Shown: piece after piece, positions 1 to 64,000 of the stretch | How positions within the stretch are numbered: position 1 is the first letter of the stretch | Layout: every line of letters starts with the position of its first letter | Assembly (NCBI GenBank): GCA_026985075.1 | Contig: JALSQX010000033.1 | Span: forward strand, 248,001-312,000 | Length of the DNA stretch: 64,000 nt | Origin: Blastocatellia bacterium | GTDB taxonomy: Bacteria; Acidobacteriota; Blastocatellia; HR10; J050 | Reading direction: 5' to 3' | Program-made: the position numbers and the translations under genes | The notes under the pieces: generated by a model | Databases searched by the model: none | The model's input: the letters and a program-made list of their open reading frames with translations, nothing else | Told to the model about the DNA's origin: nothing

Positions 1-476
1 CCGGAGAGAAAGCCATTCCCGGCGGCGATGACCGAGGTCATCAACCCGTGCCAGGCATCTTCGTTGGGTTCGCTCACTTCCCGCCAGAGCGCCTGTTCAT
101 CGTTCTCCCGATGGAGGATATTCACATATGCGATGACCCGATTCTCCGGCTCCACCAGATCGGGGTGAAGATGAAAGCCCGAATCGAGAAAGGCGATGGT
201 CACCCCTCGGCCCGTATAGCGATCATCGACCTTCAATCGCCAATGGAGCGGAAGAACCCAAGGACCGTCCCGACCGACTGCCCAGCGACCGTGCTGGAGC
301 CGCTCCCAGAATCCCCGATAGGTATCATAACAAGATGGACACACGCCGCGGTCGAGCGCGTGATGCGGATGATTATCGGCCACCAGCTTCCATACAGCCG
401 CATCGCCCCTCGATGGAAGGACGAACGCGTGTGTCGATGTCGATCGCCGACAGATGGGACAGCTCTCTCTGGGCAT
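1..476 (-). CDS. S8 (subtilisin-like) serine peptidase with N-terminal zinc-knuckle, partial (C-terminus beyond left edge)
   Basis: Only about 158 N-terminal residues are in the window; the gene runs off the left edge, so there is no stop codon here. Read by hand from ATG at 476. It opens with CPIC (residues 6-9) and has CPSC near residue 48, two Cys pairs that look like a small zinc-binding module. Then follow the two subtilase landmarks: the catalytic Asp region VTIAFLDSG, and the His region WHGLMTSVIAAGNG. The Ser region lies outside the window. No signal peptide is visible, so an intracellular location is likely. The start codon lies 8 nt after the stop of the HAD gene, so the two are probably co-transcribed. 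Subtilase identity rests on the Asp and His motifs; the zinc role of the Cys pairs is inferred. Confidence 0.8.
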   Translation of the reverse strand, partial: MPRESCPICRRSTSTHAFVLPSRGDAAVWKLVADNHPHHALDRGVCPSCYDTYRGFWERLQHGRWAVGRDGPWVLPLHWRLKVDDRYTGRGVTIAFLDSGFHLHPDLVEPENRVIAYVNILHRENDEQALWREVSEPNEDAWHGLMTSVIAAGNGFLS

Positions 477-484
477 AGGCAGCG

Positions 485-1321
485 TCACCCCTGGAGAATG
501 AACCGCTCGATGGCCCGGGCCACTCCCGCTTCATCATTCGAGGTGGTGACGTAGTCGGCCGCCGACTTCAAATGGTGTTGAGCATTGCCCATCATCACGC
601 CTAATCCAGCATATTGCAGCATGGCCACATCATTTTCATTATCGCCGATGGCCATCACCTGTTGCCGGTTCAGACGATACCGCGCGACGAGCCGGGCCAG
701 TGCCACCGCCTTGGAGCACCGGGGGGCGAGAATATCCAAGATGGTCATATCTTTCTGCGGATAAGCCGTTTTCAGTAAGGTCACGCGCCCGTTCAATTCG
801 TCGGCCAGCACGCGCTCGAACGCGTCCATCTGGGCACATGGTCCCGAAGACATGATCTGAATGGGATCGCGACGGATGGCTGCCATCAAATCGGGCACCT
901 GCTCGACGACCAGGGGAGCTCGATCGAGGTATCGGCGGAGGCGGACATTGTGTTCGGAAATCCGCTCGATGATCGCCTGGCCTAATCCCTCCGGATCGCA
1001 ACAGCAGACGAGATCGGCGCCGACCGATCGTCCGAGGGCCACAACCCGCCGGGCCAATGAGGCGGCCAACGGATGGTAGTCGATGACAGCACCGGTCTGG
1101 GGATGCTTCACCAACGCCCCATTATGAGTGATCAGCGGCGTGGTCAATGCCAGCTCCAGGGCGATCGGTCGAGCGATGACGAACCGCCGGCCAGTCACGA
1201 GAATGATGCGGACGCCCCGATCCACGGCGGCTCGAATAGCTCGACGATCCCGCTCGCTGATCTGCGACTGCGAGTTCAGGAGCGTCCCATCGATATCCAC
1301 TGCGACGAGTTTGATGTTCAT
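485..1321 (-). CDS. Cof-type HAD-IIB family hydrolase (sugar-phosphate/nucleotide phosphatase)
   Basis: A haloacid-dehalogenase phosphatase of 278 residues. It has motif I DIDGTLLNS near the N-terminus (nucleophile and acid Asp), motif II VTGR, a C2-type cap, the Lys of SKAVALARL, and motif IV GDNENDVAML, which binds Mg2+. The family dephosphorylates small sugar phosphates, flavin or pyridoxal phosphates; the substrate cannot be told from sequence. ATG 1321 was preferred over an upstream in-frame codon because the protein then begins MNIKLVAVDIDG, as is normal for the family, and AAGAGGCGG lies upstream as a ribosome binding site. Divergent from thpR and followed 8 nt later by the subtilase gene. 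Confidence 0.9.
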   Translation of the reverse strand: MNIKLVAVDIDGTLLNSQSQISERDRRAIRAAVDRGVRIILVTGRRFVIARPIALELALTTPLITHNGALVKHPQTGAVIDYHPLAASLARRVVALGRSVGADLVCCCDPEGLGQAIIERISEHNVRLRRYLDRAPLVVEQVPDLMAAIRRDPIQIMSSGPCAQMDAFERVLADELNGRVTLLKTAYPQKDMTILDILAPRCSKAVALARLVARYRLNRQQVMAIGDNENDVAMLQYAGLGVMMGNAQHHLKSAADYVTTSNDEAGVARAIERFILQG

Positions 1322-1339
1322 GCTCGGAATCCGCCTCTT

Positions 1340-1368
1340 ATCATGGCTCACAACAGGGGGCGCGTCAA
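1340..1368 (-). promoter_or_regulatory. sigma70-type promoter of the HAD hydrolase/subtilase operon
   Basis: On the minus strand TTGACG (1368-1363) and CATGAT (1345-1340) are separated by 17 nt. The predicted transcript starts about 11 nt before the ATG at 1321 and includes the AAGAGG ribosome binding site. Confidence 0.55.
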
Positions 1369-1388
1369 GCAAGGCTCTCCATTCGGGC

Positions 1389-1417
1389 TTCTCAGTCCGC
1401 TGGCCATGATTTATAAT
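1389..1417 (+). promoter_or_regulatory. promoter of thpR
   Basis: TTCTCA (1389-1394), a 17-nt spacer and a perfect TATAAT (1412-1417). The -10 box overlaps an alternative TTG start at 1417, which argues against that start and for the ATG at 1432. Predicted leader only about 8 nt. Confidence 0.6.
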
Positions 1418-1431
1418 TGCCCGGCAATTTT

Positions 1432-2040
1432 ATGGAAGAAGAAAAGCCCATTCGATCGTTCATTTGCATCGAGTTGCCCGAGCGGCTGAGGAATCGCATC
1501 GGGGAGATCCAAACCGAACTCAAGGCCTATGCGGCTCACGTGAGCTGGGTTCGACCACAGAATATCCATCTCACGCTGAAGTTCCTCGGTCACATTGCCC
1601 CTCATCGAATTGCCGAGATCTTGAGTTCGATCAAGCCGATCGTCATTCGCCATCCTCCATTCACACTGGTGCCCGAAGGGTGCGGCGTCTTCCCTCACGC
1701 GCGCAGCCCGCGGGTTTTCTGGCTGGGTATTCGCGACGATTCCGGCGTTCTCTCCGAGCTTCAGGAAGAGATTGAATGCGCTCTGGAAACGCTGGGCTTC
1801 CCCCGTGAGAAGCGACCGTTCACTCCGCATCTGACGATTGGCCGCGTTCGCCTCTATCGGAAACCGAAGGATCTCACGCCCAAGTTCCTGGCGCTGGAAT
1901 TCTCCGAACCGGCTTTTGAGGTCGATCACATCACACTGATGCGAAGTGACCTGAAACCCACCGGCGCCATCTACACGCCACTGGAGATCATCCCGTTGGG
2001 AGGCCGCTCACGGCGAGAGGCGAATGAGTCTCCCTCCTGA
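1432..2040 (+). CDS. thpR: RNA 2',3'-cyclic phosphodiesterase (2'-5' RNA ligase family)
   Basis: A 202-residue member of the 2H phosphoesterase superfamily. The two catalytic HxT motifs are visible: HLTLKFLG after about 45 residues and HLTIGRV about 85 residues later. ThpR hydrolyses 2',3'-cyclic phosphate termini of RNA and can ligate tRNA halves in vitro; its physiological role is unsettled. The family usually has 175-200 residues, so this is full length. An in-frame TTG lies at 1417 but falls inside the -10 box, so ATG 1432 is chosen. No clear Shine-Dalgarno is present, in keeping with a near-leaderless transcript. The 3' end faces selD, 45 nt away. Confidence 0.9.
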   Translation: MEEEKPIRSFICIELPERLRNRIGEIQTELKAYAAHVSWVRPQNIHLTLKFLGHIAPHRIAEILSSIKPIVIRHPPFTLVPEGCGVFPHARSPRVFWLGIRDDSGVLSELQEEIECALETLGFPREKRPFTPHLTIGRVRLYRKPKDLTPKFLALEFSEPAFEVDHITLMRSDLKPTGAIYTPLEIIPLGGRSRREANESPS

Positions 2041-2085
2041 ACGTTGGCGAGGAATCGCAGCGTCTTCCATGATATGGTCGGCCCA

Positions 2086-3138
2086 TCAGGGGACGACGTG
2101 CACTCGGCCGACCGGTCCTTCGATAACCTCTCCGATCACGGCAGCGACCGGAGTGCGGTACTCGGTCAGTTTCTCCACCAGGGCATCAGCCTTCTCCGGG
2201 GCCACAGCGATGAGGAGTCCTCCCGAGGTCTGGGCATCACAAAGAACTAATTGCACGGCTTCGCTCACCTCATCGTGCCAATCAATGGAGGAAGCCAGAT
2301 ATTGATGATTCCGACGACTGCCCCCGGGGATGGCCTTTTGTTCGATTAATTCCCAGGTCGACGAGAGCACAGGCACGCGAGAGGCTTCGATACGAGCGCC
2401 CACCCCACTGGCCGTCAACATCTCCAACAGGTGTCCCAACAGCCCGTATCCGGTCACATCGGTGGCCGCATGCACCCCCACGTCGACCATGGCTCGAGAG
2501 GCCCCATCGTTGAGTCGAGCCATGAGCGCGATGGCGTCTTTCTCCGTCGCCGCATCGACCAATCCCCTCTTGATTCCCGTCGTGATGATCCCTATCCCCA
2601 ATGGCTTGGTCAAGACGATGACGTCGCCCACTCGAGCCGTGGCATTGGTGATGATGTGATCAGGATGACAGATGCCCACGACGGCTAATCCATACTTCGG
2701 CTCCACATCATCGACGCTGTGCCCGCCGATGATGGCCACACCCGCTTCTTGCGCCTTCTCCGCCGCTCCCACCAGAATCCGCTCCAGGACGTCGAGGGGA
2801 AGTTTCTTGGTAGGGAATCCGACGAGATTCACGGCCACCAGCGGTCGTACGCCTTTGGCATAGATATCGCTGAACGAATTGGCCGCGGCGATGGCCCCAA
2901 ACCAATAGGGATCGTCCACCACGGGAGCGAAGAAATCCGTAGACATCAGCAGGACCATCTCGTCGTTGAGACGGTACGCACCAACATCATCCGAACTCCC
3001 CGGTCCGATGAGGACGTTGGGATCGGTGAGCGGCGGCAGAGCGCGCAGTACCTGAGTCAGGTCTTCCAGACCCAGCTTACACGCTCAACCAGCGCCGTGA
3101 CTCATCTGCGTCAATCGAACCCGTTCGGTTTCACTCAT
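2086..3138 (-). CDS. selD: selenide, water dikinase (selenophosphate synthetase), selenoprotein with UGA-encoded Sec18
   Basis: Makes selenophosphate, the selenium donor for Sec-tRNA and selenouridine, from selenide and ATP. Read through the in-frame TGA at 3087-3085, the protein has 350 residues, the normal SelD length. The N-terminus MSETERVRLTQMSHGAG is followed by U-A-C-K, matching the E. coli catalytic loop GAGCGCK (Cys17, Lys20). Sec18 replaces the catalytic Cys, Cys20 and Lys21 are kept, and Ala replaces the intervening Gly. Downstream are the Asp-rich ATP/Mg segment SSDDVGAY, STDFFAPVVDDP and the GGHSVDD region. If the TGA is read as stop, only a 290-residue fragment lacking the active-site loop remains. 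A SECIS-like hairpin follows the UGA. The -10 box lies 10 nt before the ATG. selA, selB and selC are not in this window. Confidence 0.93.
3053..3087 (-). promoter_or_regulatory. bacterial SECIS-like element in selD
   Basis: Starting at the UGA (3087) the mRNA can form an apical hairpin GGTCT (3072-3068), loop GGA (3067-3065), AGACC (3064-3060), with a closing helix TGAG (3087-3084) and CTCA (3056-3053). The loop begins with GG 17 nt after the UGA, within the spacing known for bacterial SECIS elements. Thermodynamics not computed. Confidence 0.7.
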
Positions 3139-3148
3139 AGAGACGTTG

Positions 3149-3177
3149 ATTATATTGGCCTGGGGTGGAATTGCCAA
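3149..3177 (-). promoter_or_regulatory. promoter of selD (near-leaderless)
   Basis: On the minus strand TTGGCA (3177-3172), a 17-nt spacer, and TATAAT (3154-3149). Only 10 nt separate the -10 box from the selD ATG, so the predicted leader is about 3-4 nt. Confidence 0.65.
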
Positions 3178-3208
3178 GGACCGCCCCGGCGAAACGGACA
3201 ATATTCCC

Positions 3209-3236
3209 TTGCATGATTTGTCGGAATCAGTATTAT
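3209..3236 (+). promoter_or_regulatory. promoter of the ADP-forming acetyl-CoA synthetase gene
   Basis: TTGCAT (3209-3214), 16-nt spacer, TATTAT (3231-3236), about 20 nt predicted leader before ATG 3263. Divergent from the selD promoter. Confidence 0.5.
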
Positions 3237-3262
3237 TGCTTGGGAGCAGAGGCGAAGAGCTT

Positions 3263-5383
3263 ATGGGAGACTCGCTCGACTCCATCTTCAGACCGAGATC
3301 GATTGCTGTCATTGGCGCGTCCCGTCGTAAGGATTCCATCGGTCACATGATTCTCCACAACCTCCTCGAACTCGACTTCAACGGAAAAGTGTTCCCCGTC
3401 AATCCCCATGCCGATGTCGTTCACTCCATCAAGTGCTTTCCCCGCATTTTGGATATTCCCGACGAGGTCGATCTGGCTATCATCGTCGTCCCCCGGAACC
3501 GCGTGCTCGCTGTGGTCGACGAGTGCATTCAAAAGAACGTGAAAGCCCTCATCGTCATCACGGCCGGATTCAAAGAACTCGGTCCACAAGGAGCTCGATG
3601 GGAACAGAAGCTGGTCGCCAAAGTGAAGTCCGCCGGCCTTCGTCTCCTCGGTCCCAACTGCATGGGAGTCATCAATACCGATCCCGACGTACGGATGAAT
3701 GCCACCTTCGCTCCCGTCGCTCCGGGGCCGGGTCCCATCGCTTTCACCACTCAGTCGGGCGCGCTGGGCGTCGCCATTCTCAACATTGCTCACCGCGTGG
3801 GGCTCGGCTTCTCCATGTTCGCTTCCATGGGCAACAAGGCCGACGTGTCCGGTAACGATCTCCTCGAATATTGGGATCGCGATCCCCGAACCAAAGTCAT
3901 CCTCATGTATCTGGAGTCGTTCGGTAATCCCAGGAAATTCACGCAACTGGCTCGACGCATCAGCAAACGGAAGCCCATCATCGCGCTCAAAGCGGGCCGA
4001 ACGCGACAGGGGGCCATGGCCGCTTCGTCGCACACCGGGGCGCTGGCCGGTCTCGACATCGCCACCGATGCCCTCTTCGAGCAGTGTGGTGTGCTCCGGG
4101 CCTATTCGGTTGAGGAACTGTTCGATCTCGCCTTGGGATTCAGTCATTGTTCGATCCCTCGCGGTCCTCGAGTGGCCATCGTCAGCAATGCCGGAGGACC
4201 GGCCATCATGGCCACCGATGCGTGCGTGAATATGGGCCTGGAGATCGCTTCCTTTTCGGCGAACACCATCGCTCAGCTCCGCGAGTTCCTGCCCGAAGAA
4301 GCCGCGGTGAAGAATCCCGTGGACCTCATCGCCTCGGCAACGGCGGAGCGATACCGGTTGGCGCTGAATACGGTTCTCGCCGATGGCAATGTCGATGCGG
4401 CGTTGGTCATCTTCGTCCCCCCCATCATGGTCGATCCTAACGACGTCGTGGAAGCGCTCCTGGAGATCAAAGCTCGCCACGAGAAACCTCTCCTTGGCGT
4501 CTTTATGGCTTCGGAAGAGTCCCTCCAGGAGATTCGGCGACGCACCAGCGGAACCGTGCCCATCTACCTCTTCCCCGAATCGGCGGCGCGCGCTCTCGCC
4601 GCCCTGGCCGAATATCGCCGCGTTCAGCAACGGGAAGAGGGAACCATCCCTCACTTCCCCGTCAGTCAGGACATCCCTCGCAAAATCATCGATGCCGTGC
4701 GGAGCGAGGGGCGGCTTCACCTGAACTCCGCCGAAGCGCTCAGCATCCTCAATGCTTATGGCATTCCCACCTGCGCGTTTGGGTTCGCGACGACGCGGGA
4801 GGAGGCCGCAACCGTGGCGCGGGAGATCGGATACCCCGTGGTCCTCAAGATCCTGGCCCCAACCGTGGTTCACAAATCGGACGTGGGCGGCGTCATCCTC
4901 GATATTCGAAACGACGATGAACTCATTCGAGGATACGAGAATCTCCTGGAGAAAGCCGAGCGCCATGGCCTCTCCAAGGATCTGGAAGGCGTCATGATCC
5001 AGCGCATGCTGCGCGGGGGTCGAGAAGTGGTCATCGGTATGGCCCACGATCCTCAGTTCGGCCCACTGATCATGTTTGGACTGGGAGGCATCTATGTGGA
5101 AACGCTCAAAGATGTCGCCTTTCGCATTTGGCCGATCACCGACGTGGACGCCCGCGATATGATTCGGTCGATCCGAAGTTACCCCATCCTCAAAGGAATG
5201 CGAGGCGAAGAGTCGGTTCACTTCCCGCTGTTAGAAGAAACGCTCATGCGCGTCTCTCAACTGGTTGGTGATTTCCCGGAAATCGATCAGCTCGATATCA
5301 ATCCCTTCATCGCCAGCCATAACCCCGATGCCTCCAAAGCCGTGGACGCGAAAATAATCCTCAAAGCCACTCCCCAATCTTGA
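3263..5383 (+). CDS. acetate--CoA ligase (ADP-forming), fused alpha and beta subunits
   Basis: Interconverts acetyl- or acyl-CoA + ADP + Pi with the acid + ATP + CoA, conserving the thioester energy as ATP. The 706 residues contain a CoA-binding Rossmann domain (IFRPRSIAVIGAS near the N-terminus), a succinyl-CoA ligase-like region (TTQSGALGVAI; SSHTGALAG with the likely phospho-His at 257), and a C-terminal ATP-grasp domain from about residue 480 (VVLKILAPTVVHKSDVGGV). In archaea the two halves are often separate subunits; here they are fused, as in many bacteria. An in-frame ATG at 3146 would overlap the divergent promoters, so 3263 is chosen, with AGAGGCGAAG upstream. Acyl specificity cannot be read from sequence. 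An AMP-forming synthetase is also present at 50210. Confidence 0.9.
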   Translation: MGDSLDSIFRPRSIAVIGASRRKDSIGHMILHNLLELDFNGKVFPVNPHADVVHSIKCFPRILDIPDEVDLAIIVVPRNRVLAVVDECIQKNVKALIVITAGFKELGPQGARWEQKLVAKVKSAGLRLLGPNCMGVINTDPDVRMNATFAPVAPGPGPIAFTTQSGALGVAILNIAHRVGLGFSMFASMGNKADVSGNDLLEYWDRDPRTKVILMYLESFGNPRKFTQLARRISKRKPIIALKAGRTRQGAMAASSHTGALAGLDIATDALFEQCGVLRAYSVEELFDLALGFSHCSIPRGPRVAIVSNAGGPAIMATDACVNMGLEIASFSANTIAQLREFLPEEAAVKNPVDLIASATAERYRLALNTVLADGNVDAALVIFVPPIMVDPNDVVEALLEIKARHEKPLLGVFMASEESLQEIRRRTSGTVPIYLFPESAARALAALAEYRRVQQREEGTIPHFPVSQDIPRKIIDAVRSEGRLHLNSAEALSILNAYGIPTCAFGFATTREEAATVAREIGYPVVLKILAPTVVHKSDVGGVILDIRNDDELIRGYENLLEKAERHGLSKDLEGVMIQRMLRGGREVVIGMAHDPQFGPLIMFGLGGIYVETLKDVAFRIWPITDVDARDMIRSIRSYPILKGMRGEESVHFPLLEETLMRVSQLVGDFPEIDQLDINPFIASHNPDASKAVDAKIILKATPQS

Positions 5384-5392
5384 CGCGCCTCC

Positions 5393-6463
5393 TCAACGAG
5401 CAAAGATTTCTCCCATGGCGGCGAGAAAGAGATCGTTCTCCTGAGGCGCTCCAATGCTCACGCGAATGGCATTGGTCAGCGTCGGATGACGACTGAGATC
5501 ATAGACGAGGATACCCTTCTCCCTCAACAATTGGCTCAGTTGACGCCCGGTCAATTCCGTCCGGACTACCATGAAGTTGGCGTGAGAGGGAACGGGCTTG
5601 ACGCCACTCATACGCTGCAACGCTGCATATACCCGCTCGCGCTCGGAGATGAGCTTTTCGATCTGCGCCCGAAAATGGTCATACATATCGATAGCCACCT
5701 CCGCGGCCAGAGCTGAAACGATGCCGATCGCTCCCGGTAGCATGCGCTCATTGATCCGTTGGGCGAGATGGGGAGACGTCAACAGGTAGCCGATGCGTAA
5801 TCCCGCCAACCCGAGGGCAATGGAGAACGTTCGCAGGATCACCAACCGGGGGTACTTGGCCACGAGCGGAGCGAACGTCTTGTGAGCGAACTCGTAATAC
5901 GACTCGTCCACGACGACGATCCCCGGGGAGGTGTTCAGCAAGGTGACCAGATCGGGCTCGGCCATCACACATCCGGTGGGATCGTGGGGCGATCCGATGA
6001 CGACCATCTCGATTTTCATGGCCACGGCGCGAGAACAGAGCTTCGGCACGTTGAATTGCAAGGCCTCGGTCATCGGCACGCCCATGACATCAGCATTCAC
6101 CATCCGGGCGATGCCCGAGAGGGGGCCAACCGTCGGCTCGGGAACGAGGATGCGCGTCGGACCATCGGTGACAACCTCCAGGAGCACCTGTAGTAACTGA
6201 GTCGATCCATTGCCGACAACAATATGATCCGGATCACAATGATTAAACGCCGCCAGACGCTCCACTACCCCCTCAGGGCGAGGTTCGGGAAATCGAGACC
6301 ACGGCACCGCCGCCAGTCGACGGAGAATCTCATCCTTGATAGCTCGGGGCACATCGAATGGATTTTCGTTCTTATCCAGGCGGACCACTGTTGTGGGCGT
6401 TCTCCTGGTTTGCTCTCTCTGGGAAGCATCCACCGGATGCCGATTGTTCGGCGATTCTCCCAT
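5393..6463 (-). CDS. HisC-like class I/II aminotransferase lacking the PLP-binding lysine
   Basis: By fold this is a histidinol-phosphate aminotransferase homologue of 356 residues. It keeps the PLP-phosphate loop GNGSTQLL (84-91), the pyridine-binding Asp in VVDESYYEF (Asp186), and the Arg of GLRIGY (Arg223). The family's Schiff-base Lys, normally in RTFSKA-GLAG, is Ile215 here (RTFSIALGLAG; codon ATT at 5821-5819), and the Asn of NPNNPTG is Asp161 (SPHDPTG). Lys to ATT needs two base changes, so one sequencing error cannot explain it. The frame is intact with normal codon use. ATG 6463 is preferred over TTG 6481. It follows aroDE by 66 bp on the same strand. It may be catalytically dead or repurposed, so I do not give the symbol hisC. 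Confidence 0.85.
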   Translation of the reverse strand: MGESPNNRHPVDASQREQTRRTPTTVVRLDKNENPFDVPRAIKDEILRRLAAVPWSRFPEPRPEGVVERLAAFNHCDPDHIVVGNGSTQLLQVLLEVVTDGPTRILVPEPTVGPLSGIARMVNADVMGVPMTEALQFNVPKLCSRAVAMKIEMVVIGSPHDPTGCVMAEPDLVTLLNTSPGIVVVDESYYEFAHKTFAPLVAKYPRLVILRTFSIALGLAGLRIGYLLTSPHLAQRINERMLPGAIGIVSALAAEVAIDMYDHFRAQIEKLISERERVYAALQRMSGVKPVPSHANFMVVRTELTGRQLSQLLREKGILVYDLSRHPTLTNAIRVSIGAPQENDLFLAAMGEIFAR

Positions 6464-6529
6464 TGACCATCTATCTCCCAATGTGGGGTGCTCAGCCAGT
6501 TTACCTCATCGATGTCACATGTTCAATGC

Positions 6530-8062
6530 TCAGGAGGTACTCTCTGACGCGCCGACCGCCTCCCACATGACTGAGAAAGGCGCTTGATGCTGTGTCCACA
6601 ACTGGAACTGAACGGCCGCCTGATGAACGAGCATTTCCAAGCCCGAGATCACCCGGCACCCCCTGCGGCGAGCTTCTCGTAACAGCCGCGTCTCGGTCCG
6701 AAGAGGGACGAGATCGAAAACAACCTTTCCCGGCCGCAAGACGGACGGGGGGACGATCGAATCGCGGTCCGGGTTCTCCAGACCGACGGGCGTGGCATTG
6801 ATCAAAACATCATATTCCATGCGGGCTACATCATTGAGATGGCCGGCCCGGACGCCGAACCGTTCGGCCAATTGCTGGGCCTGAGCGGCTCGCCGAGCCA
6901 ATACGAGAACGTCCGCTCCTTCGTGCTTGAGTCCGTAACAAACGGCTCGTGCTGCTCCGCCAGCTCCCAATATGACCACCCGCGTCCCGCGCAGATCCAA
7001 CCGCGACTGGAGCGGTCGCAGGGCTCCTGCTACATCGCTGTTATATCCCACGAGCTGATTCCCCTCGACGATGACCGTATTGACTGCGCCCACCATTCGC
7101 GCTGTCTCATCCAACCGATCCAGATACGCGATGATATCTATCTTGTGAGGAATGGTGACGCTCAACCCGCGGAGCGTCCAAGGCATCTTTCGCGTCACCG
7201 GATTCACAAAATCAGCCATGAACCGGCGCAGATCCCTCACCAAGAGCGGCAGGTAGACCCAGTCGAGGTTCAACTGCTTGAAGGCCTCGTTATGCATCCG
7301 CGGCGATAGGGAGTGACCGACCGGGTTTCCAATGACGCCGGTCACATTCGTGTCCGAGGTCAATTGGGAAACGCGGTATACGGAGACGAGTTCCCTTGCT
7401 GTGAGTTGCCCGGGGGCGGTGACTTCCGATGCCCTCAGCGCGCCAAAGGTCAAGAAACTGCCCCAGGCTGGGGCCAGAATGCGACTGATCACCCCCGCTT
7501 CCCCCATCCCCAGGGCGATCGTCGGTCGGCTCTCCCGCCGAGCCCGCTCCAGGACGGCCAACAGGCGCAGATTATCGGTGAGGTCCCGAGCCATGGTGGC
7601 GATCTTGATGACTCCCGCGGGCGTCGCCGCTAACCGTCGGTACACGTCGAGCAGATCGGTCGGCGTCTGCTCAAAATTGTGGTAGGACACGATGATCTGT
7701 GCCCAGGGAACCGGTTCGGATTGCTTGAGAAAGACTTCGGCCAACTCGATGTCCAGATCAAAATGCACCCGTTGATTCTCGGCCAATGGGAATAATTGCT
7801 GCCAGAACCGGCGTTGACGCTCGACGTCGGCCGCACCTTTGGAAGGCCCCACATGGCGTGGATGATACGTCAGAATGACGGGACGATCGGTCGAGCGGAT
7901 GAGCTGGGTGACCGCCGGCCGGGGCTCATCCACCGGGAGATCGGTGAGATAATCGAGCCGAAACTCAATAACATCGGCTACCGACTGAGCCTCGGAGACC
8001 CGCTCAATGGCTCGGTCAACGGTCGAACCCGCGATGGAGATGGCTACCTTGTTGTATTTCAC
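6530..8062 (-). CDS. aroDE: bifunctional 3-dehydroquinate dehydratase (type I) / shikimate dehydrogenase
   Basis: Catalyses steps 3 and 4 of the shikimate pathway. Residues 1-235 are type I dehydroquinase, with VSYHNF (His128) and the Schiff-base Lys153 in VIKIATMA. Residues 240-510 are shikimate dehydrogenase: GVIGNPVGHSLSPRMHN, catalytic Lys307 in VTIPHK, Asp343 in NSDVAG, and the NADP glycine loop GAGGAAR (about 367-372). Such AroD-AroE fusions are known in plants and in chlamydiae and several other bacterial groups. The start is GTG 8062, which gives MKYNKVAISIAG, a normal AroD N-terminus; no strong Shine-Dalgarno is present. It precedes the HisC-like gene in an apparent two-gene operon. 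Confidence 0.93.
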   Translation of the reverse strand: MKYNKVAISIAGSTVDRAIERVSEAQSVADVIEFRLDYLTDLPVDEPRPAVTQLIRSTDRPVILTYHPRHVGPSKGAADVERQRRFWQQLFPLAENQRVHFDLDIELAEVFLKQSEPVPWAQIIVSYHNFEQTPTDLLDVYRRLAATPAGVIKIATMARDLTDNLRLLAVLERARRESRPTIALGMGEAGVISRILAPAWGSFLTFGALRASEVTAPGQLTARELVSVYRVSQLTSDTNVTGVIGNPVGHSLSPRMHNEAFKQLNLDWVYLPLLVRDLRRFMADFVNPVTRKMPWTLRGLSVTIPHKIDIIAYLDRLDETARMVGAVNTVIVEGNQLVGYNSDVAGALRPLQSRLDLRGTRVVILGAGGAARAVCYGLKHEGADVLVLARRAAQAQQLAERFGVRAGHLNDVARMEYDVLINATPVGLENPDRDSIVPPSVLRPGKVVFDLVPLRTETRLLREARRRGCRVISGLEMLVHQAAVQFQLWTQHQAPFSVMWEAVGASESTS

Positions 8063-8076
8063 GGTCGATCGAGAGG

Positions 8077-8105
8077 ATTGTATCTGAAAACTCCATCACC
8101 ATCAA
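8077..8105 (-). promoter_or_regulatory. promoter of aroDE
   Basis: Minus-strand TTGATG (8105-8100), 17-nt spacer, TACAAT (8082-8077). The GTG start is 14 nt beyond the -10 box, so the leader would be about 7-8 nt. Confidence 0.5.
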
Positions 8106-8214
8106 CGGGATTCCATCATCGGCCGGTCCCTCTCAACAGTGAGTCCCCTGAGGATGTTGAATCCTTTGAGGTCGCGCCCTTCCTTTGGGGCCTCTCTGGT
8201 GATCGCCTTGGGAG

Positions 8215-8244
8215 CTGACGTGCCTTCACTCTCAGAGGTATAAT
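8215..8244 (+). promoter_or_regulatory. promoter of the TonB-C-terminal-like gene (leaderless)
   Basis: CTGACG (8215-8220), 18-nt spacer and a perfect TATAAT (8239-8244). The ATG at 8253 lies 8 nt after the -10 box, close to the expected transcription start. Confidence 0.55.
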
Positions 8245-8252
8245 CGTAGGCG

Positions 8253-9155
8253 ATGGTGAGGTGGTTGACGTGGCTGTTGATGATCAGCATGTTGCCCAAC
8301 GTGGGCCCGCTCGATGAGCGGAACAACACGCGCATCGCCTTGGTGGAGGCCAGTTGGGGGCGGAGCCCGTTCAGCGACCGTGTTCTTCACCAGTTGCGAA
8401 GCCTCATCTCTGAAGAAGAAGGCATCGCGCTTCGAGATCCAGCCATCGTCCAATCAGCGATTCGAGGATTCGGTTATGACGGCTCGCTCAATCTCACGGT
8501 GGAGCAGGCGCATCGGCTCGGCGCCGCGATCGGGTGCGATTACTACATTCTCGGTCGCGGGCGCATTGACGCTGTGAGCGTCGCTTCCGATGAGCGGATA
8601 TATCGAGCGTGGGTGGCGCTGTTTTTTGTGAACGCTCGTAACGGGGAGCTCGCTCTGTTCACCTTCGCGGTAGAAGAGCGCACTCATCAGCATGAGGCGG
8701 CGAGAGCGCTGATGGTCACACTGGGGCAGAAGATGTCCCGCGCCCTGCGCCAGATCGCCCACCGCCCTCTGGCCGTTCGGCGTCCTCATGCTGAGCCAGC
8801 GAGAGTCATCGACATCGACGATCCCGATGCCCTGCCCCCTCACGTCACCCCTCCTCGTATTCTCCTGAGTCCGAAACCGGCATACACCCGCTGGGCTCAT
8901 ATTGCTGACGTGACAGCCACAGTCGAACTCCGAGTGACGTTCCTTCCCGACGGTCGCCTGGGGCCAATTGATGTGGTGAGGTGGGCGGGATTCGGACTCG
9001 ATGAATCGGCGCGCCAGGCGGCTCGACGCATCCGATTCCGCCCGGCGACCCTTGATGGGAGGCCGGTTGCCGCTCGGGCTATTGTGCGATACGAATTCAG
9101 ACTTATTCCCTCCCCCTCCATGTCGAAGATCAAGGCCCAAACTGCAAGTGGGTGA
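8253..9155 (+). CDS. secreted protein with C-terminal TonB-family domain
   Basis: 300 residues. A hydrophobic N-terminus (MVRWLTWLLMISMLP) suggests a signal peptide or anchor. Residues about 25-170 resemble the nucleotide-free alpha/beta domain of outer-membrane assembly or TolB-N-like proteins, but I cannot name it. The last 80 residues fit the TonB C-terminal fold: VELRVTFLPDGRLGPIDVVR, then ARQAARRIRFRPATLDGRPV and a final RYEFRL strand. The family moves energy from ExbBD to outer-membrane receptors or acts as a stand-alone periplasmic binding domain. No ExbB or ExbD gene is nearby and no clear proline-rich linker is seen, so the transducer role is uncertain. Divergent from aroDE. Confidence 0.75.
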   Translation: MVRWLTWLLMISMLPNVGPLDERNNTRIALVEASWGRSPFSDRVLHQLRSLISEEEGIALRDPAIVQSAIRGFGYDGSLNLTVEQAHRLGAAIGCDYYILGRGRIDAVSVASDERIYRAWVALFFVNARNGELALFTFAVEERTHQHEAARALMVTLGQKMSRALRQIAHRPLAVRRPHAEPARVIDIDDPDALPPHVTPPRILLSPKPAYTRWAHIADVTATVELRVTFLPDGRLGPIDVVRWAGFGLDESARQAARRIRFRPATLDGRPVAARAIVRYEFRLIPSPSMSKIKAQTASG

Positions 9156-9182
9156 AAACCTTGAGGTTGACCGCGTTTTGGG

Positions 9183-9211
9183 TTGACAGGCGGCCACCGG
9201 AGACCTACAAT
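9183..9211 (+). promoter_or_regulatory. strong promoter of the HU gene
   Basis: TTGACA (9183-9188), 17-nt spacer, TACAAT (9206-9211). The leader is about 96 nt. A second TTGACC 20 nt upstream may be an alternative -35. Confidence 0.7.
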
Positions 9212-9313
9212 CTGAATTTGAAGCATGAACGAGGCAAACATGTAGCGATGAAAAGACTTAACGTGAACACCCAGAGTTCCTCGATTCATTCCAGGCAGTT
9301 GTGAGGAGGTCCT

Positions 9314-9577
9314 GTGATTAAGCAAGACATCGTCAATGCAGTCGCCGAACGAACCGGATTGACCAAGATCAAGTCGGAGATAGCCGTCGAATCACTGCTG
9401 GAGGCAATGAAGCAGGCCCTCAAACGGGGGCAGCGAATCGAACTGCGGGGATTCGGCGTATTTTATGTCCGCCCCCGCAAGCGAGGGGTGGGCCGTAACC
9501 CCAAGACCGGTGAGGTTGTGCCTATTCCGGAAGGGAAAACCATTCGCTTCAAACTGGGAAAGGAACTACGCGCCTGA
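9314..9577 (+). CDS. HU/IHF family DNA-binding protein
   Basis: An 87-residue nucleoid protein. It carries the family signature around residues 45-65 (GFGVFYVRPRKRGVGRNPKTGE), with the RNPKTGE tip of the DNA-binding arm and a final Lys-rich strand (KTIRFKLGKELRA). The start is GTG 9314, with a strong AGGAGGT directly upstream. HU compacts DNA and assists replication and recombination. The M50 protease gene follows 11 nt downstream, and the two probably share the strong promoter at 9183. Confidence 0.95.
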   Translation: MIKQDIVNAVAERTGLTKIKSEIAVESLLEAMKQALKRGQRIELRGFGVFYVRPRKRGVGRNPKTGEVVPIPEGKTIRFKLGKELRA

Positions 9578-9588
9578 GGTTCTGACCA

Positions 9589-10524
9589 GTGAAAAGAGCG
9601 CCGTCGATCCCTTCCTTATCCCTCACCGAGCGCCCTCCGGTCGAGATTCGCCCTCCCGAGTTGACGTCTCGCCGACTCGCCCTCCATCTGACCCTTTTGC
9701 TGCTCACCCTGGTGACGACATTTGTCATGGGCGCGCTCATGAGCCCCGACCTGCGAACCTGGAGACAGATCGCCTATGATCCCCGGGTGATCTCGAGCGG
9801 ACTGGCCTACAGTTTGACCCTCATCGCCATTCTGCTGGCTCACGAAATGGGCCACTATCTTGCTTGTCGCCACTACCGGATTCGCGCCACTCTTCCCTAC
9901 TTCATTCCAGCTCCTACGTTGATTGGCACGTTCGGTGCGTTCATCCGCATCAAGGAACCCATTACATCGCGGCGAGCGCTTTTTGACATTGGCATCGCCG
10001 GACCACTGGCCGGATTCGCCGTCGCCCTGCCCGCCTCGCTGATCGGCCTCCTCATTGCCGAGCCAGCGCCGCCACCACCTCCTCATACTGAATCGATCAT
10101 CTTCCAGGATCCTTTACTGTTCATCCTCATCCAACGCCTGTTCGACGTTCCCCGCATGACCGAATGGAATCCCATTTATTTCGCGGCCTGGGTGGGAATG
10201 TTGGCCACCAGCTTGAATCTCTTACCGGTGGGGCAACTGGATGGTGGACATGTCGTCTACGCCCTTCTTGGACGTCGGGGCCACCGAGCGGTCGCCGTGG
10301 GTATTTTCGCGCTCGTCTGCGTCCTGGCCATCATCGCTTACAACCGGTATCACTGGCCGGGGTGGTTCCTTTACGTGGGACTGCTCGGTCTTCTCCTCGG
10401 ACTGAAGCATCCACCTTTGGCCGACGAACACCAACCGCTCGATCACCCCCGGCGTCTGGTCGGCGTGGTTGGATTGGTGGTGTTCGTCCTCTCCTTCCTG
10501 CCATTTCCCATCATCGTGTCCTGA
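9589..10524 (+). CDS. site-2 protease family (M50) membrane metalloprotease
   Basis: 311 residues with about six hydrophobic segments. The zinc site is HEMGH (His85, Glu86, His89) in a membrane helix, and the third ligand is in LNLLPVGQLDGGH near residue 215. These are the hallmarks of intramembrane S2P proteases. There is no PDZ domain, unlike RseP at 29397; the overall form is closer to the plant EGY-type or SpoIVFB-like branch. Start GTG 9589 with GAGGT 8 nt upstream, overlapping the tail of the HU gene, so co-transcription is likely. Substrate unknown. Confidence 0.88.
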   Translation: MKRAPSIPSLSLTERPPVEIRPPELTSRRLALHLTLLLLTLVTTFVMGALMSPDLRTWRQIAYDPRVISSGLAYSLTLIAILLAHEMGHYLACRHYRIRATLPYFIPAPTLIGTFGAFIRIKEPITSRRALFDIGIAGPLAGFAVALPASLIGLLIAEPAPPPPPHTESIIFQDPLLFILIQRLFDVPRMTEWNPIYFAAWVGMLATSLNLLPVGQLDGGHVVYALLGRRGHRAVAVGIFALVCVLAIIAYNRYHWPGWFLYVGLLGLLLGLKHPPLADEHQPLDHPRRLVGVVGLVVFVLSFLPFPIIVS

Positions 10525-10666
10525 CTCACTCCCGGCTGCCACATCGGCCCTCGCAGAGTCCCCGATACGATCAGGCGTCAATACGAGAGAGCCTCAACGG
10601 AGTGATGTCGAACGGCTCCCGGCCGTTCTCACCGATCGCTATCAATTCCAGGATCGCGCAACGAGC

Positions 10667-11731
10667 TCACGATCGGGGGACTTCACTCGGTAGGACGCGC
10701 CGCCATTCCTCGGCCCAGCGCGCCACAGCCTCCTCATCAGCCACGGCCAGAAGGAAGAACCGGTATCCCGCATGGAGGCAGATCAATCCATTCGAGAAAA
10801 GCCATATACTGTTGAGAAGTGGATTCCCTCCCAAAATGAGTTCAACGGGCGCTCCGATGATCCGCCCGGGCGACAGGCTTTCGGCAATGAGGGTCATGCC
10901 CGTTGCCACGCTGAACGCGCCAAGAAGAGGGGCGCCGACCAGCCGGGTCATGTTTCTTTGGAACTCGATGCGGGCGGCCTCGGCTCCGGTGAGATCGCCG
11001 GCTCGAATCAATTGCTCTTGCCGCTCCAGGTGAGCCCAATAGGTTTCAGCGATCTTCCTCAATCCGTAAGCCATCAGCGCACTATGGAAAACCCAATGTC
11101 CCCGCCCACCAAGACCAAGGATGGTGGCATCGAGCTTGGGGAAGGCACTCCCCATCCGAACACCGACGATGAGGGAAAGCCCGACGACGGCGGCCTGGCC
11201 CGGGTTTTGTCTCATCCATTCTCTCGCTTTCTCCAAGCCCGATGCCACCTCGCTCCCCCATTGCGCTGTCTTCCCGGCGATGTTGGTGGTGCGACTGACC
11301 CGCTGGTAGTATCGACTCGCTTCGCCGAAGAGTTCGTCCGCCTTCTCCTCGGCGCGTCGCGCTCCCCGCTTGATGGCCTGAGCGACCTGTTCGGCCGGCC
11401 GTTTCACTCGATGAGAAACATCCAATTCCTCGTCCAGCTTCTGGAGTTCTTCCTCAGCGCGACGCGCCCCTTTTTTCGCCGCTTCGGTCACCTCTTCTGT
11501 GGCCCGCTTCATCACTTCGGAGAGCCGATACTCCTCATCCAGGTGCTGCCAGTGACGTCGAGCCGTCTCCATCCCGGAAGCCGTGACCTCAGCACCTTTC
11601 CGGAGGCTACGGGCGGCTGCTTTGACGCCCTGATCGAGTATCTCCTCCAGGTTGTATTGTTCGCTCGCCTGTCGGGCGGCTTCGGCGAGTTTTCGCTTCA
11701 TCTCATCAAATTTCCTGGCATAATCGCTCAT
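10667..11731 (-). CDS. uncharacterised protein: repetitive amphipathic helices plus C-terminal membrane region
   Basis: 354 residues, not recognised. The N-terminal half is highly charged helix with two or three degenerate repeats. The clearest pair is AAKKGARRAEEELQKLDEEL (about residues 84-103) and AIKRGARRAEEKADELFGEA (about 118-137). An earlier copy, GVKAAARSLRKGAEV, lies near residues 35-50. The C-terminal half has hydrophobic stretches around 178-195 (AAVVGLSLIVGV), 220, 270-290 and 310-335. The helices resemble apolipoprotein- or LEA-like coiled coils, suggesting membrane-surface binding. ATG 11731 has an excellent AGGAGGTGGAG upstream. It converges with the M50 gene and stands alone. 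Confidence 0.75.
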   Translation of the reverse strand: MSDYARKFDEMKRKLAEAARQASEQYNLEEILDQGVKAAARSLRKGAEVTASGMETARRHWQHLDEEYRLSEVMKRATEEVTEAAKKGARRAEEELQKLDEELDVSHRVKRPAEQVAQAIKRGARRAEEKADELFGEASRYYQRVSRTTNIAGKTAQWGSEVASGLEKAREWMRQNPGQAAVVGLSLIVGVRMGSAFPKLDATILGLGGRGHWVFHSALMAYGLRKIAETYWAHLERQEQLIRAGDLTGAEAARIEFQRNMTRLVGAPLLGAFSVATGMTLIAESLSPGRIIGAPVELILGGNPLLNSIWLFSNGLICLHAGYRFFLLAVADEEAVARWAEEWRRVLPSEVPRS

Positions 11732-12101
11732 ACTCCACCTCCTGAGTTTCGGTCTCCCTCCACTCCTGGCCCGGTTCTCGGTCGAATCTCATCACTCCGC
11801 GCTTGCTCATCGGCCGGTTCTGTGAAATTCCGCGGGATGCCGGCCCATTCGCTCGGCCGGATCGGTGACCCTCTGCCGTCACGGACAATGGGAGAGAAGG
11901 GCCGAGTTGACCAGACAACCGACCCGCTCGCTTGGGGAAAAGAAGATGATACTGGCCGCTCGGTCATCGGTTTCTTCCCTCCGGCTATCATTACGCGACC
12001 CACGGATTCAAGTTCCCAAAGACATTCTACCATTGATCCGCGACCTCCGTAAAACCCCAATGCGCACGGGTAATGCTTTGCTTTTCAATGAGAAGCGCAG
12101 C
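11732..12101 (+). other. intergenic region between the coiled-coil/membrane gene and ssrA
   Basis: About 370 bp with no convincing gene. A 34-residue minus-strand frame starting MSKRGVMRFDREPG (11816-11712) overlaps the next gene's ribosome binding site; I could not support it as coding. No repeat or strong terminator seen. Confidence 0.5.
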
Positions 12102-12131
12102 TTGACCGGTTTCTCCGGTCGGTGCTAGAAT
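12102..12131 (+). promoter_or_regulatory. promoter of ssrA
   Basis: TTGACC (12102-12107), 18-nt spacer, TAGAAT (12126-12131), ending 14 nt before the mature tmRNA 5' end. The short 5' extension would be removed by RNase P. Confidence 0.65.
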
Positions 12132-12145
12132 AACAGTTCTGGTGT

Positions 12146-12497
12146 GGGGGTGATTTGGGTTCGACGAGGGTGTGGAGGCGAGGAGGTGCATGCCGAGCAT
12201 CGTGCTGCTCGTCAAATGCACGAGAGAAAGTAAACGCGAATAACACATTCGCTCTGGCTGCTTAAGACAGCCACGTCTCCCTCCACCGTGCTCGCCGGTG
12301 GAGGATGAGGCGTCACCTGAGCGAGCTTGGTGCTCGATTGGTGATCAGCGGTCGAGCGCGACACCACGCTGATCTGGCCGATTGAGGCGCTCGGTGCCTG
12401 GCCCCCTCAATCGGCGAGATGCCGACAGGCACCTAAGCATGTAGATCCTCCCGCTGAAGGCCCTCGGACAGCGGTTCGATTCCGCTCACCTCCACCA
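12146..12497 (+). ncRNA. ssrA: transfer-messenger RNA (tmRNA), one-piece
   Basis: A 352-nt tmRNA that rescues stalled ribosomes with SmpB. The 5' end GGGGGTG (12146-12152) pairs with CACCTCC before the encoded ACCA (12494-12497), forming a 7-bp acceptor helix with one G-U pair. The 5' segment GATTTGGGTTCGACG and the T-arm CGGTTCGATTCCG are diagnostic. The tag frame, probably resuming at GCG 12236, reads ANNTFALAA and stops at TAA 12263-12265. The -LAA ending is the usual ClpXP degron. Resumption one or two codons earlier (GTA) would give VNANNTFALAA. The coding order is standard, not the permuted two-piece form. The next gene begins 22 nt downstream. Confidence 0.97.
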
Positions 12498-12519
12498 TGA
12501 TTTTGATTCGAGGACAGTC

Positions 12520-12981
12520 ATGTTTGACGAATTCGAGACGAAAGAAGACCGGTTCGGGTGGCATCGAGCCTCGCTCGCTCGATTGGCTGAGATCGAGGAC
12601 GAGTTCATGATGCTGATTCAGGCTCGCGATCGGTTGTTGAAGGAGCTCACCTCGCTGAAGGAGACGCTCGAATCTCACCGGCGGCAAGGCGCCCTGCTCA
12701 ACCTGCGGGCGGCGGAATTGCTCGACCGCCTCGCTCGGCGGGCGGACGAAGCTGAGGAGAACGATGCCCTCGTTCCCGAAGAGAGAGAGCTGATTAATAA
12801 GTTGAATGCCTCCCGCTATCAGCTCGAGCGAGATGTCCTCGCCACCGAGCGGCAACTGAAAATCGCCCAGTTCGAGGCCAAGAGTCTGACCGAACTGTTG
12901 GAAGAGCTGGAAGATCAGGTGGCCGAACTCGCCGTTGATCTAGAGATCGAAAAGGATAACGCGTTCAATGAGCGAAACTAA
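12520..12981 (+). CDS. coiled-coil protein of unknown function upstream of rph
   Basis: 153 residues, almost entirely charged alpha helix with heptad-like spacing of Leu, Ile and Ala (for example [17 protein letters not shown] and [20 protein letters not shown]). No signal peptide, Cys pairs or known catalytic motif. ATG 12520 is preceded by GAGGACAGTC. Its 3' end overlaps rph by 14 nt (ATGAGCGAAACTAA serves both), so translation is probably coupled and the product may act with RNase PH or in cell division. Function not recognised. Confidence 0.75.
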
Positions 12982-13753
12982 CCTCCGACACGACGGTCGG
13001 CGTCCCGACCAACTCCGTCCCGTCAAAATTACGCCGCACTTCACCAAGTACGCTGAAGGTTCGGCATTCATTCAGATGGGAGACACCTGGGTGATCTGCA
13101 ACGCCAGCGTGGAGGATCGCGTGCCTCCCTTCCTCCGTGGCACCGGACAGGGATGGATCACCGCCGAGTACGCTATGCTGCCTCGCTCGACCGAAACCCG
13201 GTCCTACCGGGAGAGTTGGCGACTCAATCAACCGGGTCGGAGCCAGGAAATCCAACGGCTCATCGGGCGCAGTCTCCGCGCCGCTGTGGATCTCACCCAA
13301 CTCGGCGAGCGAACCATCACCGTCGACTGTGATGTCATTCAGGCCGATGGCGGAACGCGCACGGCTTCGATCACCGGAGGGTTTGTGGCGCTGGTGCTTG
13401 CTCTCCGTAAGTTGAAAGAACAAGGTCTCATCTCCCAGATTCCGGTGAAAGACTATCTGGCGGCCATTAGCGTGGGGATCGTCGATGGTCGACCGCTGCT
13501 CGATCTCGATTACAGTGAAGATAGTCGGGCCGAGGTGGATATGAACGTCGTGTGTCTCGGCGACGAGCGTTTTGTCGAGGCGCAAGCCACGGCCGAAGTC
13601 GCCCCATTCACCCTGGAGCAACTCAATCACCTCCTGAGACTCGCGCAATCCGGCATCAGAGAGCTGATCGCCTATGTGCGCCACCTCTTGGGAGGATTCT
13701 CTTCGGCCGAGGCGGTATCGGCCGAAGAGACGGCGACATTCCCATCACCCTGA
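12968..13753 (+). CDS. rph: ribonuclease PH
   Basis: A phosphorolytic 3'-5' exoribonuclease that trims tRNA 3' ends. The 261 residues include [13 protein letters not shown] at the N-terminus, the [18 protein letters not shown] segment, and the phosphate-binding [18 protein letters not shown] (Arg and Thr of GGTRTAS). The usual QGTAEG signature reads QATAEV here, a mild divergence next to, not in, the phosphate site. The last 20 residues ([17 protein letters not shown]) form a disordered tail. It overlaps the coiled-coil gene by 14 nt and is followed 15 nt later by a small secreted protein. Confidence 0.93.
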
Positions 13754-13768
13754 CGAGGAGGGCAGGTC

Positions 13769-14290
13769 ATGTCCAGATCGTTCCTGGTCGCTCCGATCAT
13801 CCTGTTGTTGACGAGCTTGGGCATCTCCGCCCAGGACGAGGGGAAGGTATTCAAGGACCCTCACGGGGAGTACATGCTTGTCCTCAGAGATCGATGGGAA
13901 CCCGTCACTTACAAGGATGGAGCCGGTCACACGGTGGTCGATATCATCTATGAGAACCGCGAGCGCGGTCTCCTTCGAATTCGCAAGCGGCATGTCGATC
14001 GTGAGATGACGCCCCAGGAGTTCGCCCGGCGCATGCAAGAGACCTCATTCCAGTTTCGACCGGGTTTCACTCGCGGCTCCCTGGAACCGTTCAACCGGGG
14101 GCCTTATCCCGGAGCCCTGCTCACCTTTGATTTCACTTATGGCGGCCGCCCCAAGACGGCTCGCTATTACTACTTGAAGATTGATCCTCACACATTCTAC
14201 GTGCTTCAGTTCGAGGGAAGTCCGCAAGTGTTACGGACGATGCGCAACCGAACGGACCTCATGGCCCAGAGTTTCCGCGTCCTTGGCTAG
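13769..14290 (+). CDS. small secreted protein, PsbP/DUF-like
   Basis: 173 residues with a clear Sec signal peptide (MSRSFLVAPIILLLTSLGISAQ, cleavage after about residue 21). The mature part alternates strands and has an FRVLG end; DPHGEYMLVLRDRWEPV and a later ALLTFDFTYGG recall PsbP-like or lipoprotein folds that bind small ligands, but no family is certain. GGAGGGCAGGTC precedes ATG 13769. It sits 15 nt after rph, so it is probably transcribed with it. The final 60 nt overlap the convergent tlyA. Confidence 0.7.
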   Translation: MSRSFLVAPIILLLTSLGISAQDEGKVFKDPHGEYMLVLRDRWEPVTYKDGAGHTVVDIIYENRERGLLRIRKRHVDREMTPQEFARRMQETSFQFRPGFTRGSLEPFNRGPYPGALLTFDFTYGGRPKTARYYYLKIDPHTFYVLQFEGSPQVLRTMRNRTDLMAQSFRVLG

Positions 14291-15016
14291 CAGAATGAAA
14301 AACTCTTTATTGCCTTCGGCACCCAGGATGGGAGATTCCACAACCCCTCGAACCTGGAGATGGAGTTTCTCTCGGGCGAAGGTTTGCATCTCCCGGATCA
14401 CCCGGGCGTGTTGAACGCGATCCCGCACGATACCCCCAGGCCCCACCTCACCCTTTCCCACCTCGAATTGAGGCTTGATGAGGGCGAGAATCATCCCTCC
14501 AGGCCTGACGACGGCGACCAACGCGGGGAGCACCTTGGTCAACGAGATGAAGGAAACGTCGACGGTGACCAGATCAAACCGGACGGGAAAATCCTCGGGC
14601 TTCACATACCGGGCGTTCACTCCCTCCCGAACTACCACTCGCCGATCCGATCGCAATCTCCAATGAAGTTGGCCTCTGCCCACATCCAGAGCATAGACGC
14701 GCGCCGCTCCATGCCTGAGAAGACACTCGGTGAACCCACCGGTGGAGGCCCCAACGTCCAGACAAACTGCGCCGGCAATGGTGAGGTTGAACGCCGCCAG
14801 TGCCCCCTCCAGTTTCAGGCCACCGCGACTGACGTATGAAGAATCCGGGAGATGGATCTCGATCGAGGCCGTCGCGGCAACCGTCTTGCCGGGCTTATCA
14901 GAGCGTGCGCCGTCGACATACACCCGGCCCGCCAGAATGAGGGCCTGGGCCTTCTGTCGGCTCTCGACGAGGCCTCGAGTGACCAACAGCTTATCCAGCC
15001 GCTCCTTCTTCGCCAT
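14231..15016 (-). CDS. tlyA: TlyA-family rRNA 2'-O-methyltransferase (S4 + FtsJ domains)
   Basis: 261 residues. An S4 RNA-binding domain (residues 1-60: ERLDKLLVTRGLVESRQKAQ, then AGRVYVDGA) is followed by a Rossmann methyltransferase with the SAM loop CLDVGASTGGFTECLL, the DVSFISL motif and IKPQFE near the end. TlyA methylates 2'-hydroxyls of 16S and 23S rRNA in mycobacteria; the old name haemolysin A is historical. ATG 15016 shares one base with the TGA of the M28 peptidase gene (TGATG), so translation is coupled. The C-terminus overlaps the opposing small secreted protein gene by 60 bp. Confidence 0.9.
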   Translation of the reverse strand: MAKKERLDKLLVTRGLVESRQKAQALILAGRVYVDGARSDKPGKTVAATASIEIHLPDSSYVSRGGLKLEGALAAFNLTIAGAVCLDVGASTGGFTECLLRHGAARVYALDVGRGQLHWRLRSDRRVVVREGVNARYVKPEDFPVRFDLVTVDVSFISLTKVLPALVAVVRPGGMILALIKPQFEVGKGEVGPGGIVRDRVQHARVIREMQTFAREKLHLQVRGVVESPILGAEGNKEFFILLAKDAETLGHEVRSVAHRP

Positions 15017-16596
15017 CACTGATGATCCACTCTCAAGCGATGATCCAGGTTGGCAATGCGCCAACCGGTAGCGAAGATGAGCCGGACGATGCGCCTCATT
15101 TTCTCGAAATCGAGCTTCTCGACATCATCGGTGGTCCGATGATAATCTCGGTGAAGACCGGTGAAATAGAAGATCACCGGGATGCCATTTTTCGCATAGT
15201 TCCAGTGGTCGCTCCGATAATAGAGGCGAAGCGGATGATCCGGCCGATTGTAGCGGTAGTCCAGCGTCATGCCCACGGTATCTCGATTCGTTTGTTCGCT
15301 GAGTTGATGGAGTTCCTGGCTCAGCCTGTCCGATCCAATGAGATAGAGCGTGTTGGCATCGCTCAATTCGCGATCGGCCGGATTCGTATCTCCCGGCGGG
15401 CGCGATCGACCGATCATATCCACATTCAGATCGACGACGATGGACTTCAAGGGAACGGTGGGATGCCGAACGAAATACTTGGATCCTAACAACCCCAGCT
15501 CTTCCGCCGTATGGAACATGATGATGATCGATCGGCGGGGACGCGGTCCCAGAGAGAATGCCTCGGCGATCTCCAGGAGGGCGGCCGTCCCCGAAGCATC
15601 ATCATCGGCCCCATTGAAGATCCGCGTCTCCGTGGACGCCAAATGATCGTAATGGGCGCTGAACATCACATACTCATCTTTACACTGAGGATCGCTCCCA
15701 TCGAGGATGCCAATCACATTTTGCGTCACCCGGATAGATCCGGTGGTCGCCATGCTCACTTGCGCTCGTTTCCCCAGCGAGCGAATGGTCGTCTCCGTCG
15801 CCAGCGTCTCCCGGGTGATCTCTGATCCCTCCAAGAGAGCGTTGATCAGAGGATCATAAACCCATGCCACTGGCGCCAGAGAGGATTGGCCCTCATCCCC
15901 TCTCAATCGTGGTCGCCCGGGGATCATCGACCGGCGCTGGAGATACTCGGGCAGGCGTGCGGCCGTTGTGTGACCCTGAACGAGGAGGAGGACGCCGGCC
16001 GCCTTTCGTCTGATCCACCCGACCATGATGAGTCGGAACATCTCCAGTGGCGTGAGGTGAGCAAATGTCTCCTCGTCGATGGCCACGACGGCGACCTTCC
16101 CTTCCACTGCTGCCTGAACGGTCGGATCCCGGGATGAGAGGAGCGGAAAAGGAACCAGGACGACCTCGCCCTGGGCCTCGATGCCACCCTCCCCGGGGAG
16201 CACTTGAAACGCCTCTCCCAGCCGGAAGCGGGCCGGCCCCCGGTCTCGTTCGATTTCGATGAACGTCCGCTCGGGATCGGGCTGTGCGATCTCGATCTCG
16301 ATCTTCTGAAAGTACGATCCATCCTCCGCACCGCCGCGAAAGCCGTAGCGACGCAGTCGCGATGCCAGGTACCGTGCCGCTATCCGATTCGACCGACTGA
16401 GCGCGTACCGTCCCCCAAGTTCGTCCGAGGCCAGGAATTCCACATGTTCTCGTAAGTCGGCTGCGCTGATGCTCTCCAGGGCCATCGCTGGTGGAAGCGG
16501 CAAATTACTGCCTCCCCTCGATGGCAGCGCCCACAACGAGGAAGAGAGGACGAAAAGGTGAATCAACCCGATGGCCGTATATCGATGGTGTCGCAT
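15016..16596 (-). CDS. secreted M28-family zinc aminopeptidase with inserted PA-like domain
   Basis: 526 residues. A signal peptide (RYTAIGLIHLFVLSSSLWALPS) leads an N-terminal region ending in DGSYFQKIEIE. A PA-like insert follows (GEVVLVPFPLL to VAVVAIDEETF). The M28 catalytic domain has all metal and acid residues: His in FSAHYDHL, Asp in GADDDASG, Glu pair in TAEELGLLGS, Asp in LNVDMIGRS, and His in HRDYHRTTDD. The family removes N-terminal residues from peptides outside the cytoplasm. ATG 16596 was chosen over 16623 for its AGGAGGATACT ribosome binding site. First gene of an operon with tlyA. Confidence 0.9.
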   Translation of the reverse strand: MRHHRYTAIGLIHLFVLSSSLWALPSRGGSNLPLPPAMALESISAADLREHVEFLASDELGGRYALSRSNRIAARYLASRLRRYGFRGGAEDGSYFQKIEIEIAQPDPERTFIEIERDRGPARFRLGEAFQVLPGEGGIEAQGEVVLVPFPLLSSRDPTVQAAVEGKVAVVAIDEETFAHLTPLEMFRLIMVGWIRRKAAGVLLLVQGHTTAARLPEYLQRRSMIPGRPRLRGDEGQSSLAPVAWVYDPLINALLEGSEITRETLATETTIRSLGKRAQVSMATTGSIRVTQNVIGILDGSDPQCKDEYVMFSAHYDHLASTETRIFNGADDDASGTAALLEIAEAFSLGPRPRRSIIIMFHTAEELGLLGSKYFVRHPTVPLKSIVVDLNVDMIGRSRPPGDTNPADRELSDANTLYLIGSDRLSQELHQLSEQTNRDTVGMTLDYRYNRPDHPLRLYYRSDHWNYAKNGIPVIFYFTGLHRDYHRTTDDVEKLDFEKMRRIVRLIFATGWRIANLDHRLRVDHQ

Positions 16597-16741
16597 AGTA
16601 TCCTCCTGTCTCATGAGTGACATCTTAGCCTCGCTGAGGGATCGCTGTCCATGGTCAAAATTCCAGACTTTCCCCTACAATATTTCGTCTACATGTGTGG
16701 GACGATGAGGGAATGTGGACCGAGGCCGACGAGGCGTTGAT

Positions 16742-17287
16742 ATGGAATGGACCGACGAGCAGATCGTCCAGCGGACGCTCAACGGTGAAGTCGAAGCCTT
16801 CGGCATTTTGGTACGCCGGTGGGAGAAGAAAGTCTATGGCTTGGCCTATCGAATGTTGGGGCACTATGAAGATGCGCGGGACACGACACAGGAAATTTTT
16901 CTCACCGTGTATCGTAACCTGCGCAAGTTCCGCGGAGACGCCAAGTTCTCTTCCTGGCTCTATCGTATCGCCCTGAACTGCTGTCATAACCGGCTGAGAG
17001 AGCGAGCGCTCCAGACGGTGCCCCTGGACGAATCGCCGCCGGTTCCCGTAGACGCCTCCGCCCATAGTCAGGTTGAGCGTCAACAGAAGATCGAGCGCGT
17101 GCGCCGGGCACTGCGAGCCCTTCCCTACGAGATGCGACAGGTGATCATCATGAAGGAATACGAGGGTCTGACATTCAAGGAGATCGCCGAAATTCTGAAC
17201 ATCCCGGTGAGTACGGCCAAGACGCGGCTGTACACCGGGCTAGACCAACTCCGGGAGAGACTTCTGGCGGTCAAGGACGCGCTGTGA
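16742..17287 (+). CDS. ECF-type RNA polymerase sigma factor
   Basis: 181 residues with sigma region 2 (residues about 20-85: [30 protein letters not shown] and [15 protein letters not shown]) and region 4 (about 125-175: [29 protein letters not shown], then [10 protein letters not shown]). No region 1 or 3. It would guide RNA polymerase to envelope-stress type promoters. The anti-sigma gene and a periplasmic LTxxQ protein follow directly, so this is a CnrH/RpoE-like sensing operon. Start ATG 16742 with CGAGGCG upstream; an in-frame GTG at 16715 is possible. TGGTCA-18-TACAAT (16652-16681) is a plausible promoter. Confidence 0.92.
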
Positions 17288-17334
17288 GGCTCTCCCTGGT
17301 GAGGTGGGTCATGAGGAAGATGAGGGAATCAATG

Positions 17335-18000
17335 ATGTCCGATCATCACGAGCAATTGATGGAGTATCTCTACCAGGAACTCTCGCCGGAGGAAGCGCGC
17401 CGGTTCGAGGATCACCTCGGGACCTGCGAGATGTGCCAGAAAGATCTGGCCGACTTCCGGCGATTGAGGCAGGCTCTGGCAGCTTGGGATGTCGAGGAAG
17501 TCCCTCACATTTCGTTGACCATCGATGGCTCGCCATCGCGTGGCTGGCTTGCCCTGTGGAGAGCCTTCCCCATCTGGATGCGGTTGGTGACTGCGGCCGC
17601 AGCGGCTATGCTCGTCCTCGCCCTGTTCAACGTCCAGATGAGTTACCACCCGCAGAAGGGATTCCAGTTCAGCGCCAGTCTTTGGCCTCGAGCCGAGCTG
17701 CCGGGCGCCCCGCAGCCGAAACCTCGGCCGGTCGGCCTGACCGAGGAACAGGTGACAGCGCTCATCCGAACAGCCATCACTCAGACCCAACGAGAAACCA
17801 ATGAACAGATGGCCGCCCAGCTCCAGGCGCTCGCGGCGAAACTTCGAAGCGAGAACGAGCGCCTGTTGATCCAGATGGCCAACACTCTTCGCCAGGAGCA
17901 AGAGGAGCGACTGGCCGAGCTGGAAGATCAATTGGGCCAACCATCAACCGTATCGACGCTCGCCGAACTCTTCTGGGAAGAGCCGAACAGCGGATATTAA
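17335..18000 (+). CDS. anti-sigma factor with zinc-finger (ZAS-like) domain
   Basis: About 221 residues. The N-terminal cytoplasmic domain carries HLGTCEMC (H-x3-C-x2-C), the zinc-binding anti-sigma signature. A transmembrane helix (MRLVTAAAAAMLVLALFNV) follows at about residues 84-102, then a periplasmic Pro-rich linker and a coiled coil (LTEEQVTALIRTAITQTQRE onwards). Candidate starts are GTG 17284 (overlapping the sigma stop), ATG 17332 and ATG 17335; GAGGGA lies 7 nt before 17335. It should hold the sigma factor at the membrane until a periplasmic signal arrives. Confidence 0.85.
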   Translation: MSDHHEQLMEYLYQELSPEEARRFEDHLGTCEMCQKDLADFRRLRQALAAWDVEEVPHISLTIDGSPSRGWLALWRAFPIWMRLVTAAAAAMLVLALFNVQMSYHPQKGFQFSASLWPRAELPGAPQPKPRPVGLTEEQVTALIRTAITQTQRETNEQMAAQLQALAAKLRSENERLLIQMANTLRQEQEERLAELEDQLGQPSTVSTLAELFWEEPNSGY

Positions 18001-18016
18001 AGTGGAGGGAAACACC

Positions 18017-18640
18017 ATGATGAGGAGATTCACCACATTGGCCATCATGATCCCACTGGCGGGGATAGTGATCGTTTTGGCCGGGCCTGAGCGGGTCGAA
18101 AGCGCTTTCGCCGCCCCGCCACAACAGAGGGCTCAGCCCGCCAGGCTTCAACGGCAAGCCTGGCGGCAGCAGCGGGGTCGACCGAGCCGCCTCGCCCCCC
18201 GAGCCCAGCGCCACGAGCGGTCGGCCGACGCTTTCCCCGGCCGCCATCAGATAGAACGCCTGCGTATGCTGAGGGCCCTGGGATTGACGCCCGAGCAACG
18301 TCGGCGCGCCCGAGATGTCTATCGCCGCTTCGGGCCCAAGGTGCAGCAACTGCGCGATGAACTGGAAGAACGTCAAGACGCTCTCCATCAGGCCATCTTC
18401 AGCGAGCCCTATCAGGACGACCTCGTCGAGCAGCGGATTCAGGCCGTGTTGGAAAAGCAGGAAGAACTCCTGCGGGCCCAGCTGGAGGTAGAGCTGGCTT
18501 TCAGGGAGATTCTCACCCCCGAGCAACTGGCGAAGTTCCGCGACCTGCAAGCGCAACAGTTGGAGATTCGGCGGCTCCAGCGCGAGATTCGCGAGAAACG
18601 TCGCCGGTTGAACCAACAACTGCAACCCGATCAGCGCTGA
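18017..18640 (+). CDS. periplasmic LTxxQ (Spy/CpxP/ZraP-like) protein
   Basis: 207 residues. Signal peptide at residues 1-32 (TTLAIMIPLAGIVIVLAGPE), an Arg/Gln-rich low-complexity linker, then a helical domain with two LTPEQ motifs (LGLTPEQRRRAR and ILTPEQLAKFR) as in the Spy/CpxP/ZraP/CnrX family. Those proteins bind misfolded proteins or metals and feed back on envelope stress sensors. Placed 16 nt after the anti-sigma gene, it is a likely signal receptor or effector of the ECF system. ATG 18017 has GGAGGGAAACACC before it; a GTG at 18002 is less likely. Confidence 0.82.
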   Translation: MMRRFTTLAIMIPLAGIVIVLAGPERVESAFAAPPQQRAQPARLQRQAWRQQRGRPSRLAPRAQRHERSADAFPGRHQIERLRMLRALGLTPEQRRRARDVYRRFGPKVQQLRDELEERQDALHQAIFSEPYQDDLVEQRIQAVLEKQEELLRAQLEVELAFREILTPEQLAKFRDLQAQQLEIRRLQREIREKRRRLNQQLQPDQR

Positions 18641-18938
18641 CCTCATGGCGGGGAGGGACGTCGCTGGCTCTCCCCGCTATCACCATCCTGCAGAAGGAAG
18701 GGTCTCTCCGCAGCCGGGCACTTGTGGATGCTGCTTCCCCTTCACGGTCACCCTCCCGCCGACGCGTTCAGTGCAGCTACCCGGAGCTAGGAGACACACA
18801 TCCGCGCGAGATCTCGCCTGCCCTCTATGGTCCTACGGCCATGAAAGGGTTGGTCTCTTGGCGCACGACTCCCAGATGCGAATATGGCCTTCGTGCGGGG
18901 CCCCGCCTTCCGGGCGACGCATAGCATCCGTTTTCCCG
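18641..18938 (+). other. intergenic region before uvrA with terminator-like hairpin
   Basis: Nearly 300 bp without a supported gene. A GC-rich hairpin follows the LTxxQ gene at 18648-18677; the rest up to the uvrA promoter shows no recognisable element. Confidence 0.5.
18648..18677 (+). terminator. hairpin downstream of the ECF sigma operon
   Basis: GCGGGGAG (18648-18655) pairs with CTCCCCGC (18670-18677), eight pairs with a 14-nt loop, just after the stop codon. It lacks a U-tract, so intrinsic termination is not certain. Confidence 0.4.
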
Positions 18939-18968
18939 TTTGCATCCGCGACAGCCGACGAATATACT
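18939..18968 (+). promoter_or_regulatory. promoter of uvrA
   Basis: TTGCAT (18939-18944), 18-nt spacer, TATACT (18963-18968). The ATG lies 14 nt beyond the -10 box. No LexA-type palindrome recognised. Confidence 0.5.
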
Positions 18969-18982
18969 AGGAAGTTTGTGTT

Positions 18983-21817
<2,835 letters not shown>

Positions 21818-21825
21818 TTTTCCAC

Positions 21826-21854
21826 TTAACAGCCACGCTCATCTGTGTTAGAGT
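21826..21854 (+). promoter_or_regulatory. promoter of purC operon
   Basis: TTAACA (21826-21831), 17-nt spacer, TAGAGT (21849-21854), about 60 nt leader. Confidence 0.45.
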
Positions 21855-21922
21855 AATGCTCTTTCCGAAACAACCTCAAATCCAACATATCCCCCAGAAC
21901 CTTCTGGCGGGATGAGTGGCGA

Positions 21923-22828
21923 ATGAACGCGATGAGCGTATTGCTGACAACGGACATCACCGAACTCCCCCTGTTGAAACGAGGGAAAGTCCGCGACATC
22001 TATGTCGTCGACGACGACACGCTACTGATCGTGGCGACCGATCGCATCTCGGCTTTCGATTGCATCCTCCCGAACGGGATTCCGGACAAGGGTGTTCTGC
22101 TCACGCAACTGTCGCGGTTCTGGTTCGAGCATTTCCAGGATCGCGTCGCGCACCATATGATCACCGCCGATTTCGATCAGTTGCCCGAGTCTCTCCGAGC
22201 GAGCCACCCGGAACTTCGTGGACGCGCGATGTTGGTTCGCCGAGCGGAGGTCATTCCTTTCGAGTGCGTCGTCCGCGGCTATCTGGCGGGATCAGGATGG
22301 AAGGAATATCAGAAGACGGGCTGCATTAGTGGGCTTCGACTCCCCGCCGGGATGGTGGAATCAGCCCGGCTCTCCGAACCCATTTTCACTCCCGCGACCA
22401 AAGCCGAATCGGGTCATGACGTGAATGTGTCGGAAGCCTACATGGCCGATCGAATCGGCACCGAGCTGGTCCGAGAACTCAAGGAGATGAGCCTCCGGCT
22501 GTACCAGGCCGCCGCCGAGTATGTGTACCAGCGGGGACTCATCTTGTGTGATACGAAATTCGAGTTTGGCCTCCAGGATGGCCGCGTCCTCTGGATCGAT
22601 GAAGCGCTGACGCCGGACTCCTCCCGGTTTTGGGATCGGGCCTCCTATCGCCCGGGCCGACCGCAGGATTCCTTCGACAAACAGTTCGTGCGAGATTATC
22701 TGGAATCGCTCGACTGGGATAAGACGCCGCCCGCCCCCGCTCTCCCCGATCACATTGTGCGAGCAACGGCCGAGCGCTACCGAGAAGCCTATCGGCGTAT
22801 CACCGGGAGGCCATATGACGGCGCTTGA
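21923..22828 (+). CDS. purC: phosphoribosylaminoimidazole-succinocarboxamide synthase
   Basis: SAICAR synthase of purine synthesis: joins CAIR and aspartate using ATP. 301 residues, the long (yeast ADE1-like) form. Landmarks: LLKRGKVRDIYVVDD, VATDRISAFDCILPNGIPDKG, FECVVRGYLAGSGWKEY, SEPIFTPATKAESGHD and LCDTKFEFG, then WIDEALTPDSSRFW. ATG 21923 is used; the internal ATG 21932 (MSVLLTTDI) fits the family N-terminus equally well. Its last 14 nt overlap the cvpA-like gene, which suggests coupling. CvpA is linked to pur genes in other bacteria too. Confidence 0.95.
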   Translation: MNAMSVLLTTDITELPLLKRGKVRDIYVVDDDTLLIVATDRISAFDCILPNGIPDKGVLLTQLSRFWFEHFQDRVAHHMITADFDQLPESLRASHPELRGRAMLVRRAEVIPFECVVRGYLAGSGWKEYQKTGCISGLRLPAGMVESARLSEPIFTPATKAESGHDVNVSEAYMADRIGTELVRELKEMSLRLYQAAAEYVYQRGLILCDTKFEFGLQDGRVLWIDEALTPDSSRFWDRASYRPGRPQDSFDKQFVRDYLESLDWDKTPPAPALPDHIVRATAERYREAYRRITGRPYDGA

Positions 22829-23384
22829 TTACGTGGTCATCGGAGTCACCGGCCTCTCCACGCTCTATGGTCTCGCGCGGGGACTGGTGCGCAGCGTCGT
22901 CGCCCTCCTGGTCGCCGTCGCCGGCCTGTTCCTGGCCGCCAGCGGATATCCTCAGGTTGTCCCTCTCATCCGGCCCTGGGTGACGAGCGTGGCGATGGCC
23001 CGACTGATAGCTTTCCTGCTCATCTTCGTCGCCGTCATCGTCGCCGGCATGATGCTGGGCCGGGCGCTTCGTCGTGCCCTGGAGCGGGCTGATTTGAGCT
23101 GGATCGATCACCTGGCCGGTGGGGCGTTTGGCTTCCTCCGCGGGTGGCTCATCTGCTCGGTACTTTATCTGGGACTGACCGCGTTCCCGACTTCATCGCC
23201 CGTTGTGGATCGAGCCCGGTTGGCTCCCTATCTGGTCAAAGGAGCTGATCTGTTGACCCACGCTCTGTCCAGTGAACTGAGAGATCGGTTTCTGGACGGA
23301 TATGACCGGCTCCACGCGCTTTGGGAGCATCAATCCGCAGGGGTGGAACATGATCAAGGCAAAGATGGAAGCTCTCATCGATGA
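22815..23384 (+). CDS. CvpA family membrane protein
   Basis: 189 residues with four hydrophobic segments: about 6-20, 28-46, 62-84 (LIAFLLIFVAVIVAGMMLG) and 101-125. The layout and the DYVVIGVTGLSTLYGLARGLVRS start match the CvpA/colicin V production family, whose role in the inner membrane is linked to purine operons and envelope homeostasis. ATG 22815 lies inside the 3' end of purC (14-nt overlap). The tail after residue 165 is polar and overlaps the small Fis-like gene by 35 nt. Confidence 0.85.
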   Translation: MTALDYVVIGVTGLSTLYGLARGLVRSVVALLVAVAGLFLAASGYPQVVPLIRPWVTSVAMARLIAFLLIFVAVIVAGMMLGRALRRALERADLSWIDHLAGGAFGFLRGWLICSVLYLGLTAFPTSSPVVDRARLAPYLVKGADLLTHALSSELRDRFLDGYDRLHALWEHQSAGVEHDQGKDGSSHR

Positions 23385-23571
23385 AATGATCGACGGCGGC
23401 ATCCGCCTGGAAGATGCGCTGGCCGAATTCGAGAAGTGTTTCATCCTCAAAGCCCTGGAACGGCACCAAGGTCACCTCTCCAATACGGCGAAGTTTTTGG
23501 GCATTCATCGCAACACGCTGAGCAGCCGGTTAAAAACCTACAAGAAGGTACGGACGAGCCGCCGCTCCTGA
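23350..23571 (+). CDS. small Fis-type helix-turn-helix DNA-binding protein
   Basis: 73 residues. The C-terminal half is a Fis/NtrC-type helix-turn-helix: KALERHQGHLSNTAKFLGIH, then RNTLSSRLKTYKK. The N-terminal half is a short helix like the Fis dimerisation region. This solitary domain may be a nucleoid protein or local regulator. ATG 23350 lies within cvpA with GGGGTGGAAC upstream, so it is translationally coupled to it. It converges on the radical SAM gene. Confidence 0.82.
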   Translation: MIKAKMEALIDEMIDGGIRLEDALAEFEKCFILKALERHQGHLSNTAKFLGIHRNTLSSRLKTYKKVRTSRRS

Positions 23572-23603
23572 TCAATGCCCGGCCTCCGCCCTATGAGGTC
23601 GAT

Positions 23604-24656
23604 TCACTTGACGAGCATCTCGGTTTCCCGTTCCGAGGACGACCCGACCGTGGCCAGGGGTGAGGGCATCGGGGTGATCGGTCTCCCCGTCTGGGGCGCG
23701 CGCCAGTTATCGAACAGAGCGACTTGTTGAACGCAGGAAATGGTACAGAAGGGAGCACACGACTTCGGCGTGGAGAACTCCCGCCTCAGGTGATCGATGG
23801 TGTATTCTTCCAGAGGGATAGCGGGATAGCCGCGCATCTGAGAGCAGTAATGCACCAGACCATCCTCGCAGATATAGAGATACCGGGCACCAGCCCGACA
23901 GCGCCAATGATTGGGACGCCCCTCGATGATGTTCTTCTGAAACCGATCGAATCGCGCATAGGTTCGCCGACCCAATGATTTGATCTGCCGATAGATATCC
24001 CGCTCGCGATCGCCGAGGGGACGCAGTTGTCCAGTCTCGTCGTGGATGATGCCCAACGTGTTACTGAAACCAAGTTCGACCGCCCGACGGGCGACGATCA
24101 GCGCATCCTCGGGATGACGGACGCCCGAGCCGAGAACCGAGTTGATGTTCACGCCGAATTCAGCATGCTCGGCTAAGAGCTGGAGTTTCTTATCCAGCAC
24201 CTTCAGACTCTTCATCGACACATCGTCGGGTTGAACGTTGTCGATGCTGATTTGGAGATGATCCAAGCCCGCCCGGTTCAACCGCTCGATGCGCTCCACG
24301 GTCAACAGATAGCCATTGGTGATGAGCCCGGCAATAGCGCCGTTGCGGCGAATGTGGCGAATGATCTCATCCAGCTCAGGGTGAAGCAGCGGCTCGCCGC
24401 CGCTGATGGTGATGATCGTCGTGCCCAGCTCAGCCAGGCGATCGATCCGACGAAACATCACGTCGGTGGGGACGGGCTTTGAGACCTTATCGTACTCATT
24501 GCAGTAAGCACAGGAGAGATTGCAACGACGAATGGGAATGATATGAGCCAAGACCGGATGCTCGGTAGAGAGCAACGCTCGAGCGATCATTCGCAACTCC
24601 CGAATCCGCCGATGAATGAAAGCAGCTCTCCGCCGAACCTGTTTCTTCCACCTCAT
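23604..24656 (-). CDS. radical SAM protein with SPASM-like C-terminal cysteines
   Basis: 350 residues. The cluster motif CNLSCAYC (Cys45, 49, 52) binds the catalytic [4Fe-4S], with the [11 protein letters not shown] loop binding SAM. The C-terminal part has further Cys ([26 protein letters not shown]), consistent with auxiliary clusters of SPASM or twitch type. Such proteins modify peptides, cofactors or sugars; substrate unknown and no precursor peptide gene was seen next to it. Start uncertain: ATG 24656 adds a basic amphipathic helix, while ATG 24590 has a better GGGAGTTGCGA ribosome site. Confidence 0.85.
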
Positions 24657-25123
24657 TGTCGATACACCCTCAGATGGCCTTCGATGATTTCATCCACCCC
24701 AGAAAAGCGAGCATTAATTTAACGAGAATCCATACTCATTTGTCAAGGTTAGATTGAATCATCGCCTTCGCTGATCAGATGATAGCCCGTCACCCTATGG
24801 CCCGGAGCGCGAGATCGAGTCCTCTCGCTCATGCCCTTTCCTGGCTCACTGTCACAGAGGTCGTTCAGCTCGCCGGTGAGCTCTGGAGAGTCGAGTCGGG
24901 AATCCAGCCGTCATGTCTGGCTGGAAGGATGACACAACCGCCCCGAGTGACGAGGACGACCTCGGAGGAGGATCGCAGGGGCGGTTGGAGCCCTCGGGAG
25001 AGAGGCGAGTAGGACACCACATGGAGCGCGTCCCGCAAGTACGCAGAGGGCCACCTCTGACGTCTCGCCGATCAGGTGACCGGGTGGCCGACTGGCGATC
25101 AATGACCGTGATCCAGTTATCCC
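24657..25123 (+). other. intergenic region upstream of radical SAM gene and greA
   Basis: Apart from the radical SAM promoter near its left end I see no gene, RNA or repeat in this stretch of roughly 470 bp. Its short open frames lack family similarity and ribosome sites. Confidence 0.5.
24716..24746 (-). promoter_or_regulatory. promoter of the radical SAM gene
   Basis: A consensus TTGACA (minus strand, 24746-24741) with a weaker TAAATT (24721-24716) after 19 nt, or TTAAAT after 18 nt. Leader about 55 nt. Confidence 0.45.
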
Positions 25124-25151
25124 TTGCAAAATTTAATCCATGGATTATACT
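25124..25151 (+). promoter_or_regulatory. promoter of greA
   Basis: TTGCAA (25124-25129), 16-nt spacer, TATACT (25146-25151), leader of about 34 nt. Confidence 0.55.
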
Positions 25152-25191
25152 AACTCAAAAGCGAACAAAACCGATGGGAAGGAGTGAACCG

Positions 25192-25668
25192 TTGGCCAAT
25201 AAGATAAGAAAACGTCTGGAGGAGGAACTGAACGCCTTAATGGAAGAGCTGAATGTTGAACTCCCTCGGGCGCTGCAAACCGCGATGGCCCATGGTGATT
25301 TGAGGGAGAACGCGGATTACCAGGCGGCACGCGAGCGCCAAGAATTCGTTCGCGCCCGCATCGCCCAAATCAAGAAGCAACTGGCCGACCTGTCCATGGT
25401 GAATTTGGATCGGCTCCCCCGAGATCGGGTCGCCTATGGATCGACCGTCAAGCTCGTCGACCTGGACACGGGGGAAACGTTCACTTACCGGTTGGCCATC
25501 GGCGACGAGGTGGACCCTCAGAACGGAGTTATTTCGGTCTCATCCCCGGTCGGTTCCAGTCTCCTGGGCAAAGAAGAGGGAGACACCGTGGTGGTGCGCA
25601 CGCCGACCAAGATCCGGCGATTAGAGATCGTCCAACTGCGCACCATTCATGACGACCTGGAAGAATAA
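25192..25668 (+). CDS. greA: transcription elongation factor GreA
   Basis: Rescues backtracked RNA polymerase by stimulating transcript cleavage. TTG 25192 gives 158 residues, exactly the usual GreA length, and has AAGGAG 7 nt upstream; the in-frame ATG 25174 sits on top of that ribosome site. The N-terminal coiled coil contains MAHGDLRENADYQAARERQ, with the acidic tip DLRENADY that reaches the polymerase active site. The C-terminal FKBP-like domain follows (AYGSTVKLVDLDTGE, then ISVSSPVGSSLLGKEEGDTV). Possibly followed in one transcript by the phosphatidyltransferase 54 nt later. Confidence 0.95.
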   Translation: MANKIRKRLEEELNALMEELNVELPRALQTAMAHGDLRENADYQAARERQEFVRARIAQIKKQLADLSMVNLDRLPRDRVAYGSTVKLVDLDTGETFTYRLAIGDEVDPQNGVISVSSPVGSSLLGKEEGDTVVVRTPTKIRRLEIVQLRTIHDDLEE

Positions 25669-25722
25669 TCGGAGCGGCTGTCGATGCGGCGGTGAGGATC
25701 GTCGCTCCGTCCAACGCGATCG

Positions 25723-26442
25723 ATGATCAGCGACTTCATTGGCAGACATGGCAGGTGGGCCCGAGACGCCATTGCGCTTCGGCTGGCCCGACTCGATCTC
25801 CATCCCAACTTTTTGACGCTGTTCGGGCTCCTGGTGAACCTGGGCGCCGCCATTCTGGTCAGTTGGGGATATTTCTTCTATGCCGGTTTCGTCCTGTTTT
25901 TTGCTGGAGCATTCGACATCCTGGACGGCGCCGTGGCCCGGATGACCCGCCGGGTGACCAAGTTCGGCGCGTTCTTTGATTCGGTCGTTGATCGATATTC
26001 GGATCTGGTGGTTCTCATCGGCATCATGATTTACTATGCCCGGGAGACCCCCGCCCATAGCACCCTCTATGTGGCATTAGCCGGCATCGCACTGACCGGC
26101 TCTGTCTTGGTGAGCTATACCCGAGCCCGAGCCGAGTCGTTGATCGCTGAGTGCAAGGTTGGATTTCTCGAACGACCCGAGCGCTTGGTCCTCCTCTTGA
26201 TTGGATGTTTCACCGAGGTGCCCTGGATTCAAGACAACTATTTCCTCCACAAGATGCCCGCCGTCTTGTGGATCCTCGCCATCCTGTCTCACTGGACCGT
26301 CGCCCATCGCATGTACTACACCTGGAAGCAACTCCAACCGGTTGATGCCGCTTCGGAGCTTCCCCTTCCAGGGTCTGAGGTGGCTCAAGACGGACCGTCT
26401 CGAGATTGGGTCTATCTCTCGGAACCCCGACAAGAGCCGTGA
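25723..26442 (+). CDS. CDP-alcohol phosphatidyltransferase family membrane protein
   Basis: 239 residues with about six membrane helices. The family motif D-x2-DG-x2-AR-x8-G-x3-D-x3-D is complete: DILDGAVARMTRRVTKFG, then AFFDSVVDR. The enzymes move a phosphatidyl group from CDP-diacylglycerol to an alcohol such as glycerol-3-phosphate or inositol phosphate. The FLERPERLVLL segment is typical of the PgsA/PIP-synthase-like branch, but the acceptor cannot be assigned. The C-terminal 40 residues are polar. Start ATG 25723 has no clear ribosome site. CdsA, which makes the CDP-diacylglycerol donor, is at 32028. Confidence 0.88.
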   Translation: MISDFIGRHGRWARDAIALRLARLDLHPNFLTLFGLLVNLGAAILVSWGYFFYAGFVLFFAGAFDILDGAVARMTRRVTKFGAFFDSVVDRYSDLVVLIGIMIYYARETPAHSTLYVALAGIALTGSVLVSYTRARAESLIAECKVGFLERPERLVLLLIGCFTEVPWIQDNYFLHKMPAVLWILAILSHWTVAHRMYYTWKQLQPVDAASELPLPGSEVAQDGPSRDWVYLSEPRQEP

Positions 26443-26499
26443 GAAGCCCGAGCGCTCGGCGCCGAATAAAAAAATGAAGGAGGTTCGTGGAGGGTATCT

Positions 26500-27291
26500 A
26501 TGATCTGTCCGAGCTGTGGGACTGAGATGGCGGCGACGTCGACATTCTGTCGGTGCGGCGCTCGTCGCGTCGGCCCCCCACCCACTGAGCCGGTTGATGG
26601 CATTCCCCGGTTGGGATATGGCATCACCGCCCTCACCCTGACGGGTCTGGTGCTCGTTGTGCAATTGGCCATCACCATCAGAAACATCGTCATTGGTGAT
26701 CTCCGGTGGCCCTGGCAATTGCTGATCACGACGGCTTCTCTTGCTCTGGTCACGCTCCCGGCCCTCCTGGTGGCCGTGGCGCTGGCCTGGCGCGGTTGGC
26801 GCCTCGCTGTAGACCGACCGCACGCCTATGGGGGGCGGGCCCTGGCCCGGCGTTCCCTGGCACTCGCTCTCGCCTTATGTGTAGTGAACCTGACGGCCAT
26901 CGCCGGTCGCATACCGGACTGGTTAGAGAACGCTCGCATCAAACGACAAGCGCGGACCCGGGTCCTCATGTATAAGGTGAACGACATGATCGCCAGGTAC
27001 CGCGAGCAATATGGGGCATACCCCGAACGCCTCATCGATCTTCAGGAACTCGATCCCTCCATCGGGCCCATCCTCGATACGTGGCACCACCCATTAGTAT
27101 ACACCCCAATGTCCGCCGAAATTGCCTCCCGCGGGTTGCCGGTGCCTTTCCAGAAGTATGAGCTGGTCTCACGAGGCCCCGATGGTATATTGGGAACGGA
27201 AGATGACATTGTCATGCGGGACGGTCTGATCATTGGGCCGACGCCCCTTGAGGAATTAGACGTCGATGCCGGTGAGCAGATTCCCCGATGA
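26500..27291 (+). CDS. zinc-ribbon membrane protein with pseudopilin (GspG)-like extracytoplasmic domain
   Basis: 263 residues in an unusual order. A short zinc ribbon (CPSCG at 3-7, then CRCG at 17-20, one residue shorter than the common CxxC form) is followed by three hydrophobic helices (about 38-60, 69-92, 113-136). The C-terminal domain resembles type II secretion pseudopilins: YREQYGAYPERLIDL, LDTWHHPLVYTP, and SRGPDGILGTEDDI, the last resembling the GspG calcium loop. It lacks the prepilin cleavage motif and N-terminal helix, so it is not a true pseudopilin. GGAGGGTATCT precedes ATG 26500. Function unknown. Confidence 0.8.
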   Translation: MICPSCGTEMAATSTFCRCGARRVGPPPTEPVDGIPRLGYGITALTLTGLVLVVQLAITIRNIVIGDLRWPWQLLITTASLALVTLPALLVAVALAWRGWRLAVDRPHAYGGRALARRSLALALALCVVNLTAIAGRIPDWLENARIKRQARTRVLMYKVNDMIARYREQYGAYPERLIDLQELDPSIGPILDTWHHPLVYTPMSAEIASRGLPVPFQKYELVSRGPDGILGTEDDIVMRDGLIIGPTPLEELDVDAGEQIPR

Positions 27292-27350
27292 GGCGCGAGC
27301 GGGCGTCATGAGGTATACTTTATTGTCGATGAGCAAAGGGTGGTGATGGT

Positions 27351-28859
27351 ATGTTCAGTAAGATCCTGATCGCCAATCGCGGCGAGATTGCCGTGCGCAT
27401 CATTCGCGCCTGCCGGGAGATGGGCATCTCGCCGGTGGCCATCTTCTCTCAGGCCGATGAGCACGCGCTCCATGTCAGGCTGGCTGACGAGGCCTATTGT
27501 GTCGGCCCCCCACCAGCAAGAGAGAGTTATCTCCGAATCGAGACGATCATCGATGTGGCCCGTCAGGCCGGCGTCCAAGCCGTTCACCCCGGATATGGGT
27601 TCCTGGCCGAGAATCCAGATTTCGCCCGCGCTGTCCAAGAGGCGGGACTCGTGTTCATCGGTCCGAGTTGGAAGGCGATGGCCGCCCTCGGGAATAAAAC
27701 GCACGCTCGTCACATCGCCCGTCGCGTGGGAGCTCCCGTCGTCCCCGGATCGCCCGGGCCGATCAGTGACCCTCAGGAGCTTCACCGCCAGGCCCGAGCG
27801 GTGGGATATCCTCTGCTGTTGAAAGCCGCCGCGGGAGGTGGCGGCAAGGGCATGCGCCTCGTCTCATCGCCTGATGAGCTGGATGCGGCGTTCCGGATGG
27901 CGCGCTCGGAGGCGATGGCCGCTTTCGGTCAAGAGGCCGTCTATATCGAGAAGGTGATCGAACGACCGCGCCATATCGAGATCCAGATTCTCGGCGACCA
28001 CTATGGAAACGTCATCCACCTCGGCGAGCGCGAATGTTCCATTCAGCGCCGCCATCAGAAGGTCATCGAAGAGTGCCCCTCTCCGTTGAACGACCCGACT
28101 CTCCGGCAACGCATGGGTGAGGTGGCCTGTCGGATCGCCCGCGAAGCCGGATACTGGAATGCGGGGACGGTTGAATTTCTCGTCGATGAGCAGAAGCATT
28201 TCTATTTCCTCGAGATCAACACGCGACTGCAGGTCGAACATCCGGTGACCGAGTGGGTGACCGGTGTGGACCTGGTGCGGGAACAGATTCGCATCGCGGC
28301 TGGCCAGCCGCTCTCTTTTCGACAAGAGGAGATTCAGTGGCGCGGGGCGGCCATTGAATGTCGCATCTACGCCGAGGACCCGGACGAGGATTTCATGCCC
28401 AGCCCGGGTCGCATCGTGCGCTATCGCCCGCCCATGGGCCCGGGCGTTCGCGTCGATTCCGGCGTGTACGCCGGTTGGGAGGTGCCGCTCGACTACGATC
28501 CGCTGCTCAGCAAGCTCATCGTTTGGGGATGGACGCGAACCGAGGCTATCGAGCGTCTGCGGCGCGCCCTCGATGAATATGTCCTTGATGGCATCCGGAC
28601 GACCATCCCCTTCTACCGGGAGATCGTGTGCGATGGAGAGTTCCTCGCCGGCAACCTGGATACCGGTTATGTGGATCGCTTCTTCCGCCGTCGTTCTTTG
28701 GAAGAGTCTGATAGAGCGCTTCGCGATGCTGCTCTCATCGCGGCCGCCCTTCACGCGCGACAATCTGCAGCCAGCGATCAGACGGTCGATCACGCCCGAT
28801 CGACCGAAAGTCTCTGGAAGACACAAGGGCGCTGGGCGTTGCTCAACTCGCGACTATGA
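27351..28859 (+). CDS. biotin carboxylase subunit of acetyl-/acyl-CoA carboxylase
   Basis: ATP-dependent carboxylation of biotin on its carrier protein. 502 residues: N-terminal FSKILIANRGEIAVRIIRA, ATP-grasp core (AAAGGGGKGMR glycine loop, YIEKVIERPRHIEIQILGD), the catalytic FLEINTRLQVEHPVTE segment, and a C-terminal carboxylase domain (ECRIYAEDPDEDFMPSPG). The C-terminal 45 residues are variable. The last bases overlap the carrier gene as ATGA. The carboxyltransferase subunit is not nearby, so acetyl- versus propionyl-CoA specificity cannot be settled; an accC-like enzyme or an acyl-CoA carboxylase alpha subunit both fit. TATACT (27314-27319) may be the -10 box. Confidence 0.93.
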   Translation: MFSKILIANRGEIAVRIIRACREMGISPVAIFSQADEHALHVRLADEAYCVGPPPARESYLRIETIIDVARQAGVQAVHPGYGFLAENPDFARAVQEAGLVFIGPSWKAMAALGNKTHARHIARRVGAPVVPGSPGPISDPQELHRQARAVGYPLLLKAAAGGGGKGMRLVSSPDELDAAFRMARSEAMAAFGQEAVYIEKVIERPRHIEIQILGDHYGNVIHLGERECSIQRRHQKVIEECPSPLNDPTLRQRMGEVACRIAREAGYWNAGTVEFLVDEQKHFYFLEINTRLQVEHPVTEWVTGVDLVREQIRIAAGQPLSFRQEEIQWRGAAIECRIYAEDPDEDFMPSPGRIVRYRPPMGPGVRVDSGVYAGWEVPLDYDPLLSKLIVWGWTRTEAIERLRRALDEYVLDGIRTTIPFYREIVCDGEFLAGNLDTGYVDRFFRRRSLEESDRALRDAALIAAALHARQSAASDQTVDHARSTESLWKTQGRWALLNSRL

Positions 28860-29350
28860 AATACCTCATCCATTTGGGAGACGAAACACATACGGTTGAG
28901 CTGCAACCGAACGGAAACCACGAACTGGCCACGATTAATGGACGGCCGGTGGAATTCGTCGTCGGTTGCCCGGAACCGGGAGTCTACCTTCTCCTTCTCG
29001 GCCACCGGGTCATTGAGGTTCGCGTCACTGACGAGGGTCAGTCGTCACTCATCGTCACCGTCGGACATCGACGGTTCACCCTTCGGGTGATTGATCCCCG
29101 GCGACGCCGCCAGCGAGGATCGTCGCTCGTCTCAGGAAAGGTCGAACTCACCACGACCATTCCCGGTCGGGTCATTCAATGGCTCCGGCAACCCGGTGAA
29201 CCGGTGAAGGCCGGTCAAGGCGTCCTCGTCGTCGAAGCGATGAAAATGCAGAACGAAATCCGATCGCCCAAGGATGGGAAAGTGGTCGAACTCCGCGTCC
29301 CCCCTGGTCAAACGGTCAATCCCGGAGACGTGTTGGCCATCATCGAATGA
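28856..29350 (+). CDS. biotin carboxyl carrier protein of acyl-CoA carboxylase
   Basis: 164 residues. The C-terminal biotinyl domain (about residues 95-164) has the biotin attachment motif EAMKMQNE with Lys130, framed by GRVIQWLRQPGEPVKAGQG and VNPGDVLAIIE. The N-terminal 90 residues form a beta-rich domain with an Arg-rich linker, as in carriers of acyl-CoA and pyruvate-type carboxylases. Start and preceding stop overlap (ATGA), tying it to the biotin carboxylase. Ends 46 bp from rseP on the other strand. Confidence 0.93.
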   Translation: MKYLIHLGDETHTVELQPNGNHELATINGRPVEFVVGCPEPGVYLLLLGHRVIEVRVTDEGQSSLIVTVGHRRFTLRVIDPRRRRQRGSSLVSGKVELTTTIPGRVIQWLRQPGEPVKAGQGVLVVEAMKMQNEIRSPKDGKVVELRVPPGQTVNPGDVLAIIE

Positions 29351-29396
29351 AGTTCGCCCTGTTGACGACTGGAGGCTGAGACCTCCTGAGGCCCGG

Positions 29397-30749
29397 TCAC
29401 TGGATCAACTTGGCAATGTCGGCGTAGATCATGTATCCCATGAGGAAGACCAATACGGCAAATCCGATGGTTTGAATCTTCTCACGCAAACTGATGCTCA
29501 TCTCCTGACCGAACCAGTGAAACCCTTTTTCCAAGAAGAGCATGAAGATCTGGCCCCCATCGAGGACAGGGACGGGGAACAGGTTGAAGATTCCCAAACT
29601 CAAGCTGAGAATGGCCATCATGTGGAGGAATGATTGGAGGCCTTGTTGAGCGGCTTCGCCAGAGATGACCGCAATCCCCACTGGCCCGGCGAACGTCTCT
29701 CGAATGGAGCGATGCCCTTTGGCGATCGAGGCGAGGGCCTCGGTGATCAGCCCGATGTAATGGGCATTGAACTTCACGGCTTCGGCGAACGCATCGATCG
29801 GCCCGAGTCGAGAGCTCATCATCGGAGGAAGGGTCGGCGTGGCGCTGAATCCCACGCGGCCAAACCCCAGGGCTTCATCAAAGAACGGAGTGAGCTGGAC
29901 CTCGAAGGTGCGGCCCTCGCGCTGGATCGTGAAGGCCAATGTGCGTCCCACATTGGGACGCACGCAGGCGGTCACCTCCTCCATATTCTTGATGGGAACC
30001 CCATCAATGGCGATGATCTTATCGCCAGGCCGCAATCCGGCTCGCTCGGCAGGGGTTCCCGAATGCACTTCGTTGATGACGACACCGTCGCCCGGGAGGG
30101 CCGGCAGGAGCCCGGAGAAGCCAATGGTTTCTCCCGATTCGGTCACTCTCACCAGGTCGAGGGTGAGCGTTCGACGCCGGCCACTCCGCTCGATCACCAC
30201 GGAGACGCGCTCACCCGGTTTGAGGGCCGTGTAGTCTTCGAGTTCCGCCCAGGTGGGATTCTCCAGTCCATCGAACTGAACGATGAGGTCGCCCGGCCGG
30301 ATGCCCGCTCTCTCTGCCGGCGATCCCACGGCCACGAAACCGACTCGCGCCGGCTCCGTGCGATACACGGGCACTTCGTAACTGAACATGTAGAGAGCTG
30401 CGGGGAGAACGATGGCGAGAAGGAGATTGGCCAAGGGACCAGCGAGGAAAATGAAGAATCGTTGCCACGCCGGCTTGGAGATCAGCGCCCCCTGCCATCC
30501 TCGGGCTTCTTCCAATTCGTCGGGATTCTCGCCGAGCATCTTGACATATCCGCCCAGGGGGATAGCGCTCACCCGATAGTCCGTCTCCCCCCGCTTGAAC
30601 CCGAACAACCGCGGACCGAATCCCAAACTGAACGTTTCGACGCTCACCTTAAAGAGCTTGGCGACGCTGAAGTGACCCGCTTCGTGAATAAAGACCAAAA
30701 CGCCGATGACAATGATGAATGTGCCGAGATTCAACAATAAAGCTTCCAC
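29397..30749 (-). CDS. rseP: RseP-type site-2 protease with two PDZ domains
   Basis: Intramembrane zinc protease, 450 residues. HEAGH (His22, Glu23, His26) lies in the first membrane helix, and two PDZ domains follow (about residues 120-200 and 210-290, each with an AERAGIRPGD or AERAGLRPGD loop). The C-terminal LFPVPVLDGGQ motif supplies the third metal ligand. It cleaves anti-sigma factors and signal peptide remnants. The ECF anti-sigma at 17335 has a single membrane helix and is a possible substrate (inference). Start GTG 30749 with AGGAG upstream. Last gene of the kinase-pyrE-uppS-cdsA-dxr series, as in many bacteria that place rseP after dxr. Confidence 0.95.
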   Translation of the reverse strand: MEALLLNLGTFIIVIGVLVFIHEAGHFSVAKLFKVSVETFSLGFGPRLFGFKRGETDYRVSAIPLGGYVKMLGENPDELEEARGWQGALISKPAWQRFFIFLAGPLANLLLAIVLPAALYMFSYEVPVYRTEPARVGFVAVGSPAERAGIRPGDLIVQFDGLENPTWAELEDYTALKPGERVSVVIERSGRRRTLTLDLVRVTESGETIGFSGLLPALPGDGVVINEVHSGTPAERAGLRPGDKIIAIDGVPIKNMEEVTACVRPNVGRTLAFTIQREGRTFEVQLTPFFDEALGFGRVGFSATPTLPPMMSSRLGPIDAFAEAVKFNAHYIGLITEALASIAKGHRSIRETFAGPVGIAVISGEAAQQGLQSFLHMMAILSLSLGIFNLFPVPVLDGGQIFMLFLEKGFHWFGQEMSISLREKIQTIGFAVLVFLMGYMIYADIAKLIQ

Positions 30750-30831
30750 GCGACTCTCTCCTGATTCTTCATTCAGCTACGATCCCCCGACCCACGACCG
30801 CCATCAGATCGAGTTGCAAAAACAAGCAAGT

Positions 30832-32028
30832 TTAATTCATACACAGCCCTCTGTCTACCCGCACACCATCCCCTATCATTCGTTGTGCTCGATCGCGGGC
30901 CCAGGCATCGATGCGAACCAGCTGGTCGATGCTCTCGGCCGGTCTCACGGCGTGCTCGTTCATGACCGAACGAATGATCTCGGGAATCTCCATGAACCCA
31001 ATGCGACCATCGAGAAACGCCTGAACGGCTACCTCATTGGCGGCATTGAGTACCGCCGGCATGGTTCCTCCGGCGCGCGCGGCGCGATAGGCTAATGCCA
31101 GGCAGGGGAATCGCCGGGTATCTGGCGGATGGAACTCCAAGCTCATTCCCGACTCGAACGACAATCGAGGCAAGGGCGTGGGCCATCGGTCGGGAAACGT
31201 CAATGCATACTGAATGGCACACCGCATATCCGTGACGCCGAGCTGCGCTATCACAGAGCCATCGATGAGCTCGACCATCGAATGAACCACCGACTGCGGG
31301 TGGATGACGACATCAATCCGGTCCGGCTCCACATCGAATAACCAGGAGGCCTCGATGATTTCCAACCCCTTGTTCATCAAGGTCGCCGAATCGATGGTGA
31401 TCTTGCGCCCCATCTTCCAGGTCGGATGCCGTAAGGCGTCTTCGGGCGTCGCCGCTTTCATCTCCTCCAGGGAGGCTCGCCGAAACGGACCGCCGGACGC
31501 CGTGAGGATGAGCCTCCGGACGTGCTCGGCAGCGACGCCACGCAAACACTGATGAAGGGCATTATGCTCGCTATCGATGGGGATGAGCTCGGCACCGGAT
31601 GCGCGCGCCGTTTGGATCATGACCTCTCCGGCGACGACCAGCGACTCTTTATTGGCCAGGGCCACGCGCTTGCCTCGTTCCAAGGCGGCGCAGGTCGGTC
31701 GGAGTCCCACAGCGCCCACCGTGGCCGAGACGACGATGTGCGCCTCGGGATGGCTGGCCAAAGCGATCAGCCCATCGATACCAACCAGGATGGGTGGCGG
31801 AGGACTGATGCCCAAGGCATCGAGCTGCTGCCGCAGTTGGGGAACGTCCTCTTCTCGAGCGAGTGACACCAGAGACGGTCGATACTGACCGATCTGCTCG
31901 GCCAATCGCCGGACGTTTCTCCCGGCGCCCAGCGCGAGGACCCGGAATCGCTCGCCGAGATGCGCGATGACGTTGAGCGTATTCTCACCGATCGATCCAG
32001 TGGAACCCAGAATGACGACGTTTTTCAT
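30832..32028 (-). CDS. dxr: 1-deoxy-D-xylulose 5-phosphate reductoisomerase
   Basis: Second enzyme of the MEP isoprenoid pathway: NADPH-dependent conversion of DXP to MEP. 398 residues. NADPH loop GSTGSIGENTL at residues 7-17, the ALANKESLVVAG segment, IDSEHNALHQCL with the metal ligands, LTASGGPFR and the MNKGLEIIEASWLF motif. ATG 32028 shares its A with the TGA of cdsA (TGATG). It lies between cdsA and rseP, a classic order with uppS upstream that couples isoprenoid supply with undecaprenyl and phospholipid synthesis. Confidence 0.97.
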   Translation of the reverse strand: MKNVVILGSTGSIGENTLNVIAHLGERFRVLALGAGRNVRRLAEQIGQYRPSLVSLAREEDVPQLRQQLDALGISPPPPILVGIDGLIALASHPEAHIVVSATVGAVGLRPTCAALERGKRVALANKESLVVAGEVMIQTARASGAELIPIDSEHNALHQCLRGVAAEHVRRLILTASGGPFRRASLEEMKAATPEDALRHPTWKMGRKITIDSATLMNKGLEIIEASWLFDVEPDRIDVVIHPQSVVHSMVELIDGSVIAQLGVTDMRCAIQYALTFPDRWPTPLPRLSFESGMSLEFHPPDTRRFPCLALAYRAARAGGTMPAVLNAANEVAVQAFLDGRIGFMEIPEIIRSVMNEHAVRPAESIDQLVRIDAWARDRAQRMIGDGVRVDRGLCMN

Positions 32029-32834
32029 CACATCCACCACCGATAGAAATAGTACAGAATCGGCGCGTTAAACAGCAAGCTATCCAGCCGGTCCAGGACT
32101 CCTCCATGGCCGGGGATGATCCCGCTGGCGTCTTTGATCTCCGATCCTCGCTTGAGCATCGACTCGCACCAATCCCCGAGCTGCGCCACGCCCCCCATGA
32201 TCAGGCCGAGACTCACAGCCTGCGTGACTCTCAATTCGGGAAAGAACCACACCTGGCTGATGATCGCCCCCAGCAGACTCCCGGCCAGCCCGCCGAGTCC
32301 TCCTTCCACGGTCTTCTTGGGACTGATCACCGGCAGGAGGGGCCGCCGACCGAGCCATCGTCCCACGAGCATGGCCATCGAGTCGCCACCCCAAACCACC
32401 ATGAAGTAGAACGAGAGCAACTTGGCCGACAGCATCGTTCCCTGCCCCACCAGGCGCACGCTGATCAGATAACCCAGGCATACGGCCACGTAAACGACGC
32501 CGGCCAAGGTGGCCGAGGTCGACAGTAACGCCATGTTCAGCGGTCGACGTCGGGCCATACATGTGACCATGGCGACGGCGACAACCAGGACCAACGTCAA
32601 CATCACATATTCCGGCTCATGGCGCCAGAACGCCACGAGAACCACCACACCGGCTGTCCCTCCAATCCACGGTGATCCCGGCGCACCGACCTTCTCGGCC
32701 ATGGAATAGAATTCCCTGATGCCCAGAATGACGGCACCGATGACGAACAGAGCGAAGACGGCCGGAGGGGCTATCCACAACGCATAATAGAGGACGGGAA
32801 TGGCCAGGAAAGTGGTCAGCAAGCGTTGTTTCAT
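32028..32834 (-). CDS. cdsA: phosphatidate cytidylyltransferase
   Basis: Makes CDP-diacylglycerol from phosphatidate and CTP in the inner membrane. 268 residues with about seven membrane segments. The CdsA signature is complete near the C-terminus: SMLKRGSEIKDASGIIPGHG, then GVLDRLDSL. Twelve nt after uppS, and overlapping dxr by one base at its 3' end. It would feed the CDP-alcohol phosphatidyltransferase at 25723. Confidence 0.95.
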   Translation of the reverse strand: MKQRLLTTFLAIPVLYYALWIAPPAVFALFVIGAVILGIREFYSMAEKVGAPGSPWIGGTAGVVVLVAFWRHEPEYVMLTLVLVVAVAMVTCMARRRPLNMALLSTSATLAGVVYVAVCLGYLISVRLVGQGTMLSAKLLSFYFMVVWGGDSMAMLVGRWLGRRPLLPVISPKKTVEGGLGGLAGSLLGAIISQVWFFPELRVTQAVSLGLIMGGVAQLGDWCESMLKRGSEIKDASGIIPGHGGVLDRLDSLLFNAPILYYFYRWWM

Positions 32835-32846
32835 GGGATTGAAATC

Positions 32847-33644
32847 TCAGCGCGCCGCCACCGGGAGATCGGACGGAATGCCTCCATACCGGCGCTCCCG
32901 ATGTTGGAAGGCGAGGACGGCCGAAAAGAGGTCCGCCGGTCCGAAATCAGGCCAAAGGACGTCGGTCACATACAGTTCGGTGTAAGCGATTTGCCAGAGT
33001 AAGAAATTACTGATCCGCATCTCGCCACTGGTGCGAATCAAAAGATCGGGGTCGGGCAGGTCACCAGTGTAGAGATGGCGCCGAATGGCGTGTTCATCGA
33101 TCTCATCGGGCATCCATCCTCGCTCCACCGCCTCACGATAGAGCGACCGGAAAGCATCGACTAACTCCGTGCGACCGCTGTAATTGAGAGCCACCACCAG
33201 GAGCATGCGCCCATTGTGGCTCGTCTCGCGGATGGCTTGAGTCACTTTCTCCTGCACGGAGGGATCCAGTTCGTGCAGCCGCCCGATGACGCGAAGCCGA
33301 ATGTCATTCTTTTTGAGCGTGTGTAATTCCCGATCGATGAACTCCTTGAGCAACTGCATGAGCGCCTGCACTTCTTCGGCCGGGCGTTTCCAGTTCTCGG
33401 TGGAGAAGGCATAGAGGGTGAGCACCTCCACACCCAATCGGGCACACGTTTCGACGGCCCGGCGGGCCGCTCGCGCACCAGCGCGATGACCGGCCACGCG
33501 CGACTTGCCCCGCCGTTGAGCCCAACGACCATTGCCATCCATGATGATGGCCGTGTGCCGCGGAATGCGCTGAGGATCAATCTGGCGAAGAAGTTTCTCC
33601 TCCACCGATCCGGGTTTGATGATGCCTGCGAAGGCCTCCCACAT
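32847..33644 (-). CDS. uppS: isoprenyl transferase (undecaprenyl diphosphate synthase type)
   Basis: Cis-prenyltransferase that builds the C55 lipid carrier of peptidoglycan. 265 residues. IIMDGNGRWAQRRG with the catalytic Asp, YAFSTENWKRP, and RTSGEMRISNFLLWQ with YTELYVTDVLWPDF near the end. ATG 33644 gives a 36-residue N-terminal extension before the usual start, a common variation. Between truA (35 nt upstream) and cdsA (12 nt downstream). Confidence 0.96.
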   Translation of the reverse strand: MWEAFAGIIKPGSVEEKLLRQIDPQRIPRHTAIIMDGNGRWAQRRGKSRVAGHRAGARAARRAVETCARLGVEVLTLYAFSTENWKRPAEEVQALMQLLKEFIDRELHTLKKNDIRLRVIGRLHELDPSVQEKVTQAIRETSHNGRMLLVVALNYSGRTELVDAFRSLYREAVERGWMPDEIDEHAIRRHLYTGDLPDPDLLIRTSGEMRISNFLLWQIAYTELYVTDVLWPDFGPADLFSAVLAFQHRERRYGGIPSDLPVAAR

Positions 33645-33679
33645 GTTCGCCGTTCGTTCTCCCAGAATACCTCCCCATG

Positions 33680-34414
33680 TTAATAGTCGACGCGAATGAG
33701 CGTCAACCCTTTGGCCGGCAGCGACGGCCCTTCTGGCCCATGATGATCGCCGCAGAGCCGGCGCCGAACATCGTCGAGGGACATCTTCCCTCGCCCCACT
33801 TCCTGGAGAGTCCCAGCGATCCGTCGAGCCATGGAACGCAAGAACCCGTCGGCGGTGATGTAGACGTGAAGGAATTCATTCTGATGCACGAGCTTCACGT
33901 CGGTGATCCGCCGAATGGTGCTCGAGGATGTCTGAGGTTGAGTGGCGAACCCGGCGAAATCGTGCTCGCCCTTGAACAACTCGGCCGCTTGTTGAAGGCG
34001 CTCCAGATCCAATCGATACCGACAATGATACACGTAGCGATAGAGAAAAGGACTCACGACCTCTCCCAGAAAGAAGGCATATCGGTAGGTCTTGCTCCGA
34101 GCGTGCCGCCGGGCGTGAAAGTGGGGATGGGCGAACTGGACATCCACCACGCGGATATCCGGGGGCAAATTCCCGTTCAATGCCTTGAGGAGCTCCCACT
34201 CGGTCATCTCTCGCCGGAAGAAGAAATTGGCCACTTGCCCGAGAGCATGCACGCCGGCGTCGGTGCGCCCCGCGCCATGGACGATGACCGGCTGTCCGTC
34301 CAGACGGGCCAGCACATCAGTCAACACGCCCTGAATCGTGGGACCGCACGGTTGCTTCTGCCACCCGTGATAGGCCGTCCCATCGTATTCGATAACGATC
34401 CGCACGTTCCTCAT
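33680..34414 (-). CDS. truA: tRNA pseudouridine synthase A
   Basis: Forms pseudouridine at tRNA positions 38-40. 244 residues: N-terminal RIVIEYDGTAYHGWQKQP, the catalytic Asp in GAGRTDAGVHALGQVANF, and the FLRSMARRIAGTL segment. Its ATG (34414-34412) overlaps the TGA of pyrE by 4 nt (ATGA), indicating translational coupling. The 3' end is 35 nt from uppS. Confidence 0.96.
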   Translation of the reverse strand: MRNVRIVIEYDGTAYHGWQKQPCGPTIQGVLTDVLARLDGQPVIVHGAGRTDAGVHALGQVANFFFRREMTEWELLKALNGNLPPDIRVVDVQFAHPHFHARRHARSKTYRYAFFLGEVVSPFLYRYVYHCRYRLDLERLQQAAELFKGEHDFAGFATQPQTSSSTIRRITDVKLVHQNEFLHVYITADGFLRSMARRIAGTLQEVGRGKMSLDDVRRRLCGDHHGPEGPSLPAKGLTLIRVDY

Positions 34415-34983
34415 TGAGCCTGTCGCGTTCCCGGGATGGTGAGGGGGATGTCCCGCTGGCAGAGTGGACAGCGAGCAGGTTCATATATGGGGATGTCCAA
34501 GGTGAGGAGCGCCTCGAGCGAGAGTCCGCCGGGGAACAGAACGCGGCGTCCACGATTGAGGAGCGCGCCCAGCCCCACCACGACCGCCCCTTTCCCGATG
34601 ACGATCTCGATGACATCTCTCACCGATTCTCCCGTGGTCACCACATCTTCCACGACCACAACGCGCTCGCCGGGAGAGAGGGCGAAGCCCCGCCGCAACT
34701 GCATCTGGCCTCCCCTCCGCTCGGCGAAAATCGCCCGGGTTCCCAAAGCCCGCGCGACCTCGTGAGCGACCAGAATGCCGCCAATGGCGGGAGCGATGAC
34801 CGTGTCCACGGCCACCGCTCGGAAGCGCTCGGCGAGTCGTTCGCCGAGGAATCGGGCTTTGTCCGGATACTGTAGGACCAGCGCGCATTGAACGTAACGC
34901 GGACTATGCCATCCCGAAGAGAGAAGGAAATGCCCTTCCAGGATGGCCCCCGTTTCTTCAAACAGCCTCAGAATCTCGCTCAT
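34411..34983 (-). CDS. pyrE: orotate phosphoribosyltransferase
   Basis: Pyrimidine synthesis: orotate plus PRPP to OMP. 190 residues. PRPP motif VVVVEDVVTTGESVRDVIE near residue 115, the flexible loop ERRGGQMQLRRGF, and the N-terminal hood EGHFLLSSGWHSPRYVQC. The last 25 residues carry two Cys (CPLCQRDIPL), an extension seen in some PyrE proteins. ATG 34983 lies 26 nt inside the 3' end of the TPR gene; longer in-frame starts would only extend into that overlap. Confidence 0.94.
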   Translation of the reverse strand: MSEILRLFEETGAILEGHFLLSSGWHSPRYVQCALVLQYPDKARFLGERLAERFRAVAVDTVIAPAIGGILVAHEVARALGTRAIFAERRGGQMQLRRGFALSPGERVVVVEDVVTTGESVRDVIEIVIGKGAVVVGLGALLNRGRRVLFPGGLSLEALLTLDIPIYEPARCPLCQRDIPLTIPGTRQAQ

Positions 34984-37900
34984 CGTCCTGCGCCTCGTCG
35001 GTGGTTTCCCGGCGTTCCTCCTCGACCACCTGAGCCAGCAGGCGGTCCTCCTCATCCGGCGTCTCGCTCTCGATATGGGGACGGCGCGTCTCGGGCGGTG
35101 ACACGGGTGCGACCGCCTCGGCCTGCCGCAACTGCGCCCGCAATGTCCTCATCACGTCGTCGGGAGCAGGCTCGGCGATGGCCGCTCCCTGGCCGGCGGG
35201 CGCCGACCGGGCGCGCTGTTGCATGGCCTTTCGATGAGCTTCGTTGGCCGCCGAGAGATCGCCCTTCGTGTAGAGAACTCGTCCCAGGTCCGCGTAGGCT
35301 TCGGCGAACACGCCCTGTCGTTGCGCGATGGCTTTTTCGTATTCCTCGATGGCCTTGTCGATTTGACCGATGCGCGCATGAATGCGTCCTTTTTGATAAT
35401 GCGCCTCGGGGAACTGTCCCCCACTCTCCTTGATGGCCAATCCGAACTGCTGAATGGCTCCGTCGAGATCTCCCTGGCGCGCGAGCAACAGGCCGAGTTC
35501 ATAGCGGGCCTCGGGATAGCCCGTCGGTTGTACTTCGCAGGCCTGGGTGAACGCCGTCACCGCCTCCTCCATGCGGCCTAACCGCACCAGCGTGCGGCCC
35601 AGCCAGTATTCGGCCTCGGGATACCCTCCCCGCTGCTCGATCGCCTGTTGAAATTCGGAGACGGCGGCTTCGTAATCTCGATGTTCATAGAGCACCCGAC
35701 CCAGTTCGAAGTGGATATGCGGCGCCGAACCATCCTTCAGCGCCAACGCGTGCTGGAAACACCGGATGGCCTCACCGAGATCGCCGCGGCGAGCATAGAC
35801 CAGTCCGAGATGATAGTGGATCTCGGGGTCCCGCCCTTGAAGCTGCGCCGCTCGGGTCAACGCTTCAATCGCCCCTTCCAGGTCACCGCCATCAAATAAA
35901 GCCAGCCCCAGATTGTAGGAGGTGTGAGGATCTCCGCCCGGCGATTGGTCGATCACCTCCCGGTAGATCTCCACAGCTCGCTGGAGATCTCCGCTGCGTA
36001 ACAGCGCATTCCCCAAGTTCCGCTGCGCCTCGGGGAACTGCCCTCCACTCTGCTCAATAGCCGTCCGATAGGCGTCGGCAGCTTCCTGGAACAATCCTCT
36101 CCTGTAGAGCGCATTGCCCAGATTATAATAAGCGGCGGGGAAATGATCGATCTGCTCGACCGCCTTTCGGAATGCCTCGATGGCTTCATCCAGGTGCCCC
36201 GCCTCGTACAGAGCCAGTCCCAAACTGTGGTGACCATGAGGAAAAGGATCAGAGCTGACGGCCAGAGCGCGACGGAACGCGTCGATGGCTCGTTGTAACT
36301 GCCCCTGTTCGTAAAAAGCGAGGCCCAATTGAAAGTGCGCGTCGCGGTAATCCTCCTGGCGCGCAATAGCTGACTGAAAAGCTTCAACGGCTTCGTCCAG
36401 AACGCCTCGAGCCGAGAACGCCACGCCCAAATCATAGTAGAGAGAAGCGGGGACATGTTCTCCCAGTTGGTCAATAGCCGTGCGATACGCCTCAATAGCG
36501 GCGTCCAGATCTCCGCTCTCGCGTAAGGCCAGGCCGAGGTCACGGTAGGCTTGAACGAAGTCCGATTTCAGTTCCACTGCCCGTTTCAGCGCGGCGATGG
36601 CCTCCTCGACCTGACCGTTGAACAGATATGCTACTCCCACGGCGTGATGCGCTTTATAGAACTCGGGACTCAGTTCCAGCGCTCGACAGTAAGCCTCGAT
36701 GGCTTCGTCCAAATGGGCGAGCTCGGTCAAGGCCCGCCCGAGGTTATAGTAAGCGGCGGCGAATCGCGGCTGCTGCTCGATAGCCAGGCGAAACTCGGCT
36801 ACGGCTTCCTCCGGCCGGGAAGAATCCAGATAGGCCCGGCCGAGCCAGTAGTGAGCCTCGGGCATCTCGGCCCGTTGCTCGATGGCTCGAGTGAGCATCT
36901 GAATGGCCTCGGTCACCTGGGCATCACGAAGCAGCGCACGGCCCAGGGCCAGATAAACCTCCGGCCAGTTCTCAGACTGCTGTTCGACGGCCTGACGCAA
37001 AGCCGCGATCGCTCCTTTCACATCATCGCTGGTCAGGAGCGCTAATCCCAGATCGTAATGCGCCTGCGGGAATACGCCTCCTCGCTGATCAATGGCGCGA
37101 CGGAATTCCTCAATGGCCTCCTGGAGACTGCCTTGAGCGTAGTGAATGCGCCCAAGCTGATGATGAGCCTGAGGAAACGGTTCCTCACGTTGGGACAGGG
37201 CGATGGTGATTTCGTCTTGAGCCCGCTGGACATCGCCGAGCTCTAACAGGATGCACGAGAGGGTATAATGCGCATCAGGGAAATGCGGCTGATCACTCAG
37301 GGCTTGTCGGAGGGCCTCCTCTGCTCCATCCAGATCGCCCCGGGTGTAAAGGACGCGCCCCAGCTCATAAGCGGCTCGAGCGAAATGCCCGCCCGCCCTC
37401 TCGATGGCAGAACGGAAGGCCGCGGCGGCGGCCTCCCACTGGCCTTGTGCGCAGAGGAGCTGTCCCAGATCATACTCCGTCTCAGCGACATCATAGCCGC
37501 TCTCGATCACTCGACGGTAGAGGGCCGTCGCCTTTTCGATGTCGCCCTGCAAGGCCCACGCCCGTCCCAACTCACGCTCCGCCTCGGGATACTCTCCCCG
37601 TCGCTGGTCGATGGCCGTCTCCAGCGCCTCAATCGCCTGTTCCACCTCGCCACGGGTGAGCAGGAACCGTCCATAATCGTAGTGGGCTTGAGGGAAATAC
37701 GGCGTCTGTTCGACGGCCCGACGGCAAGCCTCGATGGCTTCGTCCAGTTGCCCTCTCTGGGCATAGGCTATCCCCAGGCGATGAGAGGCCGCCGGATAAG
37801 CTCCGCCTCGTTGTTCGATGGCCAACTGGAACGCTTCGATGGCCTCATCGAGTCGCCCCTGGCAGGCGAAAGCTCGACCCAACTCATAGTGGGCCTCTGG

Positions 37901-38671
37901 ATTCACCGGCTGGGCCTGAAGCGAAGACTGGAAGGCCGCGACGGCTCGATCCCATTCACCTCGCATCAACAACGCTCGCCCGAGCTGGAACTGAATCTCG
38001 GCCGTGAGACCACTCGGCGGCGCGCTGACCGGCTCTAAGACGGCGATGGCCCGGTCGACCTCGCCGCGATTGAGCAACAGCTTCCCCAATTGCAGATGAT
38101 ATTCCGGTCGAGGATGACTGGATTGCTCGATGGCCTTGGTGAACGCGTCTCGGGCCGCCTGTTCATCGCCCTGGCCAAGCAACGCCAACCCCAGGTGGTA
38201 GTGGGCCCGCGGAAACAACCCTCCCCGCTGGGCGATGGCTTCCCGAAAAGCGCCGATGGCCGAGTCGATATGCCCCTGCCGGTACAACACCCATCCCAGA
38301 TGATCCAAGGCGACCGGATGGTTCCCTCTCTGCTGTTCGAGGGCCCGCCGGAAGGCCTCGGCCGCTTGATCCAATTCCCCTTTCTGGGTCAAACACAGTC
38401 CGAGACGGAGATGGGCGTCGGGATTGATCGGTTGCTGCTCAATCGCCTTGGAGAAGGCTTCCACCGCCTTGTTCCACTCCCCGCCATCGGCGAATGCCCA
38501 CCCGAGAAAAAAGTATGCCTTGGGAAATCGCCCGTGTTGTCGATCAATGGCCGCCTGAAAAGACTGGATCGCGCTGTTGAGATCACCGCGATGAAAACGC
38601 CGCAAGCCTTCCTCAAACAATTGCTGGGCGACGTTCAGCCGCCGTGTCGGCTTCTTTCGTTTCCTGGCCAT
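34958..38671 (-). CDS. giant TPR-repeat protein (about 31 repeats)
   Basis: 1237 residues built almost wholly of tetratricopeptide repeats from residue 14 to about 1150, followed by an acidic, disordered tail (ends EEERRETTDEAQDDERDSEAV). It begins MARKRKKPTRRLN with no signal peptide, so it is probably cytoplasmic. Many units are 36-37 residues, not 34, because the loop between repeats reads QRGGxFPxAHYxLG or a variant. Such a superhelix is a protein-binding scaffold. It sits 17 nt after the kinase-TPR gene, whose repeats use the same loop, so it may dock that kinase (inference). It overlaps pyrE by 26 nt. Confidence 0.9.
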   Translation of the reverse strand: MARKRKKPTRRLNVAQQLFEEGLRRFHRGDLNSAIQSFQAAIDRQHGRFPKAYFFLGWAFADGGEWNKAVEAFSKAIEQQPINPDAHLRLGLCLTQKGELDQAAEAFRRALEQQRGNHPVALDHLGWVLYRQGHIDSAIGAFREAIAQRGGLFPRAHYHLGLALLGQGDEQAARDAFTKAIEQSSHPRPEYHLQLGKLLLNRGEVDRAIAVLEPVSAPPSGLTAEIQFQLGRALLMRGEWDRAVAAFQSSLQAQPVNPEAHYELGRAFACQGRLDEAIEAFQLAIEQRGGAYPAASHRLGIAYAQRGQLDEAIEACRRAVEQTPYFPQAHYDYGRFLLTRGEVEQAIEALETAIDQRRGEYPEAERELGRAWALQGDIEKATALYRRVIESGYDVAETEYDLGQLLCAQGQWEAAAAAFRSAIERAGGHFARAAYELGRVLYTRGDLDGAEEALRQALSDQPHFPDAHYTLSCILLELGDVQRAQDEITIALSQREEPFPQAHHQLGRIHYAQGSLQEAIEEFRRAIDQRGGVFPQAHYDLGLALLTSDDVKGAIAALRQAVEQQSENWPEVYLALGRALLRDAQVTEAIQMLTRAIEQRAEMPEAHYWLGRAYLDSSRPEEAVAEFRLAIEQQPRFAAAYYNLGRALTELAHLDEAIEAYCRALELSPEFYKAHHAVGVAYLFNGQVEEAIAALKRAVELKSDFVQAYRDLGLALRESGDLDAAIEAYRTAIDQLGEHVPASLYYDLGVAFSARGVLDEAVEAFQSAIARQEDYRDAHFQLGLAFYEQGQLQRAIDAFRRALAVSSDPFPHGHHSLGLALYEAGHLDEAIEAFRKAVEQIDHFPAAYYNLGNALYRRGLFQEAADAYRTAIEQSGGQFPEAQRNLGNALLRSGDLQRAVEIYREVIDQSPGGDPHTSYNLGLALFDGGDLEGAIEALTRAAQLQGRDPEIHYHLGLVYARRGDLGEAIRCFQHALALKDGSAPHIHFELGRVLYEHRDYEAAVSEFQQAIEQRGGYPEAEYWLGRTLVRLGRMEEAVTAFTQACEVQPTGYPEARYELGLLLARQGDLDGAIQQFGLAIKESGGQFPEAHYQKGRIHARIGQIDKAIEEYEKAIAQRQGVFAEAYADLGRVLYTKGDLSAANEAHRKAMQQRARSAPAGQGAAIAEPAPDDVMRTLRAQLRQAEAVAPVSPPETRRPHIESETPDEEDRLLAQVVEEERRETTDEAQDDERDSEAV

Positions 38672-38688
38672 AGTTCAATCAAGATACC

Positions 38689-41385
38689 TCACGAGCGAGG
38701 CGCTCGGCCAGCGGAGCCAACCGAGTGAGTCCTTGGATCGACTGCAGGAATAATCTGATCGGGTCCTCCTCCCCGCTCATCCAACCACCGAATCTGATAG
38801 AGGATGAGTTGCCCCCCCCGCACATGGGCCCACACGGAGATGGGCGATGAGGAGCGAATGCGATCGACGTCATGACCGTCGAGAGTGAGAACCGCGCCCT
38901 CGTCATCGACCCGGACGACGACCTGGACCGAGACTTTGCCCATCAGTTGGTTGTCGATGATCGGGATCGTGAGCTGGCGCTCACCGTTCGGCGTCTCGAC
39001 CGATGCCATCCAGTGAGGGGGCTCTTCCTCAAAACCACCTCCATAGCGGATACGGAGCATATGGTCGCCGATGGTGAAGCTCACCCTCGGCGGACCCGCT
39101 TCGCCGGGGACGGGCACAAAAGCGAACGCCAACCGGTCCCCGGGGCGCAACGGACGCCCTCCGACCTCCTGCCCGACTCCCCGATCCACTGTCCCATCAA
39201 GCTGGATGGCCTGGGTCATGGCCGCGATCTGGAGGTCGTCGCCGAGCTCGGTCCACACCCTCCGGGCCTCATTCAATTGACCCCATCGCGTCCAGTAGAG
39301 CCGTCCCAGTGCTCGACGCGCCTCGGGGAAGTGACCGGCTCGATGAGTGATGGCCAGTTGGAGATAGCGCTCGGCTTGCTCATACTGACCGACCGCCCAA
39401 TCGGCCAGAAGCGTTCCCAAAGCGAATTCAGCCGCGGGGAAGTTCCCCCCTCGAAGGCGAATGGCCGCCTTGAGCTCCTCGATCGCCTCCGTATAAGCGC
39501 CCCGTCGGTACAAGACGAGTCCCAACGCCTTTCGCGCCTCGGCATAGTTCCCACTACACTGCTCCACCGCCTGTTGGAGAATGGCCGTCGCCGAGGCGAG
39601 ATCGCCCTGCTCGATGAGCGTCAACCCGAGATACAGTTCCGCCTGAGGATAGAATCCCCGACGCCGGACGAGAGCCTGGCGAAATTCGCGAATGGCGAGT
39701 TCGTACTGTTTCCTGAGCATGAGGACGCGACCGACCTGGAGGAGGTCCTCGGGAGCGTCACCGGCCTGAGCGATCACTCGATGAAACAAGGATTCGGCCT
39801 CATCGGCTTGGCCTCGCTCCAGGGCCAATGCCCCCAGGGCGACCAGCGTCGGCAGATGAAAGCCGTTGCTCTCCTCCAGTGCCTGCCGGAATTGCTGTTC
39901 GGCTTCGTCCTGTTGGCCCAGTTCGCGCAGCAAAAGCGCCAAATGATAGCGAGCATCGGGATAGACGCCCTCCATCTGGTCGATGGCCAGCGTGAACTCC
40001 CGGCGCGCGCCGTCATAATCGCCCTGATCAAAATAGATCTGGCCGAGCAGGTTGTGTGCCTGAGGATTGAATCCCTGATCGTTCTCTAACAGGTCCATCA
40101 ACGCGCGCACGGCTCCATCTCGATTCCCTTCTTCGAAGAGGCGACGCGCCTCGGTCAAGGCTCTCGTTGGGAGCGCTGGAGGCGCGGCCAGTTCCACCTG
40201 AGGCGGCCGCGGCAGATCCGGCACAATCTGGTACCACTGATAGAATTTGAATCCAGCTCCCGTTCCCATGGCCGCGACGACGAGGGCGATCCCCACCCAC
40301 CAATGCCGTCGGATTCTCGCGCCGGGCGATACGGACGGCGGCTCAGGAGAGACGGTCGTCGCCACCTCGGTTGGGTGCACCGGTGGCGATGCGGTTGGAA
40401 CTCGCACACGGGGCGTCCGTTCCCCAGCGGACTCCCGGCGATTCCAGGGCTCGCCTCGAATAGCCGCCTCGAATTCCTCGGCGAGATCGAGAACGTGGTG
40501 TTGCCGGTCATCGGGGTTCTTGCTCAGCGCTCGCCTCAATACCTCTTCGACGGTCTGGTCGATATCCGGACGGAAGGACCTGAGCGGCGGCGGGTCTTCA
40601 TGAATATGTTTGAGCATGACGTCCATCGGGTCGCCGGTGAATGGGGGTGTACCCGTCAGCATCTGATAGAGGATCGTTCCCAAGCTGTAGATGTCCGAGA
40701 GCGGCGTGAGCTGTTTGGAATTACACTGCTCTGGAGACGCGTACTCCGGCGTTCCCACAAAAATATTCTTCGACACTGGCCCCGATCCTCGCTTTTGCTC
40801 GTCCAGGACCTTGGCGATGCCAAAATCGAGAACCTTCACATAATCGGGATGCCCGGCGACGCTCTGGAGCATGATGTTGTCCGGTTTCAAATCCCGATGA
40901 ATGATGGATTGAGCATGGGCATCGGCGACAGCAGCGCAAATCTGCTTGAGAATGACGGCGGCCCGCTCCAGCGAGAAGGGCCCTTCCTCCCGCATGACCT
41001 CGGTCAGTGTGCGTCCCTCGACATATTCCATCAACAAATAGACGACGTCACCATCCCGACCGCAGTCGATGATATTGATGGCGTGCGGGTGGTTCAGATA
41101 GGCGGCGGCGCGCGCTTCGTGCAGGAACCGCTGGACGAAACTCTCATAAGCGGCCAGGTCTTGAAGAAGCACTTTAATGGCGACCTGCTTCCCCGTAACC
41201 ACATTACGCGCCCGATAGACCGATCCCATTCCCCCCTGACCGATTTTGATTTCGATGCGATAGCGACCGGCAATGACTCGCCCGAGCAGCGGGTCCTGTT
41301 TCTCTGTCCCCATCTGGCGGCCTGGAGGTCGATGCGTTCTCTGTCGTTCCTTCACCGAAGAGGTAATGTTATTCGCTCGCTCCAT
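38689..41385 (-). CDS. transmembrane Ser/Thr protein kinase with TPR sensor region
   Basis: About 898 residues. Hanks-type kinase at residues 41-310: GQGGMGSV loop, VAIK (Lys71), HRDLKPDN (Asp165), DFG (187-189), GTPEYASPEQ. A Pro-rich juxtamembrane segment leads to one membrane helix (about 361-384), then an extracytoplasmic TPR array with RGGNFPAAEFALG-type units, and a beta-rich C-terminal domain (VRVDDEGAVLTLDGHDV). This is a PknB-like sensor kinase architecture. Starts at ATG 41385 and ATG 41313 are both possible; neither has a good ribosome site. A minus-strand TTGACC-17-TACTTT (41510-41482) may be the promoter. First gene of the series ending in rseP. Confidence 0.92.
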   Translation of the reverse strand: MERANNITSSVKERQRTHRPPGRQMGTEKQDPLLGRVIAGRYRIEIKIGQGGMGSVYRARNVVTGKQVAIKVLLQDLAAYESFVQRFLHEARAAAYLNHPHAINIIDCGRDGDVVYLLMEYVEGRTLTEVMREEGPFSLERAAVILKQICAAVADAHAQSIIHRDLKPDNIMLQSVAGHPDYVKVLDFGIAKVLDEQKRGSGPVSKNIFVGTPEYASPEQCNSKQLTPLSDIYSLGTILYQMLTGTPPFTGDPMDVMLKHIHEDPPPLRSFRPDIDQTVEEVLRRALSKNPDDRQHHVLDLAEEFEAAIRGEPWNRRESAGERTPRVRVPTASPPVHPTEVATTVSPEPPSVSPGARIRRHWWVGIALVVAAMGTGAGFKFYQWYQIVPDLPRPPQVELAAPPALPTRALTEARRLFEEGNRDGAVRALMDLLENDQGFNPQAHNLLGQIYFDQGDYDGARREFTLAIDQMEGVYPDARYHLALLLRELGQQDEAEQQFRQALEESNGFHLPTLVALGALALERGQADEAESLFHRVIAQAGDAPEDLLQVGRVLMLRKQYELAIREFRQALVRRRGFYPQAELYLGLTLIEQGDLASATAILQQAVEQCSGNYAEARKALGLVLYRRGAYTEAIEELKAAIRLRGGNFPAAEFALGTLLADWAVGQYEQAERYLQLAITHRAGHFPEARRALGRLYWTRWGQLNEARRVWTELGDDLQIAAMTQAIQLDGTVDRGVGQEVGGRPLRPGDRLAFAFVPVPGEAGPPRVSFTIGDHMLRIRYGGGFEEEPPHWMASVETPNGERQLTIPIIDNQLMGKVSVQVVVRVDDEGAVLTLDGHDVDRIRSSSPISVWAHVRGGQLILYQIRWLDERGGGPDQIIPAVDPRTHSVGSAGRAPRS

Positions 41386-41457
41386 GAAATGCAAATGACC
41401 GTCGCGTGGCTCTGGCCCCCAGAAGCGGCTCGCTCGGGGCGAGGAGCGCGAAAACTG

Positions 41458-41486
41458 TTGAAAGTTTCTCCACAACGCAGTAAAGT
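41458..41486 (+). promoter_or_regulatory. promoter of the glycosylasparaginase-type gene
   Basis: TTGAAA (41458-41463), 17-nt spacer, TAAAGT (41481-41486). It overlaps the minus-strand promoter candidate of the kinase gene, so the two divergent units may compete. Confidence 0.5.
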
Positions 41487-41535
41487 AGCTCGTTCACATG
41501 GCCTGGTCAACTTCAGGACAAAGGAGGATAGGGTG

Positions 41536-42630
41536 ATGACCATTTCCCGTCGCACATTCATCAAGGCGAGTGCCCTGGCCACTGTTGGAGCGAGGATATC
41601 AGAAGGCCGAACTCCGGTGACGATCCGACAACCCGTCGCGCAACGCCCGGTCGTGATCTCCAGTTCCAACCACGTTCGATTAGAAGACGGAACCGATTAC
41701 TACAACGGTATTCGGGCCACGAAGAAAGCCTTCCAACTCCTTCTGGAGGGGAAAGACACGCTCGATGCGGTGATCGCCGGCGTGAATATTGTCGAAGACG
41801 ATCCTAATGATATCTCCGTGGGATATGGCGGCCTGCCCAATGAGCAAGGAGAGGTGGAATTGGATTGCTCAGTGATGCATGGGCCGACCGGGCGAGCGGG
41901 AGCCGTGGCCGCGCTCAAGTACGTGAAGAATCCCTCGCGCGTCGCCAAGTTGGTCATGGAACACACGGACCATGTGATGTTGGTGGGCGAAGGAGCCCTT
42001 CGCTTCGCTTTGGCCTATGGCTTCCAGAAACAGAATCTGCTCACCGAGCGATCCCGCAAAATCTGGCTCGCCTGGCTGGAACAACACAGTGATCGGGACG
42101 ACTGGGGACCGAGTCAGGTGCCCATCATTCCCGAGCCAGAGTCGGCCGAACAGCGCTGGATTCGCCAAATCATCGCCGAACGGCCCACCGGGACGATCAA
42201 CTGCCTGGCGCTGAATGAAAAGGGCGATCTCTCCGGAGTGACCACAACGAGTGGTCTCGCCTTCAAGCTTCCCGGTCGGGTGGGTGATTCGCCTCTCATC
42301 GGAGCCGGTCTGTATGTGGATAATCAGATCGGCGCCGCCGGGTCGACCGGTCGCGGCGAAGAAGTCATCCGCACCTGTGGCGCTCATACGGTGGTGGAGA
42401 ACATGCGTCACGGGATGTCTCCGCTGGAGGCTTGCCTCGATGCGCTGAAGCGCATCGTCCACTTCTATCCCGGACGGCCCGACTTTCAAGTGAAATTCTA
42501 TGCCATCAACAAACGCGGCGAGTATGCCGGAGCCTCCATCTGGAGTGGGGCAGAATTCGCTGTGACCGATGCCCGAGGCAGCCGCATCGAGCCTTGCGTT
42601 TACCTCTATGAGCGTCCGAAGAAAAAGTAG
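41536..42630 (+). CDS. Tat-exported glycosylasparaginase/isoaspartyl peptidase family (Ntn) hydrolase
   Basis: 364 residues. The N-terminus SRRTFIKASALATVG is a twin-arginine signal, so it is exported folded. The mature enzyme belongs to the N-terminal-nucleophile family that includes N4-(beta-N-acetylglucosaminyl)-L-asparaginase. Landmarks: GYGGLPNEQGEVELD, then the probable self-cleavage site before Thr220 (ERPTG/TINCLAL), TTTSGLAFKLPGRVGDSP and GAAGSTGRGEEVIR. The residue before the nucleophile is Gly, not the Asp of classical glycosylasparaginases, as in plant-type asparaginases. ATG 41536 has AGGAGGATAGG before it. Confidence 0.87.
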   Translation: MTISRRTFIKASALATVGARISEGRTPVTIRQPVAQRPVVISSSNHVRLEDGTDYYNGIRATKKAFQLLLEGKDTLDAVIAGVNIVEDDPNDISVGYGGLPNEQGEVELDCSVMHGPTGRAGAVAALKYVKNPSRVAKLVMEHTDHVMLVGEGALRFALAYGFQKQNLLTERSRKIWLAWLEQHSDRDDWGPSQVPIIPEPESAEQRWIRQIIAERPTGTINCLALNEKGDLSGVTTTSGLAFKLPGRVGDSPLIGAGLYVDNQIGAAGSTGRGEEVIRTCGAHTVVENMRHGMSPLEACLDALKRIVHFYPGRPDFQVKFYAINKRGEYAGASIWSGAEFAVTDARGSRIEPCVYLYERPKKK

Positions 42631-42722
42631 TCCTCGACGCGCGTAGACCGGGCTCATCGGGTCTCTCTGGGTCTCAGGAGCAGAAGCGAAGAGTCTCGTC
42701 GCCCGGGAGGCATTCGATTGTC

Positions 42723-42751
42723 TTGACTTTGGAGGTCAACCGTAGGATACT
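42723..42751 (+). promoter_or_regulatory. promoter of the histidine kinase gene
   Basis: TTGACT (42723-42728), 17-nt spacer, GATACT (42746-42751). Leader about 140 nt. Confidence 0.4.
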
Positions 42752-42898
42752 ATCGACTCTGATGGTGGAGGCGCCACCTCACAGTTTACGTCCTCAGGAT
42801 GGCATACGACATTCTTTGATCCTGGATGGCTCGCCTCCAACAGGAAGCAAGGGTGAGGGTCGGTCAATGGGGGAAGATCATCTTGTGGAGCAGCGACG

Positions 42899-44626
42899 AT
42901 GGCATCACGCACCAAGAGCCAGGGAACCTCGGTTCACCGACCAGAGAACGTCACTTCGAGCACCGCTGAGAACCCATTGACGACGCCGAAAGACCCGCTC
43001 CAGGAAGCGCTCGCCGCCCTGCTGGAACTGGTCGTCCACACCCTCGGCGCCTCGTATGGTTTCCTCCGTCTGGACCAGGCCTCACGCCGCCAGGTCCCCG
43101 TCATGTTCCTCCAGTCCGGAGATGGACCTCGTTGGGAACCCCTCGAGCAGTTGATGCGAACGCCGACGGCTCAATGGGTGATGAGGCGGCGAAGGGCGGT
43201 CCATCTCACCGGGGACAAGATCCCTTTGGAATGGACGTCCGCATCTCCTGTGGCCGAGCTCATCTATGTTCCTCTCATCGCTCGAGGGGAGAGCCGGGGC
43301 GTGCTCTGTGTCGTCCGAGCCACCCCGGATGGTGCCTGGCAGGAGAGCGACGTGAAAACAGCCGACCTCATCGCGCATCAGGCGGGTCTCCTGATCGCTC
43401 TGGCCGAACTGGACCCGCAGACCAGGGATCTCTCCCGAGAATGCCAACAGGGCGCTCTCGATGAAGTGATTCACGCCAGTGTAGCGCTGCTCGGTGGCCA
43501 GGCAGAAGTGATGACCGAACTCGGGCGTCGGATGCGACGCCTCAGGCAATCAGAGGGTCGGCTTCGAGCCTTGCTCGCCACGTCGCAAGATGGTGTGGCC
43601 ATCATTCAGGATCACCGCTTTCGCGACGTCAACGACCGGCTGGCCGAAATGATCGGAATGTCGCCAAAGGAATGCTGCCAATTAGAGGACGTCTTCGATC
43701 TAGTGGTCGCCGGAGATCGCCAGCGGGCGATCGAACACTACTATCGTCGGTTGGGCGGCGACGTGACAGTCTGCGAATTCACTCTCCGGACGCGGCGCGG
43801 CGAGGAGATCTTCGTCCGGACCGTCGGTCGAGGCATCACCTATGATGGTCAACGCGCCGTTCAGGAGATCTGGCGGGATATGAGTCGGCAGCGCCGACTG
43901 GAAACGCAACTCCTCCTTTCGGAGAAGATGGTCGCTCTCGGGCAACTCATCGCCGGCGTCGCCCACGAACTCAATAACCCGTTGACGACGATCCTGGGAT
44001 TCTCGGAGTTGATCGCCCTCAACGAGCATCTCCCCCAACAAGTGCGTCAAGATCTGGAGACGATTGCCGGAGAGGCGCGACGCGCGAGAAAGATCGTCCA
44101 AAATCTGCTCGCCTTCGCTCGGGCATCCGAATCGGCGAAACAGCCTACCGATATTCATCAACTTCTCGAGGAGACGCTCGCCCTGAAAGAATACGACCTG
44201 CGGACGAGTCGGGTGGAGATCGTCAAGCGATTCGATCCTCACCTGCCGCTTCTGATCGCCGATGCCGATCAACTCAAACAGGTCTTTCTGAACCTCATCA
44301 CGAATGCGGAGCAGGCCATGCTCGCCGCTCATGGGCGTGGTCGATTAGAGATCCGAACGGGGGTCAAAACGGGCTATGTCGCTAGCGGTACGAGCGAATG
44401 GATCGAGATTCGATTTCGCGATGATGGTCCGGGCATTTCCGCGGAACATCTGACCCGCATCTTCGATCCTTTCTTCACCACCAAAGAGTCGGGTCAGGGG
44501 ACGGGACTGGGGTTGTCTATTTCACACAACATCATCAAAGAGCACGGCGGACGGCTTTACGCTCAGAATCTCCCCGAAGGAGGTGCAGAATTCACCATCG
44601 AATTGCCGATCCCCCCTACCGGTTGA
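42899..44626 (+). CDS. cytoplasmic GAF-PAS hybrid sensor histidine kinase
   Basis: 575 residues, no membrane helix or signal peptide. GAF domain about residues 35-165, a helical linker, a PAS domain about 215-330 (LRALLATSQDGVAIIQDHRF), a HisKA dimerisation domain with the phospho-acceptor His356 in GVAHELNNPLTTILGFSE, and HATPase with NLITNAEQAM (N box), DDGPGIS (G1) and GTGLGLSIS (G2). It autophosphorylates on ATP and passes phosphate to a response regulator. The convergent regulator gene ends 1 nt from its stop and is the likely partner. Confidence 0.93.
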   Translation: MASRTKSQGTSVHRPENVTSSTAENPLTTPKDPLQEALAALLELVVHTLGASYGFLRLDQASRRQVPVMFLQSGDGPRWEPLEQLMRTPTAQWVMRRRRAVHLTGDKIPLEWTSASPVAELIYVPLIARGESRGVLCVVRATPDGAWQESDVKTADLIAHQAGLLIALAELDPQTRDLSRECQQGALDEVIHASVALLGGQAEVMTELGRRMRRLRQSEGRLRALLATSQDGVAIIQDHRFRDVNDRLAEMIGMSPKECCQLEDVFDLVVAGDRQRAIEHYYRRLGGDVTVCEFTLRTRRGEEIFVRTVGRGITYDGQRAVQEIWRDMSRQRRLETQLLLSEKMVALGQLIAGVAHELNNPLTTILGFSELIALNEHLPQQVRQDLETIAGEARRARKIVQNLLAFARASESAKQPTDIHQLLEETLALKEYDLRTSRVEIVKRFDPHLPLLIADADQLKQVFLNLITNAEQAMLAAHGRGRLEIRTGVKTGYVASGTSEWIEIRFRDDGPGISAEHLTRIFDPFFTTKESGQGTGLGLSISHNIIKEHGGRLYAQNLPEGGAEFTIELPIPPTG

Positions 44627-44627
44627 T

Positions 44628-45263
44628 TCACGTCAAAGCGCGGTGAACGAATTCCACCAGCTCCTGAACAGTGAATGGTTTCACCAGGAAGGGGCGCCCC
44701 GCGCGCTCGAGGAAGCTGGTCGTATGTGGACTGATGACATCGCCGCTGAAGAAAGCGACGCGCTCGGCTTGAGCCGGATTCGCCTCCTTGATCGACTGAT
44801 AGACTTCCATTCCGCCGATATCGGGCATCTTCAGGTCGACGATGATCAAGTCATAGGCGCGCTGGCTGACCATCTGGATGGCCGTGTGTCCATCGCCGGC
44901 CGTGTCCACCTGATAACCGCGAGAGGCCAGGATGCGCTTCACCAGATCAACGACCGAACGCTCATCATCGACCACCAGGATCTTCTTGACCGCGTGCGCT
45001 GACTCTGTCCCTTCCGATGTCGCCTCTCGATGTGGCGTTCTCAATTCGGGAATCACGGCCAGAACCTCGGCGAGGTTCCGTTTGAGGGTTTCGAGCCCGC
45101 TGCTGAGTCGAGCGACCGATTGCGGGTCAACGTGTCCTCTCTCAGCAAGAGAGTGGATTTGCCGGGCGAGGCCGATCATCCTCTCCAGGCGGTCGCGCAC
45201 CTGCTGCGCCTCATCGGCCATCTGCCGGGCGAGATCGATCAACAGGTTCGGTCGTTCACTCAT
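44628..45263 (-). CDS. response regulator with N-terminal coiled coil and C-terminal receiver domain
   Basis: 211 residues in reversed order: a coiled-coil N-terminus (residues 5-75, no DNA-binding motif), then a CheY-like receiver domain from residue 93 (KILVVDDERS; phospho-acceptor Asp143 in LIIVDLKMPD; Lys in PFLVKPF). With no output domain, it probably acts by protein contact, for example on the phospho-relay partner or on a scaffold. ATG 45263 has GAGAGGAAAGCGAC upstream. Converges with the histidine kinase gene, with one base between the stops. Confidence 0.9.
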   Translation of the reverse strand: MSERPNLLIDLARQMADEAQQVRDRLERMIGLARQIHSLAERGHVDPQSVARLSSGLETLKRNLAEVLAVIPELRTPHREATSEGTESAHAVKKILVVDDERSVVDLVKRILASRGYQVDTAGDGHTAIQMVSQRAYDLIIVDLKMPDIGGMEVYQSIKEANPAQAERVAFFSGDVISPHTTSFLERAGRPFLVKPFTVQELVEFVHRALT

Positions 45264-45518
45264 GTCGCTTTCCTCTCATGTGGGAGGCGGCTTCGCGTGG
45301 GGAAGCACACCTCCGATTTCCCAGGATTTGCCGACGATTTCCATTAATGAGTCTCCCCTCGGTCTTCCGCCCCACCACACGAAAGCCCTGGCCACCCCGA
45401 CCCTGAGGGATGAGTCATCGACGTGGCGCCTCCCCGCAAAACGGCTCCCCATCACACCATCACATATCGCCGCATCCTGGAAACCGGCCAGCTTTTCGGA
45501 AAGAGATGAATTCTCCGT

Positions 45519-46913
45519 TCACCGTTCAGCGCGGATATAGGCGCGGAGCGCCTCTCGCGCTCTCTCCCGGTCGCCTTGAGCCTCATAGGCAGCGGCCAGA
45601 TGGAGATAGTTCTCTGGTCGGCCACCCAACCGAAGAGCTTCTTGGAAGCTCGCGATCGCCGCCCGATAGTCTTTCATCGCCAGCGCCGCACGGCCCAACC
45701 AGTGGTGATATTCCGCCCGATTGGAAGCGCGCGCCACAGCTTCAGCGAAGGCCGCCCGCGCTGCCGAATAGTCGCCCGCGTCAAACAATTGACGTCCTCG
45801 CTCAAAGACGTGACGTGGAGACGATGCGGGCATCTCCAGGAGTTCGGCCAAACCACTCCGGCCAACCCGCTCGGTCACGTACAAGCCCAGACCCACGATC
45901 GAGGCCACCAGGACCCAGCCGAGAAACCACCGGGCCCATCCCTTGCCTGAAGCGAAAACCGGGCCACGTCCACTCTGGAACCCGCTCTGGTGTTGATCGG
46001 CGGAAGGTTCTCTCCGGGCGTCGCTCTCCTCCCGGCCCAGCTCGCCCGGGTCATCGACGAAGTCGAATTCCTCAGGCTGACGAGGGAGAGACGGCGATCG
46101 CTCCCCAGTGGACTCCGTCGCTCGGAACGGCGTCCGGCCATCGGCCAGACGGAGCCAGAGCGAGTCGAGCGTGACGACAATCGCCGTCAAATTGTCTCGC
46201 GCTCCACGCTCATAGCAGAGGTCCCGAAGCAGATCACAGATGGCTTGGGGATCGGTCTCGCTGGCCAGAATGCGGGTCAGCTCTTCATCCCCAATGTGAT
46301 GAGTGATCCCATCGGTGCACAGCAAAAAGGTCGTATCGGGCGAAAGGGCGATGACCTTCGTCTCCGGTTCTACATCGGCATCCATCCCCAGGGCGCGTGT
46401 GATGACGCTCTCGCCCACCTTCCCGATCTCGGGTGCGGCCCAGCGGCGATCGTGAGCCAGGGTGTGATCCCGCGTCTCGCGGTACAAGCGCCCATCGAAG
46501 AACCGATAGATGCGACTATCACCGACGTGGCTGAGAATGGCGTGTCGTTTCTCGATCAAAACCAACGCCAGCGTAGTCGCCATGCCGCTCAGCAGCTCAT
46601 CGTCGAGCGACATTTCATGCAAGTACCGATTGGCATAACGGATGACCTGCTCGACAAACTTGACTTTATCCTCAGGGAGTTTCTTGTTGGCGAATCGATG
46701 CTTGAGAATCTCCACGGCGATCTGACTGGCCACTTCGCCAGCGTTCTGCCCACCCACTCCATCGGCGACGGCGAACAAGGGCACCTCCTCGAGCAATAAG
46801 TAACTGTCCTCATTGGTGACGCGCTTGGGATTCAACCCGCGATCACTCACATACCCATAGCGGCCATATTTGAAGGACTTGGCTCGCCGCTTTTTTCTCA
46901 CCCGCCCGCCCAT
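45519..46913 (-). CDS. PP2C-family protein Ser/Thr phosphatase with membrane helix and TPRs
   Basis: 464 residues. PP2C domain 20-250 with NEDS (34-37), ADGVGGQNAGE (metal Asp51), GMATTLALV, GDSRIY, CTDGITHHI and the closing RDNLTAIVV (Asp240). One membrane helix at about 328-346 (FLGWVLVASIVGLGLYV), then two or three TPRs outside (residues about 370-464, DYRAAIASFQEALRLGGRPEN). It would reverse phosphorylation by Hanks-type kinases such as the kinase at 38689; both share the one-helix plus TPR layout. ATG 46913; -10 TACAAT (46934-46929) lies 15 nt before it. Confidence 0.92.
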   Translation of the reverse strand: MGGRVRKKRRAKSFKYGRYGYVSDRGLNPKRVTNEDSYLLLEEVPLFAVADGVGGQNAGEVASQIAVEILKHRFANKKLPEDKVKFVEQVIRYANRYLHEMSLDDELLSGMATTLALVLIEKRHAILSHVGDSRIYRFFDGRLYRETRDHTLAHDRRWAAPEIGKVGESVITRALGMDADVEPETKVIALSPDTTFLLCTDGITHHIGDEELTRILASETDPQAICDLLRDLCYERGARDNLTAIVVTLDSLWLRLADGRTPFRATESTGERSPSLPRQPEEFDFVDDPGELGREESDARREPSADQHQSGFQSGRGPVFASGKGWARWFLGWVLVASIVGLGLYVTERVGRSGLAELLEMPASSPRHVFERGRQLFDAGDYSAARAAFAEAVARASNRAEYHHWLGRAALAMKDYRAAIASFQEALRLGGRPENYLHLAAAYEAQGDRERAREALRAYIRAER

Positions 46914-46934
46914 GATACATGCGGCATTATTGTA

Positions 46935-47291
46935 CCTCATTTTCAGAACAGATGCCCATTAAAAATCATGCTCTCGTCAAGCACATCCAGAACGGATCGC
47001 CTGCCAGACGCTCCCACCCTTCATCCCCTTCCGAGTTCCCAATTGGACGTCTCCTGTGAAAATACGGTGGTGCAAGCTGGCCGCGTGCGCGACTTCGTCT
47101 CTCATTCTTCGCGGCCTGCTTCAGCACATGGACGACGCCCGCGAACGCACGGTGGGGCTCATGATGACATCTTGCGCTCCATTCCCTGAGGGTTCATTTT
47201 CATCCCTCCGATGGGGCTCGCCGAGTTACAGGTGACTCCCGTGAGCATCGCGACCTCACCCTTCTGAGGTCTTCGGGGGAAAGTCTGGTCC
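46935..47291 (+). other. intergenic region containing dispersed repeat copy A
   Basis: About 360 bp without a supported gene between the PP2C gene and the SpoU-type methyltransferase. The only structure I see is the repeat copy at 47051-47140. Confidence 0.5.
47051..47140 (+). repeat. dispersed intergenic repeat, copy A
   Basis: Begins CTCCTGTGAAAAT, contains GCGTGCGCGA and TTCGCGG, ends near CACATGGACGACGCCC. A diverged direct copy (48265-48348) lies on the other side of the RNA methyltransferase gene. Confidence 0.6.
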
Positions 47292-48107
47292 TCACGAATC
47301 GCCGTCGAGCTTGTCGAAATGCCGTTGACGCGCCGCCTCGTAGAGCAGGATCGTCGCCGCCATGGCCGCGTTCAAGGACTCAACCTGACGTCGCATAGGA
47401 ATGGTCACCTTCATCGTCGCCGAAGCCAAGGCCTCCTGGCTGAGACCGATAGCCTCATTCCCCACGAGGAGGGCGAGCGGCTGCCTGAAATCAAAAGCGG
47501 TGAGAGGGCGCCCATGATGAGGGACGGCGGCCAGGATGTGGAGTCCCCGTCGCCGCATCACCGCGAGAGCCGCGCGGAGGCTGACGCGCTCCATTACGGG
47601 GAGCCTGAGGGCAGCGCCCATGGATGCCCGAATGACTTTGGGCGAAAACGGATCTACCGTTTGTGGCGTGGTGATGACGGCGTCGGCCCCCAAGGCCTCG
47701 GCCGATCGTATCAGCGTTCCGAGGTTACCCGGATCTCGCCATGCTTCGACGATGACCAGGAGAGGGATGCCTGTGATCTGCTCCAGGACGTGTTCGAGAT
47801 CCTGCGATTTCCTCCGCGCGATGGCCACGATGCCTTGAGGCGTCTCCACATCGCTCAGATACTCGAGGATCTCCCAGGTGGTCACCTCGCACCGCACGCG
47901 CCGCTGCGTGAGCCGATCAATGAGTCGTTTAATCGATGGTCGACCGAGTAAATCTCTGGTCACCATCACCGACTCCAACTCGATGTCCGATCGCACGGCA
48001 TCCTCGATGAGGCGCACGCCCTCCAGAAAGATACCCTCCCGATCGCCTCCGGCGCGCACCTGGCGATATCGTTTCACGAGCGGATTCTTGCGGCTGAAAA
48101 TAGGCAT
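47292..48107 (-). CDS. TrmH/SpoU-family RNA 2'-O-ribose methyltransferase
   Basis: 271 residues of SPOUT type. An N-terminal substrate-binding domain (EGVRLIEDAVRSD) precedes the knotted catalytic domain with EAWRDPGNLGTLIRSAEALG (motif 1, Asn and Arg), VGNEAIGLS (motif 2) and IPMRRQVESLNAAMAATILL (motif 3). It methylates rRNA or tRNA ribose; target not determinable. ATG 48107 was chosen because a promoter lies at 48154-48182, so longer in-frame starts would not be transcribed. The gene is flanked by two direct copies of an intergenic repeat. Confidence 0.9.
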   Translation of the reverse strand: MPIFSRKNPLVKRYRQVRAGGDREGIFLEGVRLIEDAVRSDIELESVMVTRDLLGRPSIKRLIDRLTQRRVRCEVTTWEILEYLSDVETPQGIVAIARRKSQDLEHVLEQITGIPLLVIVEAWRDPGNLGTLIRSAEALGADAVITTPQTVDPFSPKVIRASMGAALRLPVMERVSLRAALAVMRRRGLHILAAVPHHGRPLTAFDFRQPLALLVGNEAIGLSQEALASATMKVTIPMRRQVESLNAAMAATILLYEAARQRHFDKLDGDS

Positions 48108-48153
48108 AACATCTGAACTCGGGGCCTCGCGACCACAACCACTCCCCTCAACA

Positions 48154-48182
48154 ATCATATCGCAACCGCCCATTCCGGGCAA
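48154..48182 (-). promoter_or_regulatory. promoter of the SpoU-type methyltransferase
   Basis: Minus-strand TTGCCC (48182-48177), 17-nt spacer, TATGAT (48159-48154). Leader about 40 nt to ATG 48107. Confidence 0.5.
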
Positions 48183-48264
48183 TTTGACGCGGCGAACGAT
48201 GCGGTCCCAATCCCCGACCCGTCCGATCGGCGTCAACAGAATCCCGGACGCCTCCTCACGCCCG

Positions 48265-48348
48265 CTCCTGTGAAAATGGAGTAGCCCAAACTGTTAGCGT
48301 GCGCGATTTCATTCTCTTCGCGGTGTGTGGTGTACATGGGCGATTCCC
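48265..48348 (+). repeat. dispersed intergenic repeat, copy B
   Basis: CTCCTGTGAAAAT, GCGTGCGCGATTTC, TTCGCGG and TACATGGGCGATTCCC match copy A (47051) in order and orientation, with a few short gaps and substitutions. Confidence 0.6.
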
Positions 48349-48382
48349 TCATACCCCTATTCCCCGCCGAAGTGGTGGAGCG

Positions 48383-49327
48383 TCACCGTTCATGGGCTCC
48401 GTGTCTCGCGGCCCGCGCGCCCCGCCAGAACCCCAGGCTCCAGCAGGTCAGCCCGTATAAGAGCAACGGGAAGCCGATGAGGGCGAGCAGAAGTAATTTC
48501 TTCTGCCCGCGTCCCCGCAGAAGGCGCCAGAGAATCATCGAGAATCGATAAGGAATGAGCAGAGGAATCAATAAAGGAAACCTGATCAACACGGCGCCGG
48601 GAACGAGACCGGATTGGCGCGATCGCGCCGACCAATAGCCGAGATGATCCAATCGCCGATGAACATCGGACCAGGTGTTCAGGTTGGTATGGGCGATTCT
48701 CACGCGGGGATCGAACCATAACGGGCGTCCCGTTCGCTTCATCAACCGCCGTGAGAAAACGATGTCCTCGGAGGCCTCCATCTCCTCCGGGAATGCGCCG
48801 TCAGTCGGAATGGCGTCGCGCTTGAGGGAGAGATTGCAGGAAGGCAACCAGCGAACTTCCCGCGGTCTCGATCGAGGAACGAATTCGGAGAACTCGATGA
48901 CGAACAATAACGCCCCGGGAATCGTCGACGGTGCAGCCAGCGAAATCGACCCGCCAATAGCCGGATGAGATTCCCGATGCGCGGAGACGATGGCTTCAAT
49001 CCATCCAGGATCGGCCACGCAGTCGGCATCGAGGAATGCGATGAATGGCGCTCGGGCCGATTGCAACCCTCTGTTGCGAGCTTGCGCCGGAGACAGTCGC
49101 CCGTCCTGATGAATGAGACGGACGCTGGGGAATTCTTCGGCGATGATTCGAGGCGTGGCATCAGTGGAACTATCCACCACGATGATCTCATAGGGCCACC
49201 GGGTCTGCTGATGGAGAAGGGAACGGAGGCAAGCTCGGATCTGCCGCTCTTCATTGAACGAGGGGATGATCACCGAGACGGCCGGCTCGTTCTCCCAGTG
49301 AAGCGGTGGGTTTGTTTCCTCTTTCAT
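48383..49327 (-). CDS. family 2 glycosyltransferase with C-terminal membrane segments
   Basis: About 314 residues. The GT-A fold shows VSVIIPSFNEERQI, IIVVDSSTDAT, ARNRGLQSARAPFIAFLDAD (DxD-like metal site) and SEDIVFSRRL (catalytic base region ED). Two hydrophobic segments near the end (LIRFPLLIPLLIPYR; LLLLALIGFPLLLYGL) suggest membrane attachment, as in glycan or lipid glycosylation. Start uncertain: ATG 49327 has GGGGAG upstream, while ATGs at 49348, 49363 and 49369 are in frame and TATATT (49379-49374) lies 10 nt before 49363. Donor and acceptor unknown. Confidence 0.85.
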   Translation of the reverse strand: MKEETNPPLHWENEPAVSVIIPSFNEERQIRACLRSLLHQQTRWPYEIIVVDSSTDATPRIIAEEFPSVRLIHQDGRLSPAQARNRGLQSARAPFIAFLDADCVADPGWIEAIVSAHRESHPAIGGSISLAAPSTIPGALLFVIEFSEFVPRSRPREVRWLPSCNLSLKRDAIPTDGAFPEEMEASEDIVFSRRLMKRTGRPLWFDPRVRIAHTNLNTWSDVHRRLDHLGYWSARSRQSGLVPGAVLIRFPLLIPLLIPYRFSMILWRLLRGRGQKKLLLLALIGFPLLLYGLTCWSLGFWRGARAARHGAHER

Positions 49328-49461
49328 CTCCGATTCGCTCCCCGTCATTGTGATCGAGAACATGCTCATTGACAATATAACGGGAGGAGTCGAAAGAGGA
49401 CAGGGAGCCGACAGTGGGCGATTCAATGGAAGGGAGATGTGGGCATCGCCGGCCAGACCGT

Positions 49462-49740
49462 CTAGGCGGCAGCCGAGCGGAGGAGTTGATTCACGCGAGT
49501 CGTCAACCGGGCTTTATATCGCGCGGCGGCATTCCGATGGATGATGCCTTTTTGAATCGATTTGTCGATGATGGAAATGGTCTGCGGCAGTAATTCCTGC
49601 GCGAGTTTCGCGTCCCCAGCCTCGATGGCCGCTCGGAGCTTCTTAATGGCTGTTCGCATGCGGCTCCGGTTCCGCCGATTTCGTTCCCGACGCTTCTGGT
49701 TCTGCCGCATGGCCTTGATGGCCGACTTCGTGTGTGGCAT
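49462..49740 (-). CDS. rpsT: 30S ribosomal protein S20
   Basis: 92 residues, Lys/Arg-rich all-helical protein of the small subunit: MPHTKSAIKAMRQNQKRRER at the start, SIIDKSIQKGIIHRNAAARY in the middle, RLTTRVNQLL near the end. ATG 49740 gives the universal S20 N-terminus, and GGGAGAGAAGCT precedes it. Expressed from its own consensus promoter as a monocistron. Confidence 0.97.
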   Translation of the reverse strand: MPHTKSAIKAMRQNQKRRERNRRNRSRMRTAIKKLRAAIEAGDAKLAQELLPQTISIIDKSIQKGIIHRNAAARYKARLTTRVNQLLRSAAA

Positions 49741-49767
49741 AGCTTCTCTCCCTACTGAAAAGCCCGA

Positions 49768-49796
49768 ATTATAGGCAAGTCCTCGCTTTGTGTCAA
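49768..49796 (-). promoter_or_regulatory. consensus sigma70 promoter of rpsT
   Basis: Minus-strand TTGACA (49796-49791), 17-nt spacer, TATAAT (49773-49768): a perfect match to both hexamers. Confidence 0.8.
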
Positions 49797-50209
49797 GATC
49801 CTGAGAGGGCGAGCAGGAGGCCAACACGCGATGGCGAGCCGCCAAAAGGCAGCACAATAGAGTTCAAGGTGCTCGCTCCCGGAGACCGATGGCCCCATCA
49901 CCGAGATCCCTCAAACGAGGCGCGTCCGCCTGGAGCCCGTGTGGCTCTCTCGACTTCTGACGCTCATACCGAAACGGTGAATGAATAAAAAACACCAAAC
50001 TCAGTAATGCCTCCTCAACGCCGGAGAGCTTCCTCGCTTCCCGACTCCCCGAGATGCGCGCCTCACGCCCTTCTATGATCCATCTTCTGGGCTATCGACC
50101 TTCCGGTCGACGCGTCCAGGATTGCGTGGGAGGGGGATTTGGGATAGCTTATTAGGCGGCATGACCGAGTCGCCATCTCTGACTCGAAGACCAACGAGGG
50201 AGGAGAATC
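49797..50209 (+). other. intergenic region between rpsT and acs, with small hairpin
   Basis: About 410 bp without a supported gene. A perfect hairpin TCGACC-TTCC-GGTCGA lies at 50095-50110, and an A-rich stretch lies at 49981-49995. No clear promoter for acs was found, only weak matches. Confidence 0.5.
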
Positions 50210-52108
50210 ATGGCCGGAACTGAGGAGAAAATCGATGTCCTGACCGAAGCCAAGAAGGTGTATGATCCCCCCGCCGAGGTGGTGAAATCGGCCTGGGTGC
50301 AAAACTATGAAGAAGTATACGCGCAGTCGATAGAGGACCCGGAGCGATTCTGGGCGACGATTGCCGGCGAATTGGAATGGTTCAAACCCTGGGATCGGGT
50401 GTTGGAATGGGACTATCCATGGGCCAAATGGTTCGTCGGAGGACAATGTAACATCACTATCAACTGCCTGGACCGGCACGTCCGCGGTTGGCGCAAGAAC
50501 AAAGTCGCGCTGATCTGGGTGGGGGAAGATGGAGCCACTCGCGTGTTCACTTACGGGCAACTGCTGAGGGACGTCAACCGGTTCGCCAATGGCTTGAAGG
50601 AGCTGGGCATCGGCAAAGGCGATCGCGTGACCATCTATCTGCCGCGCATTCCCGAACAATTCATCGCCATGTTGGCCTGCGCGCGGATAGGAGCCATTCA
50701 CAGCGTGGTCTATTCGGGATTCAGCGCTCAGGCGCTTCGCGATCGCATCGCCGATGCCGAGGCCAAGCTGGTGATCACGGCAGACGTGGGATATCACCGA
50801 GGAAAAGCTGTCCAACTGAAGGGCATCGTCGATGAAGCGCTAGAAGGAGCGCCGAGCGTCGAGCATGTAGTGGTGGTCCGTCGGCAAACGCCCCCGGTGG
50901 AACTCCATCCCCCGCGAGAGGTCGACTGGAATCAACTGATCGAGCAGGCATCGTCTCGCTGCCAGGCCGAAGTCATGGACGCCGAAGACCCGCTGTACAT
51001 CCTGTACACTTCGGGAACGACGGGCAAGCCCAAAGGAGTGGTGCACGTCCACGGGGGGTACATGGTGGGCACCTACATCACCTGCAAGTGGGTGTTCGAT
51101 CTGAAGGATGAGGACGTGTACTTCTGCACCGCCGATCCCGGGTGGGTGACCGGGCACAGCTATATTGTGTATGCTCCGCTGATGAACGGGGCGACCATCT
51201 TATTCCCCGAGGGAGCACTGGATTATCCCGATCCGGGACGGTGGTGGTCGCTGATTGAGCAATATCAGGTGAGCATTTTCTACAGCACCCCCACGGCCAT
51301 TCGGGCGTTGATGAAGTATGGAGACGAATGGCCGCAACGATATGACTTGAGCAGTTTGCGCATCTTGGGGACGGTGGGTGAGCCGATCAATCCCGAGGCC
51401 TGGCTGTGGTACTATCGCGTGACGGGAGAGCGTTGCCCGATTGTGGATACCTGGTGGCAGACCGAGACGGGCATGATCATGATCACGCCCCTGCCGTGTG
51501 TCCCGCTGAAGCCGGGCTCGGCGGCGCGACCATTTCCCGGCATCGAGGCCGAAATCGTCGATCGGGAGGGACGCCCGGTACCTCCCAAGCAGGGAGGATT
51601 CCTGGTCATCAAGCGGCCGTGGCCAGCGATGAAGCGCACCATCTATAAAGATCCTCAACGATACGAGCAGTACTGGAAGACCATTCCCAACGTCTATACG
51701 GCGGGCGATGTGGCTTTCCGGGACGAAGATGGATATTTCTGGATTCTGGGTCGGGCCGATGATGTCATCAAGGTTTCCGGGTACCGGCTCGGCACGGCGG
51801 AAATCGAAAGCGCCCTGGTGAGTCATCCGGCGGTCGCCGAGGCGGCGGCCATTGGCAAACCCGATCCCGTCAAGGGCGAGATCATCAAGACGTTCGTGAT
51901 TCTGAAAGAGGGCTATGCGCCGTCCGAGGCCATGGTGGAAGAGCTGAAAGCCCACGTGCGTCACACGCTGGGACCGATCGCCGTGCCTTCCGAACTGGAG
52001 TTCACCGATTGGCTTCCCAAGACGCGCAGTGGCAAGATCATGCGCCGGGTGCTCAAGGCCAAGGAATTGGGCATCGATCCTGGCGATATCTCGACTCTGG
52101 AGGAATAG
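50210..52108 (+). CDS. acsA: acetyl-CoA synthetase (AMP-forming)
   Basis: Activates acetate to acetyl-CoA through acetyl-AMP. 632 residues of the ANL superfamily: AMP-binding [25 protein letters not shown] (A5 motif), the hinge [15 protein letters not shown], and the acetylation-sensitive Lys in [13 protein letters not shown] near the C-terminus. The AMP-forming enzyme favours acetate uptake at low concentration, while the ADP-forming enzyme at 3263 tends to work in the energy-conserving direction. GGAGGAGAATC precedes ATG 50210. Followed 74 nt later by the CRTAC1 lipoprotein gene. Confidence 0.95.
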
Positions 52109-52182
52109 TCTCTCTGTCACGGCGATCATCACCCCCGCGGGCCTGCCGGCCAATCCATCAACGAAAAGGATGAAACGACGCT

Positions 52183-55100
52183 ATGCACATCATACGACGA
52201 TCACTCTGGTTCATTGCCGGAACGATCCTCTGCCTCGCGCTCAGCGGTTGCGGGCACCAATCGACCCTAGAGGCATCGCGCCGCCCATCGGCGGTGGGAA
52301 CCGGTGCGACCGTGGAACGACCATCAGCTCATCGAGGCCGTGAGGTGATGGCCGCCGAAATATCCACTCTCACCGGCATCGCCCGGGTTTCCTCTCAAAA
52401 GGAGAAACGGGCGGCTCCCTCTCCTCAGGCGCCCGAGGAGCGCGTGTTCTCCATCAACAATCTGGGCATCGCTTATCTGGAACAATACCAGTACGAGCGC
52501 GCCGCCACCGAATTCCGGCGTGCTGTCACGCTGAATCCGAAATTCGCCATCGGCTGGGTCAACCTGGCCATCGCTCATTACCATGCCGGACAACCCGAGC
52601 GCGCGCTCGCCGAACTGGACCACGCTCGGCGATTGGGATTGGACGTCCCCCAGATTCATTACCTGTCGGGGTTGATTCATAAAGATCGCGGAGAGTTTGC
52701 CGAAGCACTGGCGGCGTTCCAGAAGGTTCTCCAGGTTGATCCCCACGATGTGGCGACGAACTATCAGATGGGCGCCATCCGCGCTCGCCAGGGACAATAC
52801 CGGCAGGCCATCGAATATTACCGGACGGCGATTGCCGCCGAACCGTATAACGCTTCGGCGCGATATGGCCTGGCCATCGCGCTCCTTCGAAGTGGCGACC
52901 GGGAAGCCGGACGTCGGGCGATGCGGCTTTTTCAGCAACTTCAGAAGAAAGCCTATGCCACGCGAATTGGCCGGCAATACCGGGAGCAAGGCCGGTACGC
53001 CATGGCGCTGGAACGATACCCGACGGGGCGTCCAACGACCGTGCCGGTGAAGTTCGTCGAGATGGCCACGTCGGCGGGCATCACATTCCGCCATGGTGCC
53101 CGGCTCGATGAGGACGCCCCTCTCCTGGGGCGGACGCTTCGCGCCGCGGCGTTTTCCCTCCAGTACGCCAAACAGCATCTCATCCCGGCGATGGGCTCCG
53201 GCGCGGTCCTCTTCGATTTCGACAACGACGGCGATCTGGATCTCTATCTGGTCAACTGTTCGCCCGACGGCCGCGCGGGCAACGCCCTGTATCGAAACGA
53301 TGGACATGCTCGATTCACCGATGTCACCGGTCGAGCGGGCGTCGGCTTCGCCGGATGGGGCATGGGCGCGATGGCCGGCGATTATGATAACGACGGATGG
53401 GCGGATCTCTACGTGACGAACTTCGGACGCAACATCCTTTACCACAACAATGGCGATGGAACGTTCACTGATGTCACTGAACGCACCGGAGTCGGCGGGG
53501 GAAAGACCGACTGGAGCATGGGCGCGGCGTTCGTCGACTACGATCACGATGGCGATCTGGACATTTATGTGACCAACTTCGTCGATCTCACCACGCCTCC
53601 ACCCCCCCGATCGGATGGAACCATCGTTTTCCCGGATGATTTCTCCGGCCAGCCCAATCAACTCTATCGCAATAATGGAAACGGCACATTCACCGAAGTC
53701 GCCCGAGCGGCCGGCCTCGCTCTGGATGGACGAAGCCTCGCCGTCGTGTGCACCGACTACAACAATAGTCGAGATGTGGACTTCCTGGTGAGTCATTATC
53801 AAGGCTCGGCTCGGCTGCTCAGCAACACGCGAACGGGAACTTTCGAGGACGTGAGCGCCGCGGTAGGGCTGGATCTTCGAGGCCGGTTTCTCGGCGTGAC
53901 GGCCGGCGATTATAACAAAGACGGGCGGAGCGACTTTTTCATCGCCCGGGGTGAAGCCTCCGGCCTGCTCTATGAGAGTCAGAGCGATGGACGGTTTATC
54001 CGGAAACCGATTTCCGGGAGCAGAATGACCGGCGCCAAGTCGTTCACCTGGATGGGACAATTCATCGATTACGACAATGACGGCTATCTGGATCTCTTCC
54101 TCATCAACGGAGGGACGTCGCTGAAACAGGCCGCCGGTCAACGCCTTCACCTCTTGCGCAACACGGGCGGAGGCCGGTTCAGGGACGTCTCCTCGGAGGT
54201 GGGCCTCGATCGGCTGCCGCCGAGCACGGCTCGAAGCGCGACGTTTGGCGATGTGGATAACGACGGCGACTGGGATCTCCTCGTCACGCAGAGTGGCGGC
54301 CGACCGTGGCTGCTGCGGAATGACGGCGGCAATCGCCACCACTGGGTGAAAGTGACGACGCGGGGCGTCCGCAGCAACCGTTCGGGCATTGGCGCCAAGG
54401 TGGAAGTCAAGGCCGGGCGTCTGTGGCAGAAGCTGGAAGTCTATGGCGGATCGGGGTATCTCTCGCAATCCAGCACTCAGCTCATCCTGGGGTTGGGCGC
54501 TCACCAGACGGTCGATTTCGTGCGGGTGCTCTGGCCGGGCGGCGTTCTGCAGTCGGAACTGAAGCTGGCCACCAATCGAACGATTCATATCAAAGAGCTC
54601 GATCGGAAAGGCACATCGTGTCCCATCCTCTATGCCTGGGATGGGCGGCAGTACCGATTCGTGACTGATTTCCTGGGCGGTTCGGCGATCGGTTACCTGC
54701 TCGCGCCCGGTCGATACAACATCCCGGATACCGATGAATATATCAAGATCGGTCACGACCAGCTCGAGGCCAGAGATGGCTTCTACTCGCTGAAGATGAA
54801 CAATCAGTTGGAAGAAGTCATCATGATCGATCAGGCCCAGCTTCTGGTCGTCGATCATCCCGCTGACATGGACATCTTCCCCAACGAACGATTGATGGCC
54901 GCTCCTCCCTATCCCGAGTTCCGGCTCTACGGCGTCCGGCACGCTCGCCCGCCGGTTGCCGCCAGAGATGATCATGGAAACGATATCCTCCCTCTCATCG
55001 CCAAGGTGGACCGAACGTATCCGGATCGCTTCCCGCTCCTCCCGTTCAAAGGGTATGCCGAACGGCACGCCATCGAGCTGGATCTCGGTCCGCTGCGCGT

Positions 55101-55956
55101 GGAATCGGGCCGGCGCATCGTCCTGTTGATGACGGCCTGGATCGATTATGCCGATTCGACATCCAATCTGGCCGCTTCCCAGGCGGGCGTGACGCTCACC
55201 CCTCCCTTGTTGCAGGTTCCCGACGAGCGGGGTCGTTGGGTGACCGTGCTGCCCGACATGGGTTTCCCCGCTGGCCTACCCAAGACTATGGTCGTCGATT
55301 TGACGGGACGATTCCTCACCGACGATTATCGGGTCAGGATCGTCACCAACATGCGCATCTACTGGGATCAGATTCTGGTGAGCGATCAGGCCATGGTGTG
55401 GGACGAGCGCGCCCTTCGTTCAACGTCCCCGCTGCCTCTGCGCGTGATGAGACTGTCACCGAGCCAGGCCAGTTTCCAGTGGCGAGGCTATCCACGAGAG
55501 TATAGCCCCGATGGACGACGCCCTCTCATTTACGATTACGGCCACATCGATCGTCACGCGCCCTGGAAGACATTCATCGGCCAAGCCACGCGCTACGGAG
55601 ACGTGCGCGAGTTAGTGATGGATAAGGACGACATGTATGTGATCATGCTTCACGGCGACGAGATCAGCCTGGAATTCGACGGGCGCTCGTTGCCCGCTCT
55701 GCCCCCCGGGTGGCGGCGAGATTTTCTCGTCTACGCTGATGGCTTCGGCAAAGATATGGACATTCACTCGGCCCGGCCGGACACCATCGAACCGCTTCCC
55801 TTCCACCGCATGTCGGCGTATCCCTATCCCGAAACGGAGCGCTATCCGACGGATGAGCAGCACAGAGAGTATCGACGTAAGTACAATCGACGCCGCTATG
55901 CCGATCCGCTGGAGGAGACGGATGCTCCGACGACCAGGCGGCGCGGAACGATGTGA
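52183..55956 (+). CDS. TPR / FG-GAP (VCBS) / ASPIC-UnbV lipoprotein of the CRTAC1 family
   Basis: 1257 residues. Lipobox LSGC (Cys23) after a hydrophobic signal, so it is outer-membrane or periplasm anchored. TPRs at about 85-280 (NNLGIAYLEQYQYERAATEF), then a seven-bladed FG-GAP propeller at about 300-730 with calcium loops such as DFDNDGDLDLYLVN, then the ASPIC/UnbV domain (IGAKVEVKAG to RVLWPGGVLQ), and a 450-residue C-terminal region of unknown fold. The family is abundant in Acidobacteriota and Planctomycetes; functions are mostly unproven. It shares the strand with acsA but there is no clear promoter between them. Confidence 0.88.
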   Translation: MHIIRRSLWFIAGTILCLALSGCGHQSTLEASRRPSAVGTGATVERPSAHRGREVMAAEISTLTGIARVSSQKEKRAAPSPQAPEERVFSINNLGIAYLEQYQYERAATEFRRAVTLNPKFAIGWVNLAIAHYHAGQPERALAELDHARRLGLDVPQIHYLSGLIHKDRGEFAEALAAFQKVLQVDPHDVATNYQMGAIRARQGQYRQAIEYYRTAIAAEPYNASARYGLAIALLRSGDREAGRRAMRLFQQLQKKAYATRIGRQYREQGRYAMALERYPTGRPTTVPVKFVEMATSAGITFRHGARLDEDAPLLGRTLRAAAFSLQYAKQHLIPAMGSGAVLFDFDNDGDLDLYLVNCSPDGRAGNALYRNDGHARFTDVTGRAGVGFAGWGMGAMAGDYDNDGWADLYVTNFGRNILYHNNGDGTFTDVTERTGVGGGKTDWSMGAAFVDYDHDGDLDIYVTNFVDLTTPPPPRSDGTIVFPDDFSGQPNQLYRNNGNGTFTEVARAAGLALDGRSLAVVCTDYNNSRDVDFLVSHYQGSARLLSNTRTGTFEDVSAAVGLDLRGRFLGVTAGDYNKDGRSDFFIARGEASGLLYESQSDGRFIRKPISGSRMTGAKSFTWMGQFIDYDNDGYLDLFLINGGTSLKQAAGQRLHLLRNTGGGRFRDVSSEVGLDRLPPSTARSATFGDVDNDGDWDLLVTQSGGRPWLLRNDGGNRHHWVKVTTRGVRSNRSGIGAKVEVKAGRLWQKLEVYGGSGYLSQSSTQLILGLGAHQTVDFVRVLWPGGVLQSELKLATNRTIHIKELDRKGTSCPILYAWDGRQYRFVTDFLGGSAIGYLLAPGRYNIPDTDEYIKIGHDQLEARDGFYSLKMNNQLEEVIMIDQAQLLVVDHPADMDIFPNERLMAAPPYPEFRLYGVRHARPPVAARDDHGNDILPLIAKVDRTYPDRFPLLPFKGYAERHAIELDLGPLRVESGRRIVLLMTAWIDYADSTSNLAASQAGVTLTPPLLQVPDERGRWVTVLPDMGFPAGLPKTMVVDLTGRFLTDDYRVRIVTNMRIYWDQILVSDQAMVWDERALRSTSPLPLRVMRLSPSQASFQWRGYPREYSPDGRRPLIYDYGHIDRHAPWKTFIGQATRYGDVRELVMDKDDMYVIMLHGDEISLEFDGRSLPALPPGWRRDFLVYADGFGKDMDIHSARPDTIEPLPFHRMSAYPYPETERYPTDEQHREYRRKYNRRRYADPLEETDAPTTRRRGTM

Positions 55957-56016
55957 TCGGCAGGCGATGCCCCGGCTGGAAAGTTGTAACAAACTGTAAA
56001 TGAGCGGGAGGATGTT

Positions 56017-56046
56017 TGACGCCGAGAAACGGTGTGGCTCATAGTT
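56017..56046 (+). promoter_or_regulatory. promoter of the RND efflux operon (leaderless)
   Basis: TTGACG (56017-56022), 18-nt spacer, CATAGT (56041-56046). The ATG is 8 nt beyond the -10 box. Confidence 0.4.
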
Positions 56047-56054
56047 AAACGCTT

Positions 56055-57215
56055 ATGCTCAAGAAGTTCTTTATTGGTGGCCTGCTGATTGCACTGGCCG
56101 GCTTATTCGCCTTTCGGTTTCTCCAACACGGCACACGAGAGACGCCCCCCGTCGGGCGCTGGGGGCGCCGTCTCCCCCGGGTGGAAGTTGCTCTCGTCGA
56201 ACGAGGCCGAATCGAGGAAGTCGTCTCGGTGGTCGGTTCACTGAAGGCCCAACGACAGGTCGATGTGATGCCCAAACTGAGCGGTCGGGTGATAGAGCTG
56301 CGCGTGGATCGCGGAGATCGGGTGACGGCCGGGGAGCTTCTGGCCCGATTGGATGATGCCGAGCTCAAGCAGCAGGTCCGTCGCGCCGAAGCCGCTCTCA
56401 AAGTCGCCGAAGCGGCCGAAGTTCAACGGCGGGCGGAACTCGATAACCTGCTCGCCGAACTGGAACGCTATCGCTCGCTCCATCAGGCGGGCGTCATCTC
56501 CTCTCAGGAACTCGATCAAATGCGAACTCAGGTGGCGGTAGCCCGCGCCCAACTCCATCTGGCCGCCGCGCAAGTCGAGCAAGCCAAAGCTGAACTTCGG
56601 GAACTGCAGATTCGCCGGGAGCAAACCCGCATCACCGCACCGATGACCGGCGTCATCGGCAAACGGTACGTCGATCCCGGCGCGCTGGTCAATCCCAACA
56701 CGCCCATTGTGACCATTCTCGACCTGGAGACGATGGTCTCGGTCATTCACGTTCCCGAGCGGGAGCTGGCCCAGCTCAAGGTGGGCACGCCGGCGACGGT
56801 GCTCGTCGATGCCGTTCCCGACATCCGGTTCACCGGGCGGGTGATTCGCATCTCGCCGCTCCTCGATCCCCAGACGCGCACTGGCGAAGTGGAAATCGAG
56901 ATCCCCAATCGGTCGCACATGCTCAAGGCGGAGATGTTCGCTCGGGTGAATTTGCGTCTCCCCTCTACCCGGGAGACGCTGCTCGTCCCTCGGGATGCCC
57001 TCGTTTACCGGGATGCCCAACCGGGCGTGTTCGTCCTCGACGCCGATGTCGTTCGATTCCGCGCCGTGAAAACGGGGCGGACGAAGGATCACCTGGTCGA
57101 AATTCTCGATGGCCTCCAAATTGGTGAGACGATTGTCACCCGCGGGGCGAACCTGCTCAAAGGCGGCGATCGCGTCCAGGTCTTTCAACCGCCGGTCCAT
57201 GCTGGAGGAGAATGA
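56055..57215 (+). CDS. RND efflux periplasmic adaptor (membrane fusion protein)
   Basis: 386 residues. N-terminal membrane helix (FIGGLLIALAGLFAFRFL), lipoyl-like half-motifs (VSVVGSLKAQRQVDVMPKLSG and ITAPMTGVIGKRYVDPGALV), a coiled-coil hairpin at about 100-170, and a beta-barrel domain (VIHVPERELAQLKVG; PLLDPQTRTGEVEIEI). This links the inner-membrane pump to an outer-membrane channel; no TolC gene is in the window. Its stop overlaps the start of the pump gene (ATGA). Promoter and start are only 8 nt apart, so no ribosome site is expected. Confidence 0.93.
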   Translation: MLKKFFIGGLLIALAGLFAFRFLQHGTRETPPVGRWGRRLPRVEVALVERGRIEEVVSVVGSLKAQRQVDVMPKLSGRVIELRVDRGDRVTAGELLARLDDAELKQQVRRAEAALKVAEAAEVQRRAELDNLLAELERYRSLHQAGVISSQELDQMRTQVAVARAQLHLAAAQVEQAKAELRELQIRREQTRITAPMTGVIGKRYVDPGALVNPNTPIVTILDLETMVSVIHVPERELAQLKVGTPATVLVDAVPDIRFTGRVIRISPLLDPQTRTGEVEIEIPNRSHMLKAEMFARVNLRLPSTRETLLVPRDALVYRDAQPGVFVLDADVVRFRAVKTGRTKDHLVEILDGLQIGETIVTRGANLLKGGDRVQVFQPPVHAGGE

Positions 57216-60200
57216 CGATGAGTCTGCCACGATTTTCCATTCGCCGACCGATCACCGTGTCCATGATCTGTGGTGTCGCCCTTCTGCTGGGAAGCATTTC
57301 GTTCCTGCGGTTACCGGTCGATCTCATGCCCGATATTGAATATCCGTCAATCACCGTGTTCACCGAATATCCGGGCGTGGCGCCCCGGGAGATCGAGACG
57401 TTGATCACCCGCCCCATCGAACAATCATTGAGCGCGGCGCCCGGCGTGGAAAAGATCACGTCGACGTCATCCGAAGGGCAAAGCCGCGTCCGGGTGAGTT
57501 TCGCCTGGGGAACGAATCTGGACGAAGCGGCCAACGAGATTCGCACGCGCATCGATCGCCTGCGAAGTATCCTGCCCGAGGATGCTGAGCCACCGGTCAT
57601 CTTCAAATTCGATGTCTCTCAGTTCCCCATCCTCTGGCTGGCGGTGTCCAGCAGCCTCAATCCCCGCGATCTCCGCCAGTTCGTCGAGGATCAGATTCAA
57701 TATCGATTAGAGCGCGTGCCCGGTGTGGCCTCGGTCGATATGCGTGGCGGATTGCGACGCGAGATTCACGTCAACCTCTCGCTGAAGAAACTGCGGGCCT
57801 ATGGACTCTCGGTGAGCAATGTGGTCGATGTCCTTCGCCGCGAGAATCTGAACGAACCGGTGGGACCGGTTCAGGAGGGCGATTTCGAATTGTTGTTGAG
57901 AACCGAGGGCGAGTTCCAGGATGTGGAGGCCATCAAGGACATCGTGGTGACCACCCGGGGAGGTATTCCCGTCTACTTGAAAGACGTCGCCGAGGTCCAG
58001 GATGCGTTCCAGGAGATCCGCCAGGCCGTCCGCGTCGACGGACGCCCGGGAATTCGCCTCTCGGTGCGCAAGCAGTCGGGGGCCAACACCGTGGCCGTCG
58101 CGCGCGCCGTCAAGGAAGAGATCGCCCGCATCAATCGCGATTTCCCCGATGTGTCCATCTGGCCGATCATCGATACTTCGACGTTCATCGAGCGCTCGAT
58201 CAACAACGTGCAAACGGCGGCCATTTCCGGAAGCATCCTGGCCATTCTGGTGCTATTTCTCTTCCTGCGCAACCTGCGCAGCACGTTCATCATCGGCCTC
58301 TCCATCCCCATCGCCGTCATCGCGACCTTTGCGCTCATGTACGTCAACGACTTCACGCTCAACACCATGTCGTTTGGGGGATTGGCGCTCGGCGTGGGGA
58401 TGCTCGTCGACAATGCCATCGTGGTGTTGGAGAATATCTTCCGCCATCGCGAAGGAGGTAAGTCGGCCGAGGCGGCGGCCATCGACGGCAGCCGAGAGGT
58501 CACTACGGCGATCATTGCCTCCACGTTGACCACGGTGGCCGTGTTCATTCCGCTGGTGTTCCTCACCGGGATGTCGGGCATCATGTTCAAGCAGCTGGCC
58601 TACGTCATCGCTTTCTCGCTCACCTGCTCGTTGCTCGTCGCCTTGACGGTCATTCCCGTGCTCTGCTCCAGGTATCTCCGCATTCGTCCGCCGGAAGCCG
58701 ATCGTCATCCCGTCATCCATCGATGGGTCACATCGAGTGGGCGCTTGCTCAACCGACTCGACGATCACTACCAGCGGCTCATTCACTGGGCGCTGGATCA
58801 TCGACGAACGGTGGTCGTGGGCTCGACGGCCCTGTTGGTGGGAAGCTTGCTGCTCCTGCCCATGCTGGGCTTCGAGTTGATGCCCGAGACCGACGAGGGA
58901 GAGGTGCGCATCACTATCGAATTGCCGCCGGGGACGCGATTGGCGGTCACTGATGCAGTAGCGCGAGAGCTGGAAGACCTCATCGCCCGTGAGGTCCCGG
59001 AAGCCGAACATGTCCTCACCGAAGTGGGAGGCGGTGGATGGCGGGAGTCGGCGACCAACCGCGCCGATATCCGCATCAAGCTCGTCGATCAGGCGCATCG
59101 TCGGCGGTCCAGTCAACACATCGCCGCCGCCCTCCGACCGCACCTCATCCGCCGACCGGGGATGCGCGCTTTCGCCCGCGCGGGTGGAGGTCTGTACATC
59201 ATGCGATTGGGGCAGACCAGTGGCGATCGCATCGCTGTGGAAATCCGCGGACACGATATGAGCGTGGCCGGCGATGTGGCGCGGACGGTTAAGGCGGTTG
59301 TGGAGAGCGTCCCCGGCGTCACCGATGCGCGCATCAGCCGTCGCGACGGCGTTCCCGAGATGCGCATCACCATCGATCGACAGAAAGCGGCGACCATGGG
59401 ATTGAATGTGTCTGATGTGGCCGAGACACTGCGAACCACGGTCGGCGGGCGCGTGGCCACCCGATTTCGTCAGGGAGGCAACGAGTATGACATTCTCGTA
59501 CGGCTCCAGGAAGCCGATCGGCAACGACTGGCCTCGATCGAGCGCATCCCCATCTCGACACCGTTTGGCGACATCGTCCCGGTGAGCAGCTTGATTCGGA
59601 TGCAGCGACGAGAGGGCCCGGTGAGCATCGAGCGCAAGGATCAGGAACGCATCGTGACCGTTTCGGCCAACATCGCTGGTCGCGATCTGGGGAGCGTCAT
59701 GGCCGATATCGATGCTCGTCTTCGGGAGCTTCCCCTCCCCAGGGATTTCGCCATCATGTACGGTGGCGAATATGAGGAACAGCAGAAGGCGTTTCGCCAG
59801 TTGCTTCTCTGCCTCATTCTGGCTATCGTGCTCGTCTATATGGTGATGGCAGCGGAATTCGAATCGCTCCGCGATCCCCTGGTCATTCTGTTCTCCGTTC
59901 CCCTGGCGGCGATCGGAGTGATCGTGATGCTCTTTTTGACCAACACCACGTTCAATATTCAGGCGTTCATCGGCACGATCATGCTGGCGGGGATCGTGGT
60001 GAATAACGCCATCGTCCTGGTCGATTACACGAACCTTCTCCGGCGGCGGGATGGATTGCCGCTGCGTCAGGCCGTCGAGCTGGCCGGACGACGCCGGCTG
60101 CGACCGATTCTCATGACGACGCTCACCACCGTCCTGGCACTCGTGCCGATGGCTCTCGGGCTGGGCGAGGGCGGCGAGGTTCAAGCACCCATGGCGCGCG

Positions 60201-60364
60201 TGGTCATCGGTGGACTTCTCACCTCCACGCTCATCACGTTAGTGTTCATCCCCACGCTCTATACCATGATGGAACAGCGAGTCGCTGGCGAGGAACAGGA
60301 AGAGGAGCGTCGGGACATTCAGGGACGTCCCGAACCCATTCGCCCCGCCGAACAACCGGGTTGA
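57212..60364 (+). CDS. RND family efflux permease (HAE1-like)
   Basis: 1050 residues, the normal length of AcrB-type pumps. Twelve membrane helices in two groups, about 10-30 and 335-545, then 860-1025. Large periplasmic porter loops lie between. The proton relay in helix 4 reads GMLVDNAIVVLEN (Asp-Asn in place of Asp-Asp), as in many HAE1 homologues, and helix 10 has GIVVNNAIVLVDYTN. The SMFAD-type heavy-metal (CzcA) features are absent, so drug, lipid or amphiphile export is more likely. The C-terminus is acidic. The start follows the adaptor as ATGA. Confidence 0.93.
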   Translation: MTMSLPRFSIRRPITVSMICGVALLLGSISFLRLPVDLMPDIEYPSITVFTEYPGVAPREIETLITRPIEQSLSAAPGVEKITSTSSEGQSRVRVSFAWGTNLDEAANEIRTRIDRLRSILPEDAEPPVIFKFDVSQFPILWLAVSSSLNPRDLRQFVEDQIQYRLERVPGVASVDMRGGLRREIHVNLSLKKLRAYGLSVSNVVDVLRRENLNEPVGPVQEGDFELLLRTEGEFQDVEAIKDIVVTTRGGIPVYLKDVAEVQDAFQEIRQAVRVDGRPGIRLSVRKQSGANTVAVARAVKEEIARINRDFPDVSIWPIIDTSTFIERSINNVQTAAISGSILAILVLFLFLRNLRSTFIIGLSIPIAVIATFALMYVNDFTLNTMSFGGLALGVGMLVDNAIVVLENIFRHREGGKSAEAAAIDGSREVTTAIIASTLTTVAVFIPLVFLTGMSGIMFKQLAYVIAFSLTCSLLVALTVIPVLCSRYLRIRPPEADRHPVIHRWVTSSGRLLNRLDDHYQRLIHWALDHRRTVVVGSTALLVGSLLLLPMLGFELMPETDEGEVRITIELPPGTRLAVTDAVARELEDLIAREVPEAEHVLTEVGGGGWRESATNRADIRIKLVDQAHRRRSSQHIAAALRPHLIRRPGMRAFARAGGGLYIMRLGQTSGDRIAVEIRGHDMSVAGDVARTVKAVVESVPGVTDARISRRDGVPEMRITIDRQKAATMGLNVSDVAETLRTTVGGRVATRFRQGGNEYDILVRLQEADRQRLASIERIPISTPFGDIVPVSSLIRMQRREGPVSIERKDQERIVTVSANIAGRDLGSVMADIDARLRELPLPRDFAIMYGGEYEEQQKAFRQLLLCLILAIVLVYMVMAAEFESLRDPLVILFSVPLAAIGVIVMLFLTNTTFNIQAFIGTIMLAGIVVNNAIVLVDYTNLLRRRDGLPLRQAVELAGRRRLRPILMTTLTTVLALVPMALGLGEGGEVQAPMARVVIGGLLTSTLITLVFIPTLYTMMEQRVAGEEQEEERRDIQGRPEPIRPAEQPG

Positions 60365-60416
60365 GGCGAGATGACATCGAGATCGCCATCGCTCCTGCGG
60401 CAGACGAGAACCGGGA

Positions 60417-61004
60417 ATGAGTGACTTTGAGCGGATACGGCAACAACTGAAACGACGGCTTCGGCCGCTCGGCGAATTGAACATCGAACCTTCCGAGTGG
60501 ATACCGGCGGCCGTGGCGCTCATTCTGAGGGAGTGGAGAGGGCAACCGGAAATCCTCATCATCAAGCGCGCCGAGCATCCGCGCGATCCCTGGTCGGGAC
60601 ATCTGGCTTTCCCCGGTGGTCGGGCCGAGCCCGGCGATCGCGATCTCCGCATGGTCGCCGTCAGGGAGACGCGGGAAGAAGTGGGCATTGACCTGGAGAC
60701 GGAAGGAGAATTCCTGGGCCGACTGGAGACCGTCCGGCCGGGCAATCCCCGGTTGCCCCGGATTGCCATCACGCCGCTGGTCGTCGTCGTCTCAACACAT
60801 CAGAAGCTGCGGCCCGATTCTCGAGAGGTGAAAGAAGCATTTTGGCTCCCTCTGCTCCCGCTGAAACGAGAGGGTCGTTCGGCGCTCGTCCAACGCGTGG
60901 TGCAAGGGAATCTCCGAGCCTGGCCCGCCTACCCGTCGGCTCACGGATCGATCTGGGGCATCACCGAGCGCATCCTCACCCAACTCCTCGATCTTCTGGA
61001 TTGA
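60417..61004 (+). CDS. Nudix hydrolase, CoA pyrophosphatase-like (NudL type)
   Basis: 195 residues. The Nudix box is present: GGRAEPGDRDLRMVAVRETREEVGI, here ending REtrEEVG, preceded by HLAFPGG. The combination of FPGG with a following D resembles CoA/acyl-CoA diphosphatases, which release 3',5'-ADP and phosphopantetheine. Substrate not proven. ATG 60417 is 52 nt after the pump gene. The last residues run into a 700-bp spacer with repeats. Confidence 0.85.
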   Translation: MSDFERIRQQLKRRLRPLGELNIEPSEWIPAAVALILREWRGQPEILIIKRAEHPRDPWSGHLAFPGGRAEPGDRDLRMVAVRETREEVGIDLETEGEFLGRLETVRPGNPRLPRIAITPLVVVVSTHQKLRPDSREVKEAFWLPLLPLKREGRSALVQRVVQGNLRAWPAYPSAHGSIWGITERILTQLLDLLD

Positions 61005-61155
61005 ACGAGCACTCCCCCGAGAGAGGCGCGCCTCACGGCTCTCGACTCACCTGATCTCGGCGCGGGCAAAGTGAAGAAAGCCACCACCATCAGAGGAGCC
61101 ACTGGAGTGATAGCGCCCTCGCCCCGTAGAAAACCTCGCCTCATCTCTCGACAGC

Positions 61156-61266
61156 GATATTCGGTGTTATGGAGTCAGGAATCCGGATCTTGGCTCTGCT
61201 CCTTTCGCCTCTCATCCCTCGCTTCATCTGATATTCGGTGTTATGGGGTCAGGAATCCGGATCTTG
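61156..61266 (+). repeat. two 37-nt direct repeats with a 37-nt spacer
   Basis: Copies 61156-61192 and 61230-61266 begin GATATTCGGTGTTATGG and end GGATCTTG, differing at one base. The spacer is 37 nt. Only two copies; no cas gene nearby. The core TTATGGGGTCAGGAATCC contains palindromic ATCCGGAT. Confidence 0.75.
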
Positions 61267-61639
61267 AGAGACTGAGAAGGTTCTCAGGGAGTGAAGTACC
61301 CCGATCCCCGAAGGCGGACTCCGAAGCCTTCGAAAACGAGGCGGGACCCTGCTCGTGTGGCATGTTGAGAAAGTCAGGTGCGCGCCCCAGACGATGAGAT
61401 GACGGGTCGCACTATCGACCGAGAACCCCCGCGCCCAGACGCCGCCAGAAGTCAACCGAACGCGAACCGATTCACGATGAGCGCTCGCCAGTCAGGTGAG
61501 GGCTCCCGACGCGAAGGGTCGGAACGCCGCGAAAACGCCGGACGGCCCGTTGAAAAAGCACCTCCCCTTTTCACCCCCTAACTTCTTCATCCTCATCCCG
61601 TTACGGGCTGACCGGCCATGGCCGCTGGATGGCGCTGAC

Positions 61640-61668
61640 TTGCCGTTCGACCAGCGTCGTGGTATCCT
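61640..61668 (+). promoter_or_regulatory. promoter of the glucosylglycerate operon
   Basis: TTGCCG (61640-61645), 17-nt spacer, TATCCT (61663-61668). Leader about 57 nt. Confidence 0.4.
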
Positions 61669-61731
61669 AGCTCCTGCACACAATCTCTCGTCACCAGCAC
61701 GAGCGGCGAGCTTAAGAGCGGGGAGGTTGAT

Positions 61732-62946
61732 ATGGCAGATTTTTATCAAACAGGGGTTATTGCGACCTTGCACCGGTTCAATAAACCGGGTCGCCTGGAA
61801 AGCTTGGAGCGTGAGCTCGCTGTCTATTCCAGGCAGCGACCCATTGCCCTCGTCCTTCCGGCGCTGTACAAAGAATTCGAGGGGCCGGCCATGCCCCATA
61901 TCATCGAACAGCTCAAAGGGGCGCGCTACCTGCGGCAAATCGTCGTCACTCTGAGCCAGGCCACGCCCGAGCAACTGGCCGAAGCCCGGCGCATGATGGC
62001 CGATCTGCCTCAAGAAGTGAAATTCGTCTGGAATAACGGGCCGCGGATTCAAGCGCTGTATCACAAGCTCATCGAAAACAATCTCCCCGTGGGCGACGAC
62101 GGTAAAGGGCGTTCGTGCTGGATGGCCTACGGCTACATCCTGGCCAGCGGCAAGTGTACGGTCATCGCGCTCCATGATTGTGACATCCTCACCTATGACC
62201 GGGAGCTCCTGGCCCGACTCTGTTATCCTGTGGCCAGTCCGCATACCGTTTTCGAGTTTTGCAAAGGGTACTACGCCCGGGTGACCGATCGCATGCACGG
62301 GCGCGTCACCCGGTTGCTCATGACGCCGCTGATTCGGAGTCTTCAACGCATTTACGGTCATCTCCCCTTCCTCGCCTACATGGATAGTTTTCGCTATCCG
62401 CTGGCCGGCGAATTCTGCATGGTCGCCGATCTGGCTCGCGTCAATCGCATTCCCGCCGATTGGGGACTCGAAGTCGGCATGCTCGCCGAAGTCTATCGGA
62501 ATGTGTCGCTCAAGCGAATCTGTCAGGCGGAACTGTGCGACAACTACGATCACAAACACCAACCTCTGTCCAGCGATGATCCCAGCAAGGGCCTCATGAA
62601 GATGGCCATCGACATCACCAAGACGATCCTGCAAACGCTCTCGGCTCAGGGCGTGATCATCAGTCCGAGCAGTCTTCATGCCCTTCAGACGACGTACATT
62701 CGAACGGCCGAAGATACCATCTCCCGCTATCAGGGAGATGCTCTGCTCAACGGATTGACGTTCGATCGACACGAAGAGGAGTTAGCCGTGGAGACGTTCT
62801 CCCGAGCCATTCGACTGGCCGGCGAAGCCTTCCTGGAAGATCCGCTGGGCATCCCATTGATTCCCAACTGGAGCCGGATCACGGCGGCTCTTCCCACCTT
62901 TCTCGACGAGCTGAACGAAGCCGTGGAAGCCGATAATCAGGAGTGA
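61732..62946 (+). CDS. gpgS: glucosyl-3-phosphoglycerate synthase (GT81-like)
   Basis: Joins glucose (from an NDP-glucose) to 3-phosphoglycerate, giving glucosyl-3-phosphoglycerate, precursor of the compatible solute glucosylglycerate. 404 residues, GT-A fold. Landmarks: IALVLPALYKEF, VKFVWNNGPRIQAL, GKGRSCWMAYGYILASG, and the DxD-like metal site LHDCDILTYD; then GEFCMVADLARVNRIPADWG. The distinct length and motifs match bacterial GpgS; a mannosyl analogue cannot be ruled out from sequence alone. GGAGGTTGAT precedes ATG 61732. The phosphatase partner follows 21 nt later. Confidence 0.88.
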   Translation: MADFYQTGVIATLHRFNKPGRLESLERELAVYSRQRPIALVLPALYKEFEGPAMPHIIEQLKGARYLRQIVVTLSQATPEQLAEARRMMADLPQEVKFVWNNGPRIQALYHKLIENNLPVGDDGKGRSCWMAYGYILASGKCTVIALHDCDILTYDRELLARLCYPVASPHTVFEFCKGYYARVTDRMHGRVTRLLMTPLIRSLQRIYGHLPFLAYMDSFRYPLAGEFCMVADLARVNRIPADWGLEVGMLAEVYRNVSLKRICQAELCDNYDHKHQPLSSDDPSKGLMKMAIDITKTILQTLSAQGVIISPSSLHALQTTYIRTAEDTISRYQGDALLNGLTFDRHEEELAVETFSRAIRLAGEAFLEDPLGIPLIPNWSRITAALPTFLDELNEAVEADNQE

Positions 62947-62967
62947 CGCCGACGGCGAACACCGAAG

Positions 62968-63801
62968 ATGAGCGCACATCGCCAAGCGATCATCTATTCG
63001 GATCTGGATGGCACGTTCCTCGATCCCATCACCTACTCATTTGAAGCCGTCAGACCGATCGTGAGGGAGTTGAAGCGCCGTGGCCTGCCGCTCATTTTCT
63101 GCTCCAGTAAGACGCGCGTCGAGATCGAATTCATCAGACGGCAGGCAGACATCCATGATCCGTTTATTTGCGAGAACGGAGGAGCCGTCTGCATCCCCAG
63201 AGAGTACTTTCCCTTCCCCATTGGAGGCGCGGTCGAACGCGATGGCCTGTTGCTCATCGAGCTCGGCACCCGGTATTCTGAGCTGGTGGCCACACTCCAT
63301 CGAATCCGCCGCACGACGCGCGCCCGGATCATCGGGTTCAGCGATATGAGCGTCGAGGAGATCGCCGCCGACGCCGGGCTCAGTCGCGATGAGGCAGAAC
63401 GGGCCAAACAGCGCGAGTATGACGAACCGTTCAAGATTCTCGACGATGATCCCGCCGTCATCCAAGCCGTGTGCGATCGGATTCGGCAATCGGGACTCCA
63501 CTGTACGCGGGGCGGGCGATATTTTCACCTCATGGGAGACAACGATAAGGGGCGCGCCGTTGACCGGCTCAACGCGCTCTATCGCCGACAATATGGCCGC
63601 ATCTTCACCATTGGCCTGGGCGATAGCCCGAACGATCTTCCCATGCTCGAAGCGGTGGATCTCCCCATCCTGGTCGAGAAACCGGACGGGCGACACGATC
63701 CTGGCGTCATCGCTGCGTTGCCTCACGTCAAGCGCGTCGATGGCATCGGTCCCGCCGGCTGGCGTCGCGCACTGGAGGAGTGGCTGGCATCGGAGCGATG
63801 A
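62968..63801 (+). CDS. gpgP: glucosyl-3-phosphoglycerate / mannosyl-3-phosphoglycerate phosphatase (HAD-IIB)
   Basis: 277 residues. HAD motif I YSDLDGTFLD (residues 10-19), motif II FCSSKTRVEIE (Ser, Thr), cap region ENGGAVCIP, and motif IV GLGDSPNDLPMLEAVD. This is the MPGP/GpgP subfamily that removes the phosphate from the synthase product to release glucosyl- or mannosylglycerate. Its place just after gpgS argues for GpgP. Together they form a two-step osmolyte or thermolyte pathway, consistent with a salt- or heat-tolerant or thermophilic host. No strong ribosome site; coupling is plausible. Confidence 0.88.
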   Translation: MSAHRQAIIYSDLDGTFLDPITYSFEAVRPIVRELKRRGLPLIFCSSKTRVEIEFIRRQADIHDPFICENGGAVCIPREYFPFPIGGAVERDGLLLIELGTRYSELVATLHRIRRTTRARIIGFSDMSVEEIAADAGLSRDEAERAKQREYDEPFKILDDDPAVIQAVCDRIRQSGLHCTRGGRYFHLMGDNDKGRAVDRLNALYRRQYGRIFTIGLGDSPNDLPMLEAVDLPILVEKPDGRHDPGVIAALPHVKRVDGIGPAGWRRALEEWLASER

Positions 63802-63807
63802 ATCGGA

Positions 63808-63918
63808 GTCCCATGTCGATGATGACCGCCATCACATGCCGCTCGCAGACTTCAATCCGAACCGGGGCAGGCTTTTTGAGCGTCCCATGTCGATGATGAC
63901 TGCTCTCACATGCCGCTC
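63808..63918 (+). repeat. two 37-nt direct repeats with a 37-nt spacer, overlapping a gene end
   Basis: Copies 63808-63844 and 63882-63918, both from GTCCCATGTCGATGATGA to CACATGCCGCTC, identical at 34 of 37 positions. The second copy contains the last codons and stop of the ThDP-enzyme gene on the minus strand. Confidence 0.75.
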
Positions 63919-64000
63919 ATGCGCATGACCGCCTCCAGGTTGGTGGGCGGAATATCTTCGGGATCGGTGACCACTTCGATGAGCGCCGGTTCCTTCAGGG
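63906..64000 (-). CDS. ThDP-dependent enzyme, acetolactate synthase-like, partial (C-terminus only)
   Basis: Only about 31 C-terminal residues are present; the gene runs off the right edge. Read by hand from the minus strand: LKEPALIEVVTDPEDIPPT, then NLEAVMRMSGM and stop TGA at 63908-63906. PALIEVVTDPEDIPP is typical of the last strand of ThDP-dependent enzymes such as acetolactate synthase, pyruvate oxidase and benzoylformate decarboxylase; which of these cannot be told. The final codons are duplicated in a 37-nt repeat located just past the stop. Confidence 0.6.
   Translation of the reverse strand, partial: LKEPALIEVVTDPEDIPPTNLEAVMRMSGM

Follow-up and report, generated by a model that had tools for sequence, protein, structure and literature searches.

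An acidobacterial selD gene with an in-frame UGA predicted to encode selenocysteine at the active site

Introduction

In the selenide,water dikinase SelD of E. coli, Cys17 and Lys20 are essential. SelD proteins with selenocysteine (Sec) at the site of Cys17 have long been known and are common (PMC4561486, PMC5029168). Among bacterial selenoprotein families, Sec-containing SelD ranks second in how widely it is distributed (PMC5029168, PMC13188914), and in a prokaryotic reference set 19% of the SelD genes contain Sec (PMC4561486); Sec-to-Cys changes have also been reported for SelDs (PMC1794560). Selenoproteins have been described sparingly from Acidobacteria, with four known for the whole phylum as of 2006 (PMC1794560) and three in Occallatibacter riparius (PMC12013277).

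Here we analyse a selD gene in a 64,000-nucleotide stretch of DNA (herein the window) from a Blastocatellia bacterium. Like the described bacterial Sec-SelDs, it has a predicted Sec codon where E. coli SelD has Cys17, a predicted bacterial SECIS (bSECIS) just downstream, and SelA, SelB and tRNA-Sec encoded in the same genome. There is no essential difference between them; the window gene comes from an order of acidobacteria whose readable SelDs all have the TGA. The arrangement of SelD as a selenoprotein is well known and common; more unusual is the expanded set of predicted Sec redoxins in this genus.

Results

The start, internal TGA and stop of the window selD were read from the sequence and its translation (Table 1). 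A conventional ATG call gives a frame of 290 residues (2958-2086) and loses residues 1 through 60, and with them U18, K21 and, further on, the conserved DD that belongs to the segment binding metal and ATP. As originally predicted, this frame continues upstream past one TGA to the ATG at 3138, and the standard reading omits the active site, including the Sec/Cys and Lys positions; the annotation is corrected accordingly, as standard calling cuts the gene off at its active site. With TGA taken as U, the product has 350 residues and the N terminus MSETERVRLTQMSHGAG-U-ACKLG. It matches the curated selD model TIGR00476 with 375.4 bits (cut-off 125; HMM match beginning at residue 8) and PRK00943 with 363 bits (cut-off 299). 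E. coli SelD (PDB 3u0o) is homologous over nearly the full length and aligns from residue 5, its catalytic loop matching without gaps and the shared SHGAG-C/U-x-CK in register; U18 and K21 pair with C17 and K20 when the TGA is taken as a residue. The residue-by-residue correspondence to the E. coli catalytic loop that had been proposed for the extra N terminus is borne out by this alignment, with U at Cys17 and Lys three positions on. The two proteins differ in that E. coli SelD has Cys where the window protein has Sec, and Gly where it has Ala next. This Ala had been pointed out as a departure; its presence is confirmed, but it is the norm, being found in all 66 further loci that were read (see below), and was dropped as an oddity.

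Table 1. Features of the selD locus in window coordinates
Feature	Position	Strand	Details
selD, selenide,water dikinase	2086..3138	-	350 codons, one of them an in-frame UGA (Sec18), followed by the TGA stop (2088-2086); start ATG 3138-3136
Predicted Sec codon, in-frame TGA	3085..3087	-	aligns with Cys17 of E. coli SelD
N-terminal catalytic loop MSETERVRLTQMSHGAG-U-AC	3079..3138	-	skipped by conventional gene call; conserved in relatives
Predicted bacterial SECIS region	3037..3084	-	strong stem-loop beginning right after the UGA
Promoter-like site TTGGCA-17-TATAAT	3149..3177	-	consensus match 11 of 12; hexamers and spacing kept in same-genus genome

The genome assembly (5.2 Mb in 105 contigs, 98.7% complete) contains one strong tRNA-Sec match (72.8 bits), identified by ARAGORN as tRNA-SeC with anticodon TCA, together with SelB (370.9 bits, cut-off 242) and SelA (577 bits, cut-off 268). 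The absence of selB and selC had been set in advance as a ground for giving up the prediction; both are present, and selA as well. Decoding of UGA as Sec by this organism is supported by these three components and by the conservation of the TGA. No selDABC cluster is seen, as tRNA-Sec is on contig C103, SelB on C27, SelA on C63 and selD on C33. A backup SelD of the Cys type was not found in the assembly; the other SelD-like matches are weak (at most 31% identity), as expected of PurM/HypE/ThiL-type relatives.

A clear SelD is encoded in 54 of 58 genomes of the class. Exactly one in-frame TGA is present in selD in 43 of the 58, which argues that the TGA is not there by chance; ten genomes, all of one family (f6), have a selD lacking an in-frame TGA, and in one (G003) SelD ends at a contig end. 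At the 29 class loci where the codon at the Cys17 site could be read, it is TGA in 19, TGC or TGT in 10 (family f6) and nothing else; for the remaining 24 TGA genomes the evidence is the count of one TGA in selD. When 84,980 species genomes were scanned, another 66 loci could be read (Desulfobacterota, Myxococcota, Chloroflexota, Planctomycetota, Bacteroidota and others; a few are acidobacterial), with TGA in 56, TGC or TGT in 10 and no other codon. Comparison of SelD N termini, one of the checks originally proposed, returned only TGA or a Cys codon at the readable loci of both sets. The comparison shows predicted Sec to be the usual SelD residue throughout the acidobacterial class, with one family excepted. 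SelD, tRNA-Sec and SelA are missing together from three relatives whose genomes are 97 to 99% complete (G050, G055 and G057). Three other genomes (G017, G025 and G053) each have two tRNA-Sec matches above the cut-off.

In the exceptional family (f6; loci L024-L033), TGC or TGT replaces the TGA within a loop reading AKRAGCAAK. In a maximum-likelihood tree its SelD is the sister of the window SelD clade (support 99/93), and three Sec/Cys changes suffice among the 93 SelD sequences of the tree. On this tree, read without a root, a Sec-to-Cys change in f6 is the simpler reading and the probable one. Like the genome of the window, the f6 genomes retain SelA and tRNA-Sec, so they presumably encode selenoproteins other than SelD.

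We modelled the RNA downstream of the UGA for a bSECIS. In the window gene this region folds strongly, with a minimum free energy (MFE) of -22.8 kcal/mol, and 17 nt past the UGA it holds a candidate apical hairpin (UGGGUCU-GGA-AGACCUG) with a GGA loop and a 7-bp stem. Loop, stem, spacing and region MFE agree with the published criteria (PMC13188914). Compared with 400 synonymous recodings, the MFE of the whole region gives p = 0.033, and the isolated hairpin (-5.4 kcal/mol) gives p = 0.09 and is not significant by itself. A group test compared G-containing apical hairpins 16 to 37 nt after the UGA with synonymous recodings: across 45 non-redundant Sec SelDs the hairpins clearly and significantly exceed their recodings in strength (mean z = -1.99; 45/45 at or below -4 kcal/mol), whereas those of 14 Cys SelDs do not (mean z = -0.21). 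The sequences in this test are kin, so that p-values overstate their independence and the group result is support rather than proof. The position of the hairpin differs by family (17, 26 or 33 nt after the UGA). For the window selD the hairpin is accordingly given as one candidate for the SECIS fold.

The original prediction had also given selD its own promoter. The hexamers match the consensus closely, and in a sister species of the same genus both of them and their spacing are unchanged though the spacer sequence differs; that the site is a promoter is read from the consensus, and we call it promoter-like. An mRNA starting from it would be near-leaderless, with a 5′ leader of a few nucleotides. 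A divergent gene (3146-5383), probably coding for a CoA-binding protein of the acyl-CoA synthetase type, starts about 0.1 kb from selD and shares the short intergenic region with it.

Among the 28 AhpC/TSA-family genes of the genome (G000), eight have one TGA each, and one thioredoxin-like gene also has one. In all nine (L061-L068 on contigs C20, C44, C102, C71, C65, C87, C73 and C57, and L081 on C3), the TGA falls at the redox-active position: FTPGU, WTPVU, FWUPFC, WUGVC, WUPYC, WUKFC, YYUPKD, YTUPPF and TUGAC. L068 (C57:12428-12859, minus strand) matches the iodothyronine deiodinase family PF00837 (T4_deiodinase; 2e-30) with the motif FGSYTUPPF and is a candidate deiodinase-like selenoprotein in an acidobacterium. 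Eight AhpC/TSA genes with a TGA are likewise present in a same-genus genome, against one or two per genome in the members of the family and order that were searched; predicted Sec use is expanded at the level of the genus via thioredoxin-fold genes. With SelD, the nine redoxins bring the candidate selenoproteins of the genome to at least 10, a lower bound given by targeted stretches and family searches, which lies above the six-gene threshold for a "selenoprotein-rich" organism (PMC5029168). No Sec formate dehydrogenase was detected, as none of the TIGR01591 matches contains a stop or TGA. Selenouridine synthase (TIGR03167) was not found in the 58 genomes, in agreement with the statement that Acidobacteria lack the selenouridine trait (PMC1794560), and Thioredoxin_4 (PF13462) had no match over the cut-off. 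When the window was scanned by codon bias for further genes split by a TGA, no candidate was convincing; the scans also missed selD itself and so have little power.

Discussion

The output of a standard gene caller, a 290-residue frame, could be taken to mean that selD is broken by a nonsense mutation or that translation starts at the internal ATG (2958) and yields a truncated protein. We consider this extremely improbable: throughout the class both the TGA and the 17 codons before it are conserved, the nearest relatives differ mostly at third positions, and truncation would strip residues conserved in E. coli and Aquifex SelD from a genome that keeps SelA, SelB and tRNA-Sec yet has no other SelD found. 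Next to no weight can be given to a sequencing or assembly error for TGC or TGT, even if TGA is one base away from a Cys codon. Such a misreading had been named at the outset as a way for the prediction to fail; the single in-frame TGA is conserved across separately assembled genomes (43/58) and further loci (56/66), which speaks against an assembly slip, and the downstream hairpin signal goes with the TGA versions and is missing from the Cys versions.

That a UGA can be retained and read through without Sec is known from insect SPS1 genes (PMC4561486), and the selD UGA might likewise be read as Trp, Cys or another residue, by global reassignment or unguided readthrough. Since selD itself ends in TGA, the codon still terminates and there is no global reassignment. 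Decoding by anything other than Sec is further made most unlikely by a proper tRNA-Sec with anticodon TCA, by a Sec machinery that is whole here and lost together with selD in relatives, and by redoxin TGAs that all lie at catalytic Cys sites. We are left nearly certain that the window gene is an intact selD encoding a Sec-containing selenophosphate synthetase, its UGA decoded via SelB; judged from these sequence comparisons, the in-frame TGA is almost certainly read as Sec at the active site.

With Sec at this position, the ribosome would pass the UGA using Sec-tRNA-Sec brought by SelB and guided by the stem-loop just downstream. Sec in the flexible N-terminal loop would then take part in forming selenophosphate from selenide and ATP, a catalytic role that we infer from known SelD biochemistry, and SelA would turn selenophosphate into Sec-tRNA-Sec, including that needed for SelD itself. 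The proposal that the SelD product serves the making of its own precursor is supported, given that the genome yielded no further SelD of the Cys type. SelD needs Sec and Sec needs SelD; with no Cys backup found, the genus is a clean setting for the bootstrapping question.

We think it probable, with some reserve, that this genus represents a selenoprotein-rich lineage of Acidobacteriota that has gone unrecognised, with a Sec trait upheld by SelD and expanded Sec redoxins (peroxiredoxin-like, TlpA-like and deiodinase-like) and with neither Sec formate dehydrogenase nor selenouridine synthase. This departs from the pattern in which most Sec-decoding species without FdhA had the selenouridine trait (PMC1794560), and at least 10 candidates with neither enzyme detected bear on how the Sec trait is maintained. 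The literature searched, with partial coverage, makes no mention of a selenoprotein-rich acidobacterium.

A molybdopterin oxidoreductase (L048; G000:C27:1-14627) lies a few kilobases downstream of selB, together with a probable fdhD. This TIGR01591 match was considered as a Sec formate dehydrogenase and ruled out, as it is a Cys form (DGVCDGCALG); we take it to be a YdeP-like oxidoreductase.
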